A stretch of 64,000 nucleotides of DNA from Myxococcales bacterium (GCA_021806645.1 JAJZQX010000001.1:310001-374000); one strand, 5' to 3'; shown: positions 1-64,000, numbered from the stretch's first letter. Program-made: numbers and translations. The notes: a model not told the origin generated them from the letters alone.

Positions 1-107
1 GAGTAGCCACATCCCGACCAGCGGCTTGCCGCTCCTCGGTTGGACTGCTACGACTGTGTCGGTCCCGCTCTCGGGACTGCTGACCAACGGCGGACGGGTG
101 GGTATCC

Positions 108-755
108 ATGACGGTCCGGGCGATCGCGGTCGAGGACGACGAGGCGGTCTCGCGACTGATCGCCCAGGTCCTCACCTCCCACGGCATCGAGGTGCTGGGA
201 ACGGCGGCGACAGGCGAGGAGGGCGTGGCGCTGGCCCGGCAGACCAGGCCGGACGTGGCGCTGGTAGATCTCGGCCTCCCACGGATGAGCGGCGAGGACG
301 TCATCGCCACCATCCGGCGCGACCAGCCGAATACCGCCTGCATCGCGCTCACCGCGGTGGACATCCCGGCCCGCGTGCTGGCTGCCATGCGGGCCGGGGC
401 CGCCGGCTACATCCTGAAGCCGTTCCACGCCGCCGATCTGGTCCGCGCGGTCGAGGATGTCCTCAGCGGCGACGCGGCCCCGATCAGCCCGCGCGCCGCC
501 AAGGTGCTGCTGGCCGAGCTGCGCGGTGACGCCCCCGACCAGAAGCCGTCCTCCGGCCCGGCGCTCTCCAAGCGCGAGCTGGAGGTGCTGGCGCTCCTGG
601 TCCACGGCCACACCTACGCCGACGTGGCTCAGGCGCTCGGCCTGGCCGAGGGTACGGTCCAGACCTACGTGAAGCGGATCTACGAGAAGATGGACGTCTC
701 CACCAAGGCCGAGGCGGCGCTGCTCGCCGTGGCCCGGGGGCTGGTGAAGCCCTAG
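108..755 (+). CDS. NarL/FixJ-family response regulator (receiver + LuxR HTH)
   Basis: A 215-residue two-domain response regulator. The receiver domain (about residues 1-120) keeps the acidic pair D10/D11, the phospho-acceptor D54 in VDLGLP, T82 and K104 in the LKPF motif, so it should be phosphorylated by a histidine kinase. Residues about 150-212 form a LuxR-type helix-turn-helix (LSKRELEVL followed by the recognition helix around GTVQTYVKRIYEKM), so the output is DNA binding. ATG at 108 is preceded by a GGGTGGG-like ribosome binding site. No kinase gene lies beside it in the window, although the sequence before 108 is cut by the window start. The regulated genes cannot be told from the sequence. 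Confidence 0.93.
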   Translation: MTVRAIAVEDDEAVSRLIAQVLTSHGIEVLGTAATGEEGVALARQTRPDVALVDLGLPRMSGEDVIATIRRDQPNTACIALTAVDIPARVLAAMRAGAAGYILKPFHAADLVRAVEDVLSGDAAPISPRAAKVLLAELRGDAPDQKPSSGPALSKRELEVLALLVHGHTYADVAQALGLAEGTVQTYVKRIYEKMDVSTKAEAALLAVARGLVKP

Positions 756-822
756 AAGTCCCGCGGATCCCGGCACTTCGGGCTCATGACGCACGAGGTC
801 ACGCCCCGCGGGAGCGTGCGCC

Positions 823-850
823 TTGACTTGCGGGGTTCGGTCCCTATAAT
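823..850 (+). promoter_or_regulatory. Strong sigma70-type promoter of the yceD-rpmF-plsX-fab cluster
   Basis: TTGACT at 823-828 and a perfect TATAAT at 845-850, separated by 16 bases. This is the best sigma70 match in the window. It lies in the 128-base gap between the response regulator and yceD. Transcription should start near 857, only a few bases before an in-frame TTG (860) and 27 bases before the ATG at 884. Confidence 0.85.
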
Positions 851-883
851 GAGCGCCCTTTGAGTACCGGAATAATTGCGCAA

Positions 884-1450
884 ATGCGCGTCAACATTGA
901 TGAAATCAAGGAAGCCGGCATCGACCGGCGCTGGGACTTGCCCCGCGAGGCGCTCGACGCCATCGTGCTGGGCGACCGCTCCGGCTGGCGGGCGAGCGGG
1001 GGCGCTCACGTCGAGGCCCGGATCGAGAAGCTCGACCGGCGCGTCTTCGTGAAGGCCAGGGTCACGGCCGAGCTGGCCGGCGAGTGCAGCCGGTGCCTCG
1101 CCCCCATCGCCTCCCGGCTTCCCTTCGCGTTCGCGTTGACGCTGGTTCCGGCCGACGAATACGACGAGCAGGAGAGCGTGGCGGCGGAGGACAAGGCCCA
1201 CCACCCGGTGGCCGGCAGCTTCGACCCGCAGCATGCGGAGGAAGAGGCCTACCAGGGAAAGGTGGTCGATCTCGACCCCTTCCTCCGCGAACAGGTGCTG
1301 CTGTCGCTGCCCGAGTACCCGGTCTGCCGGGAGGGCTGCAAGGGGCTCTGCTCCGTCTGCGGCAAGAACTTGAATGACGGCGAGTGCGGCTGCGACCGCA
1401 AGGTGCCCGACCCGCGCTGGGCCGGCCTCGCCAAGGTGAAGCTGACGTAG
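884..1450 (+). CDS. yceD: DUF177 / YceD-family protein
   Basis: A 188-residue member of the DUF177 (YceD) family, almost always encoded just before rpmF; members are implicated in 23S rRNA maturation. It has a CSRC pair in the middle and a cysteine-rich C-terminal segment (CREGC, CSVC, CGC), consistent with metal binding. Start choice is open. ATG at 884 gives the usual family N-terminus (MRVNIDEIKEAG). An in-frame TTG at 860 sits about 3 bases from the predicted transcription start and could start a leaderless message with 8 more residues. It is the first gene of the lipid/ribosome cluster and is followed after 34 bases by rpmF. Confidence 0.88.
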   Translation: MRVNIDEIKEAGIDRRWDLPREALDAIVLGDRSGWRASGGAHVEARIEKLDRRVFVKARVTAELAGECSRCLAPIASRLPFAFALTLVPADEYDEQESVAAEDKAHHPVAGSFDPQHAEEEAYQGKVVDLDPFLREQVLLSLPEYPVCREGCKGLCSVCGKNLNDGECGCDRKVPDPRWAGLAKVKLT

Positions 1451-1484
1451 TCCATTTCGCGGTACCAGCCGAAGGAGTATCACC

Positions 1485-1664
1485 GTGGGCGTTCCCAAGA
1501 AGCGTACCAGCAGCATGCGTCGCGACCGCCGCCGGGCGGCCAACTTCAAGTTGAAGGGCGTCAACGTCACCAAGTGCCCGAAGTGCCAGGAGCCGGTGCT
1601 GTCCCACCGCGTCTGTCCGTCCTGCGGGACGTACAAGGGCGCGCAGGTCACCGACGCGCCCTGA
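1485..1664 (+). CDS. rpmF: 50S ribosomal protein L32
   Basis: A 59-residue L32 of the large ribosomal subunit starting with GTG (MGVPKKRTS) behind GAAGGAG at 1471-1477. The N-terminus is basic. Two CxxC pairs (CPKC and CPSC) form the zinc ribbon, and the tail CPSCGTYKG is typical of L32. It sits between yceD and plsX, an arrangement conserved in many bacteria that ties ribosome production to phospholipid synthesis. Confidence 0.97.
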   Translation: MGVPKKRTSSMRRDRRRAANFKLKGVNVTKCPKCQEPVLSHRVCPSCGTYKGAQVTDAP

Positions 1665-1670
1665 GACTTG

Positions 1671-2705
1671 ATGACCAGGCACCTCGCGCCCGTCGCCGTC
1701 GATGCGATGGGGGGTGATCATGCCCCCGGCGCGATCGTGCAGGGTGCCATTGACGCGGCGCGCAAGGGCCACCCGGTCACGCTGGTGGGGCCGGAGGGGG
1801 TGATGCGCGAGGAGCTGGCACGCCGCCACGCGACCAGATCCCTTCCCATCGAGGTTCAGCACGCCACCGAGGTGATCGACTTCCACGATCACCCCGGGCA
1901 GGCGATGCGCCGCAAGAAGGACAACTCCATCCGCGTCTGCTTCGACCTGGTGGCGGAGGGCAAGGCGTGCGCCATGATCTCCGCCGGCAACTCCGGCGCG
2001 GTCATGGCTGGCGCCATCTTCGTCCTCGGCCGCCCCAAGGGCGTCGAGCGGCCGGCCATCGTGAGCGTCCTGCCGGGCTTGAAGGGCTTGCCCCTCCTGC
2101 TCGACATGGGGGCCAACGTCGACTGCAAGCCGATCCATCTCGTCCAGTTCGGCCTGATGGGTGAGCTCTACTCCCGCCGCGTGCTGGGGGTGGCACGGCC
2201 GAGCGTCGCCATCCTCTCCAACGGCGAGGAGGAGGCCAAGGGGACAGACCTGACCCGGGCCGCCGCCGGGGCGCTCCGGGGGGCGGCCATCGACTTCCGC
2301 GGCTACTGCGAGGGGCGCGATCTCCTCACCGGGGACTTCGACGTCATCGTCACCGACGGCTTCACCGGCAACGTGGCGCTCAAGACCATGGAGGGGACCG
2401 CCAAGGTGATCGGCGAGCACCTCAAGCGCGCCATCCGCAGCTCGCTGGTCTCGTCGGTCGGCGGCCTGCTGGCCAAGAAGGCGCTGGAAGCGATGAAGAA
2501 GCGCATGGACTGGCGCGAGATCGGTGGCGCGCCACTCCTCGGGGTGAACGGGGTGGGCTTCATCAGCCACGGCCGCTCCGATGCACTCGCCATCGAGAAC
2601 GCGATCCGGAGGGCCCGCGAGGCCGCACGGACCCACTTCGTGGACGAGCTCGCCACGGCCGTCGCACCGGCCGAGGCGCTGCTCGCCCTTGCCCAGGAGA
2701 ACTGA
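1671..2705 (+). CDS. plsX: Phosphate acyltransferase PlsX
   Basis: A 344-residue enzyme that makes acyl-phosphate from acyl-ACP for the PlsY route to phosphatidic acid; a peripheral membrane protein in characterised species. The N-terminal VDAMGGDHAPG motif is diagnostic of PlsX. Further conserved stretches are SAGNSGAVMAG and the glycine-rich GVNGVGFISHG near the C-terminus. ATG at 1671 follows the rpmF stop by 6 bases; a TTG directly before it (1668) is an alternative. The stop overlaps the fabH ATG by one base, so the two are probably translationally coupled. Confidence 0.97.
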   Translation: MTRHLAPVAVDAMGGDHAPGAIVQGAIDAARKGHPVTLVGPEGVMREELARRHATRSLPIEVQHATEVIDFHDHPGQAMRRKKDNSIRVCFDLVAEGKACAMISAGNSGAVMAGAIFVLGRPKGVERPAIVSVLPGLKGLPLLLDMGANVDCKPIHLVQFGLMGELYSRRVLGVARPSVAILSNGEEEAKGTDLTRAAAGALRGAAIDFRGYCEGRDLLTGDFDVIVTDGFTGNVALKTMEGTAKVIGEHLKRAIRSSLVSSVGGLLAKKALEAMKKRMDWREIGGAPLLGVNGVGFISHGRSDALAIENAIRRAREAARTHFVDELATAVAPAEALLALAQEN

Positions 2706-3685
2706 TGCGCTCGCTCGTCGTCGGCACCGGGAGCTACGCCCCGGCCAAGGTCCTCACCAACGCGGACCTGGAGAAGCTGGTCGACACCAACGACCAGTGG
2801 ATCCGGGAGCGGACCGGCATCCGCGAGCGGCACATCGCGGCGCCTGAAGAGGCCAGCAGCGATCTCGCCTTCCACGCCGCCACGCGCGCCCTGGCCATGG
2901 CCGGCCTCGATCCCGCCGACGTCGAGATGATCGTGGTCGGCACGGTGACGCCCGACTACCCGTTCCCCAGCACCGCGGTGGTGCTGCAGGGGCGGCTGGG
3001 CAACAAGAAGGCCTTCGCCTTCGACGTCTCGGCCGCCTGCGCCGGCTCCATGTACGCGCTCTCGGTGGCCGACCGCTTCATCACCTCGGGTGCCTGCAAG
3101 AACGCGCTGGTGATCGGCGTCGACACCCTGACCCGCATCACCAACTGGAAGGACCGGAACACCTGCATCCTCTTCGGCGACGGCGCCGGGGCCATGGTGC
3201 TGAAGGGGACCGGTGAGGCCAACCGCGGCCTCTCCACCATCCGGCTCCACGCCGACGGCTCGCTGGTCTCGATGCTGCTGCAGCCGGGTGGGGGCTCGCG
3301 CGAGCCGCTCACCGCGGAGACGATGGCGGCCGGGAGGCAGTACGTCTACATGAAGGGGACCGAGGTCTACAAGGTGGCGGTGCGCGCGCTGGCCGAGGTC
3401 TGCCACGAGGTGCTCGAGGCCGAAGGGCTCAAGCCCGCGGACGTCACCTACGTCATCGCCCACCAGGCCAACAAGCGGATCCTCGACGCCACACTGCAGC
3501 GGCTCGGGATCCCGGCCGAGAAGTGCTGGATGAACCTGGAGAAGTACGGCAACACCTCGTCGGCGAGCGTGCCCACCACGCTCGACGAGGCCAACCGGGC
3601 CGGCTGGTTCAAGCCGGGCGACGTGATCCTGATGATGGCCATCGGCGGCGGCATGGCGTGGGGCGGCGCCGTGCTGCGCTGGTGA
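2705..3685 (+). CDS. fabH: Beta-ketoacyl-ACP synthase III FabH
   Basis: A 326-residue KAS III that condenses a short acyl-CoA with malonyl-ACP to start fatty-acid synthesis. The catalytic triad is visible as C112 in VSAACAGSM, H253 in AHQANKR and N283 in YGNTSSAS. Length is normal for the family. The ATG overlaps the plsX stop by one base, and fabD follows with a 20-base gap. Confidence 0.97.
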   Translation: MRSLVVGTGSYAPAKVLTNADLEKLVDTNDQWIRERTGIRERHIAAPEEASSDLAFHAATRALAMAGLDPADVEMIVVGTVTPDYPFPSTAVVLQGRLGNKKAFAFDVSAACAGSMYALSVADRFITSGACKNALVIGVDTLTRITNWKDRNTCILFGDGAGAMVLKGTGEANRGLSTIRLHADGSLVSMLLQPGGGSREPLTAETMAAGRQYVYMKGTEVYKVAVRALAEVCHEVLEAEGLKPADVTYVIAHQANKRILDATLQRLGIPAEKCWMNLEKYGNTSSASVPTTLDEANRAGWFKPGDVILMMAIGGGMAWGGAVLRW

Positions 3686-3705
3686 GCGGGCCGACCGGGA
3701 CGACC

Positions 3706-4650
3706 ATGGGCAAGCTGGCGTTCATCTTCCCCGGGCAAGGGGCGCAGAAGGCGGGCATGGGGCGCGAGCTCGCCGAGCGCTTCCTGGAGGCGCGCGCCGT
3801 CTTCGAGGCCATCGACGAGGCGCTGGGGGAGAAGCTCTCCGCCCTCTGCTTCGAGGGGCCAGAGGAGGCGCTCAAGCTGACAGCCAACACGCAGCCCGCC
3901 ATCCTCGCCGTCTCGTCGGCCGCGGCGGCGGTGCTGGCCCGGGCCGGCGTGGTCCCCGACTTCGTGGCCGGCCACTCGCTGGGCGAGTACTCGGCGCTGG
4001 TGGCGGCCGGCGCCATCTCGGCGGCCCACGCGGCCCGCGCGGTCCGCGCCCGGGGCACCTTCATGCAGGAGGCGGTGCCGGCCGGGCAGGGGGCCATGAG
4101 CGCGGTGCTCGGGCTCGATCCGGCCCGGGTGACCGCCATCTGCGCCGAGGTGGCCGCCGCCACCGGGCAGGTGGTCTCGCCCGCCAACTTCAACGAGCCG
4201 TCCCAGACCGTCATCGCCGGCGCCGCCGCCGCGGTGGAGCAGGCCGGGGTTCGGCTCAAGGCGGCCGGCGCCAAGCGGGTGCTCCCGCTGCCCGTCTCCG
4301 CTCCCTTCCACTGCGCGCTCATGGCGCCGGTGACGGCGCGGCTGGAGCCGGTGCTGCGCGGCTGCACCTGGCGCGCGCCCGGCTGCCCGGTGGTCACCAA
4401 CGTCGAGGCGAAGCCCAACTCCGACCTGGCCCGGGTCGTCCCGCTGCTGCTGCAGCAGGTGACGGCACCGGTCCGCTGGATCGAGTGCGTCGAGGAGCTG
4501 GCGCGGCAGGGCGTCAACCGCCTGGTGGAGGTCGGCCCGGGGCGCGTGCTCGGCGGCCTGGTGAAGCGGATCGCGCCGGCCATCGAGGCGTTCAACGTCG
4601 AGGATGCGGCGTCGCTGGAGAAGACCCTGGCCGCGCTGAAGGGAGCCTAG
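3706..4650 (+). CDS. fabD: Malonyl-CoA:ACP transacylase FabD
   Basis: A 314-residue transacylase that loads malonate onto acyl carrier protein. The nucleophile is S91 in GHSLGEYS and the partner histidine is H202 in APFHCALM; the N-terminal FPGQGAQ motif is also present. ATG at 3706 gives the normal N-terminus (MGKLAFIFPGQG). A GTG at 3682 overlapping the fabH stop would add 8 residues and cannot be excluded. Confidence 0.96.
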   Translation: MGKLAFIFPGQGAQKAGMGRELAERFLEARAVFEAIDEALGEKLSALCFEGPEEALKLTANTQPAILAVSSAAAAVLARAGVVPDFVAGHSLGEYSALVAAGAISAAHAARAVRARGTFMQEAVPAGQGAMSAVLGLDPARVTAICAEVAAATGQVVSPANFNEPSQTVIAGAAAAVEQAGVRLKAAGAKRVLPLPVSAPFHCALMAPVTARLEPVLRGCTWRAPGCPVVTNVEAKPNSDLARVVPLLLQQVTAPVRWIECVEELARQGVNRLVEVGPGRVLGGLVKRIAPAIEAFNVEDAASLEKTLAALKGA

Positions 4651-4656
4651 AGGGCC

Positions 4657-5406
4657 ATGAACGACTTCAAGGGGAAGGTGGCGCTGGTCACCGGCGCGTC
4701 GCGCGGCATCGGCCGGGCCATCGCCGTGGCGCTGGCCCGGGGCGGCGCCAGCCTGGCGCTCAACTTCGCCGGCAACGAGGCGGCGGCCCAGGAGGCGCTC
4801 AAGCTGGTGACGGCGGTGGGCGCGCCCAGGGCGAAGCTCTACAAGTTCGACGTGGCCGATCCGGGCGCCTGCGGGAAGGCCGTGGACGAGGTGGTCGCCG
4901 AGTTCGGCGCGCTCCACATCCTCGTCAACAACGCCGGCATCGCCATCGACCAGCTGCTGATGCGGCTGAAGGACGAGGACTGGAAGCGCCAGCTGGACGT
5001 CAACCTGACCGGCGCGTTCAACCTCACCCGGGCCGTGTCGCGCCCCATGATGAAGGCGCGCGGCGGCGCCATCGTGAACCTCTCCTCGGTGGTCGGCGAG
5101 ATGGGCAACGCCGGGCAGGTCGCCTACGCGGCCAGCAAGGCCGGGCTCATCGGGCTGACCAAGAGTGTCGCGCGGGAGCTGGCTTCGCGTAACATCCGCT
5201 GCAACGCGGTCACCCCCGGGTTCATCGACACCGACATGACCTCGGCGTTGCCGGAGGCCGCCCGCGCCAAGTTGCTCGAGTCGATCCCGCTGGCGCGCCT
5301 CGGCTCGGCCGAGGACGTCGCCAACGCGGTCTGCTTCCTGGCCAGCGACCAGGCGGCCTACGTGACGGGCGAGGTGTTGAAGGTCAACGGCGGGATGTAC
5401 ATGTAG
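4657..5406 (+). CDS. fabG: 3-oxoacyl-ACP reductase FabG
   Basis: A 249-residue short-chain dehydrogenase that reduces 3-ketoacyl-ACP with NADPH. The cofactor motif TGASRGIG is at residues 12-19, NNAG at 91-94, and the catalytic residues S144, Y157 and K161 are in place. The C-terminal TGEVLKVNGGMYM is typical of FabG rather than other short-chain dehydrogenases. It follows fabD by 6 bases and precedes acpP. Confidence 0.96.
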   Translation: MNDFKGKVALVTGASRGIGRAIAVALARGGASLALNFAGNEAAAQEALKLVTAVGAPRAKLYKFDVADPGACGKAVDEVVAEFGALHILVNNAGIAIDQLLMRLKDEDWKRQLDVNLTGAFNLTRAVSRPMMKARGGAIVNLSSVVGEMGNAGQVAYAASKAGLIGLTKSVARELASRNIRCNAVTPGFIDTDMTSALPEAARAKLLESIPLARLGSAEDVANAVCFLASDQAAYVTGEVLKVNGGMYM

Positions 5407-5490
5407 TCGCGGGAGCCCCGCGGCGCGGCACCGGGCCGGTCACCGGATCTTGAAGCTGAAAGAGCAGTCCCCCCAACCAGGAGGAGCACC

Positions 5491-5730
5491 ATGTCGGCGA
5501 ACATCGAGCAGAAGGTCAAGGCCATCATCGCGGAGAACCTCGGCGTCAACGCCGACGAGATCAAGGCGACCTCCAGCTTCATCGACGACCTCGGCGCTGA
5601 CTCGCTCGACATCGTCGAGTTGGTCATGCAGATGGAGGAGGAGTTCGAGGTCGAGATCCCGGACGAAGAGGCCGAGAACATCAAGACCGTGCAGGACGCG
5701 GTCAACTTCATCACCACGCACAAGAAGTAG
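5491..5730 (+). CDS. acpP: Acyl carrier protein
   Basis: A 79-residue acidic acyl carrier protein. S38 in the GADSLD motif is the phosphopantetheine attachment site. It has a strong ribosome binding site, AGGAGGAG at 5479-5486, fitting its expected high expression. The 84-base gap after fabG and the GC hairpin after its stop suggest its message level may be set apart from its neighbours. Confidence 0.98.
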
Positions 5731-5743
5731 GCGCGGTCACGGC

Positions 5744-5764
5744 GCCCCGGGTAGATCCCGGGGC
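5744..5764 (+). terminator. GC hairpin between acpP and fabF (partial terminator or 3'-end stabiliser)
   Basis: Perfect inverted repeat GCCCCGGG / CCCGGGGC with 8-bp arms and a 5-base loop TAGAT, starting 13 bases after the acpP stop codon. No T-run follows, so it is not a canonical intrinsic terminator. It may be a leaky terminator or an RNA 3'-end stabiliser that leaves more acpP than fabF message. Confidence 0.5.
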
Positions 5765-5844
5765 GGTGGTGGCCAGGGCCTTGGGGCGCGGAGGGGGGTC
5801 CGTGCCTCGCGGGCGTGTCTTCAACCTCCGTCAGAGGTGGTTCG

Positions 5845-7086
5845 ATGAGCAGGCGTCGAGTCGTGGTCACGGGGATGGGCCTCATCTCTCCCGTCGGGAT
5901 TGGCGTGGCGCCTTCCTGGCGGTCGCTGGTGGCGGGGCGCAGCGGCATCGGCCCCATCACCCAGTTCGACGCCTCGACCTATCCGACCCGCATCGCCGGG
6001 GAGGTGAAGGGGTTCGAGCCCGGCGACTTCATGGACAAGAAGGAGGCGCGCCGCAACGACCGGTTCATCCAGTTCGCGCTGGCCGCCGCCGACATGGCCA
6101 TGAAGGACTCGGGCCTCGACATGTCCAAGGAGGACCCCGAGCAGGTCGGCTGCATCGTCGGCGCCGGCATGGGAGGCCTCGGCACCATCGAGGAGAGCCG
6201 GACGCTGCTCACCGAGAAGGGCCTGAGACGGCTCAGCCCTTTCTTCATCCCCAGCCTGATCATCAACCTGGCGCCGGGCCAGATCAGCATCCGTTACGGG
6301 ATGAAGGGGCCCAACTTCTCCACCGTCTCGGCCTGCGCCACCGGCAACCACTCGATCGGCGACGCGCTCCTCTACATCGAGCGCGGGTTGGCCGACGTGA
6401 TGGTGGCGGGCGGCTGCGAGGCCACCATCACCCCGCTCGGCGTGGGCGGCTTCTGCTCGGCGCGCGCCATGTCGGAGCGGAACGACGCCCCGGAGAAGGC
6501 CAGCCGGCCCTTCGACAAGGGGCGGGACGGCTTCGTGGCCGCCGAGGGGGCGGGCCTCCTCATCCTCGAGGAGTACGAGCATGCCCGCAAGCGCGGCGCC
6601 CGGATCTACGCCGAGCTGGCCGGCTACGGCGCCTCGGCCGACGCCTACCACGTCACCACGCCGGCGCCGGAGGGCGAGGGCGGGCAGCGGGCCATGAAGA
6701 TGGCCCTCAAGTTCGCCGGCATGAACGGCGACCAGGTCGGCTACGTCAACACGCACGGCACCTCCACGCCCATGGGCGACGTGGCCGAGTGCCAGGCCAT
6801 CAACAAGGTCTTCGGCGCTCACGCCCAGGAGGGGTTGGTGGTCTCCTCCACCAAGTCGATGACCGGCCACCTGCTGGGGGCCGCCGGCGGCTGCGAGGCG
6901 GTCGTCACGGTGATGGCGATCCACACCGGGGTCATCCCGCCGACCATCAACGTCGACGATCAGGATCCCGAGTGCCGGCTCGACGTGGTGCCCAACACCG
7001 CGCGCGAGAAGAAGCTCGACGTCGCCATCTCCAACAGCTTCGGGTTCGGCGGCACCAACTCGGTGCTGCTCTTCAAGGCCGTGTAG
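5845..7086 (+). CDS. fabF: Beta-ketoacyl-ACP synthase II FabF
   Basis: A 413-residue KAS II that elongates acyl-ACP chains. The Cys-His-His triad is C164 in VSACATG, H304 in NTHGTST and H342 in [13 protein letters not shown] at 5845 gives the standard N-terminus [12 protein letters not shown]; an in-frame start at 5815 would add 10 residues not seen in the family. It is the last gene of the fab cluster. No fabZ or fabI homologue is present in the window. Confidence 0.96.
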
Positions 7087-7109
7087 CGGCCGCTTTCGCG
7101 GGGAACGCC

Positions 7110-7553
7110 ATGGCCGACACGCTGGTCGCCGCCTCGGATCACGCCGGGCTCACGCTGCGCGCCGAGGCGGTCAAGGCGGCGCGGGCCCGCGGGGTGGAGG
7201 TCGAGGACCTCGGCCCCTTCACCGCCGACAGCGTCGACTACCCCGACTTCGCCGTCCGGGTCGGCGAGGCGCTGGCCGCCGGCCGCGCCCGCTTCGGCCT
7301 GCTGGTCTGCGGCACCGGGATCGGCATGTCGATCACGGCCAACAAGCTGGCCGGCGTCCGCGCGGCCCTCTGCCGCACCGAGTACGAGGCGCGCATGGCG
7401 CGCGCCCACAACGACGCCAACGTCCTCTGCCTCGGTGAGCGGGTCACGGGCGCCGGCCTGGCGACCGCCATCGTCGAGGCCTTCCTCGCCACGCCGTTCG
7501 AGGGCGGCCGTCACGCCCGGCGGGTCGAGAAGGTCAACGCCCTCGATCGCTGA
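7110..7553 (+). CDS. rpiB: Ribose-5-phosphate isomerase B
   Basis: A 147-residue RpiB/LacAB-family sugar-phosphate isomerase of the pentose phosphate pathway. Visible family features are SDHAG (H11), the catalytic cysteine C67 in CGTGIG, and [12 protein letters not shown] near the C-terminus (H100). ATG at 7110 follows fabF by 23 bases. The pairing rpiB-glyA is common in bacteria. Confidence 0.94.
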
Positions 7554-7625
7554 CGGCGCGGTTGCCGTTCCATGGCCCGGCGCGTTATGAACGCGCCTCC
7601 GGCCGCCTCCACCAGGAGTCCCGAC

Positions 7626-8882
7626 ATGATGTCCACCGCCCGCCTCTCCGAGGCCGACCCCGAGATCTTCCGCCTCATCCGCGAGGAGACCCGCCGCCAG
7701 GCCGAGGGGCTGGAGCTGATCGCCAGCGAGAACTTCGTCTCCCCTGCCGTGCTGGAGGCGGCCGGCTCGACGCTCACCAACAAGTACGCCGAGGGCTACC
7801 CGGGCAAGCGCTACTACGGCGGCTGCGAGGTGGTCGACCAGGTGGAGCAGCTGGCCATCGACCGGGCCAGGCAGCTCTTCGGCGCCGGGTTCGCCAACGT
7901 CCAGCCCCACTCCGGCTCGCAGGCCAACATGGCGGCCTACTTCGCGGTGGCGCAGCCGGGCGACACCATCGTCGCCATGAGCCTCAACTTCGGCGGGCAC
8001 CTCACCCACGGCTCACCGGTCAACTTCTCCGGGCGGCTCTTCAAGGTGGTGCCCTACGGCCTGCGCCAGTCCGACGAGCAGATCGCCATGGACGAGGTGG
8101 CGCGGCTCTGCCGCGAGCACCAGCCCAAGGTGCTGGTGGTGGGGGCCAGCGCCTACCCGCGCACGCTCGACTTCGCCCGCTTCGCCGCCATCGCCGACGA
8201 GGTCGGGGCCAAGCTGGTCGTCGACATGGCGCACATCGCCGGCCTGGTGGCGGCCGGGCTCCACCCCAACCCGCTGCCGCACGCGGCCATCGTCACCACC
8301 ACCACGCACAAGACGCTGCGCGGCCCGCGCGGCGGCATGATCCTGACCAACGACCCCGAGCTGGCCAAGAAGCTCAACAGCCAGATCTTCCCGGGCATCC
8401 AGGGCGGGCCGCTCGAGCACGTCATCGCCGCCAAGGCGGTGGCCTTCGGCGAGGCGCTGCGCCCCGAGTTCAAGACCTACCAGGCCAGCATCGTGAACAA
8501 CGCCCAGGCGCTGGCCCGGGGGCTGATCGCGGCCGGGCTGCGGCTGGTCTCGGGCGGGACCGACAACCACCTGATGCTGGTGGACCTGCGCCCCAAGAAG
8601 CTGACCGGCAAGGTGGCCGAGGAGGCGCTCGGCCGGGCCGGCATCACCGTCAACAAGAACATGATCCCGTGGGATCCGGAGAAGCCGTTCGTCACCTCCG
8701 GTATCCGCGTTGGGACGCCGGCGCTCACCACCCGCGGGTTCGGCGAGGCGGAGATGGCCACGGTGGCCACGCTCATCGGCCGGGCCCTCGACGCGCCCGC
8801 CGACGCCGCCTCGCTGGCGGCGGTGCGGGCCGAGGTTCGGGCCCTCTGCGCCCGCTTCCCGATGTACGCCGACCGCTACTGA
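7626..8882 (+). CDS. glyA: Serine hydroxymethyltransferase
   Basis: A 418-residue PLP enzyme that converts serine and tetrahydrofolate to glycine and methylene-tetrahydrofolate. The PLP lysine is K229 in [23 protein letters not shown] and [13 protein letters not shown] are diagnostic. ATG at 7626 lies 7 bases after AGGAG (7614-7618); ATG at 7629 is the alternative. An earlier in-frame start at 7572 has no good ribosome binding site. No glycine riboswitch was recognised in the 72 bases before it. Confidence 0.96.
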
Positions 8883-8889
8883 GACGCCG

Positions 8890-9360
8890 ATGCGCTGCCC
8901 CTCCTGCGGCCACCTGGAAGACAAGGTCGTGGACTCCCGCGAGACGGGAGACGGGCAGAGCACGCGCCGGCGCCGGGAGTGCCTGGCCTGCGCGCGCCGC
9001 TTCACCACCTACGAGCGGATCGAGGAGAGCCTCCCGGTGGTGGTGAAGAAGGACGGGCGGCGCGAGGCCTTCGACCGGAAGAAGATCGTGGAGGGGCTGA
9101 CCCGGGCTTGCCAGAAGCGGCCGGTCTCGTCGGCGCAGGTGGAGGCGCTGGTCTCGGAGGTGGAGCGCCAGGTGCAGGAGCTGGGCGAGAAGGAGGTCCA
9201 GAGCCGCGTCATCGGCGAGACCCTGATGCGCCGGCTGCGCGACCTCGACCCGGTGGCCTTCGTCCGGTTCGCCTCGGTCTACCGCGCCTTCGAGGACGTC
9301 GGCGACTTCATGAGCGAGCTGCAGGGGCTGGCCGGAGAGAAGGGCGGTCGCCGGTCTTGA
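8890..9360 (+). CDS. nrdR: Transcriptional repressor NrdR
   Basis: A 156-residue NrdR, the ATP-cone repressor of ribonucleotide reductase genes. The N-terminal zinc ribbon has C3, C6, C31 and C34, followed by an ATP-cone domain starting around [18 protein letters not shown] at 8890 follows glyA by 7 bases. Its stop overlaps the TTG of ribD. nrdR beside the riboflavin genes is common in proteobacteria; no nrd gene is in the window. Confidence 0.97.
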
Positions 9361-10505
9361 CTGCGAAGCGCAGCGCGGCGGACCCGCGCTACATGCGCCT
9401 GGCGCTGGAGGAGGCGTCGCTCGGGCTCGGGCGCACGGCTCCCAACCCGGCGGTGGGCGCGGTGCTGGTGCGCGGCGGCCGGGTGGTCGGGCGCGGTCAC
9501 CACGCCCGGGCCGGCAGTCCGCACGCCGAGATCGAGGCGCTGCGGCGGGCCGGCACGAGGGCGCGCGGCGCCGACCTCTACACCACGCTGGAGCCCTGCG
9601 ACCACTTCGGCCGGACGCCCCCCTGCAGCGTGGCGGTGATCGAGGCCGGGGTGCGGCGCGTCCACGTCGGGTCGCGCGACCCCAACCCGCTGGTGAACGG
9701 CAAGGGGACCTCCCGGCTCAGGCGCGCCGGCGTCGAGGTGGTGGCCGGCCCGCTGCAGGCCGAGTGCGACGCGCTCAACGCGCCCTGGTTCCGCTTCATC
9801 TCCAGCGGCCGCCCCTTCGTCACGCTCAAGGTGGCGGCCACGCTCGACGGCCGCATCGCCACCGCCGCCGGCGATTCACGCTGGGTGAGCGGCCCGGAGG
9901 CGCGCGCCTGGGTCCACCGGCTGCGTGACCGGGTCGACGCGGTGCTGGTGGGTCGGGGCACGGCGCTGGCCGACGATCCCCGCCTCACCACCCGGCTGCC
10001 GGGCGGCGCCGGGCGTGATCCGCTCCGCGTCGTGCTCGACACCGAGCTCCAGCTGCCCGCCACGCTCAGGCTCTTCCGGCAGCGGTCGAAGGCGCGGACC
10101 CTGGTGCTGCACGCCGCCAGGCGCGAGCGCGACCTGGGCCCGCGCGTCGACCTGCTGCGCTGCGCCCGCGGGCCGGGCGGGCTCGACCTGGGCGACGTGC
10201 TCGCCAGGCTGGCGGCGCGCGGCGTGGTCCACCTGCTGGTCGAGGGCGGCGGCGCGGTGGCAGCCAGCTTCCTCGCCGCCGGCCTGGTAGACCGGCTGGC
10301 GCTGGTGCTGGCCCCCAGGGTGCTCGGCGGCGGCCTCTCCTGGAGCGGCGCGGCCGGCCCGGCGCGGATGTCCGAGGCGCTCCGCCTGCGAGAGCTGACC
10401 GTGGAGCGGCTGGGTGACGACCTGCTGGTGCAGGGCGCGCCCGCGCCGGCGGCCACGAGAGGGTCGGCTCTCGCAGGAGTCGACTTGCCCGGGCCGGGGC
10501 ACTAG
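9357..10505 (+). CDS. ribD: Bifunctional riboflavin deaminase/reductase RibD
   Basis: A 382-residue enzyme for the second and third steps of riboflavin synthesis. The N-terminal cytidine-deaminase-like domain has the zinc ligands H56 (PHAEIEAL), C81 and C90 ([12 protein letters not shown]) and the proton carrier E58. The reductase domain follows from about residue 148 ([16 protein letters not shown]). TTG at 9357 overlaps the nrdR stop and restores the usual YMRLALEEA lead; the next start, ATG 9393, would remove part of the first helix. Translational coupling to nrdR is likely. Confidence 0.95.
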
Positions 10506-10518
10506 GATCCGGCCCCCT

Positions 10519-11162
10519 ATGTTCACCGGACTCATCGACGATATCGGTGTGGTCGAGCGGATCACGCCGCGCGCCGGTGGCGTGCGGCTGGTGATCCGCC
10601 CGGGAGCGCTGCCGGTGGACGATCTCACACTGGGTGAGAGCATCGCCAGCTCCGGCGCCTGCCTGACGGTGGTGGAGCGCGGCGCCGGGCTGGTCTCCTT
10701 CGACGCCGTCCCCGAGACCCTGGCGCGGACCACCCTCGGCGGCTGGCGCCCCGGCACCCGCGTCAACCTGGAGCGGGCGCTGCGCCTCTCGGATCGCCTG
10801 GGCGGCCACCTGGTGGCCGGACACGTGGACGCCGTCGGCGAGGTGCTGGCCCGCAAGCCGGAAGGGCAGGGGGCCCGGCTCACCATCTCGCTCCCGGCGG
10901 CGGTGGCGCCGCTGGTGGCGGAGAAGGGCTCGATCGCCGTAGACGGCGTCTCGCTCACGGTGGCGTCGGCCGGCCGGGATCGCTTCGACGTGGCGCTCAT
11001 CCCCGAGACGCTGGCCCGCACCACGCTGGGCGCGGCGGCGCCGGGCCGGCCGGTCAACCTGGAGGTGGACGTGGTGGCCCGCCACGTGGCGCGGCTGGGC
11101 CAGTTCGTCACGCTCGACGCCGGGGCGCTGCGGGCCTGGGGCTACCCCGGCGGAGGAGCACC

Positions 11163-11166
<4 letters not shown>
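10519..11166 (+). CDS. ribE: Riboflavin synthase (alpha chain)
   Basis: A 215-residue riboflavin synthase that dismutates two lumazines to riboflavin and pyrimidine. It starts with the canonical [10 protein letters not shown] and has two lumazine-binding halves, each containing a [10 protein letters not shown] motif. There is no Shine-Dalgarno sequence before the ATG. Instead TAGGAT (10503-10508), which includes the ribD stop, lies 10 bases upstream and could be a -10 element for a nearly leaderless internal transcript. The stop overlaps the GTG of ribBA. Confidence 0.96.
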
Positions 11167-12448
<1,282 letters not shown>

Positions 12449-12452
<4 letters not shown>

Positions 12453-12940
12453 ACGTCTACGAGGGCTCGCTGATCGCCACCGGCCTCAAGGTCGGGCTGG
12501 TCGTCTCGCGCTTCAACTCGCTCATCACCGACCAGCTGCTGGCCGGCGCGGTCGACACCCTGCGGCGACACGGGGTCGCCGACGGCGACCTGGACGTCTT
12601 CCGCTGCCCCGGGACGTTCGAGCTCCCGGCGCTGCTGAGGCGAGTGGTGGCCAGCGGTCGTCACGACGCGGTCATCGCGCTCGGCGCCGTCATCCGCGGC
12701 GGCACGCCCCACTTCGAGTACGTGGCGGGCGAGGCCACCAAGGGGGTGGCGCAGGTGGCGCTCGAGGCCGGGTGCGCCGTCACCATGGGCGTCCTCACCT
12801 GCGACACCATGGAGCAGGCCCTGGAGCGCGCCGGCGTCAAGGCCGGCAACAAGGGGGCCGAGGCGGCCATGGCGGCCATCGAGCAGGCCCAGGTGCTCAA
12901 GCTGGCCGCCGGCCAGCGCGGCAAGGGGGGGCGCGGATGA
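12449..12940 (+). CDS. ribH: 6,7-dimethyl-8-ribityllumazine synthase
   Basis: A 163-residue lumazine synthase for the penultimate step of riboflavin synthesis. The conserved [15 protein letters not shown] stretch carries the catalytic H88; RFN near the N-terminus and [10 protein letters not shown] are also typical. ATG at 12449 overlaps the ribBA stop and has AAGGAAGG upstream. The stop overlaps the nusB ATG. No FMN riboswitch was seen before the operon. Confidence 0.97.
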
Positions 12941-13365
12941 CCGGCCGCCGCACCAAGGCCCGCGAACGGGCGCTCCAGGCGCTCTACCAGATCGACGTGG
13001 CCGCGGCCGGGATCGACGAGGCGCTGGCCAGCTTCTGGAAGAGCTTCGAGCCGACCGAGCGCGAGGTGCAGCAGCTGGCCGAGCAGCTGGTTCGCGGGGT
13101 GGCCGTCGATCGGCGCCAGGTGGACGACCTGATCGAGAATGTCTCGACCAACTGGCGGCTCGACCGCATGGCCAAGGTGGATCGCAACGTGCTGCGGCTA
13201 GCCACCTGGGAGCTGCTCAAGAGCGACGCGCCGGTGAAGGTGGTCATCAACGAGGCCATCGAGCTGGGGAAGAAGTACGGCTCCGAGCAGAGCGGCGCCT
13301 TCGTCAACGGCGTGCTCGACAAGGTCGCCCAGGGGCTCCCTGCGGCCCGGCGCGGCGAGGGCTAG
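12937..13365 (+). CDS. nusB: Transcription antitermination factor NusB
   Basis: A 142-residue all-helical NusB, which binds boxA RNA with S10 to support rRNA antitermination. The N-terminus [15 protein letters not shown] and the C-terminal [25 protein letters not shown] are diagnostic. ATG overlaps the ribH stop. The order ribH-nusB is widely conserved. Confidence 0.96.
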
Positions 13366-13369
13366 CCTG

Positions 13370-13909
13370 GTGCGGCGCATCGAGGTGGCCGAGCTCTCGC
13401 TGGCAACCCTCGACGCCCTCGACGTCGAGGCGCTGGCGCTCCTGATCGGTGACGAGCGGCCGCTCCAGGGGCTCCCCGGGCTGGTGGACTGGCGCCTGGC
13501 GGGGGCGCTCACCAGGACCCTCCTCGACGGGCTCTACGCGGCCGGTCCGGGCGAGGCCCTGCTCCTGTCCACCGCCGGGCGGCTCCCGGCGGCGCGGGTG
13601 GTGGCGGTCGGCCTGGCGGCGGAGCGCGGCGAGGCCGAGTTCGCCACGGTGGTGGGCCGGCTCTGCGAGGTGGTGGCACGGGCCGGGGCGCCCTCGTTCG
13701 CCACCGCCGCCCTGCCCTTCAAGGGGGTGACCAGCGCCGAGGCCTGCCGGGCCTGGCTCCGGGCCGCGGCGGCGGTCCCGGGCGACCGGCTGGTGCTGCT
13801 GGGCGATCCTCGCGCCCTGGCGGCCGATCTCGCCGGCGCCCGCCTCGAGGCGCGGAGCGAGATCGAGGTGGCGCCTTTCTCAGCTTCGCCGCCGGCGATG
13901 GTACGATGA
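13370..13909 (+). CDS. Small protein resembling the N-terminal domain of M17 leucyl aminopeptidases
   Basis: A 179-residue protein starting with GTG five bases after the nusB stop. The pattern of an early acidic strand, then GALTRTLLDGLYAAGPGEALLLSTAGRLPAARVVAVGL, looks like the macro-like N-terminal domain of M17 leucyl aminopeptidases. The C-terminal catalytic domain and its metal ligands are absent, so it is not a peptidase. It precedes cheA by 31 bases. Function unknown; the family resemblance is by eye only. Confidence 0.6.
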   Translation: MRRIEVAELSLATLDALDVEALALLIGDERPLQGLPGLVDWRLAGALTRTLLDGLYAAGPGEALLLSTAGRLPAARVVAVGLAAERGEAEFATVVGRLCEVVARAGAPSFATAALPFKGVTSAEACRAWLRAAAAVPGDRLVLLGDPRALAADLAGARLEARSEIEVAPFSASPPAMVR

Positions 13910-13938
13910 GGCCAGCGGCGCGGGTGCGCCGCACCCGC
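13902..13938 (+). promoter_or_regulatory. Putative -10 and dyad operator directly before cheA
   Basis: TACGAT at 13902-13907 could be a -10 element, with transcription starting near 13914. At 13920-13938 lies a perfect dyad, GCGGGTGCG-C-CGCACCCGC, ending 2 bases before the cheA ATG, where a ribosome binding site would be. It could be a repressor site or an RNA hairpin that limits initiation. No clear -35 was found. Confidence 0.35.
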
Positions 13939-13940
13939 CC

Positions 13941-16070
13941 ATGGCCGACCGATCGCAGAAGGCGCTCTCCGACTTCGTCTCCGAGGCCCAGGAGACCGTC
14001 GACGCCCTTGCCAAGGGGCTGATGCGGCTGGAGGAGGCGGGCGCGGAGTCCGATCCCGAGCTCCTCAACTCCGTCTTCCGCGCCGCCCATTCGCTCAAGG
14101 GACTGGCGTCGATGTTCGGCGTGGAGCGGCTGGCACGCCTGGCCCACGCGCTGGAGGACGCCCTCGACGACCTGCGCATGGGGCGGCGGCCGCTGGACGT
14201 CGTCGTGCTCGACCTGCTGCTGGAGGCCCCCGAGATCTTCTCCCGCATCATCTCGGACGAGTCGACCGGCGCGCCGCACGCCAATCACGACCAGGCCGCG
14301 CGGCTCACCGAACGGCTCCGCGCCGCGGAGCACGCTGTGGCGGTCAGGGGAGACGATCCGCTCGACACCGTGGCGCTCGGCCCGGAGGTGCGGCGGCTCC
14401 TCACCGAGTACGAGGAGCACCGGCTCGGTTCCGCGCTGCGCAAGGGGCTGGCGCTCTACAGGGTCAGGGTGGCCTTCGAGCTGACCGCCTTCGACGAGCA
14501 GCTGGCGGCGCTATCGGCCAGGCTCAAGGACCTGGGCGAGGTGGTCTCGACGCTGCCGTCGGCCGACATGCAGGATCCCTCCACCATCGCCTTCGAGCTG
14601 CTGCTGGCCACCTCGGCGCCGCGCGCCAGCGTGGTGCTGGAGGCCGGCCCCCACGCCGGCGTCGACGTGGTCGCGGCGCTGGCGGCCGGGGCACCCGGCG
14701 CGGTGGCACCCCACCCCGCCGCCCAGAAGCGGGCGCCGCTCCCCAGGCCGGCCGAGGAGGTCATGGCCCCCCGCGAGGAGCCCGCCTCCGGCGCGGCCCT
14801 GGCGCTCTCGCCAACCCCCGAACCGCTCGTCGAACTGGACACCGGCACCCTCCGTTCGGCCTCTCAAGCCGTTCGTGTCGACATCCGCAAGCTCGACCGG
14901 CTCATGAACGTGGTGGGCGAGCTGGTGCTGGTGAAGAGCTCACTGCAGTCGATCTCGGAGCGGTTCAAGGGCGACGGGATCGACGCCGGGCTGGCGGCCG
15001 AGTTGCGCCAGGCCAGCCGCTCGCTGGACCGTAAGCTGGGCGAACTCCAGGGCGGGATCCTCGAGGTCCGGATGGTCCCGCTCGATCAGGTCTTCGACAA
15101 GCTGACCCGCATGGTGCGCAAGCTGGCCCGCGAGGTGGGGAAGGAGATCGAGCTGGAGGTCTCCGGCGGTGAGGTGGAGCTCGACAAGCTGATCGTCGAG
15201 GACCTCTCGGATCCGCTGATGCACCTCGTCCGCAACGCCATCGACCACGCCATCGAGACCCCCGAGGTGCGCGAACGGATGGGGAAGCCGCGTGCCGGCC
15301 GCATCACGCTCTCCGCGGTCCAGCGCGGCCACCACGTGCGCCTCTCGGTCACCGATGACGGCAATGGCATCGACGAGGACCGGATCCGGGAAGTCGCGGT
15401 GAGCCGCGGGCTGGCCACCGCCGAGTCGGTGAAGGGGCTCACCCGCAGGGAGGTGATGAACCTGATCTTCGTGCCCGGCTTCTCGACGGCGCGCCAGGTG
15501 ACCAGCCTCTCCGGGCGGGGCGTCGGCATGGACGTGGTGAAGAACAACATCGCCGCGCTCTCCGGCATCATCGACCTGCACACCGAGCGTGGGGTCGGGA
15601 CCAGCTTCGAGGTCACCTTGCCGGTCACGCTGGCCATCATCCGGGTGCTGGTGGTCAAGGCCTCGGGGCGCACCTACGCGGTGCCACTCAACAGCGTGCT
15701 GGAGATCCTCGAGGTGCGGGACGCCGACATCCGGAGCGTCTCGACGCGCGAGGCGATCACGCTGCGCGGGAGCACGCTGCCGATCACCCGCCTGAGCCGC
15801 TTCTTCGCCGCGGAGGAGCTGGCGCCGCCGGACCCGCTCTTCGTGGTGGTGACGGGCCTGGCGCAGGAGCGGCTCGGCCTGGCGGTGGACGAGTTGCTCG
15901 GGCAGCAGGACATCGTGGTCAAGCCGCTCGGCAGCCTGCTGGCGGGCGTTCGCGGCATCGCCGGCGCGACCGACCTCGGGCGGCGGACCACCGTGCTGGT
16001 GCTCGACGTGGGGGCCATCATCGAGGACGTGGTCGCCGGCGACCCGCTGCCCGAGGCGGTGGGGCAATAA
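13941..16070 (+). CDS. cheA: Chemotaxis-type histidine kinase CheA
   Basis: A 709-residue CheA, the central kinase of a chemosensory array. The HPt domain has the phosphorylated H50 in AAHSLKGLASMFG. A P2-like region (about 150-255) and a proline/alanine-rich linker follow. Then come the dimerisation helices (VDIRKLDRLMNVVGELV), the HATPase core with the N-box HLVRNAIDHAIE and the G-box GVGMDVVK, and a C-terminal CheW-like regulatory domain (about 570-705). There is no receiver domain at the C-terminus. It heads an operon with an AAA ATPase, two CheW, a HEAT protein, CheR and CheB, but no receptor or CheY. An alternative cellular function is therefore as likely as flagellar or pilus taxis. 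Confidence 0.95.
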   Translation: MADRSQKALSDFVSEAQETVDALAKGLMRLEEAGAESDPELLNSVFRAAHSLKGLASMFGVERLARLAHALEDALDDLRMGRRPLDVVVLDLLLEAPEIFSRIISDESTGAPHANHDQAARLTERLRAAEHAVAVRGDDPLDTVALGPEVRRLLTEYEEHRLGSALRKGLALYRVRVAFELTAFDEQLAALSARLKDLGEVVSTLPSADMQDPSTIAFELLLATSAPRASVVLEAGPHAGVDVVAALAAGAPGAVAPHPAAQKRAPLPRPAEEVMAPREEPASGAALALSPTPEPLVELDTGTLRSASQAVRVDIRKLDRLMNVVGELVLVKSSLQSISERFKGDGIDAGLAAELRQASRSLDRKLGELQGGILEVRMVPLDQVFDKLTRMVRKLAREVGKEIELEVSGGEVELDKLIVEDLSDPLMHLVRNAIDHAIETPEVRERMGKPRAGRITLSAVQRGHHVRLSVTDDGNGIDEDRIREVAVSRGLATAESVKGLTRREVMNLIFVPGFSTARQVTSLSGRGVGMDVVKNNIAALSGIIDLHTERGVGTSFEVTLPVTLAIIRVLVVKASGRTYAVPLNSVLEILEVRDADIRSVSTREAITLRGSTLPITRLSRFFAAEELAPPDPLFVVVTGLAQERLGLAVDELLGQQDIVVKPLGSLLAGVRGIAGATDLGRRTTVLVLDVGAIIEDVVAGDPLPEAVGQ

Positions 16071-16073
16071 GGC

Positions 16074-16898
16074 ATGTACCTCGAGTTCTACGGGCTGGAG
16101 CGACGCCCCTTCTCCAAGACCCCCGACCCGGCCTTCCTCTACCTGTCGCGGCAGCACGCCGAGGCCCTGGCGCGCCTCTCGCACGCGGTGGAGGAGCGCG
16201 AGATCGCCGTGCTCACTGGCGAGATCGGCGCCGGCAAGACCACGCTCTCGCGGGCCCTGGTGGACGAGTTCGCCGAGCGCTGCCGCTTCAGCTTCGTCGT
16301 CAACCCGGCGCTGCCCGCGGCGCAGCTGCTCTCGTCCATCGCCGAGGGATTCGGCTTGCCCGCCGCCCGGAAGAAGAGCGAGACCTGGTCGGCGCTGGCG
16401 AACCACCTCGAGACCCTCGACGAGGCGGGCCAGTTTCCGGTGGTGGTGATCGACGAGGCGCAGTTGCTGGCCGGCCGAGCCGCCTGGGATGAGCTGCGGC
16501 TCCTCACCAACCTGACCGCCGACGATCGGCCGCTGGTCGGGCTCGTGCTGATCGGCCAGCCCGAGCTGCGCGAGCGGCTGCGGACGCAAGGCGGCGAGCC
16601 GTTCGCGCAACGGGTCGGGGTGGCGTACCACGTCGGCGCGCTGGACGAGTCCGAGGTCGGTGACTACCTGGCGCACCGGCTGGCGGTGGCGGGCCGGTCG
16701 TCGCCGCTCTTCACCCGCGACGCCGTGGCCGCGCTCCACCGCCGCTCCGGAGGCCTTCCCCGGCGCGTCAACCAGCTGGCGGCCAGCGCGCTGCTCGAAG
16801 GGTTCGCGCGGGACGCCGCGCGCATCGACGCCGCGGTCGTCGACGCGGTGGCCGAGGATCTCCGCGTCCATATGGGAAGCCCGGGGGCGGCGGAGTAG
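16074..16898 (+). CDS. ExeA/GspA-type AAA ATPase within the che operon
   Basis: A 274-residue AAA protein starting MYLEFYGLERRPFSKTPDP, the signature opening of the ExeA/GspA/MshM ATPase family. Walker A is GEIGAGKTT (about residues 48-56) and Walker B is VVVIDEAQLL; the RRVNQLA segment near the end is the usual sensor-2 region. Relatives couple ATP hydrolysis to assembly of secretion or surface polymer systems at peptidoglycan. It lacks the periplasmic peptidoglycan-binding part of ExeA and has no membrane segment, so it should be cytoplasmic. It lies 3 bases after cheA and 16 bases before the first cheW, an unusual position for this family. Confidence 0.88.
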   Translation: MYLEFYGLERRPFSKTPDPAFLYLSRQHAEALARLSHAVEEREIAVLTGEIGAGKTTLSRALVDEFAERCRFSFVVNPALPAAQLLSSIAEGFGLPAARKKSETWSALANHLETLDEAGQFPVVVIDEAQLLAGRAAWDELRLLTNLTADDRPLVGLVLIGQPELRERLRTQGGEPFAQRVGVAYHVGALDESEVGDYLAHRLAVAGRSSPLFTRDAVAALHRRSGGLPRRVNQLAASALLEGFARDAARIDAAVVDAVAEDLRVHMGSPGAAE

Positions 16899-16914
16899 GA
16901 TTCCCCGCGGGCTC

Positions 16915-17874
16915 ATGGACTTCCTGAAGATCAGGCGCAAGGCGAAGGAGCGGGCGGCCAAGACCGCCGCGGCGGCCCGGCGCGCGCCGGCGGTCGAGGC
17001 CGGGCCGGAGACCGGGCCGGGCGGCCGAGCCGTGGCCGACGCCAGGCCGTTGGAGGCCGCCAGCACCGCATCGCCGGAGGCCGGCGGGGTCCCCCCGCCG
17101 GCCGGGCCGTCTCGCCCGGTACGGCATCCGGCCGGGAGCCCCGAGGCGATGCGGCTGGAAGCCGAGCTCGGCTCGCGGGTGTCCGCGCTGCCCCACTCGG
17201 CGGACTCCAGGTTCGTGACATGGCGACCCGACGGCGGCGGTCTTCCGGAGCTGGCGGCCATCCGACCCGTCGAGGACGACCGGCCGGCGCTGGTCCGCGA
17301 AGGGGCGTGGCCACTGGCTCCACTCGCGCCTCTCGACGACTTCTTCTACCGGGAGGACGAGGCGGCGCCGGACCCGGGGCAGGGCGCGCCGCTCGCGATC
17401 GGCGCCACGACCTTCGCGCCCGTGGCGCTGGAGGAGTACCTGATCTTCCGGCTGGCCGGTGAGTCGTACGGTGTCGACATCGGGCGGGTGCTGGAGGTGC
17501 TGCGAACGCCGCCGATCACCGAGGTGCCGAGGGCGCCCGCCGACGTCCGGGGCGTCATCTCGGTGCGCGGCGAGGTCGTCACGGTGATCGATCCGCGGGG
17601 CCGGCTCGGGCTGGTCCGCGCCGAGGGTCCGCCGGCGGGGCGGGTGGTGATCGTGGATGACGGTGGAGGGGCGTGCGGCCTGCTGGTCGAGCGGGTGACC
17701 GGCGTCGTCAGGCTGCCACGCGGTGCCCTGGAGCCGTGTCCGCAGGCCCTCGGGAGCGCCGGTGGCGACCTGTACCTCGGCATCGGGCGGGAGCGCGACC
17801 GGCTCTTCCTGGTGCTCGACACGCGGGCCCTGCTCCGGCCGCTGCGACGGGCGGCGGAGGCGAGGTCCGGATGA
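16915..17874 (+). CDS. CheW-domain protein with long N-terminal extension
   Basis: A 319-residue protein with a basic, alanine/proline-rich N-terminal half (about residues 1-165) and a C-terminal CheW domain (about 175-310: EEYLIFRLAGESYGVDI, then IRGVISVRGEVVTVIDPRG-like strands). CheW couples receptors to CheA. The N-terminus MDFLKIRRKAKERAAK could be an amphipathic helix. The ATG has no Shine-Dalgarno sequence; TAGGAT (16896-16901), containing the stop of the ATPase gene, lies 13 bases before it. The stop overlaps the ATG of the second CheW. Confidence 0.9.
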   Translation: MDFLKIRRKAKERAAKTAAAARRAPAVEAGPETGPGGRAVADARPLEAASTASPEAGGVPPPAGPSRPVRHPAGSPEAMRLEAELGSRVSALPHSADSRFVTWRPDGGGLPELAAIRPVEDDRPALVREGAWPLAPLAPLDDFFYREDEAAPDPGQGAPLAIGATTFAPVALEEYLIFRLAGESYGVDIGRVLEVLRTPPITEVPRAPADVRGVISVRGEVVTVIDPRGRLGLVRAEGPPAGRVVIVDDGGGACGLLVERVTGVVRLPRGALEPCPQALGSAGGDLYLGIGRERDRLFLVLDTRALLRPLRRAAEARSG

Positions 17875-18428
17875 AGTCGCTCCCGGCACGGCCGGCGGCG
17901 ACCGCCACCGAGGGGACCGAGGTGCAACTCTGCACCTTCCGGGTCGCGGGCGAGCACTTCGCCGTCGACATCATGCGGGTCCGGGAAATCATCCCGCCGG
18001 CTCCGCTCACCGCCATACCCGAAGCACCGAGGTACGTGGCCGGCGTGTTCCGGCTCCGCGGAGACGTGGTGCCGGTGGTGGACCTGAGCCGGCGGCTCGG
18101 GCTGCCGCCGGGCGAACCGACGCGCCAGGCCAAGTACGTGGTGGTCAAGGTGGCCGGACGGCTGCTCGGCCTCATGGTGGACGAGGTCTGCGAGGTTCTC
18201 CGGCTCGCCCGGGATGAGCTGCGGCCCGCCCCGGCGGCGATCGACGCGAAGGGCGCCCGGCTCTTTCTCGGGGTCTGCGACGGCGAGCGGGGAACGGTCC
18301 GTGGTGGACGGCGCGGCGGGGCGGGCCGGCTTCGGCTACTGCTCAACGTGAAGGCCCTGCTCGATCCGGTGCCCGGCGACGGCGCGGAGCTGGCCCAGGC
18401 GCTCCTCGAGTCCGCGAGGGAGCCGTGA
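17871..18428 (+). CDS. cheW: CheW coupling protein
   Basis: A 185-residue CheW of ordinary build. The domain begins at EVQLCTFRVAGEHFAVDIMRV (about residue 20) and contains FRLRGDVVPVVDLSRRLGL and a C-terminal strand around LLLNVKALLDP. It overlaps the preceding CheW gene by 4 bases (ATGA) and the HEAT-repeat gene by 4 bases (GTGA). Two CheW proteins in one operon may serve different arrays or different positions in one array. Confidence 0.93.
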   Translation: MKSLPARPAATATEGTEVQLCTFRVAGEHFAVDIMRVREIIPPAPLTAIPEAPRYVAGVFRLRGDVVPVVDLSRRLGLPPGEPTRQAKYVVVKVAGRLLGLMVDEVCEVLRLARDELRPAPAAIDAKGARLFLGVCDGERGTVRGGRRGGAGRLRLLLNVKALLDPVPGDGAELAQALLESAREP

Positions 18429-20530
18429 CCGGAGAGACCACGCCGCTGGCGCGGGCGCGCCTCCCCGACGAGGAGACCCGGTACCAGGCGGTCCTCCAGC
18501 TCGACGGCGCGGTGACGGAAGAGCTGACCGAGCTGCTGGACCGGCTCTCCGACTCGAGCTGGCGCGTCCGCTCCGCCGCGGTGGAGCGGCTGGCGGCCCT
18601 CGCCGAGCCGGGCGCCGCGCTCCCGCGGCTGATCGACCTGCTCGACGGGGCCGAGACCATCGCCGGCCGTGCCGCGGCGGAGGCGGCGTTGGCAGGTCTC
18701 GGCGCGGCCGCCCTGCCGGCCCTCCTGGTGCGGCTGGCTTCGTCCAGCGGCGAGCGGCGGCTCTCGGCCATAGCGGCGGTCGGTGCCATCGGCAGCCGCC
18801 GGGCCGTCCCGGCCCTGGTGGCCTGCCTGGCGGAGCCGGACCCGGCCCTGCGCGCCGCGGCCGCCGAGGCGCTCGGCAAGCTCGGTGGCCCCGAGGCGGT
18901 CGGCGCGCTGCTGGCCGCGCTCGACTCCGACGACGTCACGCTGCGGGCCACGGCGCTCGACGCACTCGGGGTGCTCCAGGTCTCCCCGCCGGTGACGCGG
19001 GTCGCCGTGCTGATGGCCGAGCCGGGGCTGCGCCCGGGCGCCTACCGGGCCCTGGCCGCGAGCGACGAGCCCGCGGCGCTGGAACTGCTCGGGGGCGGGC
19101 TGTCGGAGCGTGGGCGATCGGCTCGGCTGGCGGCCCTGGCCTCCATCGGCTCGCAGCGAGCCCGGCGTCCGCGCGAGGCGCTGGCCCCCATCGCCGCGGG
19201 GGTCCGCCGGGTCGCCACCGGGGAGCCGGGCGTGGCCGAGGGGTGCGTGGCCGAGCTGGACTCGCGTGAACCGCAGGTGGCCGAGGGCGCGCTGCTGGTG
19301 CTGTCCTGGATCGGCGAGCTCACCCATGCGCCCGCCGTGGCCCGGAAGGCGACAGACGACCGGCTGCGCCCGCTCGTGGAGCAGGCGCTGGAGGCGCTCC
19401 CCAGCGGCGCCGGGTTGGTGGAGGCCTTGGGCCGGATCTTGCCGAGCCTGACGCCGGTGGCGCGGGTGGCCACCTTCGTGGCGCTGGCCCGGGCTGGCGA
19501 GGCCTCGGCGTTGCAGGCGCTGCTGGAGGGGGCCGCCGATCCCGATCCACTGGTCCAGGCGGAGACCATCGAGGCGCTGGGGCGGCTGGGCCATCCGGCC
19601 GGCGCCCCGGTGCTCGGTGGACTGCTCCACCACGGCTCGCGCTCGGTGGCCGGCCTGGCGGCCGAGGCGCTGGTCCGGATCGGGTCGGGCTCCGGTGACG
19701 CTCGGCGAGCGGTCCTGCTCGAGTGCCGGGCCCGCGCCGCCGCCGGCGGCTCGGCCGCGCTCTACCGCGTGCTGGGCGGCTGCGGCGAGGCGGAGGACCT
19801 GCGGCTGGTCCGGCTCGGCCTCTCCGATGGGGCCGCGGAGCGACGGGTGGCGGCCGCTGCCGCGGTGGCCGCGCTGGGGCAGCGGGGGCTGCTGCGCGGT
19901 GAACATGTCCCGGAGTTGATCGCGGCGCTGTCCGACCCGGCCTGGCCGGTCCGGGTCGCGGCCGCCCGCGCCTTCACCGACCTGGCAGAGGCCAACTTCG
20001 GAGCCCGGGGTGGCGACCCCGAGGCGGGCGAGCACCCGCTCTGCTCGCTCGCCATGGGCGGTCTTCGGACCGCGCTCGACGACCCCGAGGCGACGGTTCG
20101 TGCGGCGGCGGTCGAGGCGCTCGGGGCCTGCGGTCGGTCGGAGCACCAGCCGGCCATCGCAGCGCTGGTGCGGGATGGCTCGACCCCGGCCCAGGTGGTG
20201 GTGGCGGCGCTCCGTGCGCTGGCGGGGCTCGGCCTCCCAGAGCATGGGCTGCTGCGCTGGGCGCTGGCCCACCCCGATCCGGAAGTGACCAAGGCGGTGG
20301 TGGCCGCGGCCGTCCAGGTGCCGGGGGAGGAGGGGCGCGAGCTGCTGCGGGCCGCCCTGTCGAACCAGCGTTGGGACGTGAGGCTGGCGGCGGCCCACGC
20401 CATCGCCGAGCGCGGCGACGCGGCTTTGCGGGACGAGGCGGAGCGGGCGGCGACGGCCGAGCCCGATCCGCTGGTGGCTCGCGCTCTGGCCGACGCGGCG
20501 CTCGCCCTGTCCGGAGGCCACGGGCGCTGA
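18425..20530 (+). CDS. HEAT-repeat protein of the chemosensory operon
   Basis: A 701-residue, alanine- and leucine-rich protein built almost entirely of HEAT/PBS-lyase-type helical repeats of about 30 residues (for example WRVRSAAVERLAAL, RAAAAEALGKLGG, VRAAAVEALGACG, WDVRLAAAHAIAERG). No signal peptide or membrane segment is visible, so it is probably a cytoplasmic scaffold. It starts with GTG overlapping the second CheW stop, and cheR begins directly after its stop. HEAT proteins have been noted in some myxobacterial chemosensory operons. Its ligand is unknown. Confidence 0.88.
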   Translation: MTGETTPLARARLPDEETRYQAVLQLDGAVTEELTELLDRLSDSSWRVRSAAVERLAALAEPGAALPRLIDLLDGAETIAGRAAAEAALAGLGAAALPALLVRLASSSGERRLSAIAAVGAIGSRRAVPALVACLAEPDPALRAAAAEALGKLGGPEAVGALLAALDSDDVTLRATALDALGVLQVSPPVTRVAVLMAEPGLRPGAYRALAASDEPAALELLGGGLSERGRSARLAALASIGSQRARRPREALAPIAAGVRRVATGEPGVAEGCVAELDSREPQVAEGALLVLSWIGELTHAPAVARKATDDRLRPLVEQALEALPSGAGLVEALGRILPSLTPVARVATFVALARAGEASALQALLEGAADPDPLVQAETIEALGRLGHPAGAPVLGGLLHHGSRSVAGLAAEALVRIGSGSGDARRAVLLECRARAAAGGSAALYRVLGGCGEAEDLRLVRLGLSDGAAERRVAAAAAVAALGQRGLLRGEHVPELIAALSDPAWPVRVAAARAFTDLAEANFGARGGDPEAGEHPLCSLAMGGLRTALDDPEATVRAAAVEALGACGRSEHQPAIAALVRDGSTPAQVVVAALRALAGLGLPEHGLLRWALAHPDPEVTKAVVAAAVQVPGEEGRELLRAALSNQRWDVRLAAAHAIAERGDAALRDEAERAATAEPDPLVARALADAALALSGGHGR

Positions 20531-21391
20531 ATGCACGGCTCGCGATCACGGCCGGTCCTGCCCGAGGCGACCTTCCGTCTCCTGCGCGAGTCGTTCCACG
20601 ACCGGTTCGGCCTCTGGTTCGGCGACGATCTGCGTTTCCTGCTGGAGCTGCGCCTCGGGCCGCGACTGGCCCTCCACGGGCTGCACGACTTCGGCGCCTA
20701 CCAGCGCTTCCTGCGGCTCGATCCCCGCGGGCCGTCGGAGCTCTTCGACGCGGCCGAGGTGCTCACCACCAACGAGACCTACTTCTACCGGGAGCCGGAG
20801 CAGCTTCGCGTCTTCGAGCGGGACATCCTCCCGGCGCTGGAGCGGGACCGCGGCGGCCCGCGGCGGCTGCGGCTGCTCTCCGCCGGCTGTGCCACCGGCG
20901 AGGAGGCCTACACCCTGGCGGCGCTGCTGCTCGGCTCGGGGCGCTTCGAAGGCTGGGAACTCGAGGTGCACGGCGTCGACCTCTCCCGCCGCTGCCTGGC
21001 CCGGGCGCTGGCCGGCGCCTACGGGGAGCACGCCTTCCGCAGCGCCGAGGGGCAGGCGCTCCGGCACTGGTTTCACCTGGAGGAGGGGCGCTGGGTGGTC
21101 GGCGACGCGCTCCGGCGCATGGTCCACTTCGGCGCCGCCAACCTGCTCGACGGCGAGGGGTTGCCACGGGCCCCCATCGACGTGATCTTCTGCCGAAACG
21201 TGCTGCTCTATTTCGACCCCCCGGCCCGGCGGCAGGTGCTGCGCCACCTCCACGCCAGGCTGGGGGAGGGCGGCTGGCTGCTCCTCGGCCACGCCGAGTC
21301 GCTCCTGCAGCTCAGCGCCGACTTCGAGTCGGTCCACCTGGAGCGGGAGCTGATCTTCCGGAAGCCCCGAGCCTCGGCCGGAGCCCCGTGA
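20531..21391 (+). CDS. cheR: Chemoreceptor methyltransferase CheR
   Basis: A 286-residue CheR that methylates receptor glutamates with S-adenosylmethionine. The N-terminal all-helical domain (about 1-75) is followed by TNETYFYREPEQ and the SAM-binding LLSAGCATGEEAYTLA, then DVIFCRNVLLYF. There is no C-terminal pentapeptide-binding TPR domain. The ATG abuts the HEAT gene stop. No receptor gene is nearby, so its substrate must be encoded elsewhere. Confidence 0.95.
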   Translation: MHGSRSRPVLPEATFRLLRESFHDRFGLWFGDDLRFLLELRLGPRLALHGLHDFGAYQRFLRLDPRGPSELFDAAEVLTTNETYFYREPEQLRVFERDILPALERDRGGPRRLRLLSAGCATGEEAYTLAALLLGSGRFEGWELEVHGVDLSRRCLARALAGAYGEHAFRSAEGQALRHWFHLEEGRWVVGDALRRMVHFGAANLLDGEGLPRAPIDVIFCRNVLLYFDPPARRQVLRHLHARLGEGGWLLLGHAESLLQLSADFESVHLERELIFRKPRASAGAP

Positions 21392-22449
21392 GAGGGCCGC
21401 CCTCGCCGGGCCGGCTCCGGTTCCTGCTGGTCGACGACTCGGCGCTCGTCCTCGGCGAGCTGCGGCGTTTGCTGGAGTCCTCCGGCGACTTCGAGGTGGT
21501 GGGGAACGCCCGGGATGGCGAGCAGGCCCTGCGCGAGGTGATGGCGCTGCGTCCGGACGCCGTCATCCTCGACCTGCAGATGCCGCGCATGGACGGCTTC
21601 ACCTTCCTGCGCTTGCTCATGGCGCGGCGGCCCACGCCGGTGATCGTCCTCTCGTCCAACTCCCGCCGGGCCGACGTCTTCAAGACGCTCGAGCTGGGCG
21701 CCCTCGATTTCGTGGCCAAGCCCGAGTTGGGAAGCCTCGAGTCGATCCGGGAGGAGTTGCTGGCCAAGTGCGGGGTGATCCGGGGGCTGCGCATCGAGAA
21801 GCTGGCCGCCTCCTCGCGGCCCGACCACGAACCGGCCGACCCACGGCCGCAGGTGGAGCCGGCGCGGCTGGCGGTCATCGGCGCCTCGACCGGGGGGCCG
21901 CAGGCGCTGCATGAGGTGCTGGGGGCGCTGCCCGGCGACCTGCCGCTCGGTGTGCTGGTGGCGCAGCACATGCCGGAGAAGTTCACCCGCGCCTTCGCCG
22001 AGAGGCTGGGACGCACCTCGGCCTTCACGGTGGCCGAAGCGTCCGACGGGGACCTGGTGGCGGCGGGGCGGGTGCTCATCGCGCCGGGCGGGCAGCACCT
22101 CGAGCTGCGGCGGGAGCGGGGGACCGGGACGCTCCGGGTGACGCTGGCGCCGCCCGAGGCTGGAGGCTACTCGGCCCATTACTGCCCCAGCATCGATCGG
22201 CTCTTCACCTCGGCGGCGCTGGCCATGCCGCGGCGGCTCTGCGCCGTGGTGCTCACCGGCATGGGGAACGACGGCGCGGCCGGCGTGCGGGCCGTCAAGG
22301 CGGCCGGCGGGCTGACCCTCGCCGAGTCGGAGCTGACGGCCGTGATCTACGGGATGCCGCGGGCGGCCGTGGCCACCGGGATGGTGGACCAGTCGATGGG
22401 ACTCTCCGAGATCGCCCCCCGTCTCGCCGCCTTCGCAAGGGACGGATAG
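21388..22449 (+). CDS. cheB: Chemotaxis response regulator / methylesterase CheB
   Basis: A 353-residue CheB that removes methyl or amide groups from receptors. The receiver (about 10-125) has DD16-17 and the phospho-acceptor D62 in ILDLQMP. The esterase domain (about 160-350) has the triad S167 (IGASTGGPQ), H194 (AQHMPEKF) and D295 (GMGNDGAAG). GTG at 21388 overlaps the cheR stop. It is the last gene of the chemosensory operon and is convergent with asnS. Confidence 0.95.
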   Translation: MRGPPSPGRLRFLLVDDSALVLGELRRLLESSGDFEVVGNARDGEQALREVMALRPDAVILDLQMPRMDGFTFLRLLMARRPTPVIVLSSNSRRADVFKTLELGALDFVAKPELGSLESIREELLAKCGVIRGLRIEKLAASSRPDHEPADPRPQVEPARLAVIGASTGGPQALHEVLGALPGDLPLGVLVAQHMPEKFTRAFAERLGRTSAFTVAEASDGDLVAAGRVLIAPGGQHLELRRERGTGTLRVTLAPPEAGGYSAHYCPSIDRLFTSAALAMPRRLCAVVLTGMGNDGAAGVRAVKAAGGLTLAESELTAVIYGMPRAAVATGMVDQSMGLSEIAPRLAAFARDG

Positions 22450-22471
22450 GAGGCCTCTACCCATCTTGCGG

Positions 22472-22495
22472 CGGCGCCACCAGAAGCCGGCGCCG
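22472..22495. terminator. Hairpin in the convergent cheB/asnS gap
   Basis: Inverted repeat CGGCGCC / GGCGCCG with 7-bp arms and a 10-base loop, in the 65-base gap between the convergent cheB and asnS genes. It could end transcription from both sides. No T-run, as is common in GC-rich genomes. Confidence 0.4.
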
Positions 22496-22514
22496 TCGCG
22501 ATTTAGCGGCGCTG

Positions 22515-23819
<1,305 letters not shown>

Positions 23820-23827
23820 GGGGGCGC

Positions 23828-23856
23828 ACGGTAGCGCACGTGGCGGGGAGGGGAAA
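23828..23856 (-). promoter_or_regulatory. Candidate asnS promoter
   Basis: Reading the minus strand, TTTCCC (23856-23851) and TACCGT (23833-23828) are separated by 17 bases. The ATG of asnS follows 8 bases after the -10, which would give a nearly leaderless message. It is a moderate match only, but it supports separating asnS from the upstream in-frame fragment. Confidence 0.35.
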
Positions 23857-24137
23857 GCGGAAGGATGGCCGTCAGCCAGGACGAGCGGCTGCGTACCGGT
23901 CCACGCAGCGGTCACAAGAAAGGCACCTCCCTTCGACAGCCCCAGCTCGACGTGCAGGAACGCGAAGAGGCTCGCATGCCCCAGCCGCTCCCAGCCGCGA
24001 CCGCGGTCGAAGTCGGAGAGGGCCAGCAGGAACTCCGCCGCGGCCTCCCGCTCGGCGCGCAGCAGGGTGGCCAGGCCGTCGCGGGCCTGGCGGGCTTCGA
24101 GGAGTGCGAGGGAAGGGGAGGTCGCAGAGTGCTGCAT
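23840..24137 (-). pseudogene. Truncated N-terminus of a DUF222/HNH-endonuclease-family protein
   Basis: From ATG at 24137 on the minus strand, about 65-75 codons encode [16 protein letters not shown], then [22 protein letters not shown] and [20 protein letters not shown]. This matches, from memory, the N-terminal helical region of the DUF222/HNH proteins abundant in Anaeromyxobacter, where it reads on as GLSKGAAYYRK. Here the resemblance ends right after GLSKGGAF; the remaining residues look like random GC-rich sequence and the HNH domain is missing. The frame runs open into asnS by chance, so an automatic caller could produce a false fusion. Most likely a deletion remnant of an expanded family. 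Confidence 0.55.
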
Positions 24138-24454
24138 GGCCGCGGCCGAGGAGGGAATCGGGTTTGCGGTGGCGAACATTCACGGATAGTCGCACGCGGG
24201 CCTGACATTCGCTGGGTCGCGGAAGCGAAGGAAACCCAAGTGGGACGCCGATTCCGCGCGCCGAGTTCTTTCGTGCGATGGTCGAAGTAGTTCGTGCGCC
24301 TGAACCGCACGGAGAGTGCCTGACGCGAACCGACCTCGATCCCGACCCGACCGCCGACCGCTGCACACGACGGCGCCCGAATGCGCGCGACCGCTCCCAC
24401 ACCCCGCTCCCTCATTCCGGCCCCCCCGGTTCTCGGCTACAATCCGCCCCCCCT
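24138..24454. other. Intergenic region upstream of leuS
   Basis: About 317 bases between the HNH remnant and leuS with no gene I can support. It is slightly less GC-rich than the flanks. It holds the leuS promoter at its right end and a short repeated word (TTCGTGCG, twice about 25 bases apart near 24270-24300). No tRNA, riboswitch or T-box element was recognised. Confidence 0.5.
24415..24443 (+). promoter_or_regulatory. leuS promoter with nearly leaderless start
   Basis: TACAAT at 24438-24443 is a good -10 element, with a weak -35 TTCCGG at 24415-24420 and a 17-base spacer. The leuS ATG lies only 11 bases after the -10, and no Shine-Dalgarno sequence lies between, so the message should have a leader of about 5 bases. 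Confidence 0.55.
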
Positions 24455-26956
24455 ATGAGCATGAACGAGCGATACGAGCCGCAGTCGATCGAGACGCGCT
24501 GGCAGAAGCGGTGGGACGAGGCTGGGGTCTTCAAGGCCGGCCGCCGGCCGCAGGCCGAGCCCCGCTACGTCCTCGAGATGTTCCCGTACCCGTCCGGCGC
24601 CATGCACATGGGCCACGCCCGCGTCTACACCATCGGGGATGCCCTGGCCCGCTTCCTCCGCATGCGCGGCCACGACGTGCTCCACCCCATCGGCTATGAC
24701 GCCCTCGGCCTCCCTGCCGAGAACGCCGCCATCAAGGACGGCCGCCACCCGGCCGAGCGGACCGCCGAGAACATCGTCTCCTTCCGGGCCGACATGAAGC
24801 GGCTCGGGTTCAGCTTCGACTGGGACCGCGAGATCGTCACCGCCGACCCATCGTACTACCGGTGGAACCAGTGGTTCTTCCTGAAGATGCTGGAGAAGGG
24901 GATCGTCTACCGGCGGCAGGGGAAGGCCAACTGGTGCACCGGCTGCATGACCGTCATCGCCAACGAGCAGGTGGTGGACGACAATCTCTGCGAGCGCTGC
25001 AGCTCGCCGGTGGTCGAGAAGGTGATCGGCGAGTGGGCCTTCCGGATCACCACCTACGCCGACCGGCTGCTGGCGGGGCTCGACACGCTCACCGCGTGGC
25101 CCGAGCGCATCACCACCATGCAGCGCAACTGGATCGGCAAGTCTACCGGCGCCGAGATCGACTTCGAGCTGCAGGGCGGGGCGGAGAAGATCAAGGTCTT
25201 CACCACCCGGATCGACACCATCTTCGGCTGCACCTACGTGGTGCTGGCGCCGGAGCACCCGCTCACCGCCGCGGTGACGAGACCGGAGCGGCGGGGTGAG
25301 GTCGAGGCGTTCGTGGCCCGCATGAAGCAGACCGAGGCGGCCGAGCGGACCGGGGAGGGGGCGCCCAAGGAGGGCGTCTTCACCGGCGCCCACGCCGTCA
25401 ACCCGTTCACCGGCGAGCCGGTGCCGGTCTGGATCGCCAACTTCGTGCTGGCCGGGTATGGCACCGGCGCCGTGATGAGCGTCCCGGCCCACGACCGGCG
25501 CGACCTCGAGTTCGCCCGCAAGTACGGGCTGCCCATCCGCACCGTGATCCAGCCGGTCACGGGCGACCGGACGCCGCCGGGCGACCAGCTCGGCGCCGCC
25601 ACCACCGAGGACGGCGTCACCGAGGGCTCCGGCCCGTTCTCCGGACTCCCCTCGGCGGAGGCGCGGGAGAAGATGAGCGCCCACGCCACCGCCGGCGGCT
25701 TCGGGGGGACGGCGGTCCGCTGGCACCTGCGGGACTGGGGCTTCTCGCGCCAGCGCTACTGGGGCACGCCCATTCCCATCGTCTACTGCGACGCCCACGG
25801 CGCGGTGCCGGTCCCGATCGACCAGCTGCCGGTCAAGCTGCCGCCGCAGGCCATCATCACCGGCACCGGCGAGCCGCCGCTCGCCAAGGTCCCCGAGTTC
25901 GTCAACACCACCTGCCCGATCTGCGCGAAGCCGGCGCGGCGCGAGACCGAGACGATGGACACCTTCGTCGACTCGGCCTGGTACTACGCCCGCTATCTCT
26001 CCCCCCGGGACGAGACCCAGCCCTTCGACCCGGCGCTGGCGAGGCGCTGGCTGCCGGTGGACGTCTACGTGGGCGGCCCCGAGCACGCCGTCATGCACCT
26101 GCTTTACTTCCGGTTCTGGCACCGGGTCATGCACGAGCTTGGGCTGACCGCCGAGCCGGAGCCCTGCAAGCGGCTGGTGACTCAGGGGATCGTCAACGGC
26201 CCGGACGGCCGCAAGATGTCGAAGCGCTGGAACAACGTGGTCGCGCCCGGCTACATGGTCGACCGGTTCGGCGCCGACACCGTGCGCCTCTTCATGCTCT
26301 TCGCCGCGCCGCCGGAGAAGGACATCGACTGGTCGGACGAGCAGGTCGACGGCCTGTTCAGGTTCCTGACCCGCGTCTGGCGGCTCTTCCACGCGCGGCA
26401 GGCCTGCTTCGGCGCCTCCGAGACGGCGCTGGCCCGGGCGGCCGGCCCGTTCCTCGAGCTGCGACGCCGGACCCACCGGACCATCAAGAAGGTCACCGAG
26501 GGGATGCAGGACGACTTGAAGTTCAACACCGCCATCGCCGCGCTCATGGAGTTGATGAACGGGTTGCAGGGGCTGGAGCCGAAGGCCGAGCCGGAGCAGG
26601 CGGCGGTGCGCGAGGCGCTGGTGGCGATGGCCGCGCTGCTGGCCCCGTTCGCGCCCCATGTCGCCGAGGAGCTCTGGCACGAGGTGCTCGGGCCGCCGGC
26701 GCGGGACCGGCTCCTGGCCGAGGAGCCCTGGCCGACGTTCGACGCGCCGCTCACCGTGGCCGACACGGTGACCATCGCGGTGCAGGTGAACGGCAAGCTG
26801 CGCGGCGAGGTGCAGGTGCCAACGGCCGCCGGCGAGGCCGAGGTGCGGGCCGCCGCCGAGGCCGAGGAGAAGGTGAAGGGGTACCTGAGCGGCAAGGCGG
26901 TGAAGAAGGTGGTCTACGTGAAGGGGCGGCTCGTCAACTACGTCGTGGCGGGGTAG
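24455..26956 (+). CDS. leuS: Leucyl-tRNA synthetase
   Basis: An 833-residue class I synthetase that charges tRNA-Leu. The HIGH motif appears as HMGHARVYTIGD after FPYPSGAM, and KMSKS as KMSKRWNNVV. The CP1 editing domain lies between (about residues 220-420), and a zinc-knob-like CPICAKPARRE segment precedes the KMSKS half. The anticodon-binding domain and the short C-terminal domain complete a normal bacterial length. ATG at 24455 (MSMNERYEPQ) is chosen because the promoter lies just before it; ATG at 24461 is the alternative. The lptE gene follows by 4 bases. Confidence 0.97.
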   Translation: MSMNERYEPQSIETRWQKRWDEAGVFKAGRRPQAEPRYVLEMFPYPSGAMHMGHARVYTIGDALARFLRMRGHDVLHPIGYDALGLPAENAAIKDGRHPAERTAENIVSFRADMKRLGFSFDWDREIVTADPSYYRWNQWFFLKMLEKGIVYRRQGKANWCTGCMTVIANEQVVDDNLCERCSSPVVEKVIGEWAFRITTYADRLLAGLDTLTAWPERITTMQRNWIGKSTGAEIDFELQGGAEKIKVFTTRIDTIFGCTYVVLAPEHPLTAAVTRPERRGEVEAFVARMKQTEAAERTGEGAPKEGVFTGAHAVNPFTGEPVPVWIANFVLAGYGTGAVMSVPAHDRRDLEFARKYGLPIRTVIQPVTGDRTPPGDQLGAATTEDGVTEGSGPFSGLPSAEAREKMSAHATAGGFGGTAVRWHLRDWGFSRQRYWGTPIPIVYCDAHGAVPVPIDQLPVKLPPQAIITGTGEPPLAKVPEFVNTTCPICAKPARRETETMDTFVDSAWYYARYLSPRDETQPFDPALARRWLPVDVYVGGPEHAVMHLLYFRFWHRVMHELGLTAEPEPCKRLVTQGIVNGPDGRKMSKRWNNVVAPGYMVDRFGADTVRLFMLFAAPPEKDIDWSDEQVDGLFRFLTRVWRLFHARQACFGASETALARAAGPFLELRRRTHRTIKKVTEGMQDDLKFNTAIAALMELMNGLQGLEPKAEPEQAAVREALVAMAALLAPFAPHVAEELWHEVLGPPARDRLLAEEPWPTFDAPLTVADTVTIAVQVNGKLRGEVQVPTAAGEAEVRAAAEAEEKVKGYLSGKAVKKVVYVKGRLVNYVVAG

Positions 26957-26960
26957 GGCG

Positions 26961-27443
26961 ATGAGGCGAGGCTCCGACACGCTCGCAGCGACGCTGGCGG
27001 CCGGGCTGGTGGCGCTGTCGGGTTGTGGCTACGCCGTCTCGGCCGGCCTGAAGCTGCGCGGCGGCGCCGAGCTAGCCGAGGTCCGCCCCTTCGAGAACCT
27101 CTCGACCGATCCCTCGGTCGGGGTGGAGGTCACCTCCGCGCTGCGCGAGGCGCTGGCGCGCCGCGGCGCCGCGGGGGACGGGGCGCGCGCGCTCATCGAC
27201 GGCCAGGTGACCACCGACACGGTCGCGCCGTCCTTCGCCGGCGGCGCCACCCAGCGCGTCGGGCTGGTGGTCCGGGCGCGGCTGCTGGTCGACGGGGCGC
27301 TGGTGCTGGAACGGCAGGTCCGGCGCGAGGCGGATTACCTCGCCGGGGCGGATGCGCTGGAGGGCGAGGCGAGGCGCGCACAGGCGCTGCGGCGGCTCGC
27401 CGGTGAGGCGGCCCGCGACGTGCTGAGCGCGTTCGAGGAGTAG
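26961..27443 (+). CDS. lptE: LPS-assembly lipoprotein LptE-like
   Basis: A 160-residue lipoprotein. The signal peptide ends in the lipobox LSGC with the acylated cysteine around residue 22, followed directly by GYAVSAG. The remainder (VRPFENLSTDPSVGVEVTSALREALARRG, then a beta-rich segment) fits the LptE family, the outer-membrane plug of the LptD translocon for lipopolysaccharide. leuS followed by lptE is a conserved order in proteobacteria, which supports the assignment. It is convergent with rpsT. Confidence 0.85.
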   Translation: MRRGSDTLAATLAAGLVALSGCGYAVSAGLKLRGGAELAEVRPFENLSTDPSVGVEVTSALREALARRGAAGDGARALIDGQVTTDTVAPSFAGGATQRVGLVVRARLLVDGALVLERQVRREADYLAGADALEGEARRAQALRRLAGEAARDVLSAFEE

Positions 27444-27452
27444 GTCGCGCTG

Positions 27453-27470
27453 CGCCCGGGAGGCCGGGCG
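27453..27470. terminator. Hairpin in the convergent lptE/rpsT gap
   Basis: CGCCCGG / CCGGGCG inverted repeat with 7-bp arms and a 4-base GAGG loop in the 39-base gap between the convergent lptE and rpsT genes. Probably a bidirectional terminator. It has no T-run. Confidence 0.5.
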
Positions 27471-27482
27471 GCGCGGCCCCGG

Positions 27483-27752
27483 CTACTTCGGGGAAGCCTT
27501 CGCCACGGCGTGCGCCAGGCGGGAGATCTTCCGGGAGACGGCGTTCCGGGCCACCACGCCCTTGGAACCGCCCTTGGCGATGGTCCGCTCGGCGGCCTTG
27601 AGGGCCACGGTCGCGGCGGCCGTGTCGCCATTCTCGAGGGCCTCACGCACCTTCTTGACGGCGCTCTTCACGCCGGTGCGGACCTGGACGTTGCGGGTGC
27701 GGCGCTTCTGCGCCTGACGGTTGCGCTTCTGGGCCGAGACGGTGTTCGCCAA
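27483..27752 (-). CDS. rpsT: 30S ribosomal protein S20 with TTG start
   Basis: An 89-residue S20 of the small ribosomal subunit: basic N-terminus MANTVSAQKRNRQAQKRR and the conserved tail VSRKISRLAHAVAKAS. The start codon is TTG (minus strand 27752-27750) with GGGAGAG six bases before it. E. coli rpsT also uses TTG, where the weak start takes part in autoregulation, so the rare codon may be functional. It is monocistronic behind a strong promoter. Confidence 0.97.
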   Translation of the reverse strand: MANTVSAQKRNRQAQKRRTRNVQVRTGVKSAVKKVREALENGDTAAATVALKAAERTIAKGGSKGVVARNAVSRKISRLAHAVAKASPK

Positions 27753-27783
27753 AGCAGACTCTCCCTGCGAGTTGAGGGCGCGC

Positions 27784-27812
27784 TATGTACCGCCCGCGCC
27801 TTGGAGAGTCAA
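27784..27812 (-). promoter_or_regulatory. rpsT promoter
   Basis: On the minus strand TTGACT (27812-27807) and TACATA (27789-27784) are separated by exactly 17 bases. Transcription should start near 27777, giving a leader of about 25 bases that includes the Shine-Dalgarno sequence. This -35 is identical to that of the yceD-fab promoter. Confidence 0.7.
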
Positions 27813-28240
27813 GGGGTTGCACCGTGGCCGGCCCCTGGTGTCCCCTTTGGCACGCCCGAGGCACCTGTCGTTCGAGCGCGGGGCATGTCGTGCTGGCCTT
27901 AGAGCCGCAGGCTCACGCCAGACAGTTGCGCTCCGCAGCCTTGCGACGCAACGGCCAGCCATCGACCTGAGTGGCCCGCCTTAGCGGCGCAAGCGAAGCC
28001 GGCTCGAATGCGCCGCGTTCCCGCGCCGCACCTGCTCTAGATGGCCACGGCGCTGGAGAGTTATCCACCGCAGGCCGGCACGCCTGGTGCCGGAGGTGAG
28101 AGCTGTCGCGGAACGGTGAACAACCATGTGGATCATGCTGCTCATCATGCCGCCAAGACTGAAGAAACATCTGCTCCGGCGTACCCGTGGCCGGTGTCGG
28201 ATCTGCAACTTTGGCTCGCTGCGGCGAGGGGCCCGGGGAG
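27813..28240. other. Intergenic region between rpsT and mazG
   Basis: About 430 bases without a gene I can support, a little lower in GC than the flanks. It holds GAGTTATCCAC near 28061, a TGATCCACA-type site on the minus strand near 28126-28134, and a second GAGTTATCCAC that overlaps the mazG stop codon at 28241. These resemble DnaA boxes but nothing else marks an origin. Short frames with a CxxC near 28190 look like chance. Confidence 0.5.
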
Positions 28241-29098
28241 TTATCCACGCTCTTTCCCCAATGGCGTGGAGCCGAGCCCCGCGTGGGGTGGCCCGGACGA
28301 TTTCGCTTGATCCTCCAGCGATTTCGCTTCGTCCCAGATCCGGTCCATCTCGTGCAAGGTGGCGGTGCCATGGGCCACACCGCGTCGGGCCAGTTCCTGC
28401 TCCACATGCGTGAAACGGGAGATGAACCGGCCCACGGTGCCGCGCAGCGCCTCCTCGGGCGCCACGCCCAGCTTCCTGGCCAGGTTCGCCAGCGCGAAGA
28501 GCGTGTCTCCAAGCTCACGCTCGATCTCCGGGCGCCGGCCCGCGGCGATCGCCTCGTCCAGCTCACGCAGCTCCTCGGCCACCTTGGCCCGGGCCCCGGC
28601 GGCGTCGGGCCAGTCGAAGCCGACGCGGCTGGCCTTCTCGGTGAGCCGGTCGGCCCGCGCCAGCGCCGGCAGCTCGCGCGGCACCCCCTCGAGGGCGCTC
28701 AGGCCGCCCCCCCTCTTCCGCTTCTCCTCCCGCTTCAGCGCCGCCCATTGCTTCAGCACCGCCTCGGTGTCCTTGGCCTGCCCGTCGCCGAAGACGTGCG
28801 GATGGCGCGAGACCAGCTTGTCGGAGATGGCGTCCGCCACGTCGGCGAAGGCGAAGGTGCCGGCCTCCTCGCGCAGGCGGGCCTGGAAGACGATCTGCAG
28901 TAGCAGGTCGCCCAGCTCCTCGCGGTGGGCGGCGGCGTCGCCGGTGTCGATGGCCTCGAGCACCTCGTAGGTCTCCTCGAGGAGGTACGGGCGGAGGGTC
29001 TCGAGGGTCTGCTCCAGGTCCCACGGACAGCCGTCGGGGGCGCGGAGGCGGGACATGATGGCGAGCAGGCGTTCGACGGCCTTGGAGGCGGCTGACAT
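28241..29098 (-). CDS. mazG: Nucleoside triphosphate pyrophosphohydrolase MazG
   Basis: A 285-residue MazG that hydrolyses NTPs to NMPs and pyrophosphate. The first MazG domain has PDGCPWDLEQTLETLRPYL, the metal-binding EETYEVLEAI and EELGDLLLQIVF, and HPHVFGD. A second half with ELGDTLFALANLARKLG (about 205-225) makes it the two-domain type. The C-terminal tail after EAKSLEDQAK is short and unconserved. It is divergent from the membrane TPR gene with a 47-base gap. Confidence 0.94.
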   Translation of the reverse strand: MSAASKAVERLLAIMSRLRAPDGCPWDLEQTLETLRPYLLEETYEVLEAIDTGDAAAHREELGDLLLQIVFQARLREEAGTFAFADVADAISDKLVSRHPHVFGDGQAKDTEAVLKQWAALKREEKRKRGGGLSALEGVPRELPALARADRLTEKASRVGFDWPDAAGARAKVAEELRELDEAIAAGRRPEIERELGDTLFALANLARKLGVAPEEALRGTVGRFISRFTHVEQELARRGVAHGTATLHEMDRIWDEAKSLEDQAKSSGPPHAGLGSTPLGKERG

Positions 29099-29128
29099 CG
29101 GACGTGTTTAGCCCAGCGGAGGGCGTGC

Positions 29129-29134
29129 TAGCAT
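29129..29134 (+). promoter_or_regulatory. -10-like element before the membrane TPR gene
   Basis: TAGCAT at 29129-29134 lies 11 bases before the GTG start at 29146, with a weak TTTAGC at 29107-29112 as -35 (16-base spacer). No Shine-Dalgarno sequence lies in between, consistent with a nearly leaderless message. Confidence 0.35.
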
Positions 29135-29145
29135 CCTTTCCTCGC

Positions 29146-31287
29146 GTGCCGACCCGGAAGACGCTCCTCGCCATCACCGTCCTCGCGCTCCTCCCGTGGG
29201 TCGCGACGGCGCAGGTCTCGACGCCCTCGCGCGTGGACGACGAGCGGGAGGCTCCGCTCCCCGACGAGCCGCCGGCGCCACGCCAGGCCAGGGAGGATCG
29301 GCGGGCCCGGGCCGTGGACCGCCCACGGGAGGAGGACCACCCATCGGGGCAGGCCGGACCGGCTTCCGATCGGGCCGCGGAAGCGCCTCCTCCCGACCCG
29401 TCGGCGGCCAACGCCCCGGACAGCCTGCCGGCTCCCACGCCGCCCGAGCCTCCGGAACCCCCGCCCATGCCGGCGGCCCGGCCGATTCTCCCCGTCACCA
29501 CCTCCCTCGAGGGCCTCTTCCGGCATTGGGAGGACCGCCGGACCGCGCTCCGGGAGCAGGATCCGGTCAGGGCCGCCGCGGCCGCGACCGCGGTGCTCGA
29601 AGCGCGCCGGGAGCTGGCCATCGAGAACCTGGTCCCCTTCGCCTACAGCGAGGTCCGTGACGCCAACCGCGCGCTGGAGGCGGGCGTGGTGGCCGACGCG
29701 CTGGCCCACGCCGAGCTGGCGGTGCAGCTGGCACCGCAGCTGGCCGACGCCCACGCGGCGCTGGCGCGTGCCCGCTTCGCCAGCGCGCCCGGCGAGGTGG
29801 GCGCGGTTCTCTCGGCGCTGTGGGACGCGGCGGTCGCGGCGTTCGGTGAGCCGCACACGCGCCGGGCTTTCTTCGCGGACCTGTTCGTGGCCCTGTTCGC
29901 GGCGGTGCTGGCCGCGGGCGCGGTGGCGCTCGCCGTGCTGCTGCTCCGCTCGCTCCGCCTCTTCCTCCACGACTTCCATCACCTTCCGCTGCTGCGCGGT
30001 TCGGCCGGCATCCAGGCCGGGTTCCTCGGCCTGGTGCTGCTGGCGACGCCGCTGGCCTTCGGCCTGGGGCCGCTCACCGTCGTCGCGGTCGCGCTGGCCG
30101 CGGCATGGCTCTACCTCTCGACCGCCGAGAGGCTGGCCCTGACCGCGGTGCTGCTGGTGGCCGCCGCTTCGCCCTGGGCGGCCCAGGAGGCGGCCCGTTC
30201 CATCGCCTGGACCGGTACCCTGGCCGAAGCGGTCCATGAGCTCGAGCACGGGGCGCCCAGCGACGCCGAGGTGGCCGCGCTGGTCGCCCTGGCCTCGGAG
30301 GGGACGCCGCCGGCGGCGTTGACCGCCGCCCTGGGGCGCCACGCCAAGCGGCGGGGCGAACTGGCCGCCGCGGCCCGCTGGTACGCCGAGGCCCTCCGGG
30401 CCGACCCGCGCGCCGCCGAGGTCCAGGTGAACCTCGGCAACGTCCTCTTCCTGCAGGGTGACCTCGATGGGGCCAAGGCGGCCTACCTCGATGCGGTCGA
30501 GCGCGCTGCCGGCGACCGGACCGTCCAGGCGGCGGCGCACTACGACCTCTCCAAGCTGTACCTGCGCTCCTCCGACATCGAGCGGTCGAGCGCGGCTCGC
30601 GATCGGGCCGAGCAGGAGGACGGCCCGTTCCTTCGCCGCTTCGGCGCCGACGACGACTTCTCCGCCAACCGGTACCTGGTCGACGTGCCGGTGCCGGACG
30701 CCAAGGTGCTCGCCCTGTCGGGCGGCGACCGCCAGCCCGAGGCGATCCGGGAGGCGATCCGGTCCCGCCTGGCTGGGGCGCTGCCGCCCTGGACGTGGCC
30801 CTGGGTGCCGTTGGCGCTGGCGGTGCTGCTCTGGGGGCTCGCGTTCCTCCAGGGGCGCGTCGCTCCGTCCCGCGCCTGCGAGAGGTGCGGTCGCCCCGTC
30901 TGCCGCCGCTGCGACGGAGGGGGCGGGCCGCTCTGCGGCCAGTGCGTCAACGTCTACGTGAAGAAGGGGCTGGTGGAGGCCCGGGATCGGCTGCTCAAGG
31001 ACGCGGCGGTGAAGCGCCACGAGCAGGTGCAGCACGTGCTCACCCGGGTGCTGGCGGTCGCGAGCGGAGGAGGCGGCCACCTGTATGGCGGCTACCCGTG
31101 GCGAGGGCTGGCGGTCCTGACCTCGCTCCTCTTCCTCGGCTTCCTGATCTGGTTCTGGAGAGGCATGATGCCCCCGCCGCTGCCCACGCCCTACCTGCTG
31201 GTGGGCAAGCTGGCGATCGCGATCCCCAGCGCGCTCCTCGTCTACGTGGTCGCCGTGCGCGACCTCTTTCGCCGGACCGGGACGTAG
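29146..31287 (+). CDS. Membrane protein with TPR repeats and C-terminal zinc ribbon
   Basis: A 713-residue protein. GTG at 29146 gives a clear signal peptide (MPTRKTLLAITVLALLPWVATAQ). A proline-rich charged stretch (about 30-125) and a helical region follow, then two hydrophobic clusters around residues 250-350. TPR-like repeats occupy about 395-490 (GELAAAARWYAEALRADPRAAEVQVNLGN). A further membrane segment near 545-565 precedes a six-cysteine zinc ribbon at C578, C581, C586, C589, C597 and C600. Two more membrane segments end the protein. I do not recognise a characterised homologue; myxobacteria have many such TPR membrane proteins. The DUF4388 gene follows by 9 bases. Confidence 0.8.
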   Translation: MPTRKTLLAITVLALLPWVATAQVSTPSRVDDEREAPLPDEPPAPRQAREDRRARAVDRPREEDHPSGQAGPASDRAAEAPPPDPSAANAPDSLPAPTPPEPPEPPPMPAARPILPVTTSLEGLFRHWEDRRTALREQDPVRAAAAATAVLEARRELAIENLVPFAYSEVRDANRALEAGVVADALAHAELAVQLAPQLADAHAALARARFASAPGEVGAVLSALWDAAVAAFGEPHTRRAFFADLFVALFAAVLAAGAVALAVLLLRSLRLFLHDFHHLPLLRGSAGIQAGFLGLVLLATPLAFGLGPLTVVAVALAAAWLYLSTAERLALTAVLLVAAASPWAAQEAARSIAWTGTLAEAVHELEHGAPSDAEVAALVALASEGTPPAALTAALGRHAKRRGELAAAARWYAEALRADPRAAEVQVNLGNVLFLQGDLDGAKAAYLDAVERAAGDRTVQAAAHYDLSKLYLRSSDIERSSAARDRAEQEDGPFLRRFGADDDFSANRYLVDVPVPDAKVLALSGGDRQPEAIREAIRSRLAGALPPWTWPWVPLALAVLLWGLAFLQGRVAPSRACERCGRPVCRRCDGGGGPLCGQCVNVYVKKGLVEARDRLLKDAAVKRHEQVQHVLTRVLAVASGGGGHLYGGYPWRGLAVLTSLLFLGFLIWFWRGMMPPPLPTPYLLVGKLAIAIPSALLVYVVAVRDLFRRTGT

Positions 31288-31296
31288 GAGAGAAGC

Positions 31297-32505
31297 GTGG
31301 CGCTGAAGGGGACACTCAAGGACTTCGGGATCGCCGAGATCCTCCAGCTCATCGGCCAGCAGGCCAAGAGCGGCGTGCTGCACCTGGAGTCCCGCGACGA
31401 CGTCATCCACATCGCCATGGCCGACGGGAGCGTGGTCCGCGCCGAATCGGCGGGCCGCAAGGCGCGGGAGAAGCTGGGGATGCTGCTGGTCCGCGCCGAC
31501 CTGATCGACCGGGCACAGCTCGATCACGCGCTCGATCTCCAGAAGCGGACCTTGCGGCGGCTCGGCGACATCCTCGTCGAGCTGGGCCACGTGACCGTCG
31601 CCCAGCTGCGCGAGATGACGGCGCTGCAGACCACCGAGACGGTCTACAAGCTCTTCCAGTGGAAGAGCGGGACCTACGCCTTCGAGCCGGGCGACGTGGA
31701 GTGGGATCCGGAGACGGTCACCCCGGTCCGCGCCGAGTCGGTGCTCATGGAGGGGTTCCGGCAGGTGGACGAGTGGCCGCTGGTCCGCAAGCGGATCAGC
31801 TCGCCCGAGATGACCTTCGAGCGGCTTCGCGTGCCCGAGCCGGAGCGGGCACGGACCGGGTCGTTCGACCGGGACGTCGACGCGGCCTTCGACGCGCTCG
31901 GGGAGGGGCCGGGGCGCGGCGACGCCGTGGAGAGCGGCCAGGCCGACCTGGCGCTGGGGCGGGGCGAGCGCCGGGCCTTCGAGCTGGCCGTGCCCGGGCG
32001 CACCGTCGAGCGGATCGTCGACCTCTCGCGCCTCGGTGAGTTCGAGACCAGCAAGGCGCTGCAGAACCTCGTCAACCTCGGCTACCTGCGCGTGGTGCCG
32101 CCGGCGCGTTCGCGGGGCGGCGCCGTCGGGGCCTACGCGCGCGACCTGCGGCACCGCACCCGGACCTGGCTGGTGCGCGGAGCGACGACCGGCGCCATCG
32201 CGGTCGCGCTCGCGGGGTTGGCATTGTGGGTGGACCAGCGCGGCGTCGCCGCCGGGGACGGCGGGGGCGTCATCGCGTTGCGCGACAACGTGGCGCCACG
32301 CTACCTGGCCCGCTACCAGCTGGCGAGGCTGCGCGGGGCGCTGGAGGTCTTCCGGGTGGAGAAGGGGCGGTATCCGGAGCGGCTCGGGGAACTGGTCGAG
32401 GCCGGGCTGGTCAGCCCGCGTGACCTGCGCCGCCCGTGGAGCCAGCCGTACCACTACAGGCGCCGGACCGGTGGCGGCTTCGTCCTGCTACCGCCGGTGG
32501 AGTGA
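31297..32505 (+). CDS. DUF4388 protein with winged-helix-like middle, TM segment and pseudopilin-like C-terminus
   Basis: A 402-residue protein starting with GTG behind AGGAGAG. The N-terminus MALKGTLKDFGIAEILQLIGQQAKSG is diagnostic of DUF4388 (PATAN), a domain found in many myxobacterial signalling proteins. A helical region (about 60-200) leads to a short winged-helix-like segment, TVERIVDLSRLGEFETSKAL and LVNLGYLRVV (about 233-268). One membrane helix (about 296-314) follows. The last 70 residues (LARLRGALEVFRVEKGRYPERLGELVEAGLV.. WSQPYHYRR) resemble the globular part of type II secretion pseudopilins of the GspG type. The combination is unusual; function unknown. Confidence 0.75.
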   Translation: MALKGTLKDFGIAEILQLIGQQAKSGVLHLESRDDVIHIAMADGSVVRAESAGRKAREKLGMLLVRADLIDRAQLDHALDLQKRTLRRLGDILVELGHVTVAQLREMTALQTTETVYKLFQWKSGTYAFEPGDVEWDPETVTPVRAESVLMEGFRQVDEWPLVRKRISSPEMTFERLRVPEPERARTGSFDRDVDAAFDALGEGPGRGDAVESGQADLALGRGERRAFELAVPGRTVERIVDLSRLGEFETSKALQNLVNLGYLRVVPPARSRGGAVGAYARDLRHRTRTWLVRGATTGAIAVALAGLALWVDQRGVAAGDGGGVIALRDNVAPRYLARYQLARLRGALEVFRVEKGRYPERLGELVEAGLVSPRDLRRPWSQPYHYRRRTGGGFVLLPPVE

Positions 32506-32510
32506 GAACC

Positions 32511-33527
32511 GTGTCGGGACCGACCCGCTCCCTGCGCATCGAGCTGCCCGACAACGACCGGGTGCGCGCCCTCTGCGGCGCCCACAACGAGCACCTCAAG
32601 CTGATCGAGCGCCGGCTGGGAGTCCAGCTCGGGCTTCGCGGCGGGCAGCTGATGGTCGGGGGCGACGACCCGGGCCGGCTGGCGCTGGCCGAGCGGCTGC
32701 TGCGCGAGCTCTACGGCCTGCTCGAGGCGGGGTTTCCCCTCCACATGGAGGACGTGGACCAGGCGATCAAGCTGGTGGGGCAAGGCGTGGCGCTGCGCGA
32801 GGTCTTCGGCCACACCGTCTTCGTGTCGGCGCGCCACCGGGTCATCACGCCCAAGGGGCTGGCGCAGAAGCGCTACGTGCAAGCCATCGGCGACCAGGAC
32901 ATCGTCTTCGGCGTCGGCCCGGCCGGGACCGGCAAGACCTACCTGGCCATGGCGATGGCGGTCTCGTCCCTCGTTGAACGGAAGGTGAAGCGGATCGTGC
33001 TGACCCGGCCCGCCGTGGAAGCCGGGGAGCGACTCGGGTTCCTGCCGGGCGACATCGCGGAGAAGGTGAACCCGTACCTGCGGCCGCTCCATGACGCGCT
33101 CTTCGACATGGTGGACGACGAGAAGGCCAACGCCTTCATCGAGCGCGGCACCGTGGAGGTGGCGCCGCTGGCCTTCATGCGAGGGCGGACGCTCAACGAC
33201 GCCTTCATCATCCTCGACGAGGCGCAGAACACCACGGCGGAGCAGATGAAGATGTTCCTCACGCGGCTCGGCTACGGGTCCAAGGCGGTGGTCACCGGCG
33301 ACGTGACGCAGGTGGACCTGCCGAGCGGTCGGCCTTCCGGGCTGCTGGAGGCCCAGAAGGTGCTCAGGGGCGTCGAGGGGATCGAGTTCTGCATGTTCTC
33401 GGAGGTGGACGTGGTCCGACATCCGCTGGTGCAGGAGGTCGTGCGCGCCTACGAGACCTACGAGGCGGCCCGGCGAGCGCCTGCGGTGGCGGCGCTGGAG
33501 CCGGCGCCAGGGGAGTCGAGCACCTAG
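32511..33527 (+). CDS. phoH: PhoH-family ATPase
   Basis: A 338-residue PhoH-like protein (PhoL branch), an ATPase linked to RNA metabolism and often encoded with ybeY. An N-terminal KH-like region (about 1-90) precedes the ATPase, with Walker A GPAGTGKTYLAM (about 140-151) and Walker B FIILDEAQNTT. GTG at 32511 follows the DUF4388 stop by 5 bases. The order phoH, 7TM-HD gene, ybeY is widely conserved. Confidence 0.93.
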   Translation: MSGPTRSLRIELPDNDRVRALCGAHNEHLKLIERRLGVQLGLRGGQLMVGGDDPGRLALAERLLRELYGLLEAGFPLHMEDVDQAIKLVGQGVALREVFGHTVFVSARHRVITPKGLAQKRYVQAIGDQDIVFGVGPAGTGKTYLAMAMAVSSLVERKVKRIVLTRPAVEAGERLGFLPGDIAEKVNPYLRPLHDALFDMVDDEKANAFIERGTVEVAPLAFMRGRTLNDAFIILDEAQNTTAEQMKMFLTRLGYGSKAVVTGDVTQVDLPSGRPSGLLEAQKVLRGVEGIEFCMFSEVDVVRHPLVQEVVRAYETYEAARRAPAVAALEPAPGESST

Positions 33528-33557
33528 GGGGTGCCCCGCGGCTGGTCACCGGGCCCA

Positions 33558-33569
33558 ACCGGTACCGGT
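33558..33569. repeat. Perfect 12-bp palindrome in the phoH to 7TM-HD gap
   Basis: ACCGGTACCGGT, a perfect palindrome in the 100-base gap between phoH and the 7TM-HD gene, itself made of two ACCGGT units. It could be a regulator site. No clear promoter was found beside it, and such words arise easily in GC-rich DNA. Confidence 0.25.
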
Positions 33570-33627
33570 CGCGGAGCGGACCGCCAGGCCGTTTCGTGGG
33601 GGTCGAAGGCGTTGCCAAGGTTCGGCG

Positions 33628-35945
<2,318 letters not shown>

Positions 35946-35949
<4 letters not shown>

Positions 35950-36500
35950 TCGACAGCCGCAGCAGCCATCCACGTGGCGCGGCCCAGGCTCGCCGGCTCT
36001 CGGTGAAAGCCCGGCGATATCTCCGGGCCCTGGGCCGGGCCGGGGCGGGGCTCTCCATCCTGGTGGTCACCGACGGTGTCATTCGCGGCTTGAACCGGCG
36101 CTGGAGGGGCATGGACAGGGTCACCGACGTGCTCTCCTTTCCGTTCACCCATCCGCCGGGAAGTGGGCCGTACCTGGGTGACGTGGTATTGTCGCTCGAC
36201 ACGGCGAGCCGCCGGGCCAGCGCCGAGCGGCGGTCGCTGGCAGCGGAGCTGGATCGGTACCTCGCCCACGGCCTCCTCCACCTGCTCGGCTTCGATCACG
36301 AGCGGCCCGGGGAGGCGAGGCGGATGGCAGAGCAAGAGGCCGCCCTGATGGGGGCTGACGGGTTGGTGGGCGTCACGCTGCAGGAGCAGGGCAGGAGCGG
36401 ATGGATCCCTTCGCGGACATCGACCTCGACTCGGAGTCGGTCTGGCTCGACGGCACGTGGTACGCGCGCGAAGGCCTCGCGCAGCGCATCAAGGAGATGA
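35946..36500 (+). CDS. ybeY: Endoribonuclease YbeY, with unusual C-terminal tail
   Basis: A 184-residue YbeY, the zinc-dependent RNase of 16S rRNA maturation and ribosome quality control. The metal site HGLLHLLGFDH is intact, and TDVLSFPF is typical. GTG overlaps the stop of the HD gene. The protein should end soon after EQEAALMG (about residue 136). Instead about 48 low-complexity residues rich in Ser, Thr and Arg follow, and these overlap the next gene by 100 bases. One extra G in the GGGG run at 36351-36354 would place TGA directly after MGG, so a one-base loss (real or sequencing error) may have made the tail. Confidence 0.85.
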
Positions 36501-36808
36501 TCGAGGCGGGCGATTTCCGGGTGGCCCGCCCCTCCCAGGCGCTGGAGAGGTTGGAGGCGGCACTGGGCCAGGCGCAGGTGGTGAGCGTTCGCGTGCCGGC
36601 GGACCTGGCGGCGGCCGCCAACGCCACGGCGGCTCGACTTGGCCGGCCCGTGGGCCACCTCATCCGGGAGGCCATCGCTTACTACCTCGCCGCCGCGGCG
36701 GCCTATGGCGCGTCGCAGGGGCGGCCGGCCGGCGAGGCCGGCGAGCCGTCAAACCGATCCGGCGAGCCTCGCCCCGCCGAAGGCAGCTTCTTCAAGCGGA
36801 ATCCCTGA
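36401..36808 (+). CDS. Small ribbon-helix-helix protein
   Basis: A 135-residue protein. An acidic N-terminus (MDPFADIDLDSESVWLDGTWYAREGLAQRIKEMIEAGDF) precedes a segment that reads as a ribbon-helix-helix fold: strand VVSVRVPADL, then helices around ANATAARLGRPVGHLIREAIAYYLAA (about 60-95). The rest is disordered. It may be a small DNA-binding regulator; no toxin gene is beside it, so antitoxin status is unsupported. It overlaps the annotated end of ybeY by 100 bases and is followed by lnt after 2 bases. Confidence 0.75.
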   Translation: MDPFADIDLDSESVWLDGTWYAREGLAQRIKEMIEAGDFRVARPSQALERLEAALGQAQVVSVRVPADLAAAANATAARLGRPVGHLIREAIAYYLAAAAAYGASQGRPAGEAGEPSNRSGEPRPAEGSFFKRNP

Positions 36809-36810
36809 GC

Positions 36811-38466
36811 GTGCGCCGGTTCGCCCCGCTCCTAGCCGCCATCGGCTCGGGCGCCCTCATGGCGCTGTCGTTCCCCGTGGTCGTGCCCTGGATCTCGCTG
36901 CGCGAACTCGACCCGGCCGGCTGGGCCGGGCTGCTGGCGTGGGTGGCGCTGGTTCCGCTACTCTGGGCGGTCGAACGGGCCCGGTCGGTCCGCGCCGCGG
37001 CCGGGCTCGGCTTCGCAGCCGGGCTGGCCTGCTTCTACTCCGCCATCTACTGGGTGAGCCACGCCATGACCGCCTTCGGCGGCCTCCCGCAGTGGGTCGC
37101 CTTCATCGGCCTCTCGCTGCTGGTGGCGTTCATGGCGGGCCACTGGGCGCTGGCCACGGCCGCGGCCTTCGCGGTGCGGCGCGCGCTCGGCTGGCCGACC
37201 TGGGTCCATCTCCCGTTCCTCTGGACGGCGACCGAGCTGCTGCGCAACTACCTGATCACCGGCTTCCCGTGGGCCAACCTCGGCTACACGCAGGTCCGGA
37301 CGCTGCCGGTCGCGCAGCTGGCGGCGCTGGGCGGCGTCTACGCCATCGCCTGGCTGGTGGTGCTGGTCAACGCAGCGCTGGCGGAGGCCCTGGAGGCCCG
37401 GCTGGAGGGACGGCCGATCTCCGGGCGGCTGCTGGGCGGCGCGGGGAGCGTGCTCCTGCTGGTGGTGGCCGGCGGCGCCTGGCGGCTCGCGGCCCTCCGC
37501 GCCGAGCTGGCCGGGACGCCCACGATCGAGGTGGCGGTGGTGCAGGTCAACCTCGATCAGGGGGCCAAGAACCGGGCCCGCGATCACGTCGAGAGCGTGC
37601 TGCGGCGGCTCGTCCCGCCCACGCTGGAGGCCGACCGCGAGGGGGCCGAGCTGGTCGTCTGGCCGGAGGCGGCCTACCCAGGCTACGCGCGCCCCACCAC
37701 GCGAAGCTTCGCCTCGGGCCGCGCCCGGCTCCCGCCGCTCGCGCAGGCCCACCTGCTGCTCGGCGCCGCGACGCTGGAGGAGGTGCTGGGCCCGCGCGGC
37801 GAGCCGCTCCTGAAGGTGGAGAACAGCACCTTCCTCGTCGCCCCCGACCTCTCGGTGATGGGACGCTACGTGAAGCACCACCTCGTCCCCTTCGGCGAGT
37901 ACGTGCCGCTGGCCGAGTGGTTCCCGTTCCTGCGGCAGGTGGTGCCGGGCCTGGCGCCGGCCAGCGCGGGCGGGGCGCTCGACCTGCTCGAGTTCACGGG
38001 GCGGGACGGGTTGCCGGTGCGGGTCGGCTCGATGATCTGCTTCGACGCCATCTTCCCCGAGATCGGCGTGGCCCTGGCGCGCCAGGACCCCGACCTGCTG
38101 GTCAACCCCACCAACGACGCCTGGTATGGCTACTCGTCCGGTCCCTACCAGTTCCTCGACATCGTCCGCCTCCGGGCCATCGAGACCGGGCGCTCGATCG
38201 CCCGGCCGGCCTACTCCGGGGTGTCGGCGCTCATCCTACCCACCGGGGAGCTGCTGCCCGGGGCGCTGGATGTCGGGCCGGTCGATCCGGAGCTGGCTCC
38301 CGACCCCGAAGAGCCGGCCCGGATGCTGAGCGGGCGGCTGCCGCGGCGGCACGGCTTGACGCCGTATGCCCGTTTCGGCGATCTCTTCGCTGGCGCCTGC
38401 GCCGTCCTCTCGCTGGCGGCGCTGGCCGCCGCCTGGCGGGCCCGTCGCGCCGCCGCATCCCGTTAG
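36811..38466 (+). CDS. lnt: Apolipoprotein N-acyltransferase
   Basis: A 551-residue inner-membrane enzyme that adds the third acyl chain to lipoproteins. About six to seven membrane helices (1-210) precede a nitrilase-type domain with the catalytic set Glu in VWPEAAYPGY, Lys in VKHHLVPFGEYVP and Cys in GSMICFDAIFPE. A last membrane helix lies at about 530-548. GTG at 36811 follows the ribbon-helix-helix gene by 2 bases. Lnt after the ybeY region is a common order, usually with a corC gene, which is absent here. Confidence 0.94.
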   Translation: MRRFAPLLAAIGSGALMALSFPVVVPWISLRELDPAGWAGLLAWVALVPLLWAVERARSVRAAAGLGFAAGLACFYSAIYWVSHAMTAFGGLPQWVAFIGLSLLVAFMAGHWALATAAAFAVRRALGWPTWVHLPFLWTATELLRNYLITGFPWANLGYTQVRTLPVAQLAALGGVYAIAWLVVLVNAALAEALEARLEGRPISGRLLGGAGSVLLLVVAGGAWRLAALRAELAGTPTIEVAVVQVNLDQGAKNRARDHVESVLRRLVPPTLEADREGAELVVWPEAAYPGYARPTTRSFASGRARLPPLAQAHLLLGAATLEEVLGPRGEPLLKVENSTFLVAPDLSVMGRYVKHHLVPFGEYVPLAEWFPFLRQVVPGLAPASAGGALDLLEFTGRDGLPVRVGSMICFDAIFPEIGVALARQDPDLLVNPTNDAWYGYSSGPYQFLDIVRLRAIETGRSIARPAYSGVSALILPTGELLPGALDVGPVDPELAPDPEEPARMLSGRLPRRHGLTPYARFGDLFAGACAVLSLAALAAAWRARRAAASR

Positions 38467-38477
38467 GAGCCTCACCC

Positions 38478-39597
38478 ATGGCCGCCCCGACCTCCGAGTT
38501 GCTCGCCGACCTGACCCGCCGCCTCGACGGGCTCCGGGGGTCACTTTGACGTCGAGCGGAAGCGCCACCGGGTCGCCGAGATCACCAAGCTCTCCGAGTC
38601 GGCCGAGTTCTGGGGAGACAACGCCAGGGCCCAGGGGCTGCTGAAGGAGAAGGCGCAGCTGGAGCAGGTGGTGGGCGCGTGCGATGGCGTGGCGCGCTCG
38701 CTCGACGATGCCGCGGCCCTGCACGAGCTGGCCGAGGAGGCCAAGGACGACGCCACGCGCGTGGAGGCCGCCGCCGCTGCCGCCGCGGTGGCCAGCCAGT
38801 TCGAGGGGCTGGAGTTCCAGCGGATGCTCTCCGGTCCGCACGACCGGGCCGGCGCCATCGTCGAGGTGAAGAGCGGGGCCGGCGGCGTCGAGGCCATGGA
38901 CTGGGCCGCCATGCTCTACCGGATGTACGTCCGCTACTGCGAGCGGAAGGGCTGGGCGGTGGAGCCGGCCGACATGGTCGCGGGCGAGGAGGCCGGCATC
39001 AGCCAGGGCTCCTTCTTCGTTCGGGGCGAGTTCGCCTACGGCTTCCTCAAGGCGGAGAAGGGGGTGCACCGGCTGGTGCGCATCAGCCCCTTCGACCAGA
39101 ACGCCCGGCGCCAGACCAGCTTCGCCGCCGTCGACGTCACGCCGGAGATCGATGACGACATCGTCATCGACATCAAGGAGGCGGACGTCCGCATCGACAC
39201 CTACCGCTCCTCCGGCGCCGGCGGCCAGAAGGTCAACAAGACCGACTCGGCGGTGCGCATCACCCACCTGGCGACCGGCATCGTGGTGGCGATGCAGAAC
39301 GAGCGGAGCCAGCAGAAGAACCGCTCCATGGCCTGGAAGATCCTCCGCTCCCGCCTCTACGAGTACGAGGAGAAGCGGCGGCAGGTGCAGCTCGACGCCA
39401 TCGAGGCGCAGAAGAAGGACATCGACTTCGGCTCGCAGATCCGGAGCTACGTGCTGCAGCCGTACCAGATGGTCAAGGATCTCCGGACCGGCGTGGAGAC
39501 CGGCAAGGTCGCCGACGTCCTCGACGGCGACCTGGAGGGGCTGATCCGGCCGTGGCTCATGGGCGTGCGCCGGACGGACCGGGTGGTGGACGAGTAG
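38478..39597 (+). CDS. prfB: Peptide chain release factor 2, with programmed +1 frameshift
   Basis: RF2 of about 372 residues, which terminates at TGA and TAA. Translation starts at ATG 38478 ([12 protein letters not shown]) and reaches an in-frame TGA at 38547-38549 as codon 24. The site reads CGGGGG-TCA-CTT-TGA-C, closely matching the E. coli autoregulatory site (Shine-Dalgarno-like run, 3-base spacer, CTT slip codon, TGA followed by C). After a +1 shift the frame continues from GAC 38548 ([16 protein letters not shown]) to 39597. The GGQ motif is in [16 protein letters not shown], and a specificity-loop region precedes it. Low RF2 is expected to favour the shift, giving self-regulation. 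Confidence 0.95.
38535..38550 (+). promoter_or_regulatory. prfB programmed frameshift site
   Basis: SD-like CGGGGG (38535-38540), spacer TCA, slip codon CTT (38544-38546), stop TGA (38547-38549), then C. The spacing is identical to the E. coli prfB site. It makes prfB look like two open frames unless joined. Confidence 0.93.
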
Positions 39598-39624
39598 TCA
39601 CCCTGGAGCGGATGGGTCCAGCGC

Positions 39625-40533
39625 CTACCTCGGCGTGAAGACGATGGGCTGGCGCGCCTGTATGAAGCGGTCGACGCTCTCGGTGGCCCACCCGGGCAGG
39701 TTGAAGAGCTTCACGCCGCAGCCGGGCGGCTGCCGGCCGGTGGTGGCGCTCTTCTCGCGGAGGAAGGCCACCTCGCCTTCGAGATCGACCTTGCGCCCGT
39801 CGGCCAGCCCCAGCCGCACCTGCAGCCGCGTCCCCACCGCCGGCGGGAGCGCGGTGGCGATGAACACGCCACCCGAGTCGACCCGTCGGGTGGTCCCCAC
39901 GTAGAAATTGTGCTCCGACACCAGCGACACGTTCACCTCGACACGGGTCGGCTGCGGGCGGGACCTGGGCTCGTCCACCAGTTCCTCGTCGATGAGCGCC
40001 AGGAGGTCGATGGTGGGCGACGGGCTGCTCCGGACCGGCTGCGGGGAACCCGATTCGGAGAGGATGACGGCGGGGGCCGGCGGAGGCGGCAGCGGGGGCG
40101 GGCGGGGTGAATCGGCCGGCGCGGCGGTGGCCGGCTGGCCGATCAACCCGGTGCCGACGGCCCGCTCCACCACCACCAGCGGCCGGGACAGCACCTCGGC
40201 GCGGGAGAAGGCGCGCTCGGCCCCGGCGACCGCGGCCAGCGGCTCGACCAGGTCGCGCGACGGCCCGACCATGACGATCCGGACGCCGAGGCGGGTCGCC
40301 CCGGCCGCCGAGGTGAGGGCGGTACCCCACGTGGAGTCGGGCGCGGCGGGCAGCACCAGCACCACGGCGTGCGGCGCCACCACCCTCATGATCGCCTCCA
40401 GCTCGGTCGGGCCGGGCAGGCAGTAGACCGCGAAGCCCGCACGCTCGAGGTGCAGGTGGAGCGCGATCGAGACGTCGGCGTCCGAGCCCACCACCAGGAC
40501 GCGCGACGCCACCGGGGCGCCGGCGGGGCTCAC
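39625..40533 (-). CDS. PilZ-domain protein with degenerate receiver-like N-terminus
   Basis: A 302-residue protein. Residues about 10-125 look like a response-regulator fold (RVLVVGSDADVSIALHLHLERAGF) but the phospho-acceptor position in PHAVVLVLP is not Asp, so it cannot be phosphorylated normally. A proline-rich linker (about 130-190) follows. The C-terminal domain (about 195-300: TRVEVNVSLVSEHNFYVGTTRRVDSGGVFIATALPP) is PilZ-like of the type common in myxobacteria. Classical PilZ binds c-di-GMP through RxxxR and (D/N)xSxxG; here TRRVDSGG fits the second part only approximately. GTG overlaps the stop of the PilT-like gene by 4 bases, so the two are probably coupled. Confidence 0.85.
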   Translation of the reverse strand: MSPAGAPVASRVLVVGSDADVSIALHLHLERAGFAVYCLPGPTELEAIMRVVAPHAVVLVLPAAPDSTWGTALTSAAGATRLGVRIVMVGPSRDLVEPLAAVAGAERAFSRAEVLSRPLVVVERAVGTGLIGQPATAAPADSPRPPPLPPPPAPAVILSESGSPQPVRSSPSPTIDLLALIDEELVDEPRSRPQPTRVEVNVSLVSEHNFYVGTTRRVDSGGVFIATALPPAVGTRLQVRLGLADGRKVDLEGEVAFLREKSATTGRQPPGCGVKLFNLPGWATESVDRFIQARQPIVFTPR

Positions 40534-41642
40534 GCGGGACGGCCTCCCGTCTCCATCATGATGCGGCGCTCGAGGTCGGCGCGGTTGGTGGCGTTGCCCA
40601 GGGCGGTGTCGAGGGAGATCTTCTTCGCCTCGTGCAGCTTGTAGAGGTACTGGTCGAAGGAGTGCATCCCCAGGTCGGCGCCGGCGTTCTCCATGTAGGC
40701 GCGCAGCTCGTCGACCTTGGAGCCGCTCCGGATCAGCTCGCGCACGGTCGAGGTGGAGAGGAGCGCCTCGACCGCCGGGATGAGGCCGGAGGCGTCGGCC
40801 CGCATCAGGAGCCGGAGCGCCACCACCGCTTGCAGGTTGTCGGCCAGCCTGGCCCGCACCGTCTCGTGCTCGTCGGAGGGGAAGAGCCCGACCAGCCGGC
40901 CGATGGCCCTCGGCACGTCGGGCGTGTGGAGCGAGGTGATGACCAGGTGGCCGGTCTCGGCCGCCTTGAGGCAGATGTCGGCCGACTCCCGGTCGCGCAG
41001 CTCGCCCACCATGATGATGTCGGGGTCCTGCCGCAGCGCCGCGCGGAGCGCGTCGGAGTAGCTGGCGGTGTCCGAGCCGACCTCGCGCTGGATGGCCAGC
41101 CCCTTGCCGCCCGGGAAGATGAACTCGATGGGATCCTCCACCGTCACCACGTGCAGCCGCTCCTGCTGGACGATGTGGTGGATGATGGCCGCGATGGTGG
41201 TCGACTTCCCGTTGCCGGTGGCGCCGGTGACGATGACCAGCCCGCGGCGAGCCTCGGCGATGGTCCGGATCACGGGCGGCAGGTTGAGCGGGTCGAAGTC
41301 GGGGATCGAGAAGGGGATGGTCCGCATCACGGCGCCCCAGCGGTTTCGCTGCTTGAAGATGGAGGCGCGGAACCGGGAGACCCCCGAGAGCGAGTAGCTC
41401 CGGTCGACCTCGCGGAAGTCGAGGGGCGTGTAGCCCGAGCCGGGCGCCTGCAGCACGAAGCCGGCGATCGCCTCGGTGTCGGCCTCGGTGAGCGGTGGGT
41501 ACTTCGCCGCCAGCAGCTCCCCGAAGACGCGGTAGGTGGGGGGGTAGCCGACCTCGAAGTGGACGTCACTCGCCTGGCGCTTCACCGCCAGTTGCAGCAG
41601 CGAGTGGAACATTTCCTCGGTGAGGGGACCTTGACCTTCCAT
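40530..41642 (-). CDS. PilT/PilU-family twitching ATPase
   Basis: A 370-residue hexameric secretion-superfamily ATPase of the PilT/PilU type, which powers type IV pilus retraction. An N-terminal PAS-like region (QASDVHFEVGYPPTYRV) precedes Walker A GATGNGKSTT (about 128-137), the Asp box VEDPIEF, Walker B PDIIMVGELRD and the His box HLVITSLHT. The C-terminal end (GNATNRADLERRI) is more PilU-like than PilT-like, so which paralogue it is remains open. It is followed by a PilZ-domain gene in the same operon. No pilin or assembly genes are nearby. Confidence 0.92.
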   Translation of the reverse strand: MEGQGPLTEEMFHSLLQLAVKRQASDVHFEVGYPPTYRVFGELLAAKYPPLTEADTEAIAGFVLQAPGSGYTPLDFREVDRSYSLSGVSRFRASIFKQRNRWGAVMRTIPFSIPDFDPLNLPPVIRTIAEARRGLVIVTGATGNGKSTTIAAIIHHIVQQERLHVVTVEDPIEFIFPGGKGLAIQREVGSDTASYSDALRAALRQDPDIIMVGELRDRESADICLKAAETGHLVITSLHTPDVPRAIGRLVGLFPSDEHETVRARLADNLQAVVALRLLMRADASGLIPAVEALLSTSTVRELIRSGSKVDELRAYMENAGADLGMHSFDQYLYKLHEAKKISLDTALGNATNRADLERRIMMETGGRPA

Positions 41643-41782
41643 GGTCCGGGCAGCTTACGCGGGACTCGGCCCGCGGAGAAGCGAAAGGCCGCCCGGTCGC
41701 CCGTTCGGCCTCTCCAACCTGGCGCTCTCGCGCCCCTGCGGGTCCCGCCCCAGCCCGAATCCGGGCGCGGGCGGGTGGTGGG

Positions 41783-41809
41783 AGTGGAAGCTCCGTCCTG
41801 GCTTCCACT
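41783..41809. repeat. Inverted repeat 1 of the pilT/MoxR gap
   Basis: AGTGGAAGC / GCTTCCACT, 9-bp perfect arms with a 9-base loop. Confidence 0.55.
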
Positions 41810-41901
41810 GGGACGTACGACGGGGAGGTGGGCCTCGCGATTCGAGCTGAAGGGCTGGTGCATCGTCAAGACGAGGTCCGTGGACGGCCTCCGGCGGGAC
41901 T

Positions 41902-41947
41902 CGGGTAAACCCGATGCCAGCCGCGTGCCATCCCCCCCCATCGGGTT
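41902..41947. repeat. Mutually exclusive hairpins in the pilT/MoxR gap
   Basis: CGGG-TAAA-CCCG (41902-41913) overlaps the left arm of AACCCGATG / CATCGGGTT (41908-41916 and 41939-41947, 22-base loop). Only one can form at a time, as in attenuators and riboswitch expression platforms. Confidence 0.5.
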
Positions 41948-42016
41948 CGCCGAGGGAAGTGCCGGGCGTTGCTCGCGCTGGCAGGGAGGATTGGCACGGC
42001 GCGCAGGGGTCAGGGA

Positions 42017-42044
42017 GCCACAGGGTCCACGGGGACCCTGTGGC
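42017..42044. repeat. 12-bp perfect hairpin upstream of the MoxR gene
   Basis: GCCACAGGGTCC / GGACCCTGTGGC with 12-bp perfect arms and a 4-base ACGG loop, ending 48 bases before the MoxR GTG. It is the strongest hairpin in the window. A short T-run (TTTT at 42072-42075) lies 28 bases further on, too far for a classical terminator. Confidence 0.65.
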
Positions 42045-42092
42045 CGTGGCCCGCGCGCTTTCGCCTCTCGCTTTTCCGGAGGGTTCCCTATT

Positions 42093-43007
42093 GTGTCGGG
42101 CATGTTCGCCACGGTCGAAGCGGTCGAGGAGGGGCTCTCCAGGCAGGGGTACTTGCCGTCCCGTGGGATCGCGACGTCGGTCTTCCTCGCCGACCGGCTG
42201 GAGAAGCCCCTGCTGGTCGAGGGGCCGGCCGGCGTCGGCAAGACCGAGCTGGCGCGCGCCTGGGCCAGCGCGGCGGGGCGGGAGTTGATCCGGCTCCAGT
42301 GCTACGAGGGGCTCGACGAGGCCAAGGCCATCTACGAGTGGGAGTACTCCAAGCAGCTCCTCTACACCCAGCTGCTGCGGGATCGGCTCGGCGAGGCCGT
42401 GGCCGGCGCCGGCACGCTGGCCGAGGCCGCGGACCGGATCGCCGCCCAGGGGAACGTCTTCTTCAGCGAGCGCTTCCTGCTGCCGCGCCCCATCCTGCAG
42501 GCGGTCCGCGCCGACCGGCCGGTGCTGCTGCTGGTGGACGAGATCGACAAGGCCGACGAGGAGCTGGAGGCGTTCCTGCTCGAGATCCTCTCCGACTGGG
42601 CGGTGACGGTGCCGGAGCTGGGAACGCTGCGCGCCAAGGTGGTGCCGCGAGTGGTGCTCACCTCCAACGCCACCCGCGAGCTCTCGGACGCGCTGCGGCG
42701 GCGCTGCCTCCACCTGCACATCGACTTCCCGGCCCAGGACCGGGAGCTGGCCATCGTCCGGTCGCGAGCCGGCGAGGCCTCCGAGGCGCTGGCCCGCCAG
42801 GTGGTGGCGGCGGTGGCCAGGCTCCGGACCATGGACCTGCGCAAGGCGCCCTCGGTGGCCGAGGCGATCGACTGGGCCCGGGCGCTGGTGGCGCTCGGCA
42901 TCGACCGGCTGGACCCGCGCGCCTTGCTCGAGACGCTCGACGTGGTGGTGAAGCACGAGGCCGACTCCGAACGGGTGAGATCCCGGGCCGGCGAGATCCT
43001 GGGGTAG
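42093..43007 (+). CDS. MoxR-family AAA+ ATPase
   Basis: A 304-residue MoxR/CbbQ-type ATPase, a family of chaperone-like ATPases that activate or assemble partner complexes, often with a von Willebrand A-domain protein. Walker A is EGPAGVGKTELA, Walker B LLLVDEIDKADEE, sensor 1 VVLTSNATRELSDALRRRC. GTG at 42093 is preferred because GGAGGG (42078-42083) is 9 bases away; ATG at 42102 would be 18 bases away. No VWA-domain partner is adjacent. The next gene is the FrzS-like protein, 13 bases on. Confidence 0.9.
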   Translation: MSGMFATVEAVEEGLSRQGYLPSRGIATSVFLADRLEKPLLVEGPAGVGKTELARAWASAAGRELIRLQCYEGLDEAKAIYEWEYSKQLLYTQLLRDRLGEAVAGAGTLAEAADRIAAQGNVFFSERFLLPRPILQAVRADRPVLLLVDEIDKADEELEAFLLEILSDWAVTVPELGTLRAKVVPRVVLTSNATRELSDALRRRCLHLHIDFPAQDRELAIVRSRAGEASEALARQVVAAVARLRTMDLRKAPSVAEAIDWARALVALGIDRLDPRALLETLDVVVKHEADSERVRSRAGEILG

Positions 43008-43020
43008 GATCGCCGCGTCC

Positions 43021-44574
43021 ATGTCCACGCCGCGCGTCCTCATCGTCGAGCCGGACTCCGCCTTGGCCCTCTCGCTGGCCGGGGTGGTCCGCGACGCCGG
43101 CTGGACCAGCGCGGTGGCCGGGAGCGCCGCCGAGGCGGAGCTGGAGATCGCCTCGCGCCGGCCCGGCCTGGTGGTGATTCGGGCCGAGCTGCCCGACCTC
43201 TCGGGCTTCTCGGTCTGCGCGCGGCTTCGCCACGATCGGACCATGGAGAAGCTGCCGGTGATCCTCTTCAGCTCGGAGACGGCGCCGGAGTCGCTGGCCG
43301 AGCATGCCCGCACGCCATGGGCGGCCAACGGCTACCTCGCCATGCCGCTCGACACCGCGGCGCTCGTCGTGATGGCGCGTCGCCTGCTGGCCTCCGCCGA
43401 GCCGACCGAGCTGGCCGATGACGATCCTGACCTGCTCGAGGTGGCGGCGCCGCCCGGAGAGGCCGTGGCGGGACCGGCTTCCCGGCCGCCGGTCCCGGCC
43501 TCCGCCCTGGCGCCTCCGGGGCCGCGGCCCATCCCCACCGCCGGGCCCCCGCCGGTTCCGCGGCGCGCCAGGCGAGAGCTGCTGACCGAGGCGGATCGGC
43601 TCTTCGTCGATCGGGCCTTCCAGTCGGTCGCCGATCGGCGCGACGCGCTGCTGACCGAGGCCGAGCGGCGCCGGCCGCCGCCGCGCCGCGACCTGCTGGC
43701 GACGCCGGAGGGGCGGCTCACGCTGTTGCGTGAAGACCTCAAGTGGCGGGAGGCCCAGCTGGCCCGGCTGTCCGAGATCTGGGAGATCCGGGAGCGCGAG
43801 GTGGCCAGCGTGGACGAGCGGATCCACGCCAAGGACGTCGAGGTGCAGCGGGCCCGGTCGGATGCGGAGGAGGCGCTGCGGAAGCTGGCCGACGCCCACC
43901 GCCGGCTGGGCGAGAAGGACCGCGAGCACGGGGCCTCGCTGGAGGGGCTCCTCTCCGAGAAGTTCAAGGAGGAGAAGGAGCTCATCGAGGTGGTGGCCGG
44001 CAGCGAGCGGCGGATGCACGAGCAGGAGCGGGAGCTGCGCACCCGCGAGGAGCGGCTGGCACGGGCGGCGGAGGAGGCGACCGGCCTCCGGGAGCGGATC
44101 GAGGCCCAGGCCGGGGAGGCGGGCGGGCTGCGCCAGCGGGTGGCGGAGCTGGAAGGGACGATCGAGGGGCTGGGGCGGACCGCGCTGGAGACCGACCAGC
44201 GGGTGGCCGAGCTGGCCGAGCAGATCGAGGCGCGCGACGCGCTGCTGCGCGGGGCCCGCCGCGAGGTGGAGCGGCTGCAGGGGGATCTCTCGGCGGCCCG
44301 CCAGGCGCTGATGATGCGGGAGTCCGAGCTGCGCGGGGAGGTGGCCCGGGCCCGTTCCGACGTGGAGGAGGTCGGTGGCCTGCTGGCCCAGACCACCCGG
44401 GAGCGGGACGACGCGCTGGGCCGCTCGCTGGTGATCGAGGGCGACCTGTCGGCGGCGAGGGCCGAAGCGGCGGCGCTGGGGGCGGAGCTGGAGGCCACCC
44501 GAAGGCGGGTGGAGGCGTTGAGCGCGGAGCCGACCGTCCTGGAGCGGATCGGGACCAGACCCGCCGCGGAGTGA
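43021..44574 (+). CDS. FrzS-like protein: pseudo-receiver plus long coiled coil
   Basis: A 517-residue protein. Residues about 1-128 form a response-regulator fold (RVLIVEPDSALALSLAGVV), but the phospho-acceptor Asp is replaced by R54 (LVVIRAELPDLSGF) and the conserved Lys by Met (GYLAMPLD). A proline-rich linker (about 140-190) leads to a continuous heptad-type coiled coil (about 200-505). This is the architecture of Myxococcus FrzS, whose atypical receiver also lacks the usual residues and which moves between poles to control pilus motility. Equivalence is by architecture only. The ATG has no Shine-Dalgarno sequence; TAGGAT (43005-43010), containing the MoxR stop, lies 10 bases before it. 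Confidence 0.8.
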   Translation: MSTPRVLIVEPDSALALSLAGVVRDAGWTSAVAGSAAEAELEIASRRPGLVVIRAELPDLSGFSVCARLRHDRTMEKLPVILFSSETAPESLAEHARTPWAANGYLAMPLDTAALVVMARRLLASAEPTELADDDPDLLEVAAPPGEAVAGPASRPPVPASALAPPGPRPIPTAGPPPVPRRARRELLTEADRLFVDRAFQSVADRRDALLTEAERRRPPPRRDLLATPEGRLTLLREDLKWREAQLARLSEIWEIREREVASVDERIHAKDVEVQRARSDAEEALRKLADAHRRLGEKDREHGASLEGLLSEKFKEEKELIEVVAGSERRMHEQERELRTREERLARAAEEATGLRERIEAQAGEAGGLRQRVAELEGTIEGLGRTALETDQRVAELAEQIEARDALLRGARREVERLQGDLSAARQALMMRESELRGEVARARSDVEEVGGLLAQTTRERDDALGRSLVIEGDLSAARAEAAALGAELEATRRRVEALSAEPTVLERIGTRPAAE

Positions 44575-44580
44575 CCCGGC

Positions 44581-46059
44581 TCAGGGCTGGCCGGTCGTGC
44601 CCACGTCGCGCCGGCGGGCCGGGTCTTCCGCCTGGCCGGGCTCGAAGGCCCGGACGGCATTGCGCCCAGCCCGCTTGGCGGCGAAGAGCGCCGCGTCGGC
44701 GAAGTCCACCAGCGTCGCCAGGTCGGCGGTGTGGAACGGAAGGCCCGCCACGCCGATCGACACGGTCACCCTGCCGCCCGGCGCACCCTCGAAGAGCGTC
44801 TCGACCACCGCCACCCGGAGTCGCTCGGCCACCCGCGTCGCCTCGGCGGCATCGGTCCGGGGCAGCACCACCGCGAACTCCTCGCCACCCGACCGCGCCA
44901 CCAGGTCGACGGCACGCGCCTCCCGCGTCAGCAGGGCGGCGACCTGGCGGAGCACCGCATCCCCCGCGGCATGCCCGACCGCCTCGTTGAGCTCGCGGAA
45001 CCGGTCGATGTCGAGCAGCAGCAGCGAGAAGGGCTCGCCGAACCGGGCGGCCCGCTCGCGCTCCACCTCCAGCCTGGCGAAGAACTGCCGCCGGTTGTGC
45101 ACGCCGGTGAGGTGGTCGGTCTGCGACAGCCGGACCATCGACTGGTGGAGCCGAGCGTTCTCGATGGCCGTCGCCACCAGGCGCGCCGCCGAGCCGATGA
45201 GCCGGGCCTCGGTCTCGTCGAAGGCCGCGGCCGACGCGAGTCCCTGGAGCATCACGCCGACGCAGCGGTCCTGGTGGAGCATCGGCATGGCGACCGCGGC
45301 CGCGGGAGGCTCGGCGAGCGGGAGCCACTCGCGGGTCAGCTCGGCGCCCTCCATCACCACCGGCCGACCTTCGGCGGCCGCGCGCCCGACCAGGCCCGAG
45401 CCCTGCGGCAGGCGCCGCCCCATCAACTCGCCCGGGAGCCCGGCCAGGCTGCGGATCACCAGGTCTCCCGTCACAAGGTCTTCCAGCAGGAGCGCGAACG
45501 GCGCGGCCGGCGAGCGCGCCGCCGCCAGCTCCGCCACCTTGCGGCAGCGGGTCTCCAGGTCCAGCGTCGCGGCCAGGGCCTCGGTCAGCCGGTGCAGCAG
45601 CTCCAGCTCTCGCACCCTGGCCTCGAGCTGGGCCTTGAGCGCCAGCTCGCGCTCCATGGCGCGCAGCGAGGCGGCGTCGTCGATGCGGAGCACGTGCAGG
45701 TCGGTGATGGCGGCCAGCGTGGCGTTGAAGGTCCTGGCCAGCCCCGCCAGTTCATCCTCGCCCTTCGCCTCGATCCGCTGGAGGAAGTCCCCGCCCTGGG
45801 TGCGCCGCATCGCCGCGGCCAGCCGGCGGAGCGGGTTCTCCAGCAGCACCCGGATGGCGACGGCGTGGACCACCGGCACCAGCACCGCGAAGAAGATCAG
45901 GCCCCCGGTGGCCAACCGGAAGGCCAGGTCCGACCCGGGGCCGCCGTGGCTCGCCTGCTGGCGCAGCCAGAGGACGCCGGCCAGCGCTCCGAGCGCGGAC
46001 GGGAGGGCGGCGGCGACGAGGAGCTTGCGTCCGAGGGAACGCCGGAAGGCACGGAACAT
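44581..46059 (-). CDS. Membrane diguanylate cyclase (HAMP-GAF-GGDEF)
   Basis: A 492-residue protein that should make c-di-GMP. Two membrane helices (about 10-30 and 47-70) enclose a very short periplasmic loop, so sensing is probably not periplasmic. A HAMP domain (about 72-125), a short coiled coil, a GAF domain (about 150-300) and a GGDEF domain (about 315-470) follow. The active-site loop is SGGEEF, and the inhibitory I-site RAVD lies 5 residues before GGEEF, so feedback inhibition should be intact. It is convergent with the FrzS-like gene and divergent from pgeF. Confidence 0.93.
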   Translation of the reverse strand: MFRAFRRSLGRKLLVAAALPSALGALAGVLWLRQQASHGGPGSDLAFRLATGGLIFFAVLVPVVHAVAIRVLLENPLRRLAAAMRRTQGGDFLQRIEAKGEDELAGLARTFNATLAAITDLHVLRIDDAASLRAMERELALKAQLEARVRELELLHRLTEALAATLDLETRCRKVAELAAARSPAAPFALLLEDLVTGDLVIRSLAGLPGELMGRRLPQGSGLVGRAAAEGRPVVMEGAELTREWLPLAEPPAAAVAMPMLHQDRCVGVMLQGLASAAAFDETEARLIGSAARLVATAIENARLHQSMVRLSQTDHLTGVHNRRQFFARLEVERERAARFGEPFSLLLLDIDRFRELNEAVGHAAGDAVLRQVAALLTREARAVDLVARSGGEEFAVVLPRTDAAEATRVAERLRVAVVETLFEGAPGGRVTVSIGVAGLPFHTADLATLVDFADAALFAAKRAGRNAVRAFEPGQAEDPARRRDVGTTGQP

Positions 46060-46136
46060 GGCGCGGGCGGGCAGCCTAGCCCCGCGACCCGGAGGGCGAC
46101 AAGGGGCGCCGTTCGCGATATTGAGCCGGGACGGGC

Positions 46137-46913
46137 ATGGAACTCATCCGCAGCCAGCTCCTCGCGGAGCTTCCCCACGGCTTCACGACGCGGGCCGGTG
46201 GCGCGTCGGCGGCGCCGTTCAACTCACTCAACTTCGGCGATCTGGTCGGCGACGATCCGGCGGCCGTGGCCGAGAACTGGCGCCAGCTGGGGGAAGCCAC
46301 CGGTCTCGGGTTCGCCCGGGTGCGCCAGGTGCACGGCGCGAAGGTGGTGGTCGGCGCCGGGCCGACCACGCCGTGCGGGGAGGCCGACGGCGTGGTCTCG
46401 GCCACGGCCGGCGTGGCCGCCTGCGTGGCGGTGGCGGACTGCGTGCCGATCCTGCTGGCGCGGCCCGACGGGAGCGCGGTCGCGGCGGTCCATGCCGGAT
46501 GGCGCGGGACGCTGGAGCGGATCGCCGCCGAAGGGGTCCGGGCACTCGCCGCGGGCGGAGACGGCGAGGCGCCGCTGGCCGTGATCGGGCCGTCGATCGG
46601 CCCGTGCTGCTACGAGGTGTCGGACGACCTGGCGGCGCGGTTCGCCGCCGCCTTCGGGCGGCGCGTGATCCAGCAGGGCGTGCGGGGCCCTCGGCTCGAT
46701 CTCTGGGCCGCCAACGAGCGCGCCTTGCGCGACGCCGGCGTGGTCCGGGTTGCGGTCCTGCGGCGCTGCACCGCCTGCGAGCCGCGCCTCTTCTTCTCCC
46801 ATCGGCGCGACGGCGGCCGGACCGGACGGATGGTCGGCTTCATCGCGCCGATATCGGCCCGCGGCCCTTCCTTGACCGAAGCCGGATACCACCTAGAATT
46901 TCCAAGGTCTTGA
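46137..46913 (+). CDS. pgeF: YfiH/LACC1-family (multicopper polyphenol oxidase type) purine nucleosidase
   Basis: A 258-residue protein of the YfiH/DUF152 family, whose members act on purine nucleosides and in E. coli correct peptidoglycan precursors. The conserved metal residues are visible in VRQVHGAKV, VADCVPILL, VHAGWRGT and IGPSIGPCCYEV. ATG at 46137 has GGGACGGG upstream, and GATATT (46117-46122) may be a -10. Its stop overlaps the TTG of the next gene by 4 bases. Confidence 0.9.
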   Translation: MELIRSQLLAELPHGFTTRAGGASAAPFNSLNFGDLVGDDPAAVAENWRQLGEATGLGFARVRQVHGAKVVVGAGPTTPCGEADGVVSATAGVAACVAVADCVPILLARPDGSAVAAVHAGWRGTLERIAAEGVRALAAGGDGEAPLAVIGPSIGPCCYEVSDDLAARFAAAFGRRVIQQGVRGPRLDLWAANERALRDAGVVRVAVLRRCTACEPRLFFSHRRDGGRTGRMVGFIAPISARGPSLTEAGYHLEFPRS

Positions 46914-47737
46914 AGACGCTCCGCCCAACGTCCGCCCTCGCCGCGGCCCTGCTCCTGTCCGGCTGCGCCGGCACCGACGCCGTGGCGCGCCGCGACCTCG
47001 AGTCGCTTCGCGGCGAAGTGCAGGCCCTCCGGCAGGAGAACGTCCAGTTGACGCGATCGCTGGACCAGCTCGCCACCCGGGTGGACGCCCTGGCCGTTCG
47101 GACCGCGAGACCGGCCGGTGAGCCGGTTCGCGCCGCGCCGGTTCCCGGCGCCGACGCTGGCTCCGGCTCGGGATCGACCGTGGTGCCCGAAGGTCTCGCG
47201 GTGGTGAAGGTGGCGCCGCCCAAGGCCAGCCGGGCGCCGCCGGTGCCCACCAGCACGCCACTGCTCGAGCCCGACGCCGCCCGGCTCGACGCCATGGCGC
47301 GAAAGGGTGGCCGGGACCTGGCCGGCGACGCCGACAGCGAGCTCAAGGCGGCGCGGCGTCGCGGGCCGCTGGCGCGGGCCCACGCGCTGGAGGACGTCGT
47401 CTCCCGCTACCCGCGCCACCCCCAGGCCGGCGGCGCGCTCCGCGAGGCCGCCGCCGCCTACGCCGAAGCTGGCAGGCCGGAGGCGGCCTGCACGCTCGAA
47501 CGGCGCGTCGTCGACGAGTACCCCGCCTGCGAACAGGTGAGTGACGCGTTGCTGCAGATCGCCTCGTGCGAGGGGCGCAAGGGCGCGCCGGACCTCGAGC
47601 GCCGCTACCTCTCCCGCGTCGTCAACGATTTTCCGACCTCGCTCGCGGCCCGTCTGGCCCGCGAGCGGCTCGCGTCGATTCCAGGTCGTCCAGGTGCCGA
47701 TCCGTCGCCGGACGGCCCAGCAAGGAGCGGTCCATGA
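46910..47737 (+). CDS. Lipoprotein with coiled coil and TPR-like repeats (CpoB/YbgF-like)
   Basis: A 275-residue lipoprotein. TTG at 46910, overlapping the pgeF stop, gives MKTLRPTSALAAALLLSGCAG with the lipobox LLSGC (cysteine near residue 19). A short coiled coil (RRDLESLRGEVQALRQENVQL), a disordered linker and three TPR-like repeats (about 150-260: RAHALEDVVSRYPRHPQAGG..) follow. The layout matches YbgF/CpoB-type envelope proteins, but the tol-pal genes are not adjacent. The LysM protein overlaps its end by 4 bases. Confidence 0.82.
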   Translation: MKTLRPTSALAAALLLSGCAGTDAVARRDLESLRGEVQALRQENVQLTRSLDQLATRVDALAVRTARPAGEPVRAAPVPGADAGSGSGSTVVPEGLAVVKVAPPKASRAPPVPTSTPLLEPDAARLDAMARKGGRDLAGDADSELKAARRRGPLARAHALEDVVSRYPRHPQAGGALREAAAAYAEAGRPEAACTLERRVVDEYPACEQVSDALLQIASCEGRKGAPDLERRYLSRVVNDFPTSLAARLARERLASIPGRPGADPSPDGPARSGP

Positions 47738-49107
47738 TCCGCACCATCAGCGTCGTCGTCGCAGCCCTCATGCCGCTGCTCGCCGGTGCCCAGTCACAGG
47801 CCGTGAAGGCGGCCAGGGGAGCCGGCCAGGCCTCCGAGGCCGGGAACCTGCGGGTGGTGAGGGCGGCCGACGCGGCAGCCGTCCAGGACGGGACCAACGA
47901 TCCGATCGCCGTCGGCCAGGCGGACGCCTTGCCGGCCACCGGCCGCCGCCCCGAGGGCTCCGCGGCGACCGCTGACCAGGGGATGGGCGCGGTGCCGCCG
48001 CCCGACACGTACACGGTTCGCCCCGGAGACACCCTCTGGGACCTCTCGGGCCGGTTCCTCAACAATCCCTGGTACTGGCCAAAGGTCTGGTCCTTCAACC
48101 CGGACATCACCAACCCGCACTGGATCGAGCCGGGCAACGTCCTCAAGTTCTACCCGTCGCAGGAGGAGTCGCCCACTCGCGTCGAGCCGGTGGAGACGGC
48201 GGGTGGCGGCGGGCCGGCCACCGGGCCAACGGCGGCGGACGAGCCGACCGACGTCGAGGAGCCTCACGAACTGGAGTCGCTCTCCCGTGCCGACATGAAG
48301 GCGCCGGTTCCGGTGGATGACGAGGACGCGGTGGCGGTGGTCGGGCCCTACAAGGTCGGCTACGTGGCGCCCAAGAGCATCATGATCCGCCGCGACAGCT
48401 TCGTCACGCCGTCGCAGGTGGAGGCGTCGGGGACGATCGTCGCCGCGTTCGAGGAGAAGCTGATGCTCTCCACCTCCGACCGCGTCTACGCGCGCTTCAA
48501 CGGGGAGCCGCCCAGCAGGCTCGGCGAGACCTACCTGATCTACGAGACCGTTCGCAAGGTCTTCCACCCGCTCAGCGGCGAGCTGCTCGGCTACCAGACC
48601 CGCATCCTCGGTGCCGCGGTGGTGGTGGCCAAGGATCCCAAGGCGGTCACGCTGGTCATCAGCTCGGCGCTCGACCCCATCGAGCGCGGCGCGCTGCTCG
48701 GCCCCTGGGCCGAGCACTCGCTGCGCCCGGTCAAGGCGCGCGAGGCGACCGTGGATCTCGACGGTCGCATCGTCGGAACGCGGCTGGAGGTGCTGACCCA
48801 GATCGCCGAGCAGAACGTGGTCTTCATCGACAAGGGGAAGGCCGACGGGGTGGAGGAGGGGAATGTCTTCAAGGTGATCCGCAGCGGCGACCCGTATGGC
48901 CTGCCGCTCACCAGGAGGCAGCTGTCGCCACCCAACGATCCGAGCCTGCCCGCCGAGGTGCTGGGCGAGCTGATGGTCATCGACGTGAAGGAGACCGCCT
49001 CGACGGCCCTGGTGATGAAGAGCCGCCGGGAGCTGCTGATCGGCGACCTGGTGGAGATGCGCGTCCCGGGCGGCGCGAAGCCGGATACGGGCGGCGGCGG
49101 GCGCTGA
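47734..49107 (+). CDS. Secreted LysM-domain protein
   Basis: A 457-residue exported protein. The signal peptide is MIRTISVVVAALMPLLAGAQ. A LysM domain lies at about residues 91-141 (YTVRPGDTLWDLSGRFLNNPWYWPKVW and DITNPHWIEPGNVLKFYP), so it should bind peptidoglycan. The C-terminal 300 residues form a beta-rich region without a catalytic motif I recognise; it contains QNVVFIDKGKADGVEEGNVFKV, which resembles a repeated barrel motif of flagellar and pilus assembly proteins. Myxobacteria often have it next to dprA, as here. Function is probably structural. Confidence 0.85.
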   Translation: MIRTISVVVAALMPLLAGAQSQAVKAARGAGQASEAGNLRVVRAADAAAVQDGTNDPIAVGQADALPATGRRPEGSAATADQGMGAVPPPDTYTVRPGDTLWDLSGRFLNNPWYWPKVWSFNPDITNPHWIEPGNVLKFYPSQEESPTRVEPVETAGGGGPATGPTAADEPTDVEEPHELESLSRADMKAPVPVDDEDAVAVVGPYKVGYVAPKSIMIRRDSFVTPSQVEASGTIVAAFEEKLMLSTSDRVYARFNGEPPSRLGETYLIYETVRKVFHPLSGELLGYQTRILGAAVVVAKDPKAVTLVISSALDPIERGALLGPWAEHSLRPVKAREATVDLDGRIVGTRLEVLTQIAEQNVVFIDKGKADGVEEGNVFKVIRSGDPYGLPLTRRQLSPPNDPSLPAEVLGELMVIDVKETASTALVMKSRRELLIGDLVEMRVPGGAKPDTGGGGR

Positions 49108-49235
49108 GGAGGGCCCGTCACGGCGGGACGCGGCCCCGGGCCGATGGTCCGCTCCGGCGGCCTCCAGCCCACCCCGGTGCGGTGAACGGCGCCCGGGCCG
49201 CCGGGTGTCGGACCGGCCGGGGAGAATCGGCCCGA

Positions 49236-50099
49236 ATGGACACGGCGCGCACCCTCCGGCCAGGCGACCGGGACTTCCCCGCGTTGCTCACCCGCATCCC
49301 CGACCCACCGGCTTCGCTGAGGCTGCGAGGCCAGCTGGGGTCGCCGGTGGCCCGGGTCGCCATCGTCGGTTCGCGCGACGCGGACGAATATGGTCGCGAC
49401 ATGGCCCGGCGGCTGGCGCGGGGACTGGTCCGGGCCGGCGTCTCGGTCGTCTCCGGCGGCGCGCGCGGGATCGACGCCGAGGCTCACGAGGGAGCGCTCG
49501 AGGCGGGTGGCCATACCGTGGTGGTGCTCGCCGGCGGCGTGGACCAGCCCACCCCGATCGGGAACCGCGACCTGTTCGAACGGCTCCTCGCAGCGGGCGG
49601 CGCGCTCCTCTCCGAGTACGACGACGGCACGCTGGTCCGCGAGTTCCGCCTGGTGCAGCGGAATCGGATCGTGTCGGGGCTGAGCGACGCGGTGGTGGTG
49701 GTCCGCGCCGGGCGCGGAAGCGGCGCCCTAATAACCGCCGGTCTCGCGCGCGAGCAGCGCCGGCCGCTGCTGGCCGTGCCGGGCGATGCCGATCACCCGC
49801 TCTCGGAGGGGCCGCTCCGGCTGCTCCGTGAAGGCGCCCGGCTGGCCGCGGAGCCGGCGGACGTGCTGGCCTGCCTCGGCCTGGCGCCAGGGCAACAGGC
49901 GGAGCTGCCGATGGGCGATGTGGCCCCGTCGGCACGGGCCCTGCTCGGCGCGCTCACGGCGACGCCACGCCACCTCTCCGAGGTGGCCCGCGCCGCGGGG
50001 CGGACCACCGGCGAGGCGCTGGCCGGACTGCTGGCGCTGGAGCTGGACGGGCTCTGCGAGCAGCGCCCCGGGCAGCGATTCGTCCGGCGCGGTGCGTAG
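49236..50099 (+). CDS. dprA: DNA-processing protein DprA
   Basis: A 287-residue DprA/Smf, which protects incoming single-stranded DNA and loads RecA during transformation. The Rossmann fold has VAIVGSRDADEYG, SGGARGIDAEAHEGAL, RNRIVSGLSDAVVVV and SGALITAGLA. A C-terminal winged helix (about 225-285, HLSEVARAAGRTTGEALAGLLALELDGL) is present. The N-terminal SAM-like domain of longer DprA proteins is missing. ATG at 49236 has GGGGAG upstream. Confidence 0.93.
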   Translation: MDTARTLRPGDRDFPALLTRIPDPPASLRLRGQLGSPVARVAIVGSRDADEYGRDMARRLARGLVRAGVSVVSGGARGIDAEAHEGALEAGGHTVVVLAGGVDQPTPIGNRDLFERLLAAGGALLSEYDDGTLVREFRLVQRNRIVSGLSDAVVVVRAGRGSGALITAGLAREQRRPLLAVPGDADHPLSEGPLRLLREGARLAAEPADVLACLGLAPGQQAELPMGDVAPSARALLGALTATPRHLSEVARAAGRTTGEALAGLLALELDGLCEQRPGQRFVRRGA

Positions 50100-50207
50100 G
50101 ACGATCGAGTCCCGGCTCGACGGGGTGGAGGCCGGAACGCGGCCCCGGCGGAACGCGGTGGCCGCCGCGTGGAGCCCGCCCTGGCGCACATTGGCGCGAG
50201 CGGTGGC

Positions 50208-50235
50208 TTGACACCCCGAGCAGGCTGCTGATAGG
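50208..50235 (+). promoter_or_regulatory. Promoter of the TolQ-TolR-TolR operon
   Basis: A perfect TTGACA at 50208-50213 with GATAGG at 50230-50235 (16-base spacer) in a less GC-rich patch. It predicts a leader of about 70 bases before the TolQ-like ATG. Confidence 0.6.
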
Positions 50236-50311
50236 AAAATCCGCTGTCTATTCGCTAACAAGGCCGCACAAGGTGCGCGCCTTCCCCACCCCTCGCCGAC
50301 GAGAGGCAGAG

Positions 50312-50974
50312 ATGATCCAGACCCTGGCCGAGTTCTTCAAGGAGGGCGGTCCGTTCATGTTCGTGAACGTCGCCACCAGCGCCGTGGCGATCGCCATCAT
50401 CTTCGAGCGGGTCGTGGTGCTGGCGTTCCGGCTCAACCTGAACGCGCCCCCGTTCATGGAGCAGATCCAGAAGCTGGTCCTCGCCGGCAACATCGACCGC
50501 GCCGTGAAGCTCTGCGCCGCCGCCCCCAACTCTGCCCTGGCCAGGGTGGTCAAGGCCGGCCTCTCCCGGGCCAACCGTGGCGAGCAGGAGGTGGCCCGGG
50601 CGCTCGAGGAGGCGGTGCTCGAGGTGACCCCGATGGTGACCAAGCGGATCCAGCCGCTCTGGTCGCTGGCCAACGTGGCCACCCTGGTGGGGCTGATCGG
50701 CACCATCACCGGCCTGATCGGCACCTTCAAGTCGCTTGGCGCCGCCAGCCCCGAGATGAAGCAGCTGATGCTCTCCAAGGGCATCTCGGAGGCCATGAAC
50801 AACACCGCGTTCGGCCTCACCATCGCGGTGGTCTGCATCGTGGCCCACCTGCTGCTCAGCTCGAAGGCCAAGGCGATGATCGAGGAGGTCGAGTACAGCG
50901 CCCTCAAGCTGGAGAACCTGCTGAGCCGCCGAGGGGCCGGCGAGACCAACCCCCTCGAGGCGGCGGGCGCCTAG
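50312..50974 (+). CDS. MotA/TolQ/ExbB-family proton channel protein (AglR-like)
   Basis: A 220-residue inner-membrane protein with three membrane segments (around residues 15-35, 125-150 and 165-190) of the TolQ/ExbB family. The conserved part includes LWSLANVATLVGLIGTITGLIGTF and ISEAMNNTAFGLTIAVVCIV. ATG at 50312 with GAGAGG upstream is chosen over 50273. It forms proton-conducting motors with TolR/ExbD partners, and two such genes follow. One TolQ plus two TolR genes is the arrangement of Myxococcus aglRQS, the gliding-motility motor. Confidence 0.92.
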   Translation: MIQTLAEFFKEGGPFMFVNVATSAVAIAIIFERVVVLAFRLNLNAPPFMEQIQKLVLAGNIDRAVKLCAAAPNSALARVVKAGLSRANRGEQEVARALEEAVLEVTPMVTKRIQPLWSLANVATLVGLIGTITGLIGTFKSLGAASPEMKQLMLSKGISEAMNNTAFGLTIAVVCIVAHLLLSSKAKAMIEEVEYSALKLENLLSRRGAGETNPLEAAGA

Positions 50975-50999
50975 CCGCGCGGCCAGACCGAGAGGCCCG

Positions 51000-51536
51000 A
51001 TGCGACGGCGCATCAGAGAAGACGAGCATGTGGGCGAGCTGAACATCGTCCCCTACCTCGACGTCGTCGTGAACCTGGTCATGTTCATGCTGCTCAGCAT
51101 GACCGGGCTCATCACCCTGGGCGTGCTCAACGTCTCCGCTCCCAAGATCGGCGGCGAGGGGAGCGCGGCCGTCGCCCAGGAGGCCGCGCCCAAGCTCCTG
51201 CTAACGGTGGCGGTCGGGCGCCAGGGCTTCTACGTCGCCGGCGCGGGTGGCGTGCTCGGCTCCAACGCCAGCGCCACCGACCTGGCGCGGCCTCCCACCA
51301 TCCCGCTCCGCGATGACGGCACCTACGACTTCGCGGCCCTCTCGGCGCAGCTGGTGACCATCAAGGAGAAATTCCCCAACGAGACGCAGGTGATCCTGAC
51401 CGCGGACGGCTCGGTCATATACGACATCCTCATCCAGACCATGGACGCCTGCCGTGAGCAGGTGGTGAAGTCCGCCGACGGCAAGGTCGAGCGGAAGCCG
51501 CTCTTCTTCGACGTCTCCCTGTCGGTGATCGGGTGA
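51000..51536 (+). CDS. TolR/ExbD-family protein (first)
   Basis: A 178-residue protein with one N-terminal membrane helix and a periplasmic domain. The proton-carrying Asp is visible in IVPYLDVVVNLVMFMLL, the canonical ExbD/TolR position. The periplasmic part (about 45-178) ends with the typical ILTADGSVIYDILIQTMDACRE region. It follows the TolQ-like gene by 25 bases and precedes a second TolR gene by 3 bases. Confidence 0.92.
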   Translation: MRRRIREDEHVGELNIVPYLDVVVNLVMFMLLSMTGLITLGVLNVSAPKIGGEGSAAVAQEAAPKLLLTVAVGRQGFYVAGAGGVLGSNASATDLARPPTIPLRDDGTYDFAALSAQLVTIKEKFPNETQVILTADGSVIYDILIQTMDACREQVVKSADGKVERKPLFFDVSLSVIG

Positions 51537-51539
51537 GCC

Positions 51540-52124
51540 ATGGCCAGCCCTGAATCCACCCGCGACGGCGAACAGGCGAAGCTCCTCCGGGAGCGGCAGG
51601 TCCGGCTCTACCGGCGCGACCGGCGCAAGGCGCGCGAGCGGGCCGGCGAGATCAAGGAGCTGAACATCGTCGCGATGATGGACATGATGACCATCTTGCT
51701 GGTGTTCCTCCTCAAGTCGTACCAGGCCTCGACGCTCAGCGTGAACATGAGCGAGGGCTTGACCATCCCGGTCTCCTCGACCCAGCTCGTGCCGCAGGAG
51801 AACATCTCGATCACCGTCTCGATGAACGAGGTGGCGGTGAACGACCGCGCGGTGGTGCCGATGCAACGCGGGATCATCCCCCCGGCCTACAAGGAGGGCG
51901 GGAGGGCCGAGGCCTTCTACGTCGGCCCCGTCTACGACGCGCTCAAGAAGGAAGTCGACAAGCAGAAGTACATCGCCCAGTACAACAAGAACGCGCCGTT
52001 CAGCGGTCGGATCAACGTCATCGCCGACAGGAAGATCACCTATCGGACCCTGATGGAGATCCTCTACACGGCCGGGCAGGCCGAGCTGGGCGAGTACAAG
52101 TTCATGGTGATGAAGAACGACTGA
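51540..52124 (+). CDS. TolR/ExbD-family protein (second)
   Basis: A 194-residue protein related to the preceding one but clearly diverged. It has a longer basic cytoplasmic N-terminus (about 1-35), one membrane helix with the functional Asp in NIVAMMDMMTILLVFLL, and a periplasmic domain that includes NVIADRKITYRTLMEILYTAG. Together the two TolR-like proteins probably act with the single TolQ-like protein, as AglQ and AglS do with AglR. No TolA, TolB or Pal follows, which argues against the housekeeping Tol system. Confidence 0.92.
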   Translation: MASPESTRDGEQAKLLRERQVRLYRRDRRKARERAGEIKELNIVAMMDMMTILLVFLLKSYQASTLSVNMSEGLTIPVSSTQLVPQENISITVSMNEVAVNDRAVVPMQRGIIPPAYKEGGRAEAFYVGPVYDALKKEVDKQKYIAQYNKNAPFSGRINVIADRKITYRTLMEILYTAGQAELGEYKFMVMKND

Positions 52125-52149
52125 TTCGCCGGGGTCCTGGGTCGGGGCA

Positions 52150-52518
52150 CTAGCTCCCACCGGACTGGCCCGCTCGCTCCCTGGCTTCCGCGCAGCCGGT
52201 GCAGCGGATGGCCCACGCCAGGGCCTCCAGCCGCCGGGTCTCGATGGGGCGCCCACACTCCACGCATTCGCCCCAGCGCCCCTCGTCGATGCGCTGGAGG
52301 GCCGCCTCGATGCGCCGCAGCTCCAGCCGCTCCGTCTCGTTGAGGCGCGTCAGATCGGCGACCCCCTGCTCCTTCTGCGCCGCCTCCTCGAACTCCTGGC
52401 CCCGCTCGGCCGACCGCAGGCCGTCCAGCTCAGCCTCTCCACGGCGGGTGGCCTGGAGGACCGCGGCGCGACGGCGTTCCAGCTCCTTCTTCGCCTTCTG
52501 CTGTCTGCTCGTGGTCAC
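52150..52518 (-). CDS. DksA/TraR-family zinc-finger protein
   Basis: A 122-residue protein with a long N-terminal helical coiled coil and a C4 zinc finger (CVEC at about 86-89, CTGC at about 108-111). DksA-type proteins bind the RNA polymerase secondary channel and alter transcription during stress. GTG at 52518 with AGGGAG upstream is the start. It is convergent with the TolR genes and divergent from trmFO. It is shorter than E. coli DksA (151), so it is one of the smaller paralogues. Confidence 0.9.
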
Positions 52519-52601
52519 GTTGCGCTCCCTTCGGATCGAAGCGTATACCCCGGGCGGCCCGAGTGAGACGCCCCGGGAGGGCGGGCCACGGGCGTGACCC
52601 C

Positions 52602-53918
52602 ATGACGCAGCGTGTGACCATAATAGGCGCCGGGCTGGCGGGCTGCGAGGCGGCCCACCGCCTGGCGCGCTCCGGCGTGGGGGTCGATCTCTGGGAGATG
52701 AAGCCGGCCCGGCGCTCGCCGGCCCACGTGCTCGACGGCCCCTGCGAGCTGGTCTGCTCCAACTCCCTCCGTTCGGACAACCCGCTCAACGCCGTGGGCT
52801 TGCTCCACGAGGAGCTCCGCCGGCTCGACAGCCTGGTGCTAGCGGCGGCCGACGAGACGCGGGTGCCGGCCGGTGACGCGCTGGCGGTCGATCGGGAGCG
52901 GTTCAGCCGGCGGGTGGCGGCGCGGCTGGCGGAGCGGCCGGAGATCCGGCTTCACGCCGCCGAGGTGACTGCGCTGCCCGAGGGGCCGGCGCTGGCGCTG
53001 GTGGCCACCGGGCCGCTCACCGGCGACGGGCTGGCGGCCGGGCTGCAGGCGCTCTGTGGCGGGCGGCTCTTCTTCTACGACGCCATCGCCCCCATCGTCT
53101 CGGCCGAGTCGATCGACATGACGATCGCCTTCGCGCGTTCCCGCTACGACAAGGGGAGCGGCGCCGACTACCTCAACCTGCCGCTCGACGAGGCCCAGTA
53201 CCACGCCTTCGTGGACGCCCTGCTGGCCGGCGAGAAGGTGGCGCCGCACCAGTTCGAGGAGCCGCGCTACTTCGACGGCTGCCTGCCGATCGAGGTGATG
53301 GCGGAGCGCGGGCGGGAGGTGCTGGCCCACGGGCCGCTCAAGCCGGTGGGGCTCGAGGACCCGCGCACCGGGAAGCGGGCCCACGCGGTGGCGCAGCTGC
53401 GCCGCGAGGACGTGGCCGGGACGGCCTGGAACCTGGTCGGGTTCCAGACGCGGCTCACCTGGCCCGAGCAGCGGCGGATCTTCCGCACGCTGCCGGGGCT
53501 GGCCAACGCCGAGTTCCTGCGGCTCGGGCAGGTCCACCGAAACACCTTCGTCGACGCGCCGCGGGTGCTGGCGCCCGACCTCTCGGTGCGGGCGCGGCCT
53601 CACCTCTTCCTGGCCGGGCAGCTCACCGGCGTGGAGGGGTACGTCGAGTCGGCGGCGTGCGGCCATCTCGCCGCCCGGGCCATCCTCGATCGCCTGGCGG
53701 GCCGGCCGTTCAGGCCACCGCCGGAGGCCACGGCGCTGGGTGGGCTGCACCGCCACCTGACCGGAGCGGCGCACCCCACCGGCCACGAGCACCAGCCGAG
53801 CAACGTGATCTTCGCGCTCTTCCCGCCGCTGCCGGGATGGGTGCGTGGCGGCAAGGAAGGGCGCAAGATGGCGCACGTGGCTCGGGCGCGAGAGGAGCTG
53901 GGAGCGTGGATTTCCTGA
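52602..53918 (+). CDS. trmFO: tRNA (uracil-5-)-methyltransferase TrmFO
   Basis: A 438-residue FAD- and folate-dependent enzyme that makes T54 in tRNA. The dinucleotide motif [16 protein letters not shown] is at the N-terminus, followed by [19 protein letters not shown]. The C-terminal region has [17 protein letters not shown] and [16 protein letters not shown] at 52602 is chosen. It overlaps the following lipoprotein gene by 13 bases. trmFO near xerC is a common order. Confidence 0.96.
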
Positions 53919-55489
53919 ACCTGAGGCGGAGCCGATGGCGTGATGGGGCTCGGCGGATCGCCGCGTTGATGGTGTCGGCGCTGGGGCTGGCGGCGTGCCA
54001 GCCTGGCGGGCCGGTCCAGCGGTCCGGGCTGGGGCACCGGCTCGCGGCCGGGCCGGTGAAGGCGCTGGTGGCGTCGGCCGACGGCGCCTGGCTGGCGACA
54101 CTCGACGGGTGCGTCGAGGTGAAGGGGCGCTTCCTGCCGCCGGGGACGGCGACCTGCGACCTGAAGGTGATCCCGACCCGTGGAGGCGAGCCTCGGCTGG
54201 TGGCGAAGGCCGTGCCGACGCTGCCGCACGGCGCCGGCTTCGCACCGGAGGGGAGCACGCTGGCGGCGCTGGCCGACTACGACTTCGAGAGCGGGGCGGG
54301 GACGCTGGTGCTGGTGAGCGAAGGCGTGGCCAGGGAGGCGGCGCGCGGAGTCACCTTCCACGGCTTCGTGCCCGGCGGTGGCGGATCGGTGGCCGCCGTG
54401 GCCCAGGGGCGCCTGGTCGTCATCGGCCCGGACGGCCGGCTCCTCGGCCGGCACGCCGCGCCGTCCCTCGGCAGCTTCGAACTCAGGAAGACGGCCGACG
54501 GGGCGGTGGTGGGGCTTGGCCGGGCGCCTGGCGCCCGGGGAGGCGAGCTCTTCCAGTTCGACCTGCGACACCTCGATCGAGCCGGCGGGGCGATCGCCGA
54601 TGACACCGCCGACTTCAGCATGGCGCCTGGAGGCCAGGCCTTCGCCTACAGCGTCACGAGCCGGCGAGGCACGGAGCTCTTTCTCGCGGGTGGCAAGACG
54701 CGGAGACCGGTGCGCGTCGCGGGCGGCGCACGCTCGTTCGCCTTCGCTCCGGATGGCGGCGCGCTCGCCTGGATCGCCGACGCCGCGCCAGGGAAGCAGG
54801 GGGATCTCTTCGTGGCGGCGCCGGGGGGCGCGCCGCAGCGGCTTGGCCGCGAGGTGGGGGAGCATCGCTGGGCCAGCGCGGCGTCGCGGTTGGCGTGGCT
54901 CGAGCAGTACGATCCGCGGGGTCGCTCCGGCCTGCTCGGCGTGGGGGGACCGGGCGTGGCGGCCCGGAGGTTCGGCAAGCACGTGACCGAGTTCGAGCTG
55001 TCGCCGGACGGCGCCCAGGTGGCCTTCCTGCGGCACACGGTCGACGGTGGCTATTCGGTGGACCTGTGGGCCGGCGACGTGATGGGCGAGCCGCGGAAGG
55101 TGGCGCGCGGGGTCTTTGGCTTCTCCTTCTCGCCCGACAACCGCTGGCTCTACTTCCGGACCCGCTGCACCCGGAACGGCGACGCCTGCGACCTGGAGCG
55201 GGTGGCGGCGGGCGGCGCGGAGGCGAAACCCAGGGAGATCGCGCGCGGCGTGAAGAGCTTCGAGTTCGATCCGCGCGACGCCGGGCGTCTGCTCCTGACC
55301 TGGCAGCGGGCCGACCTGGTGGCGCTGGACTTCGGCGTCTGGCGGGACGGGAAGCTGGTGCAGGTGGACCGGGCGGCGCTGCCGGGAAGCATTCGCTTCC
55401 TCGGCCCCGACTCGAAGCGCGTGGCCTACGCGGTGGTCCAGGCGAAGCGGGCAGGCGCCTACGTCGCGATCGTTCCACCGCCAGGGTAG
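53906..55489 (+). CDS. Beta-propeller (PD40-like) lipoprotein
   Basis: A 527-residue exported protein. GTG at 53906 has AGGAG just upstream and gives [35 protein letters not shown]. This is a basic N-terminus and hydrophobic stretch with the lipobox LAAC. The mature part consists of repeated four-stranded units of the TolB/PD40 kind ([53 protein letters not shown]). No enzyme residues are apparent. It is inserted between trmFO and xerC and overlaps trmFO. Function unknown; propellers of this type usually bind proteins or ligands. Confidence 0.82.
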
Positions 55490-55559
55490 CTGGGCGCGGA
55501 GGGTTCCGGGGACGGGTCCGGAACTCGCCCCGGCCTTCCGGGAGTGATACCCATCCCCC

Positions 55560-56492
55560 ATGACCGCCGCGGACACCGCCGTCACGCGACCCCCCGAGGT
55601 CCGGATCTTCGAGGCGCACCTCCGCGTGGAGCGGCGCGCCTCGGCCCACACCCTCAAGGCCTACCTCGCCGACCTCGCCCAGTACGCCGCCTACCTCGCC
55701 GAGCGCGAGGAGCCGCTCATCCCCTCGTCGCCGGCGCTGGTGCGGGGGTTCATCGCGAACGCCGCCGGCGAGGCGGGGCCGGTGTCGCTGGCGCGCAAGC
55801 TATCCACCATCCGCTCCTTCTACCGCTACCTGGTCAAGGAAGGGCTCGCCGCCACCAACCCGGCTCGCGCCGTCGCCTCCCCGAAGCGGCCGACGCGGCT
55901 CGCCGAGGTGCTCCCCGAGGAGGAGACCGCGGCCCTGGTCGAGGCTCCCACCGCGGACGGCGCGCCGCTCCACCTGAGGGACCGGGCCTTCATGGAGCTG
56001 CTCTACGCCTCCGGCCTCCGCGTCTCCGAACTGACCGCCCTCGACGTGAAGGGGATCGACCTGGCCCAGGGGCTGGTCCGGGTGCTCGGCAAGCGGCGCA
56101 AGGAGCGGCTCGTCCCCGTCGGCCACCCGGCCCGCGAGGCGATCGCCCGCTACCTCGCCACGGCGCGCCCCGTGCTGGAGGCGCGCCCGGGGGGTCGGAC
56201 CGCCGGTGACGCCCTGTTCCTCAACTTCCGTGGCGGCAGGCTCAGCAGCCGTTCGGTCGCCCGCCTCATCGACGGCTGGGTCGCGAAGGTGGGCCTGCCG
56301 CGCCATGTTCACCCGCACGTGCTGCGTCACTGCTTCGCCACCCACCTGCTCTCCAATGGGGCCGACCTGCGCGGCATCCAGGAACTGCTCGGCCACGCCT
56401 CGCTCTCCACCACGCAGCGCTACACGCAGCTCGACTGGAAGCGGCTGGCCACGGTCTACGACCAGGCCCACCCGCGCGCCAACCGGGCGTGA
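55560..56492 (+). CDS. xerC: Tyrosine recombinase XerC/XerD
   Basis: A 310-residue site-specific recombinase that resolves chromosome dimers at dif. The N-terminal SAM-like domain (about 15-105) precedes the catalytic domain with Arg in YASGLRVSELTALD, Lys in GKRRKERLVP, the HVLRH box, His in LLGHASLSTTQRY and the nucleophile Tyr in RYTQ. Proximity to trmFO suggests XerC rather than XerD. No dif site or integrase-associated phage genes are seen, so a prophage integrase is unlikely. Confidence 0.92.
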   Translation: MTAADTAVTRPPEVRIFEAHLRVERRASAHTLKAYLADLAQYAAYLAEREEPLIPSSPALVRGFIANAAGEAGPVSLARKLSTIRSFYRYLVKEGLAATNPARAVASPKRPTRLAEVLPEEETAALVEAPTADGAPLHLRDRAFMELLYASGLRVSELTALDVKGIDLAQGLVRVLGKRRKERLVPVGHPAREAIARYLATARPVLEARPGGRTAGDALFLNFRGGRLSSRSVARLIDGWVAKVGLPRHVHPHVLRHCFATHLLSNGADLRGIQELLGHASLSTTQRYTQLDWKRLATVYDQAHPRANRA

Positions 56493-56553
56493 CCGATCGC
56501 TCCGCCTCCGCGGGATGCTGGATCACGCGCCCCGCACTTGATACAAGCCCGGG

Positions 56554-57753
56554 ATGACGCTCACCGAGTCGATCGTCCAGCGCGCCCAGGCCGTCTTCAC
56601 CCCCAACTACCGGCAGGCGCCGGTGGTGCTGGTGCGGGGCCGGGGCAGCCGGGTGTGGGACGCCGAGGGGCGGGAGTACCTCGACGCCATCGCCGGCATC
56701 GCCACCTGCGCGCTCGGCCACTGCCACCCGGCGCTGGTCGAGACCATCGAGCGGCAGGCGCGCGAGCTCTGGCACGTCTCCAACCTCTTCTACAACCCGT
56801 GCGCCGTCGAGCTCTGCGAGGCGCTGGTGAAGAGCACCAGCTTCGCGAGGCGCGTCTTCCTGTGCAACAGCGGCGCCGAGTCGAACGAGGCGATGCTCAA
56901 GCTGGCGCGCAAGTACCAGGCCGATCTCGGCCACCCGGAGCGGAACGAGATCGTCGCCTGCCACAACTCGTTCCACGGCCGGACCATGTTCGCTCTGGCC
57001 GCCACCGGGCAGCCCAAGTACCACCATGGCTTCGAGCCGCTGGTGCCGGGGGTGCGGCACGTTCCCTTCGGCGACGCGGGGGCGCTGGAGGCGGCGTTGA
57101 CCGACACCACCGCGGCCTTCCTCGTCGAGCCGATCCAGGGAGAGGCCGGGGTCTTCCCGGCGCCGGCCGGGTACCTGGCGGCGGCGCGCGAGCTGACCCG
57201 CGAGAAGGGCGCGCTGCTCTGCTTTGACGAGGTGCAGGTCGGCATGGGGCGGACCGGCAAGATGTGGGGGCACGAGTGGGACGGCGTGGCGCCCGACATG
57301 ATGTCGGCGGCCAAGGCGCTCGCCAACGGCTACCCCATGGGCGCGCTGCTGGCCTCCGAGGAGGTGGGCCGCCACCTCACGCCGGGGAGCCACGCCTCCA
57401 CCTTCGGCGGCAACGCGCTGGGCGCCGCCGTGGCGCTCCGCTCGCTCCAGCTCATCCAGGAGGCGCTCCCCGACGCGGTGCGGGTCGGCGCCCGCCTCAC
57501 CGCCAGGCTCGGGGCCCTCTCGGCGGGCGGCCGGGTGGTCGAGGTGCGCGGCCGCGGCCTGCTGCTCGGCGTGGTGGTGAAGGGGATCGACGCCGCCGCC
57601 GTGGTGGGACTGGCTCGCGAGGGTGGGCTGCTCTGCAATGCCATCGGCGACTCGGTGGTGCGGCTGGCCCCGGCGCTGACGCTGACCGACGCCGAGGCCG
57701 ACGAGGCCGTCGAGAAGCTGGGCGCGGCCATCGCCGCGGCGCCGGAGAGGTAG
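56554..57753 (+). CDS. argD: Acetylornithine aminotransferase
   Basis: A 399-residue class III PLP aminotransferase for the fourth step of arginine synthesis. The PLP lysine is K254 in [38 protein letters not shown] and the [13 protein letters not shown] stretch with the conserved Asp are present. It is followed 3 bases later by argF, which supports ArgD over other class III transaminases. The promoter is unclear; GATACA lies about 8 bases before the ATG. Confidence 0.94.
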
Positions 57754-57756
57754 CCC

Positions 57757-58677
57757 ATGGCCCGGACCAAGCGCGACTTCCTACGCATCACCGATCTCGA
57801 CCGCGACGGGCTGCTCGAGCTCGTCGAGCGGGCCGCCGAGTGGAAGCTCCTCGGCCGCACGGGGCCGAGGCCGCTCGACGGCATGACCATCGGGCTGGTC
57901 TTCGAGAAGGCCTCCACCCGCACCCGGGTCTCCTTCGAGGTGGCCGCGGGCCAGCTGGGCGGCGGCGCCGTCTTCCTCTCTCCGCGCGACACCCAGCTGG
58001 GCCGGGGCGAGCCCATCCAGGACACCGCCCGGGTGCTGGCCCGCTACCTCGACGCGCTGGTGGTCCGCACCTTCGAGCACGAGAAGCTCACGACGATCGC
58101 CCACCACGCCAGCATCCCGGTGGTCAACGCGCTCACCGACGCCTCCCACCCGTGCCAGGTGCTGGCCGACCTGCTCACCACCTCGGAACGATTCGGTGCC
58201 GAGGCGCTGCAGAAGCCCGGCCTGCGGGTCGCCTGGGTCGGCGACGGCAACAACATGGCCAACAGCTGGCTGGAGGCCTGCGCGCTGCTCGGCTTCGAGC
58301 TCGTGCTGGCCTGCCCGTCCGGTTACGACCCGGATGCGGCGCTGCTGGCCCGCTGCGCCGGCCGGGCCCGGGTGGTCCGGACACCGGTCGAGGCGGTCAC
58401 CGGGGCGCACGTCGTCAACACCGACGTCTGGGCCTCGATGGGGCAAGAGGCGGAGCAGGGCAGGCGGGAGCGCGACTTCGCCGGGTTCATCGTCGACGAG
58501 GCGCTGGTGGCCAGGGCTCGACCCGACGCCATCGTCCTCCACTGCCTGCCCGCCCACCGCGGCGAGGAGATCAGCGACGCGGTGCTGGAGGGGCCGCGCT
58601 CGGCGGTCTTCGACCAGGCCGAGAACCGGCTCCACGTCCAGAAGGCCCTGCTGGAGTCGTTGCTGGCTTGCGATTGA
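57757..58677 (+). CDS. argF: Ornithine carbamoyltransferase
   Basis: A 306-residue enzyme that makes citrulline from ornithine and carbamoyl phosphate. The carbamoyl-phosphate motif STRTR (in [12 protein letters not shown]), [11 protein letters not shown] and the ornithine-binding [11 protein letters not shown] with the catalytic Cys are all present. ATG at 57757 follows argD by 3 bases. No ARG box was recognised. Confidence 0.97.
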
Positions 58678-58703
58678 CCCCCGCTGGTACTGCTGGCTAC
58701 ATT
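58674..58703 (+). promoter_or_regulatory. Promoter for the J-protein/Hsp70 genes
   Basis: TTGACC at 58674-58679, overlapping the argF stop, and TACATT at 58698-58703 with an 18-base spacer. Transcription would start near 58710, about 40 bases before the J-domain gene. It is sigma70-like; I see no CIRCE element (TTAGCACTC-N9-GAGTGCTAA) here. Confidence 0.5.
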
Positions 58704-58749
58704 CGACTCTCGGGGTCCAGGTGGGTCGCAACGCGTGGGGGCACGTCGA

Positions 58750-59711
58750 GTGAGTGTGGATCGCTACCAGGATCATCTCTTCAACCCGGCGGATCTCTCC
58801 GAGGCGGTCGACCTCGACGTCGAGCGGCGCAAGCTCATCCTCTTCGCCGAGGCCAAGCTGGCCGAGTGGACCCACTGGCAGGTGCTCGGCCTCCCGTGGA
58901 ACTCCAGCGTCGAGGCGGTGCGCGCGGCCTACATCGACCAGGTGAAGCTCTTCCACCCGGACCAGTATCCCGGCAAGAGGCTTGGGAGCTACCGGACGCG
59001 CCTGGAGCGGGTCTTCCGGCGGGTCACCGAGGCGCGGGACGTCCTGGTCTCGGAGGAGAAGCGGGCCGCCTACGTCCTCGCCACGGCCCCGGCGCTGGAG
59101 CGCACCCGGATCGAAGCGCGGCGGCTGGAGGACGAGCGACGCTCGACGGAGCGTCGGGGCCGGCTGGCCCGCCACAACCCGCTGCTGGCCCGCGCCGAGC
59201 GGATCTCCGAGTTGCTGAAGCGCGGCCGGGAGCTGATGGCGGCCGGCCGCTTCGCCCAGGCCGCCAACGACTTCCAGCTGGTCGCCAGCCTCGACCCTGG
59301 CGGCACCGAGGCCGGGCCCCTGGCCGCCGAGGCGCGCAAGAAGGCGGGGGCGGCTCGCGTGGCCGAGTGCATCGACAGGGGGCTCGCCGCCGAGACCATG
59401 GGAAGCTGGCCAGGGGCCCTGGCGGCCTACCGCGCGGCGCTCGAGGCCGAGCCGGCCAACGCCCGCGCGTTGATCCTGGCCAGTCGCGCGTCCACCGAGG
59501 CCGGCGACCCCGGCGCGGCCCGCGACCTGGCCGAGCAGGCCATCCGGGTGCAGCCGAGGAGCGCGGCGGCCCACGAGGCGCTGGGGGCCGCCCTGGAGGC
59601 CGCCGGGAAGCGGGGCGACGCCAGGAAGGCCCTGGAGCGCGCGGTGGAGATCGATCCCAGGCTGGATTCGGCCAAGGAGCGGCTCAAGAAGCTGCGCTGG
59701 AGCTTCCTCGG

Positions 59712-59715
<4 letters not shown>
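58750..59715 (+). CDS. J-domain protein with TPR repeats
   Basis: A 321-residue protein. A J domain lies at about residues 40-105 ([36 protein letters not shown]) with an intact HPD tripeptide, so it should stimulate an Hsp70 ATPase. There is no Gly/Phe region or zinc finger, so it is a type III J protein. A charged helix and TPR repeats (about 150-310) follow. Start is GTG 58750; GTG 58735 is possible. It overlaps the Hsp70 gene by 4 bases (ATGA), so a dedicated pair is likely. Confidence 0.88.
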
Positions 59716-61574
<1,859 letters not shown>

Positions 61575-61577
61575 GCC

Positions 61578-62384
61578 GTGGCGACCGCCCACGAACTGGT
61601 CGAGAAGGGGATCAGGGCCTACGTCGAGGGTCGGCTCGAGGAGTCCCGCCGGCTCCTGGAGGAGGCCCTGCGGCTCGATCCCGCCAGCTCGCGGGCTCGT
61701 TCCTATCTGCTGCTCCTGCCAGGCGGGCTGGAGGCTGGGCTGGAGAACGGGCCGTCCGCGCCGCCGGCCCCCGCGCCGCCGAGACCCGTGCGGCCGGCAC
61801 CCGAGGCGCCTTCGGTGGCGGCGCCCCCCGGTCCGGCGCCGGCCCGTCGTGGACCCCAGTACGCCGCGTCACCGTGGGACGACGGCCCAGCCTCCTCACC
61901 GTCCATCTTCGTCGGCGGCGAGGGCGGGCTCAACCTCGACGCCGTGGCCGAGAAGTCGGACGTCCGGCTGCTGGTCCCCTGGTCCGCGCGCCCCACCACG
62001 TCCCAGGACGACGTGGCGGTCTGGATGACCGCCGCGAAGGACCTGCTGGCCCTGGGTGATTTCTCCGGATCGCTGGAGATGATCGAGAAGATCCTCAAGG
62101 TCGATCCGGAGCACGCCGAAGCCCGCGACTACCTCACCCGGAACGAGGCCACGCTGGTGGCGATGTACGAGTCGAAGCTCGGCCCGATGGGCGCCGTCCC
62201 CCGGCTCGTCATCAAGCCAGAGGAGATCATGTGGCTCAACCTCGACCACCGGGCCGGCTTCCTTCTCTCCCAGATCGACGGGGCCGTCGATTACGAGAGC
62301 CTCTTCGCCCTCTCCGGCCTGCCGCGCCTCGACACGGCGCGCATCCTGGCGGCGCTGCTGCTCGACGGCGTCATCGCCGCCTGA
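61578..62384 (+). CDS. TPR protein with conserved C-terminal winged-helix-like domain
   Basis: A 268-residue protein starting with GTG three bases after the Hsp70 stop. An N-terminal TPR (VEKGIRAYVEGRLEESRRLLEEALRLDP), a proline-rich linker (about 55-110), a second TPR-like stretch (about 140-190) and a C-terminal segment follow. The C-terminus (LDHRAGFLLSQIDGAVDYESLFALSG, then DTARILAALLLDGVIAA) looks like a small winged helix, seen in other myxobacterial proteins. It is in the Hsp70 operon, so it may be an adaptor or client. Function unknown. Confidence 0.75.
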   Translation: MATAHELVEKGIRAYVEGRLEESRRLLEEALRLDPASSRARSYLLLLPGGLEAGLENGPSAPPAPAPPRPVRPAPEAPSVAAPPGPAPARRGPQYAASPWDDGPASSPSIFVGGEGGLNLDAVAEKSDVRLLVPWSARPTTSQDDVAVWMTAAKDLLALGDFSGSLEMIEKILKVDPEHAEARDYLTRNEATLVAMYESKLGPMGAVPRLVIKPEEIMWLNLDHRAGFLLSQIDGAVDYESLFALSGLPRLDTARILAALLLDGVIAA

Positions 62385-62434
62385 GGGTGCCAGGTCCGCG
62401 TCGGTTCCCGATCACCGCGCTCCAGGTGGCCGGT

Positions 62435-63067
62435 TCAATAGCGCGCCGGCGCGCTCCCGGGAAGTCTCCGTCCCAGCCCGGCCCGCAGCGCCGCCACCAG
62501 GCGCGCGGCCTTGGGGCCGAGCGGCACCGTCTCGTCGTCGTTCTCGACGACCACGTCGGCGCGTGCCGCCTTCTCGTCCACGGGGAGCTGGGCTCGGAGC
62601 CGCGCCTCGGCCTCGACCGGGGAGAGGCCGTCGCGCGTCGCCAGCCGGCGTCGCTGGGCCTCGCGCGTCGCCCAGACCACCACCACCAGGTCCATGGCCT
62701 CCTCGAGGCCGACCTCGTAGAGGAGCGGGGTGTCGTAGAAGACCAGGTCGTGGCCGGTGGCCGCGAGCCGGGAGGTCTCGGCCACCATGGCCGCGCGGAT
62801 GGCCGGGTGGGTGATGGCCTCCAGCCGCCGCCGGGCCGCCTGGTCGTCGAAGATCCGGGCCCCGAGCGCCTTCCGGTCGAGCTGGCCGCCGGCCCCCACC
62901 ACGCCCGGGAAGGCGGTGGCGATGGCGGCCAGCGCCGGCGTGCCGGGCTCGACCACCTGGCGCGCCAGCCGGTCGGCGTCGATGACCGGACAGCCGAGCG
63001 CGCGGAGCGCCGCGGCGAAGGTGCTCTTGCCCGTCGCGATCCCGCCGGTGAGGCCGATGAGCCGCAC
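62435..63067 (-). CDS. coaE: Dephospho-CoA kinase
   Basis: A 210-residue kinase for the last step of coenzyme A synthesis. Walker A is GLTGGIATGKST, followed by VIDADRLARQVVEPGT and the conserved THPAIRAAM. Length is normal. It is convergent with the TPR gene (50-base gap), and the secreted protein gene lies just upstream in the same direction with a 10-base gap. Confidence 0.96.
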   Translation of the reverse strand: MRLIGLTGGIATGKSTFAAALRALGCPVIDADRLARQVVEPGTPALAAIATAFPGVVGAGGQLDRKALGARIFDDQAARRRLEAITHPAIRAAMVAETSRLAATGHDLVFYDTPLLYEVGLEEAMDLVVVVWATREAQRRRLATRDGLSPVEAEARLRAQLPVDEKAARADVVVENDDETVPLGPKAARLVAALRAGLGRRLPGSAPARY

Positions 63068-63077
63068 GGGGCTCGAG

Positions 63078-63629
63078 CTACCGGGCGGGCGGGTCGGCGT
63101 CGCCGCCGGCGCCCGCCTTGTCGGGTGCCGACTTCTCCGGCGCCGGGTGGCTCCTCGGCTCGGCGCGGAGCCTGTCGGTGGCTTTCTCGGTCCCCTTGGC
63201 GGCGGGGCCGGGGCTGAAGGTGATGGCCTGGACGGTCCCCTCGCGATCGAAGAAGACCATCACGCCCTTTCGCGGGTACTGCCAGACCTTCTGGAACGAG
63301 TCGGTGAAGGTCCTGCTGGTCGGCTTCCCGTAGGTTCCCTCGATCGACTCGGCGTCGAGCGGAACGGAGAGGAAGACGGTGATCTCCTCGACCACGCCAT
63401 CGGTCCGGCAGTGGAACTGGGCCTCCTTGGTGCCGGGCAGGGCCTGGTCTGCCTTGTAGGCCAGCACCAGGAGGTTGCCGCGCTTCACGCGATTGGTCGG
63501 CTCGCCGAACCTGGCCTCCACCTCCGCGGCGGTGGACTTGCCGGGCTCGATCCCCTGCCAGGCCTTGGCGGGGACGACGGCGGGGAGGAGCAGCGCCATG
63601 ATCAAGGATGCCAGACGCATCGGGGCCAT
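63078..63629 (-). CDS. Secreted protein of unknown function, BamE/SmpA-like
   Basis: A 183-residue exported protein. The signal peptide is MAPMRLASLIMALLLPAVVPAKA (start 63629; ATG at 63620 is the alternative). The mature N-terminus IEPGKSTAAEVEARFGEPT resembles the G-x-S-x-x-x-V-x-x-x-xG-x-P motif of the BamE/SmpA fold, and a second similar unit appears at PLDAESIEGTYGKPT. The C-terminal 45 residues are charged and disordered. It has no lipobox. It is divergent from the cytochrome gene with only 20 bases between starts. Confidence 0.75.
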   Translation of the reverse strand: MAPMRLASLIMALLLPAVVPAKAWQGIEPGKSTAAEVEARFGEPTNRVKRGNLLVLAYKADQALPGTKEAQFHCRTDGVVEEITVFLSVPLDAESIEGTYGKPTSRTFTDSFQKVWQYPRKGVMVFFDREGTVQAITFSPGPAAKGTEKATDRLRAEPRSHPAPEKSAPDKAGAGGDADPPAR

Positions 63630-63634
63630 GCCGC

Positions 63635-63642
63635 ACTATACT
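63635..63642. promoter_or_regulatory. Overlapping divergent -10 elements
   Basis: The 8 bases ACTATACT contain TATACT on the plus strand (63637-63642) and TATAGT on the minus strand (63640-63635). They lie 7 bases before the cytochrome GTG and 5 bases before the secreted-protein ATG, so both messages could be leaderless and the two promoters could not fire together. Confidence 0.5.
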
Positions 63643-63649
63643 GCGACCC

Positions 63650-64000
63650 GTGCGCCTCCTGATCGCCATCGTGTGCTGTCTTCCGGCCCTGGCCCCGGCC
63701 GGGGACCTGGTCGGACCCGAGACCTGCAAGGGGTGTCACCTCCCGGCGTGGACCGCCTGGAAGGACGGGCCACACGCCCGGGCGCTGGAGAGCCTGCCGC
63801 CGGACCGGCGCGCCGACAGGCGCTGCCTCTCCTGCCATTCGCCCGCGGCCGAAGCGGGGATGGACGGCGTGGGGTGCGAAGCGTGTCATGGGCCGGGGCG
63901 CCGCTACGCCGCCGCCTACGTGATGAGAGACGCCGAGCTGGCCCGTGCCGTCGGGCTCGCCGACCCGGGCGAGCGGACCTGCTCCGGCTGCCACACCGAG
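63650..64000 (+). CDS. Multihaem cytochrome c, 5' part (cut by the window end)
   Basis: The open frame from GTG 63650 runs to the end of the window (117 codons, no stop). A signal peptide (MRLLIAIVCCLPALAPAG) is followed by four haem c motifs, CKGCH, CLSCH, CEACH and CSGCH, all within about 90 residues. Spacing and the GPETCKGCH opening resemble cytochrome c554-type multihaem proteins, periplasmic electron carriers common in metal-reducing deltaproteobacteria. The total number of haems cannot be told. It is preceded directly by a TATACT -10 and has no Shine-Dalgarno sequence. Confidence 0.88.
   Translation, partial: MRLLIAIVCCLPALAPAGDLVGPETCKGCHLPAWTAWKDGPHARALESLPPDRRADRRCLSCHSPAAEAGMDGVGCEACHGPGRRYAAAYVMRDAELARAVGLADPGERTCSGCHTE

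Follow-up and report, generated by a model that had tools for sequence, protein, structure and literature searches.

The Che8 cluster of Myxococcus xanthus (MXAN_4751-4759) encodes CheA8 (MXAN_4758), CheW8a, CheW8b, CheR8, CheB8, CheY8a, and CheY8b (PMC3945109), and che8 is reported to be syntenic in Anaeromyxobacter dehalogenans 2CP-C and Geobacter sulfurreducens (PMC2330069). Che8 is a chemosensory system of the "alternative-function" type, and the orphan regulator MXAN_4468 mediates an effect of CheA8 on groESL expression (PMC9040617). The Esn locus of Geobacter consists of esnC (GSU2222, CheA), GSU2221 (an "ATPase"), and esnB (GSU2220, CheW), with an unlinked receptor, EsnA (GSU1704); the electrode Tn-Seq scores of GSU2222, GSU2221, and GSU2220 are -2.8, -2.1, and -2.4, and insertions in the ATPase gene reduce growth on electrodes similarly to insertions in the CheA and CheW genes (PMC5585712). 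In the ATPase gene, insertions could have a polar effect on the cheW that lies downstream. The Esn genes probably correspond to the reported che8 of G. sulfurreducens, and the proposed output of Esn is a diguanylate cyclase (EsnD-type). In Vibrio, ParP binds ParC by an N-terminal domain, which a long proline-rich linker joins to a CheW-like domain (PMC5706961), and its partner ParC is, like Rhodobacter PpfA (with TlpT), a ParA-type (deviant Walker) ATPase.

Here, we analysed a chemosensory operon in a window of 64,000 nucleotides (JAJZQX010000001.1:310001-374000) from the draft genome (4.14 Mb, 33 contigs) of a Myxococcales bacterium (GCA_021806645.1). The operon shares with M. xanthus Che8 a CheA8, two CheWs, a HEAT-repeat protein, a TPR-less CheR, a CheB, the lack of a linked MCP, and the genomic site; it differs in having an ATPase gene after cheA and a CheW1 with a tail and long linker, and in missing both CheY genes. 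The CheA-ATPase-CheW order and a receptor encoded elsewhere are shared with Geobacter Esn, GSU2221 being compared by its published annotation. As in Vibrio ParC/ParP, an ATPase gene adjoins a CheW-like protein with an N-terminal extension and a proline-rich linker, features read here from sequence; however, ParC is of the ParA type, whereas the ATPase in the window is an AAA+ protein, and the likeness is therefore an analogy and not membership.

The operon and its genomic site

An earlier note made from the sequence had described the order cheA-ATPase-cheW1-cheW2-HEAT-cheR-cheB, and all seven genes were recovered with the expected domains in Pfam searches (Table 1). The intergenic gaps from cheA through cheB are +3, +16, -4, -4, 0, and -4 bases, and the same order occurs in many genomes, indicating that the operon is a genuine unit and ruling out a chance arrangement. 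By motif reading, the Hpt histidine of CheA lies within AHSLKG (residues 49-54).

Table 1. Features of the operon and its flanks, in window coordinates
Feature	Position	Strand	Basis
Peptidase_M17_N-like protein (M17N), 179 aa, upstream neighbour	13370..13909	+	Pfam weak here (E 0.0054), clear for a Myxococcaceae orthologue (1e-16)
cheA (CheA8 orthologue)	13941..16070	+	Pfam Hpt, H-kinase_dim, HATPase_c, CheW; CheA tree
Soluble AAA+ ATPase (AAA_22, ExeA/MuB-like), 274 aa	16074..16898	+	Pfam AAA_22; Walker motifs
cheW1, whole gene	16915..17874	+	Pfam CheW domain at residues 174-308
CheW1 N-terminal tail MDFLKIRRKAKERAAKTA, candidate ATPase-docking motif	16915..16968	+	CheW1 alignment; pattern searches
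CheW1 Pro/Ala-rich linker, then PLDDFFYREDE segment	16969..17433	+	CheW1 alignment
CheW1 CheW domain; gene adjoins cheA or ATPase, like cheW8b of M. xanthus	17434..17874	+	Pfam 6.1e-31
cheW2, 185 aa, in the position of M. xanthus cheW8a	17871..18428	+	Pfam 1.4e-36
HEAT-repeat alpha-solenoid, 701 aa, 42 helices	18425..20530	+	Pfam; AlphaFold2 pLDDT 90.7
cheR, 286 aa, without TPR domain	20531..21391	+	Pfam 3.6e-46
cheB, 353 aa, receiver and methylesterase domains	21388..22449	+	Pfam; GASTGG, GMGNDG motifs
cheY8a site of relatives, gene absent here	22450..22514	.	Neighbourhood comparison

In a tree of CheA proteins from 38 Che8 loci and outgroups, the CheA in the window fell inside the Che8 proteins, whose clades follow the host families. 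The window also has the cheW-cheW-HEAT-cheR-cheB core order of Che8. The site of the cluster, ribBA-ribH-nusB-M17N ... asnS-leuS, was the same in Anaeromyxobacteraceae relatives according to gene calling, Myxococcaceae also keep its upstream side, and other families show some of the synteny. In view of the published Che8 gene lists and synteny reports, the operon, as judged from its sequence, is the already known but little studied myxobacterial Che8 cluster, syntenic in A. dehalogenans, M. xanthus, and G. sulfurreducens (PMC2330069), and not the undescribed system that the earlier note had suspected. The equation with the che8 of the cited papers is based on gene content, gene order, and the CheA tree, the M. 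xanthus relatives among the loci being assigned by gene content. Che8-type CheA was found in 125 of 195 Myxococcota genomes.

The upstream neighbour M17N is similar to M17 leucine aminopeptidases over their N-terminal domain and lacks the catalytic one. Its gene starts 4 bases after nusB and ends 31 bases before cheA, and it is possibly co-transcribed with the che genes; many Che8 loci have it in this place, between nusB and the che cluster. At the sites without che8 in two family members (G008 and G020; L192 and L193), nusB and M17N are retained, with asnS directly after M17N in L193 and other genes between them in L192. Che8 is thus dispensable and, since M17N stays where che8 is absent, M17N is not a part of it.

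The AAA+ ATPase and the CheW1 tail

The product of the gene after cheA matched Pfam AAA_22 with 80.7 bits (cut-off 27) and carries a Walker A (GEIGAGKTT) and a Walker B (VVVIDEAQ) motif, both conserved among its orthologues. An AAA_22 domain above the cut-off is shared with ExeA/GspA and XrtA/PEP-CTERM-associated ATPases, and the Walker A and B motifs are shared with ExeA/GspA. In contrast to ExeA/GspA, the protein has no membrane helix (highest 19-residue hydropathy, 1.29), and a Pfam search of its 274 residues found no peptidoglycan-binding domain, C-terminal or other. The NCBIfam model TIGR03015, which is linked to exopolysaccharide/PEP-CTERM (XrtA) systems, scored 220, below its cut-off of 324.5. 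The closest solved folds were archaeal ORC2, MuB, RuvB, and TnsC; ORC, MuB, TnsC, and RuvB are proteins acting on DNA.

Orthologues of the ATPase were found in 13 of the 195 genomes, namely, nine of the window's own family and G025, G182, G184, and G185 (317-526 bits with the A1 profile), and the next matches to the profile were paralogues with 225 bits or less. The Che8 ATPases group into a single clade that excludes the paralogues. In these 13 genomes, which belong to several families, the gene stands beside cheA, and the doubt that it might not be conserved there in relatives has thus been removed; a recent insertion private to one strain is likewise ruled out. The ATPase is an optional part of Che8, and 112 of the 125 genomes with a Che8-type CheA do without it, although absences in other draft genomes may be assembly gaps. 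In G021 (L194/L195), a contig break lies within the cheW1 linker of the locus, so draft assemblies can lose the cheW1 stretch and absence calls need care; this genome has HEAT-cheR-cheB-cheY and was neither counted as Che8-less nor included in the ATPase counts. A paralogous AAA_22 ATPase occurs in the window's own genome (L095:7616-8536, contig C13), flanked by the genes of a TPR and a TamB-like protein, with efp and a gene for biotin carboxylase close by, and its relatives occur across the order. Planctomycete paralogues (L110, L112) have a basic C-terminal tail of about D/E-F-x-F-K/R-A-x-E-R (alignment A3), a faint likeness to the CheW1 tail that may be due to chance.

The earlier note had given one of the CheW proteins an extension of 165 residues; with the CheW domain at residues 174-308, CheW1 indeed has approximately 170 additional N-terminal residues. 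In the alignment, CheW1 of the ATPase-bearing loci starts with MDFLxIR[K/R]xA (MDFQ in one). The linker that follows aligns poorly and, in the window, is approximately 37% Ala + Pro. The PLDDFFYREDE segment is also kept in ATPase-less relatives. The tail motif was taken from the Anaeromyxobacteraceae sequences of the alignment, and loci read later, which served as a test, also carry it: MDFLEIRKRA in L074 and, in distant families, VDILKIRKKG in L140, MDILSIRKKA in L141, and MDILSVRRKA in L142, for which the regular expression was loosened at one position (Val admitted). Across the ATPase-bearing genomes, CheW1 thus starts with MD[F/I]LxIRKxA (start Met or Val), and then the linker follows. The earlier note had passed over this conserved start, as it had the M17N gene upstream of cheA.

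The tail and the ATPase are inherited together in the sequences compared. The motif was present in 13/13 ATPase-bearing loci, whereas it was found in 0/25 of the ATPase-less Che8 loci examined. When the family was searched with a DNA pattern, the tail occurred once in each of the nine ATPase-bearing genomes, at the start of cheW1, and in none of the 15 others. Among all 195 genomes, each of the 12 ATG-starting matches was a cheW1 adjoining the ATPase gene. With the loosened pattern and GTG starts, cheW1 was matched in 13/13 ATPase-bearing genomes; seven other genomes had matches elsewhere, all GTG-starting, and in those with a listed Che8 cheA the match lay over 2 Mb from it or on a different contig. 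On the CheA tree, the ATPase trait changes at least four times and the tail agrees in four of four independent pairs (p = 0.125; with four pairs, p < 0.05 is out of reach). One family (f25) contains both states, with ATPase and tail in G184 and G185 versus neither in G183.

This pattern bears on the idea that the ATPase gene is a neutral passenger of an otherwise ordinary Che8. That 112 of the 125 Che8 genomes manage without the ATPase agrees with such a passenger, but we consider it highly improbable: the gene is kept between cheA and cheW1 with intact Walker motifs in 13 genomes of several families, it is gained or lost jointly with the tail, and the same-position ATPase of Geobacter has a fitness effect (PMC5585712).

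What the tail binds can be read in two ways. It is basic (Arg/Lys-rich) with hydrophobic residues, amphipathic-looking, short, and N-terminal, and it is predicted to be helical: when an ATPase-plus-tail chain from L102 was folded by AlphaFold2, a helix was modelled at residues 283-304 (block-mean pLDDT 72-86; the chain is a natural read-through in which the ATPase stop TAG was read as Ser as a mere tether, and the model was judged by pLDDT). These properties would also suit a membrane-binding amphipathic helix, and the tail could bind the membrane instead of the ATPase, with both serving a membrane-associated array and no mutual binding. We regard this as distinctly unlikely, because Met-Asp-Phe/Ile-Leu-x-Ile-Arg-Lys is conserved in families whose linkers cannot be aligned, and conservation this specific to sequence is more readily explained by a binding epitope than by amphipathicity in general. 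Docking of the ATPase on the array through the CheW1 tail is, by analogy with ParC and ParP, the reading that we infer.

The ATPase might alternatively be an output or regulatory enzyme that is recruited via CheW1 and has a different target, for example an envelope machine, a polymer machine, or, as for MuB/TnsC-like proteins, DNA. The AAA_22 family, the below-threshold TIGR03015 match with its exopolysaccharide/PEP-CTERM link, and the DNA-acting nearest folds, which also count against an array function, are in keeping with this, as are the matrix and electrode-biofilm phenotypes of Geobacter Esn and cluster 5 (PMC2577667, PMC5585712). However, the protein has no membrane segment or peptidoglycan domain, no secretin, pilus, or polymer gene adjoins it, the genome has a separate paralogue of the family between TPR and TamB-like genes, and the sole co-inherited partner found is the CheW1 tail. 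An output enzyme therefore seems unlikely, and the link to assembly of an envelope machine, which the earlier note had suggested, finds no support here and was rejected as the lead reading.

Adaptation genes, receptors, and CheY

The HEAT protein, modelled by AlphaFold2 as a continuous solenoid, had been taken for a scaffold; the comparisons instead identify it as an ordinary Che8 component tied to CheR. In nearly all Che8 loci its gene separates cheW2 from cheR; in five loci (L075, L083, L140, L141, and L145) it forms a single ORF with cheR, and in L073 and L159 it is absent jointly with cheR and cheB. Because it is fused to CheR in some loci and lost with cheR and cheB in others, HEAT belongs to the adaptation module, and HEAT, CheR, and CheB are core parts of Che8. 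By analogy with CheR-TPR fusions (PMC3447774), the HEAT protein is probably a companion of CheR, with a function like that of the TPR parts in those fusions, and not a scaffold for the ATPase. As a partner of the ATPase it was rejected: most Che8 loci keep HEAT without the ATPase, and G004 keeps the ATPase without HEAT. The reduced locus of G004 (L073) reads cheA-ATPase-cheW-cheW-cheY, without HEAT, cheR, and cheB, and from this gene content adaptation seems to be dispensable with the ATPase retained.

No MCP gene was found in the operon or elsewhere on its contig; the 10 MCP genes of the genome are all on other contigs, and the earlier note was right that the receptors must be encoded elsewhere. 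A cluster without an MCP is normal for Che8, and Corallococcus Che8 has no associated MCP (PMC6194562). In a search across 24 family genomes, no sensor region of the seven orphan MCPs tracked Che8 strictly. In distant Myxococcota families, a GAF-domain protein of approximately 274 aa follows cheB (L140:15947-16771; L141:15792-16613); a GAF domain is also present in the Geobacter Esn receptor, and the Pfam results for the 10 MCPs of the host genome contained none.

Beside the operon there is no single-domain CheY gene: asnS ends 65 bases past cheB, no convincing cheY remnant was found after cheB, and the best CheY matches genome-wide are approximately 38-41% identical. A single-domain cheY follows cheB in the Anaeromyxobacteraceae loci L068, L069, L071, L072, and L076 and follows cheW2 in L073, and Myxococcaceae have one further cheY upstream of cheA. 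Such genes at one or both edges of Che8 are accessory and differ among lineages, and neither edge has one here. The earlier note had allowed that an MCP and a CheY might flank the cluster in other strains and have been lost here; this proved right for CheY, which flanks the cluster in Myxococcaceae and in those Anaeromyxobacteraceae relatives whose sequence was read as far as this end, and wrong for the MCP, which normally lies outside the Che8 cluster. Since orthology, site, and core order all agree with Che8, the missing CheY represents, on this sequence comparison, the local loss of an accessory gene of the cluster. In two Myxococcaceae loci (L077:185-2691; L078:1-2396), the genes next after cheY8a encode an ABC transporter ATPase and a membrane protein resembling ABC_export, possibly part of the Che8 output there.

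A proposed two-module model and its meaning

We propose a model of two modules, with the ATPase docked on the CheW1 tail and handling the array and HEAT acting with CheR, and we hold it as a whole with moderate confidence. The first module would be the array core, made up of CheA, CheW2, and CheW1 with the AAA+ ATPase docked on the MDFLxIRK tail. With the CheW domain built into the lattice, the flexible Pro/Ala-rich linker would leave an ATPase oligomer room outside it. ATP turnover may then assemble, remodel, or position the array, as ParC does via ParP but with an unrelated ATPase. In the second module, CheR and CheB would serve adaptation on unlinked receptors, and the HEAT solenoid may hold or regulate CheR. 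CheA would pass its output to CheB and, given the loss of the CheY of the cluster itself, to response regulators encoded at other loci.

The ATPase-plus-tail Che8 is a variant of a known system, in which the co-inheritance of tail and ATPase and the HEAT-CheR fusions appear to be new; we found no description of either in the openly readable literature. More speculatively, and with some doubt on our part, an AAA+ ATPase of the ExeA/MuB type with a CheW tail would be a second, unrelated way of ATPase-driven array positioning or remodelling. In the Che8/Esn systems of Myxococcota, and possibly in those of Geobacter, it would be ancestral or repeatedly exchanged, and electrode-biofilm signalling in Geobacter would require it.

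Che8 is present in most of the Myxococcota genomes searched, and its function is almost unknown, one paper having reported control of groESL (PMC9040617). The 18-residue tail peptide and its presumed ATPase partner provide a specific and easily tested handle on array organisation in this system, and the link between them gives the unexplained "ATPase" of the Geobacter electrode-sensing locus a possible interpretation. The HEAT-CheR fusions, in turn, suggest that the unexplained HEAT protein has a role as a CheR partner.
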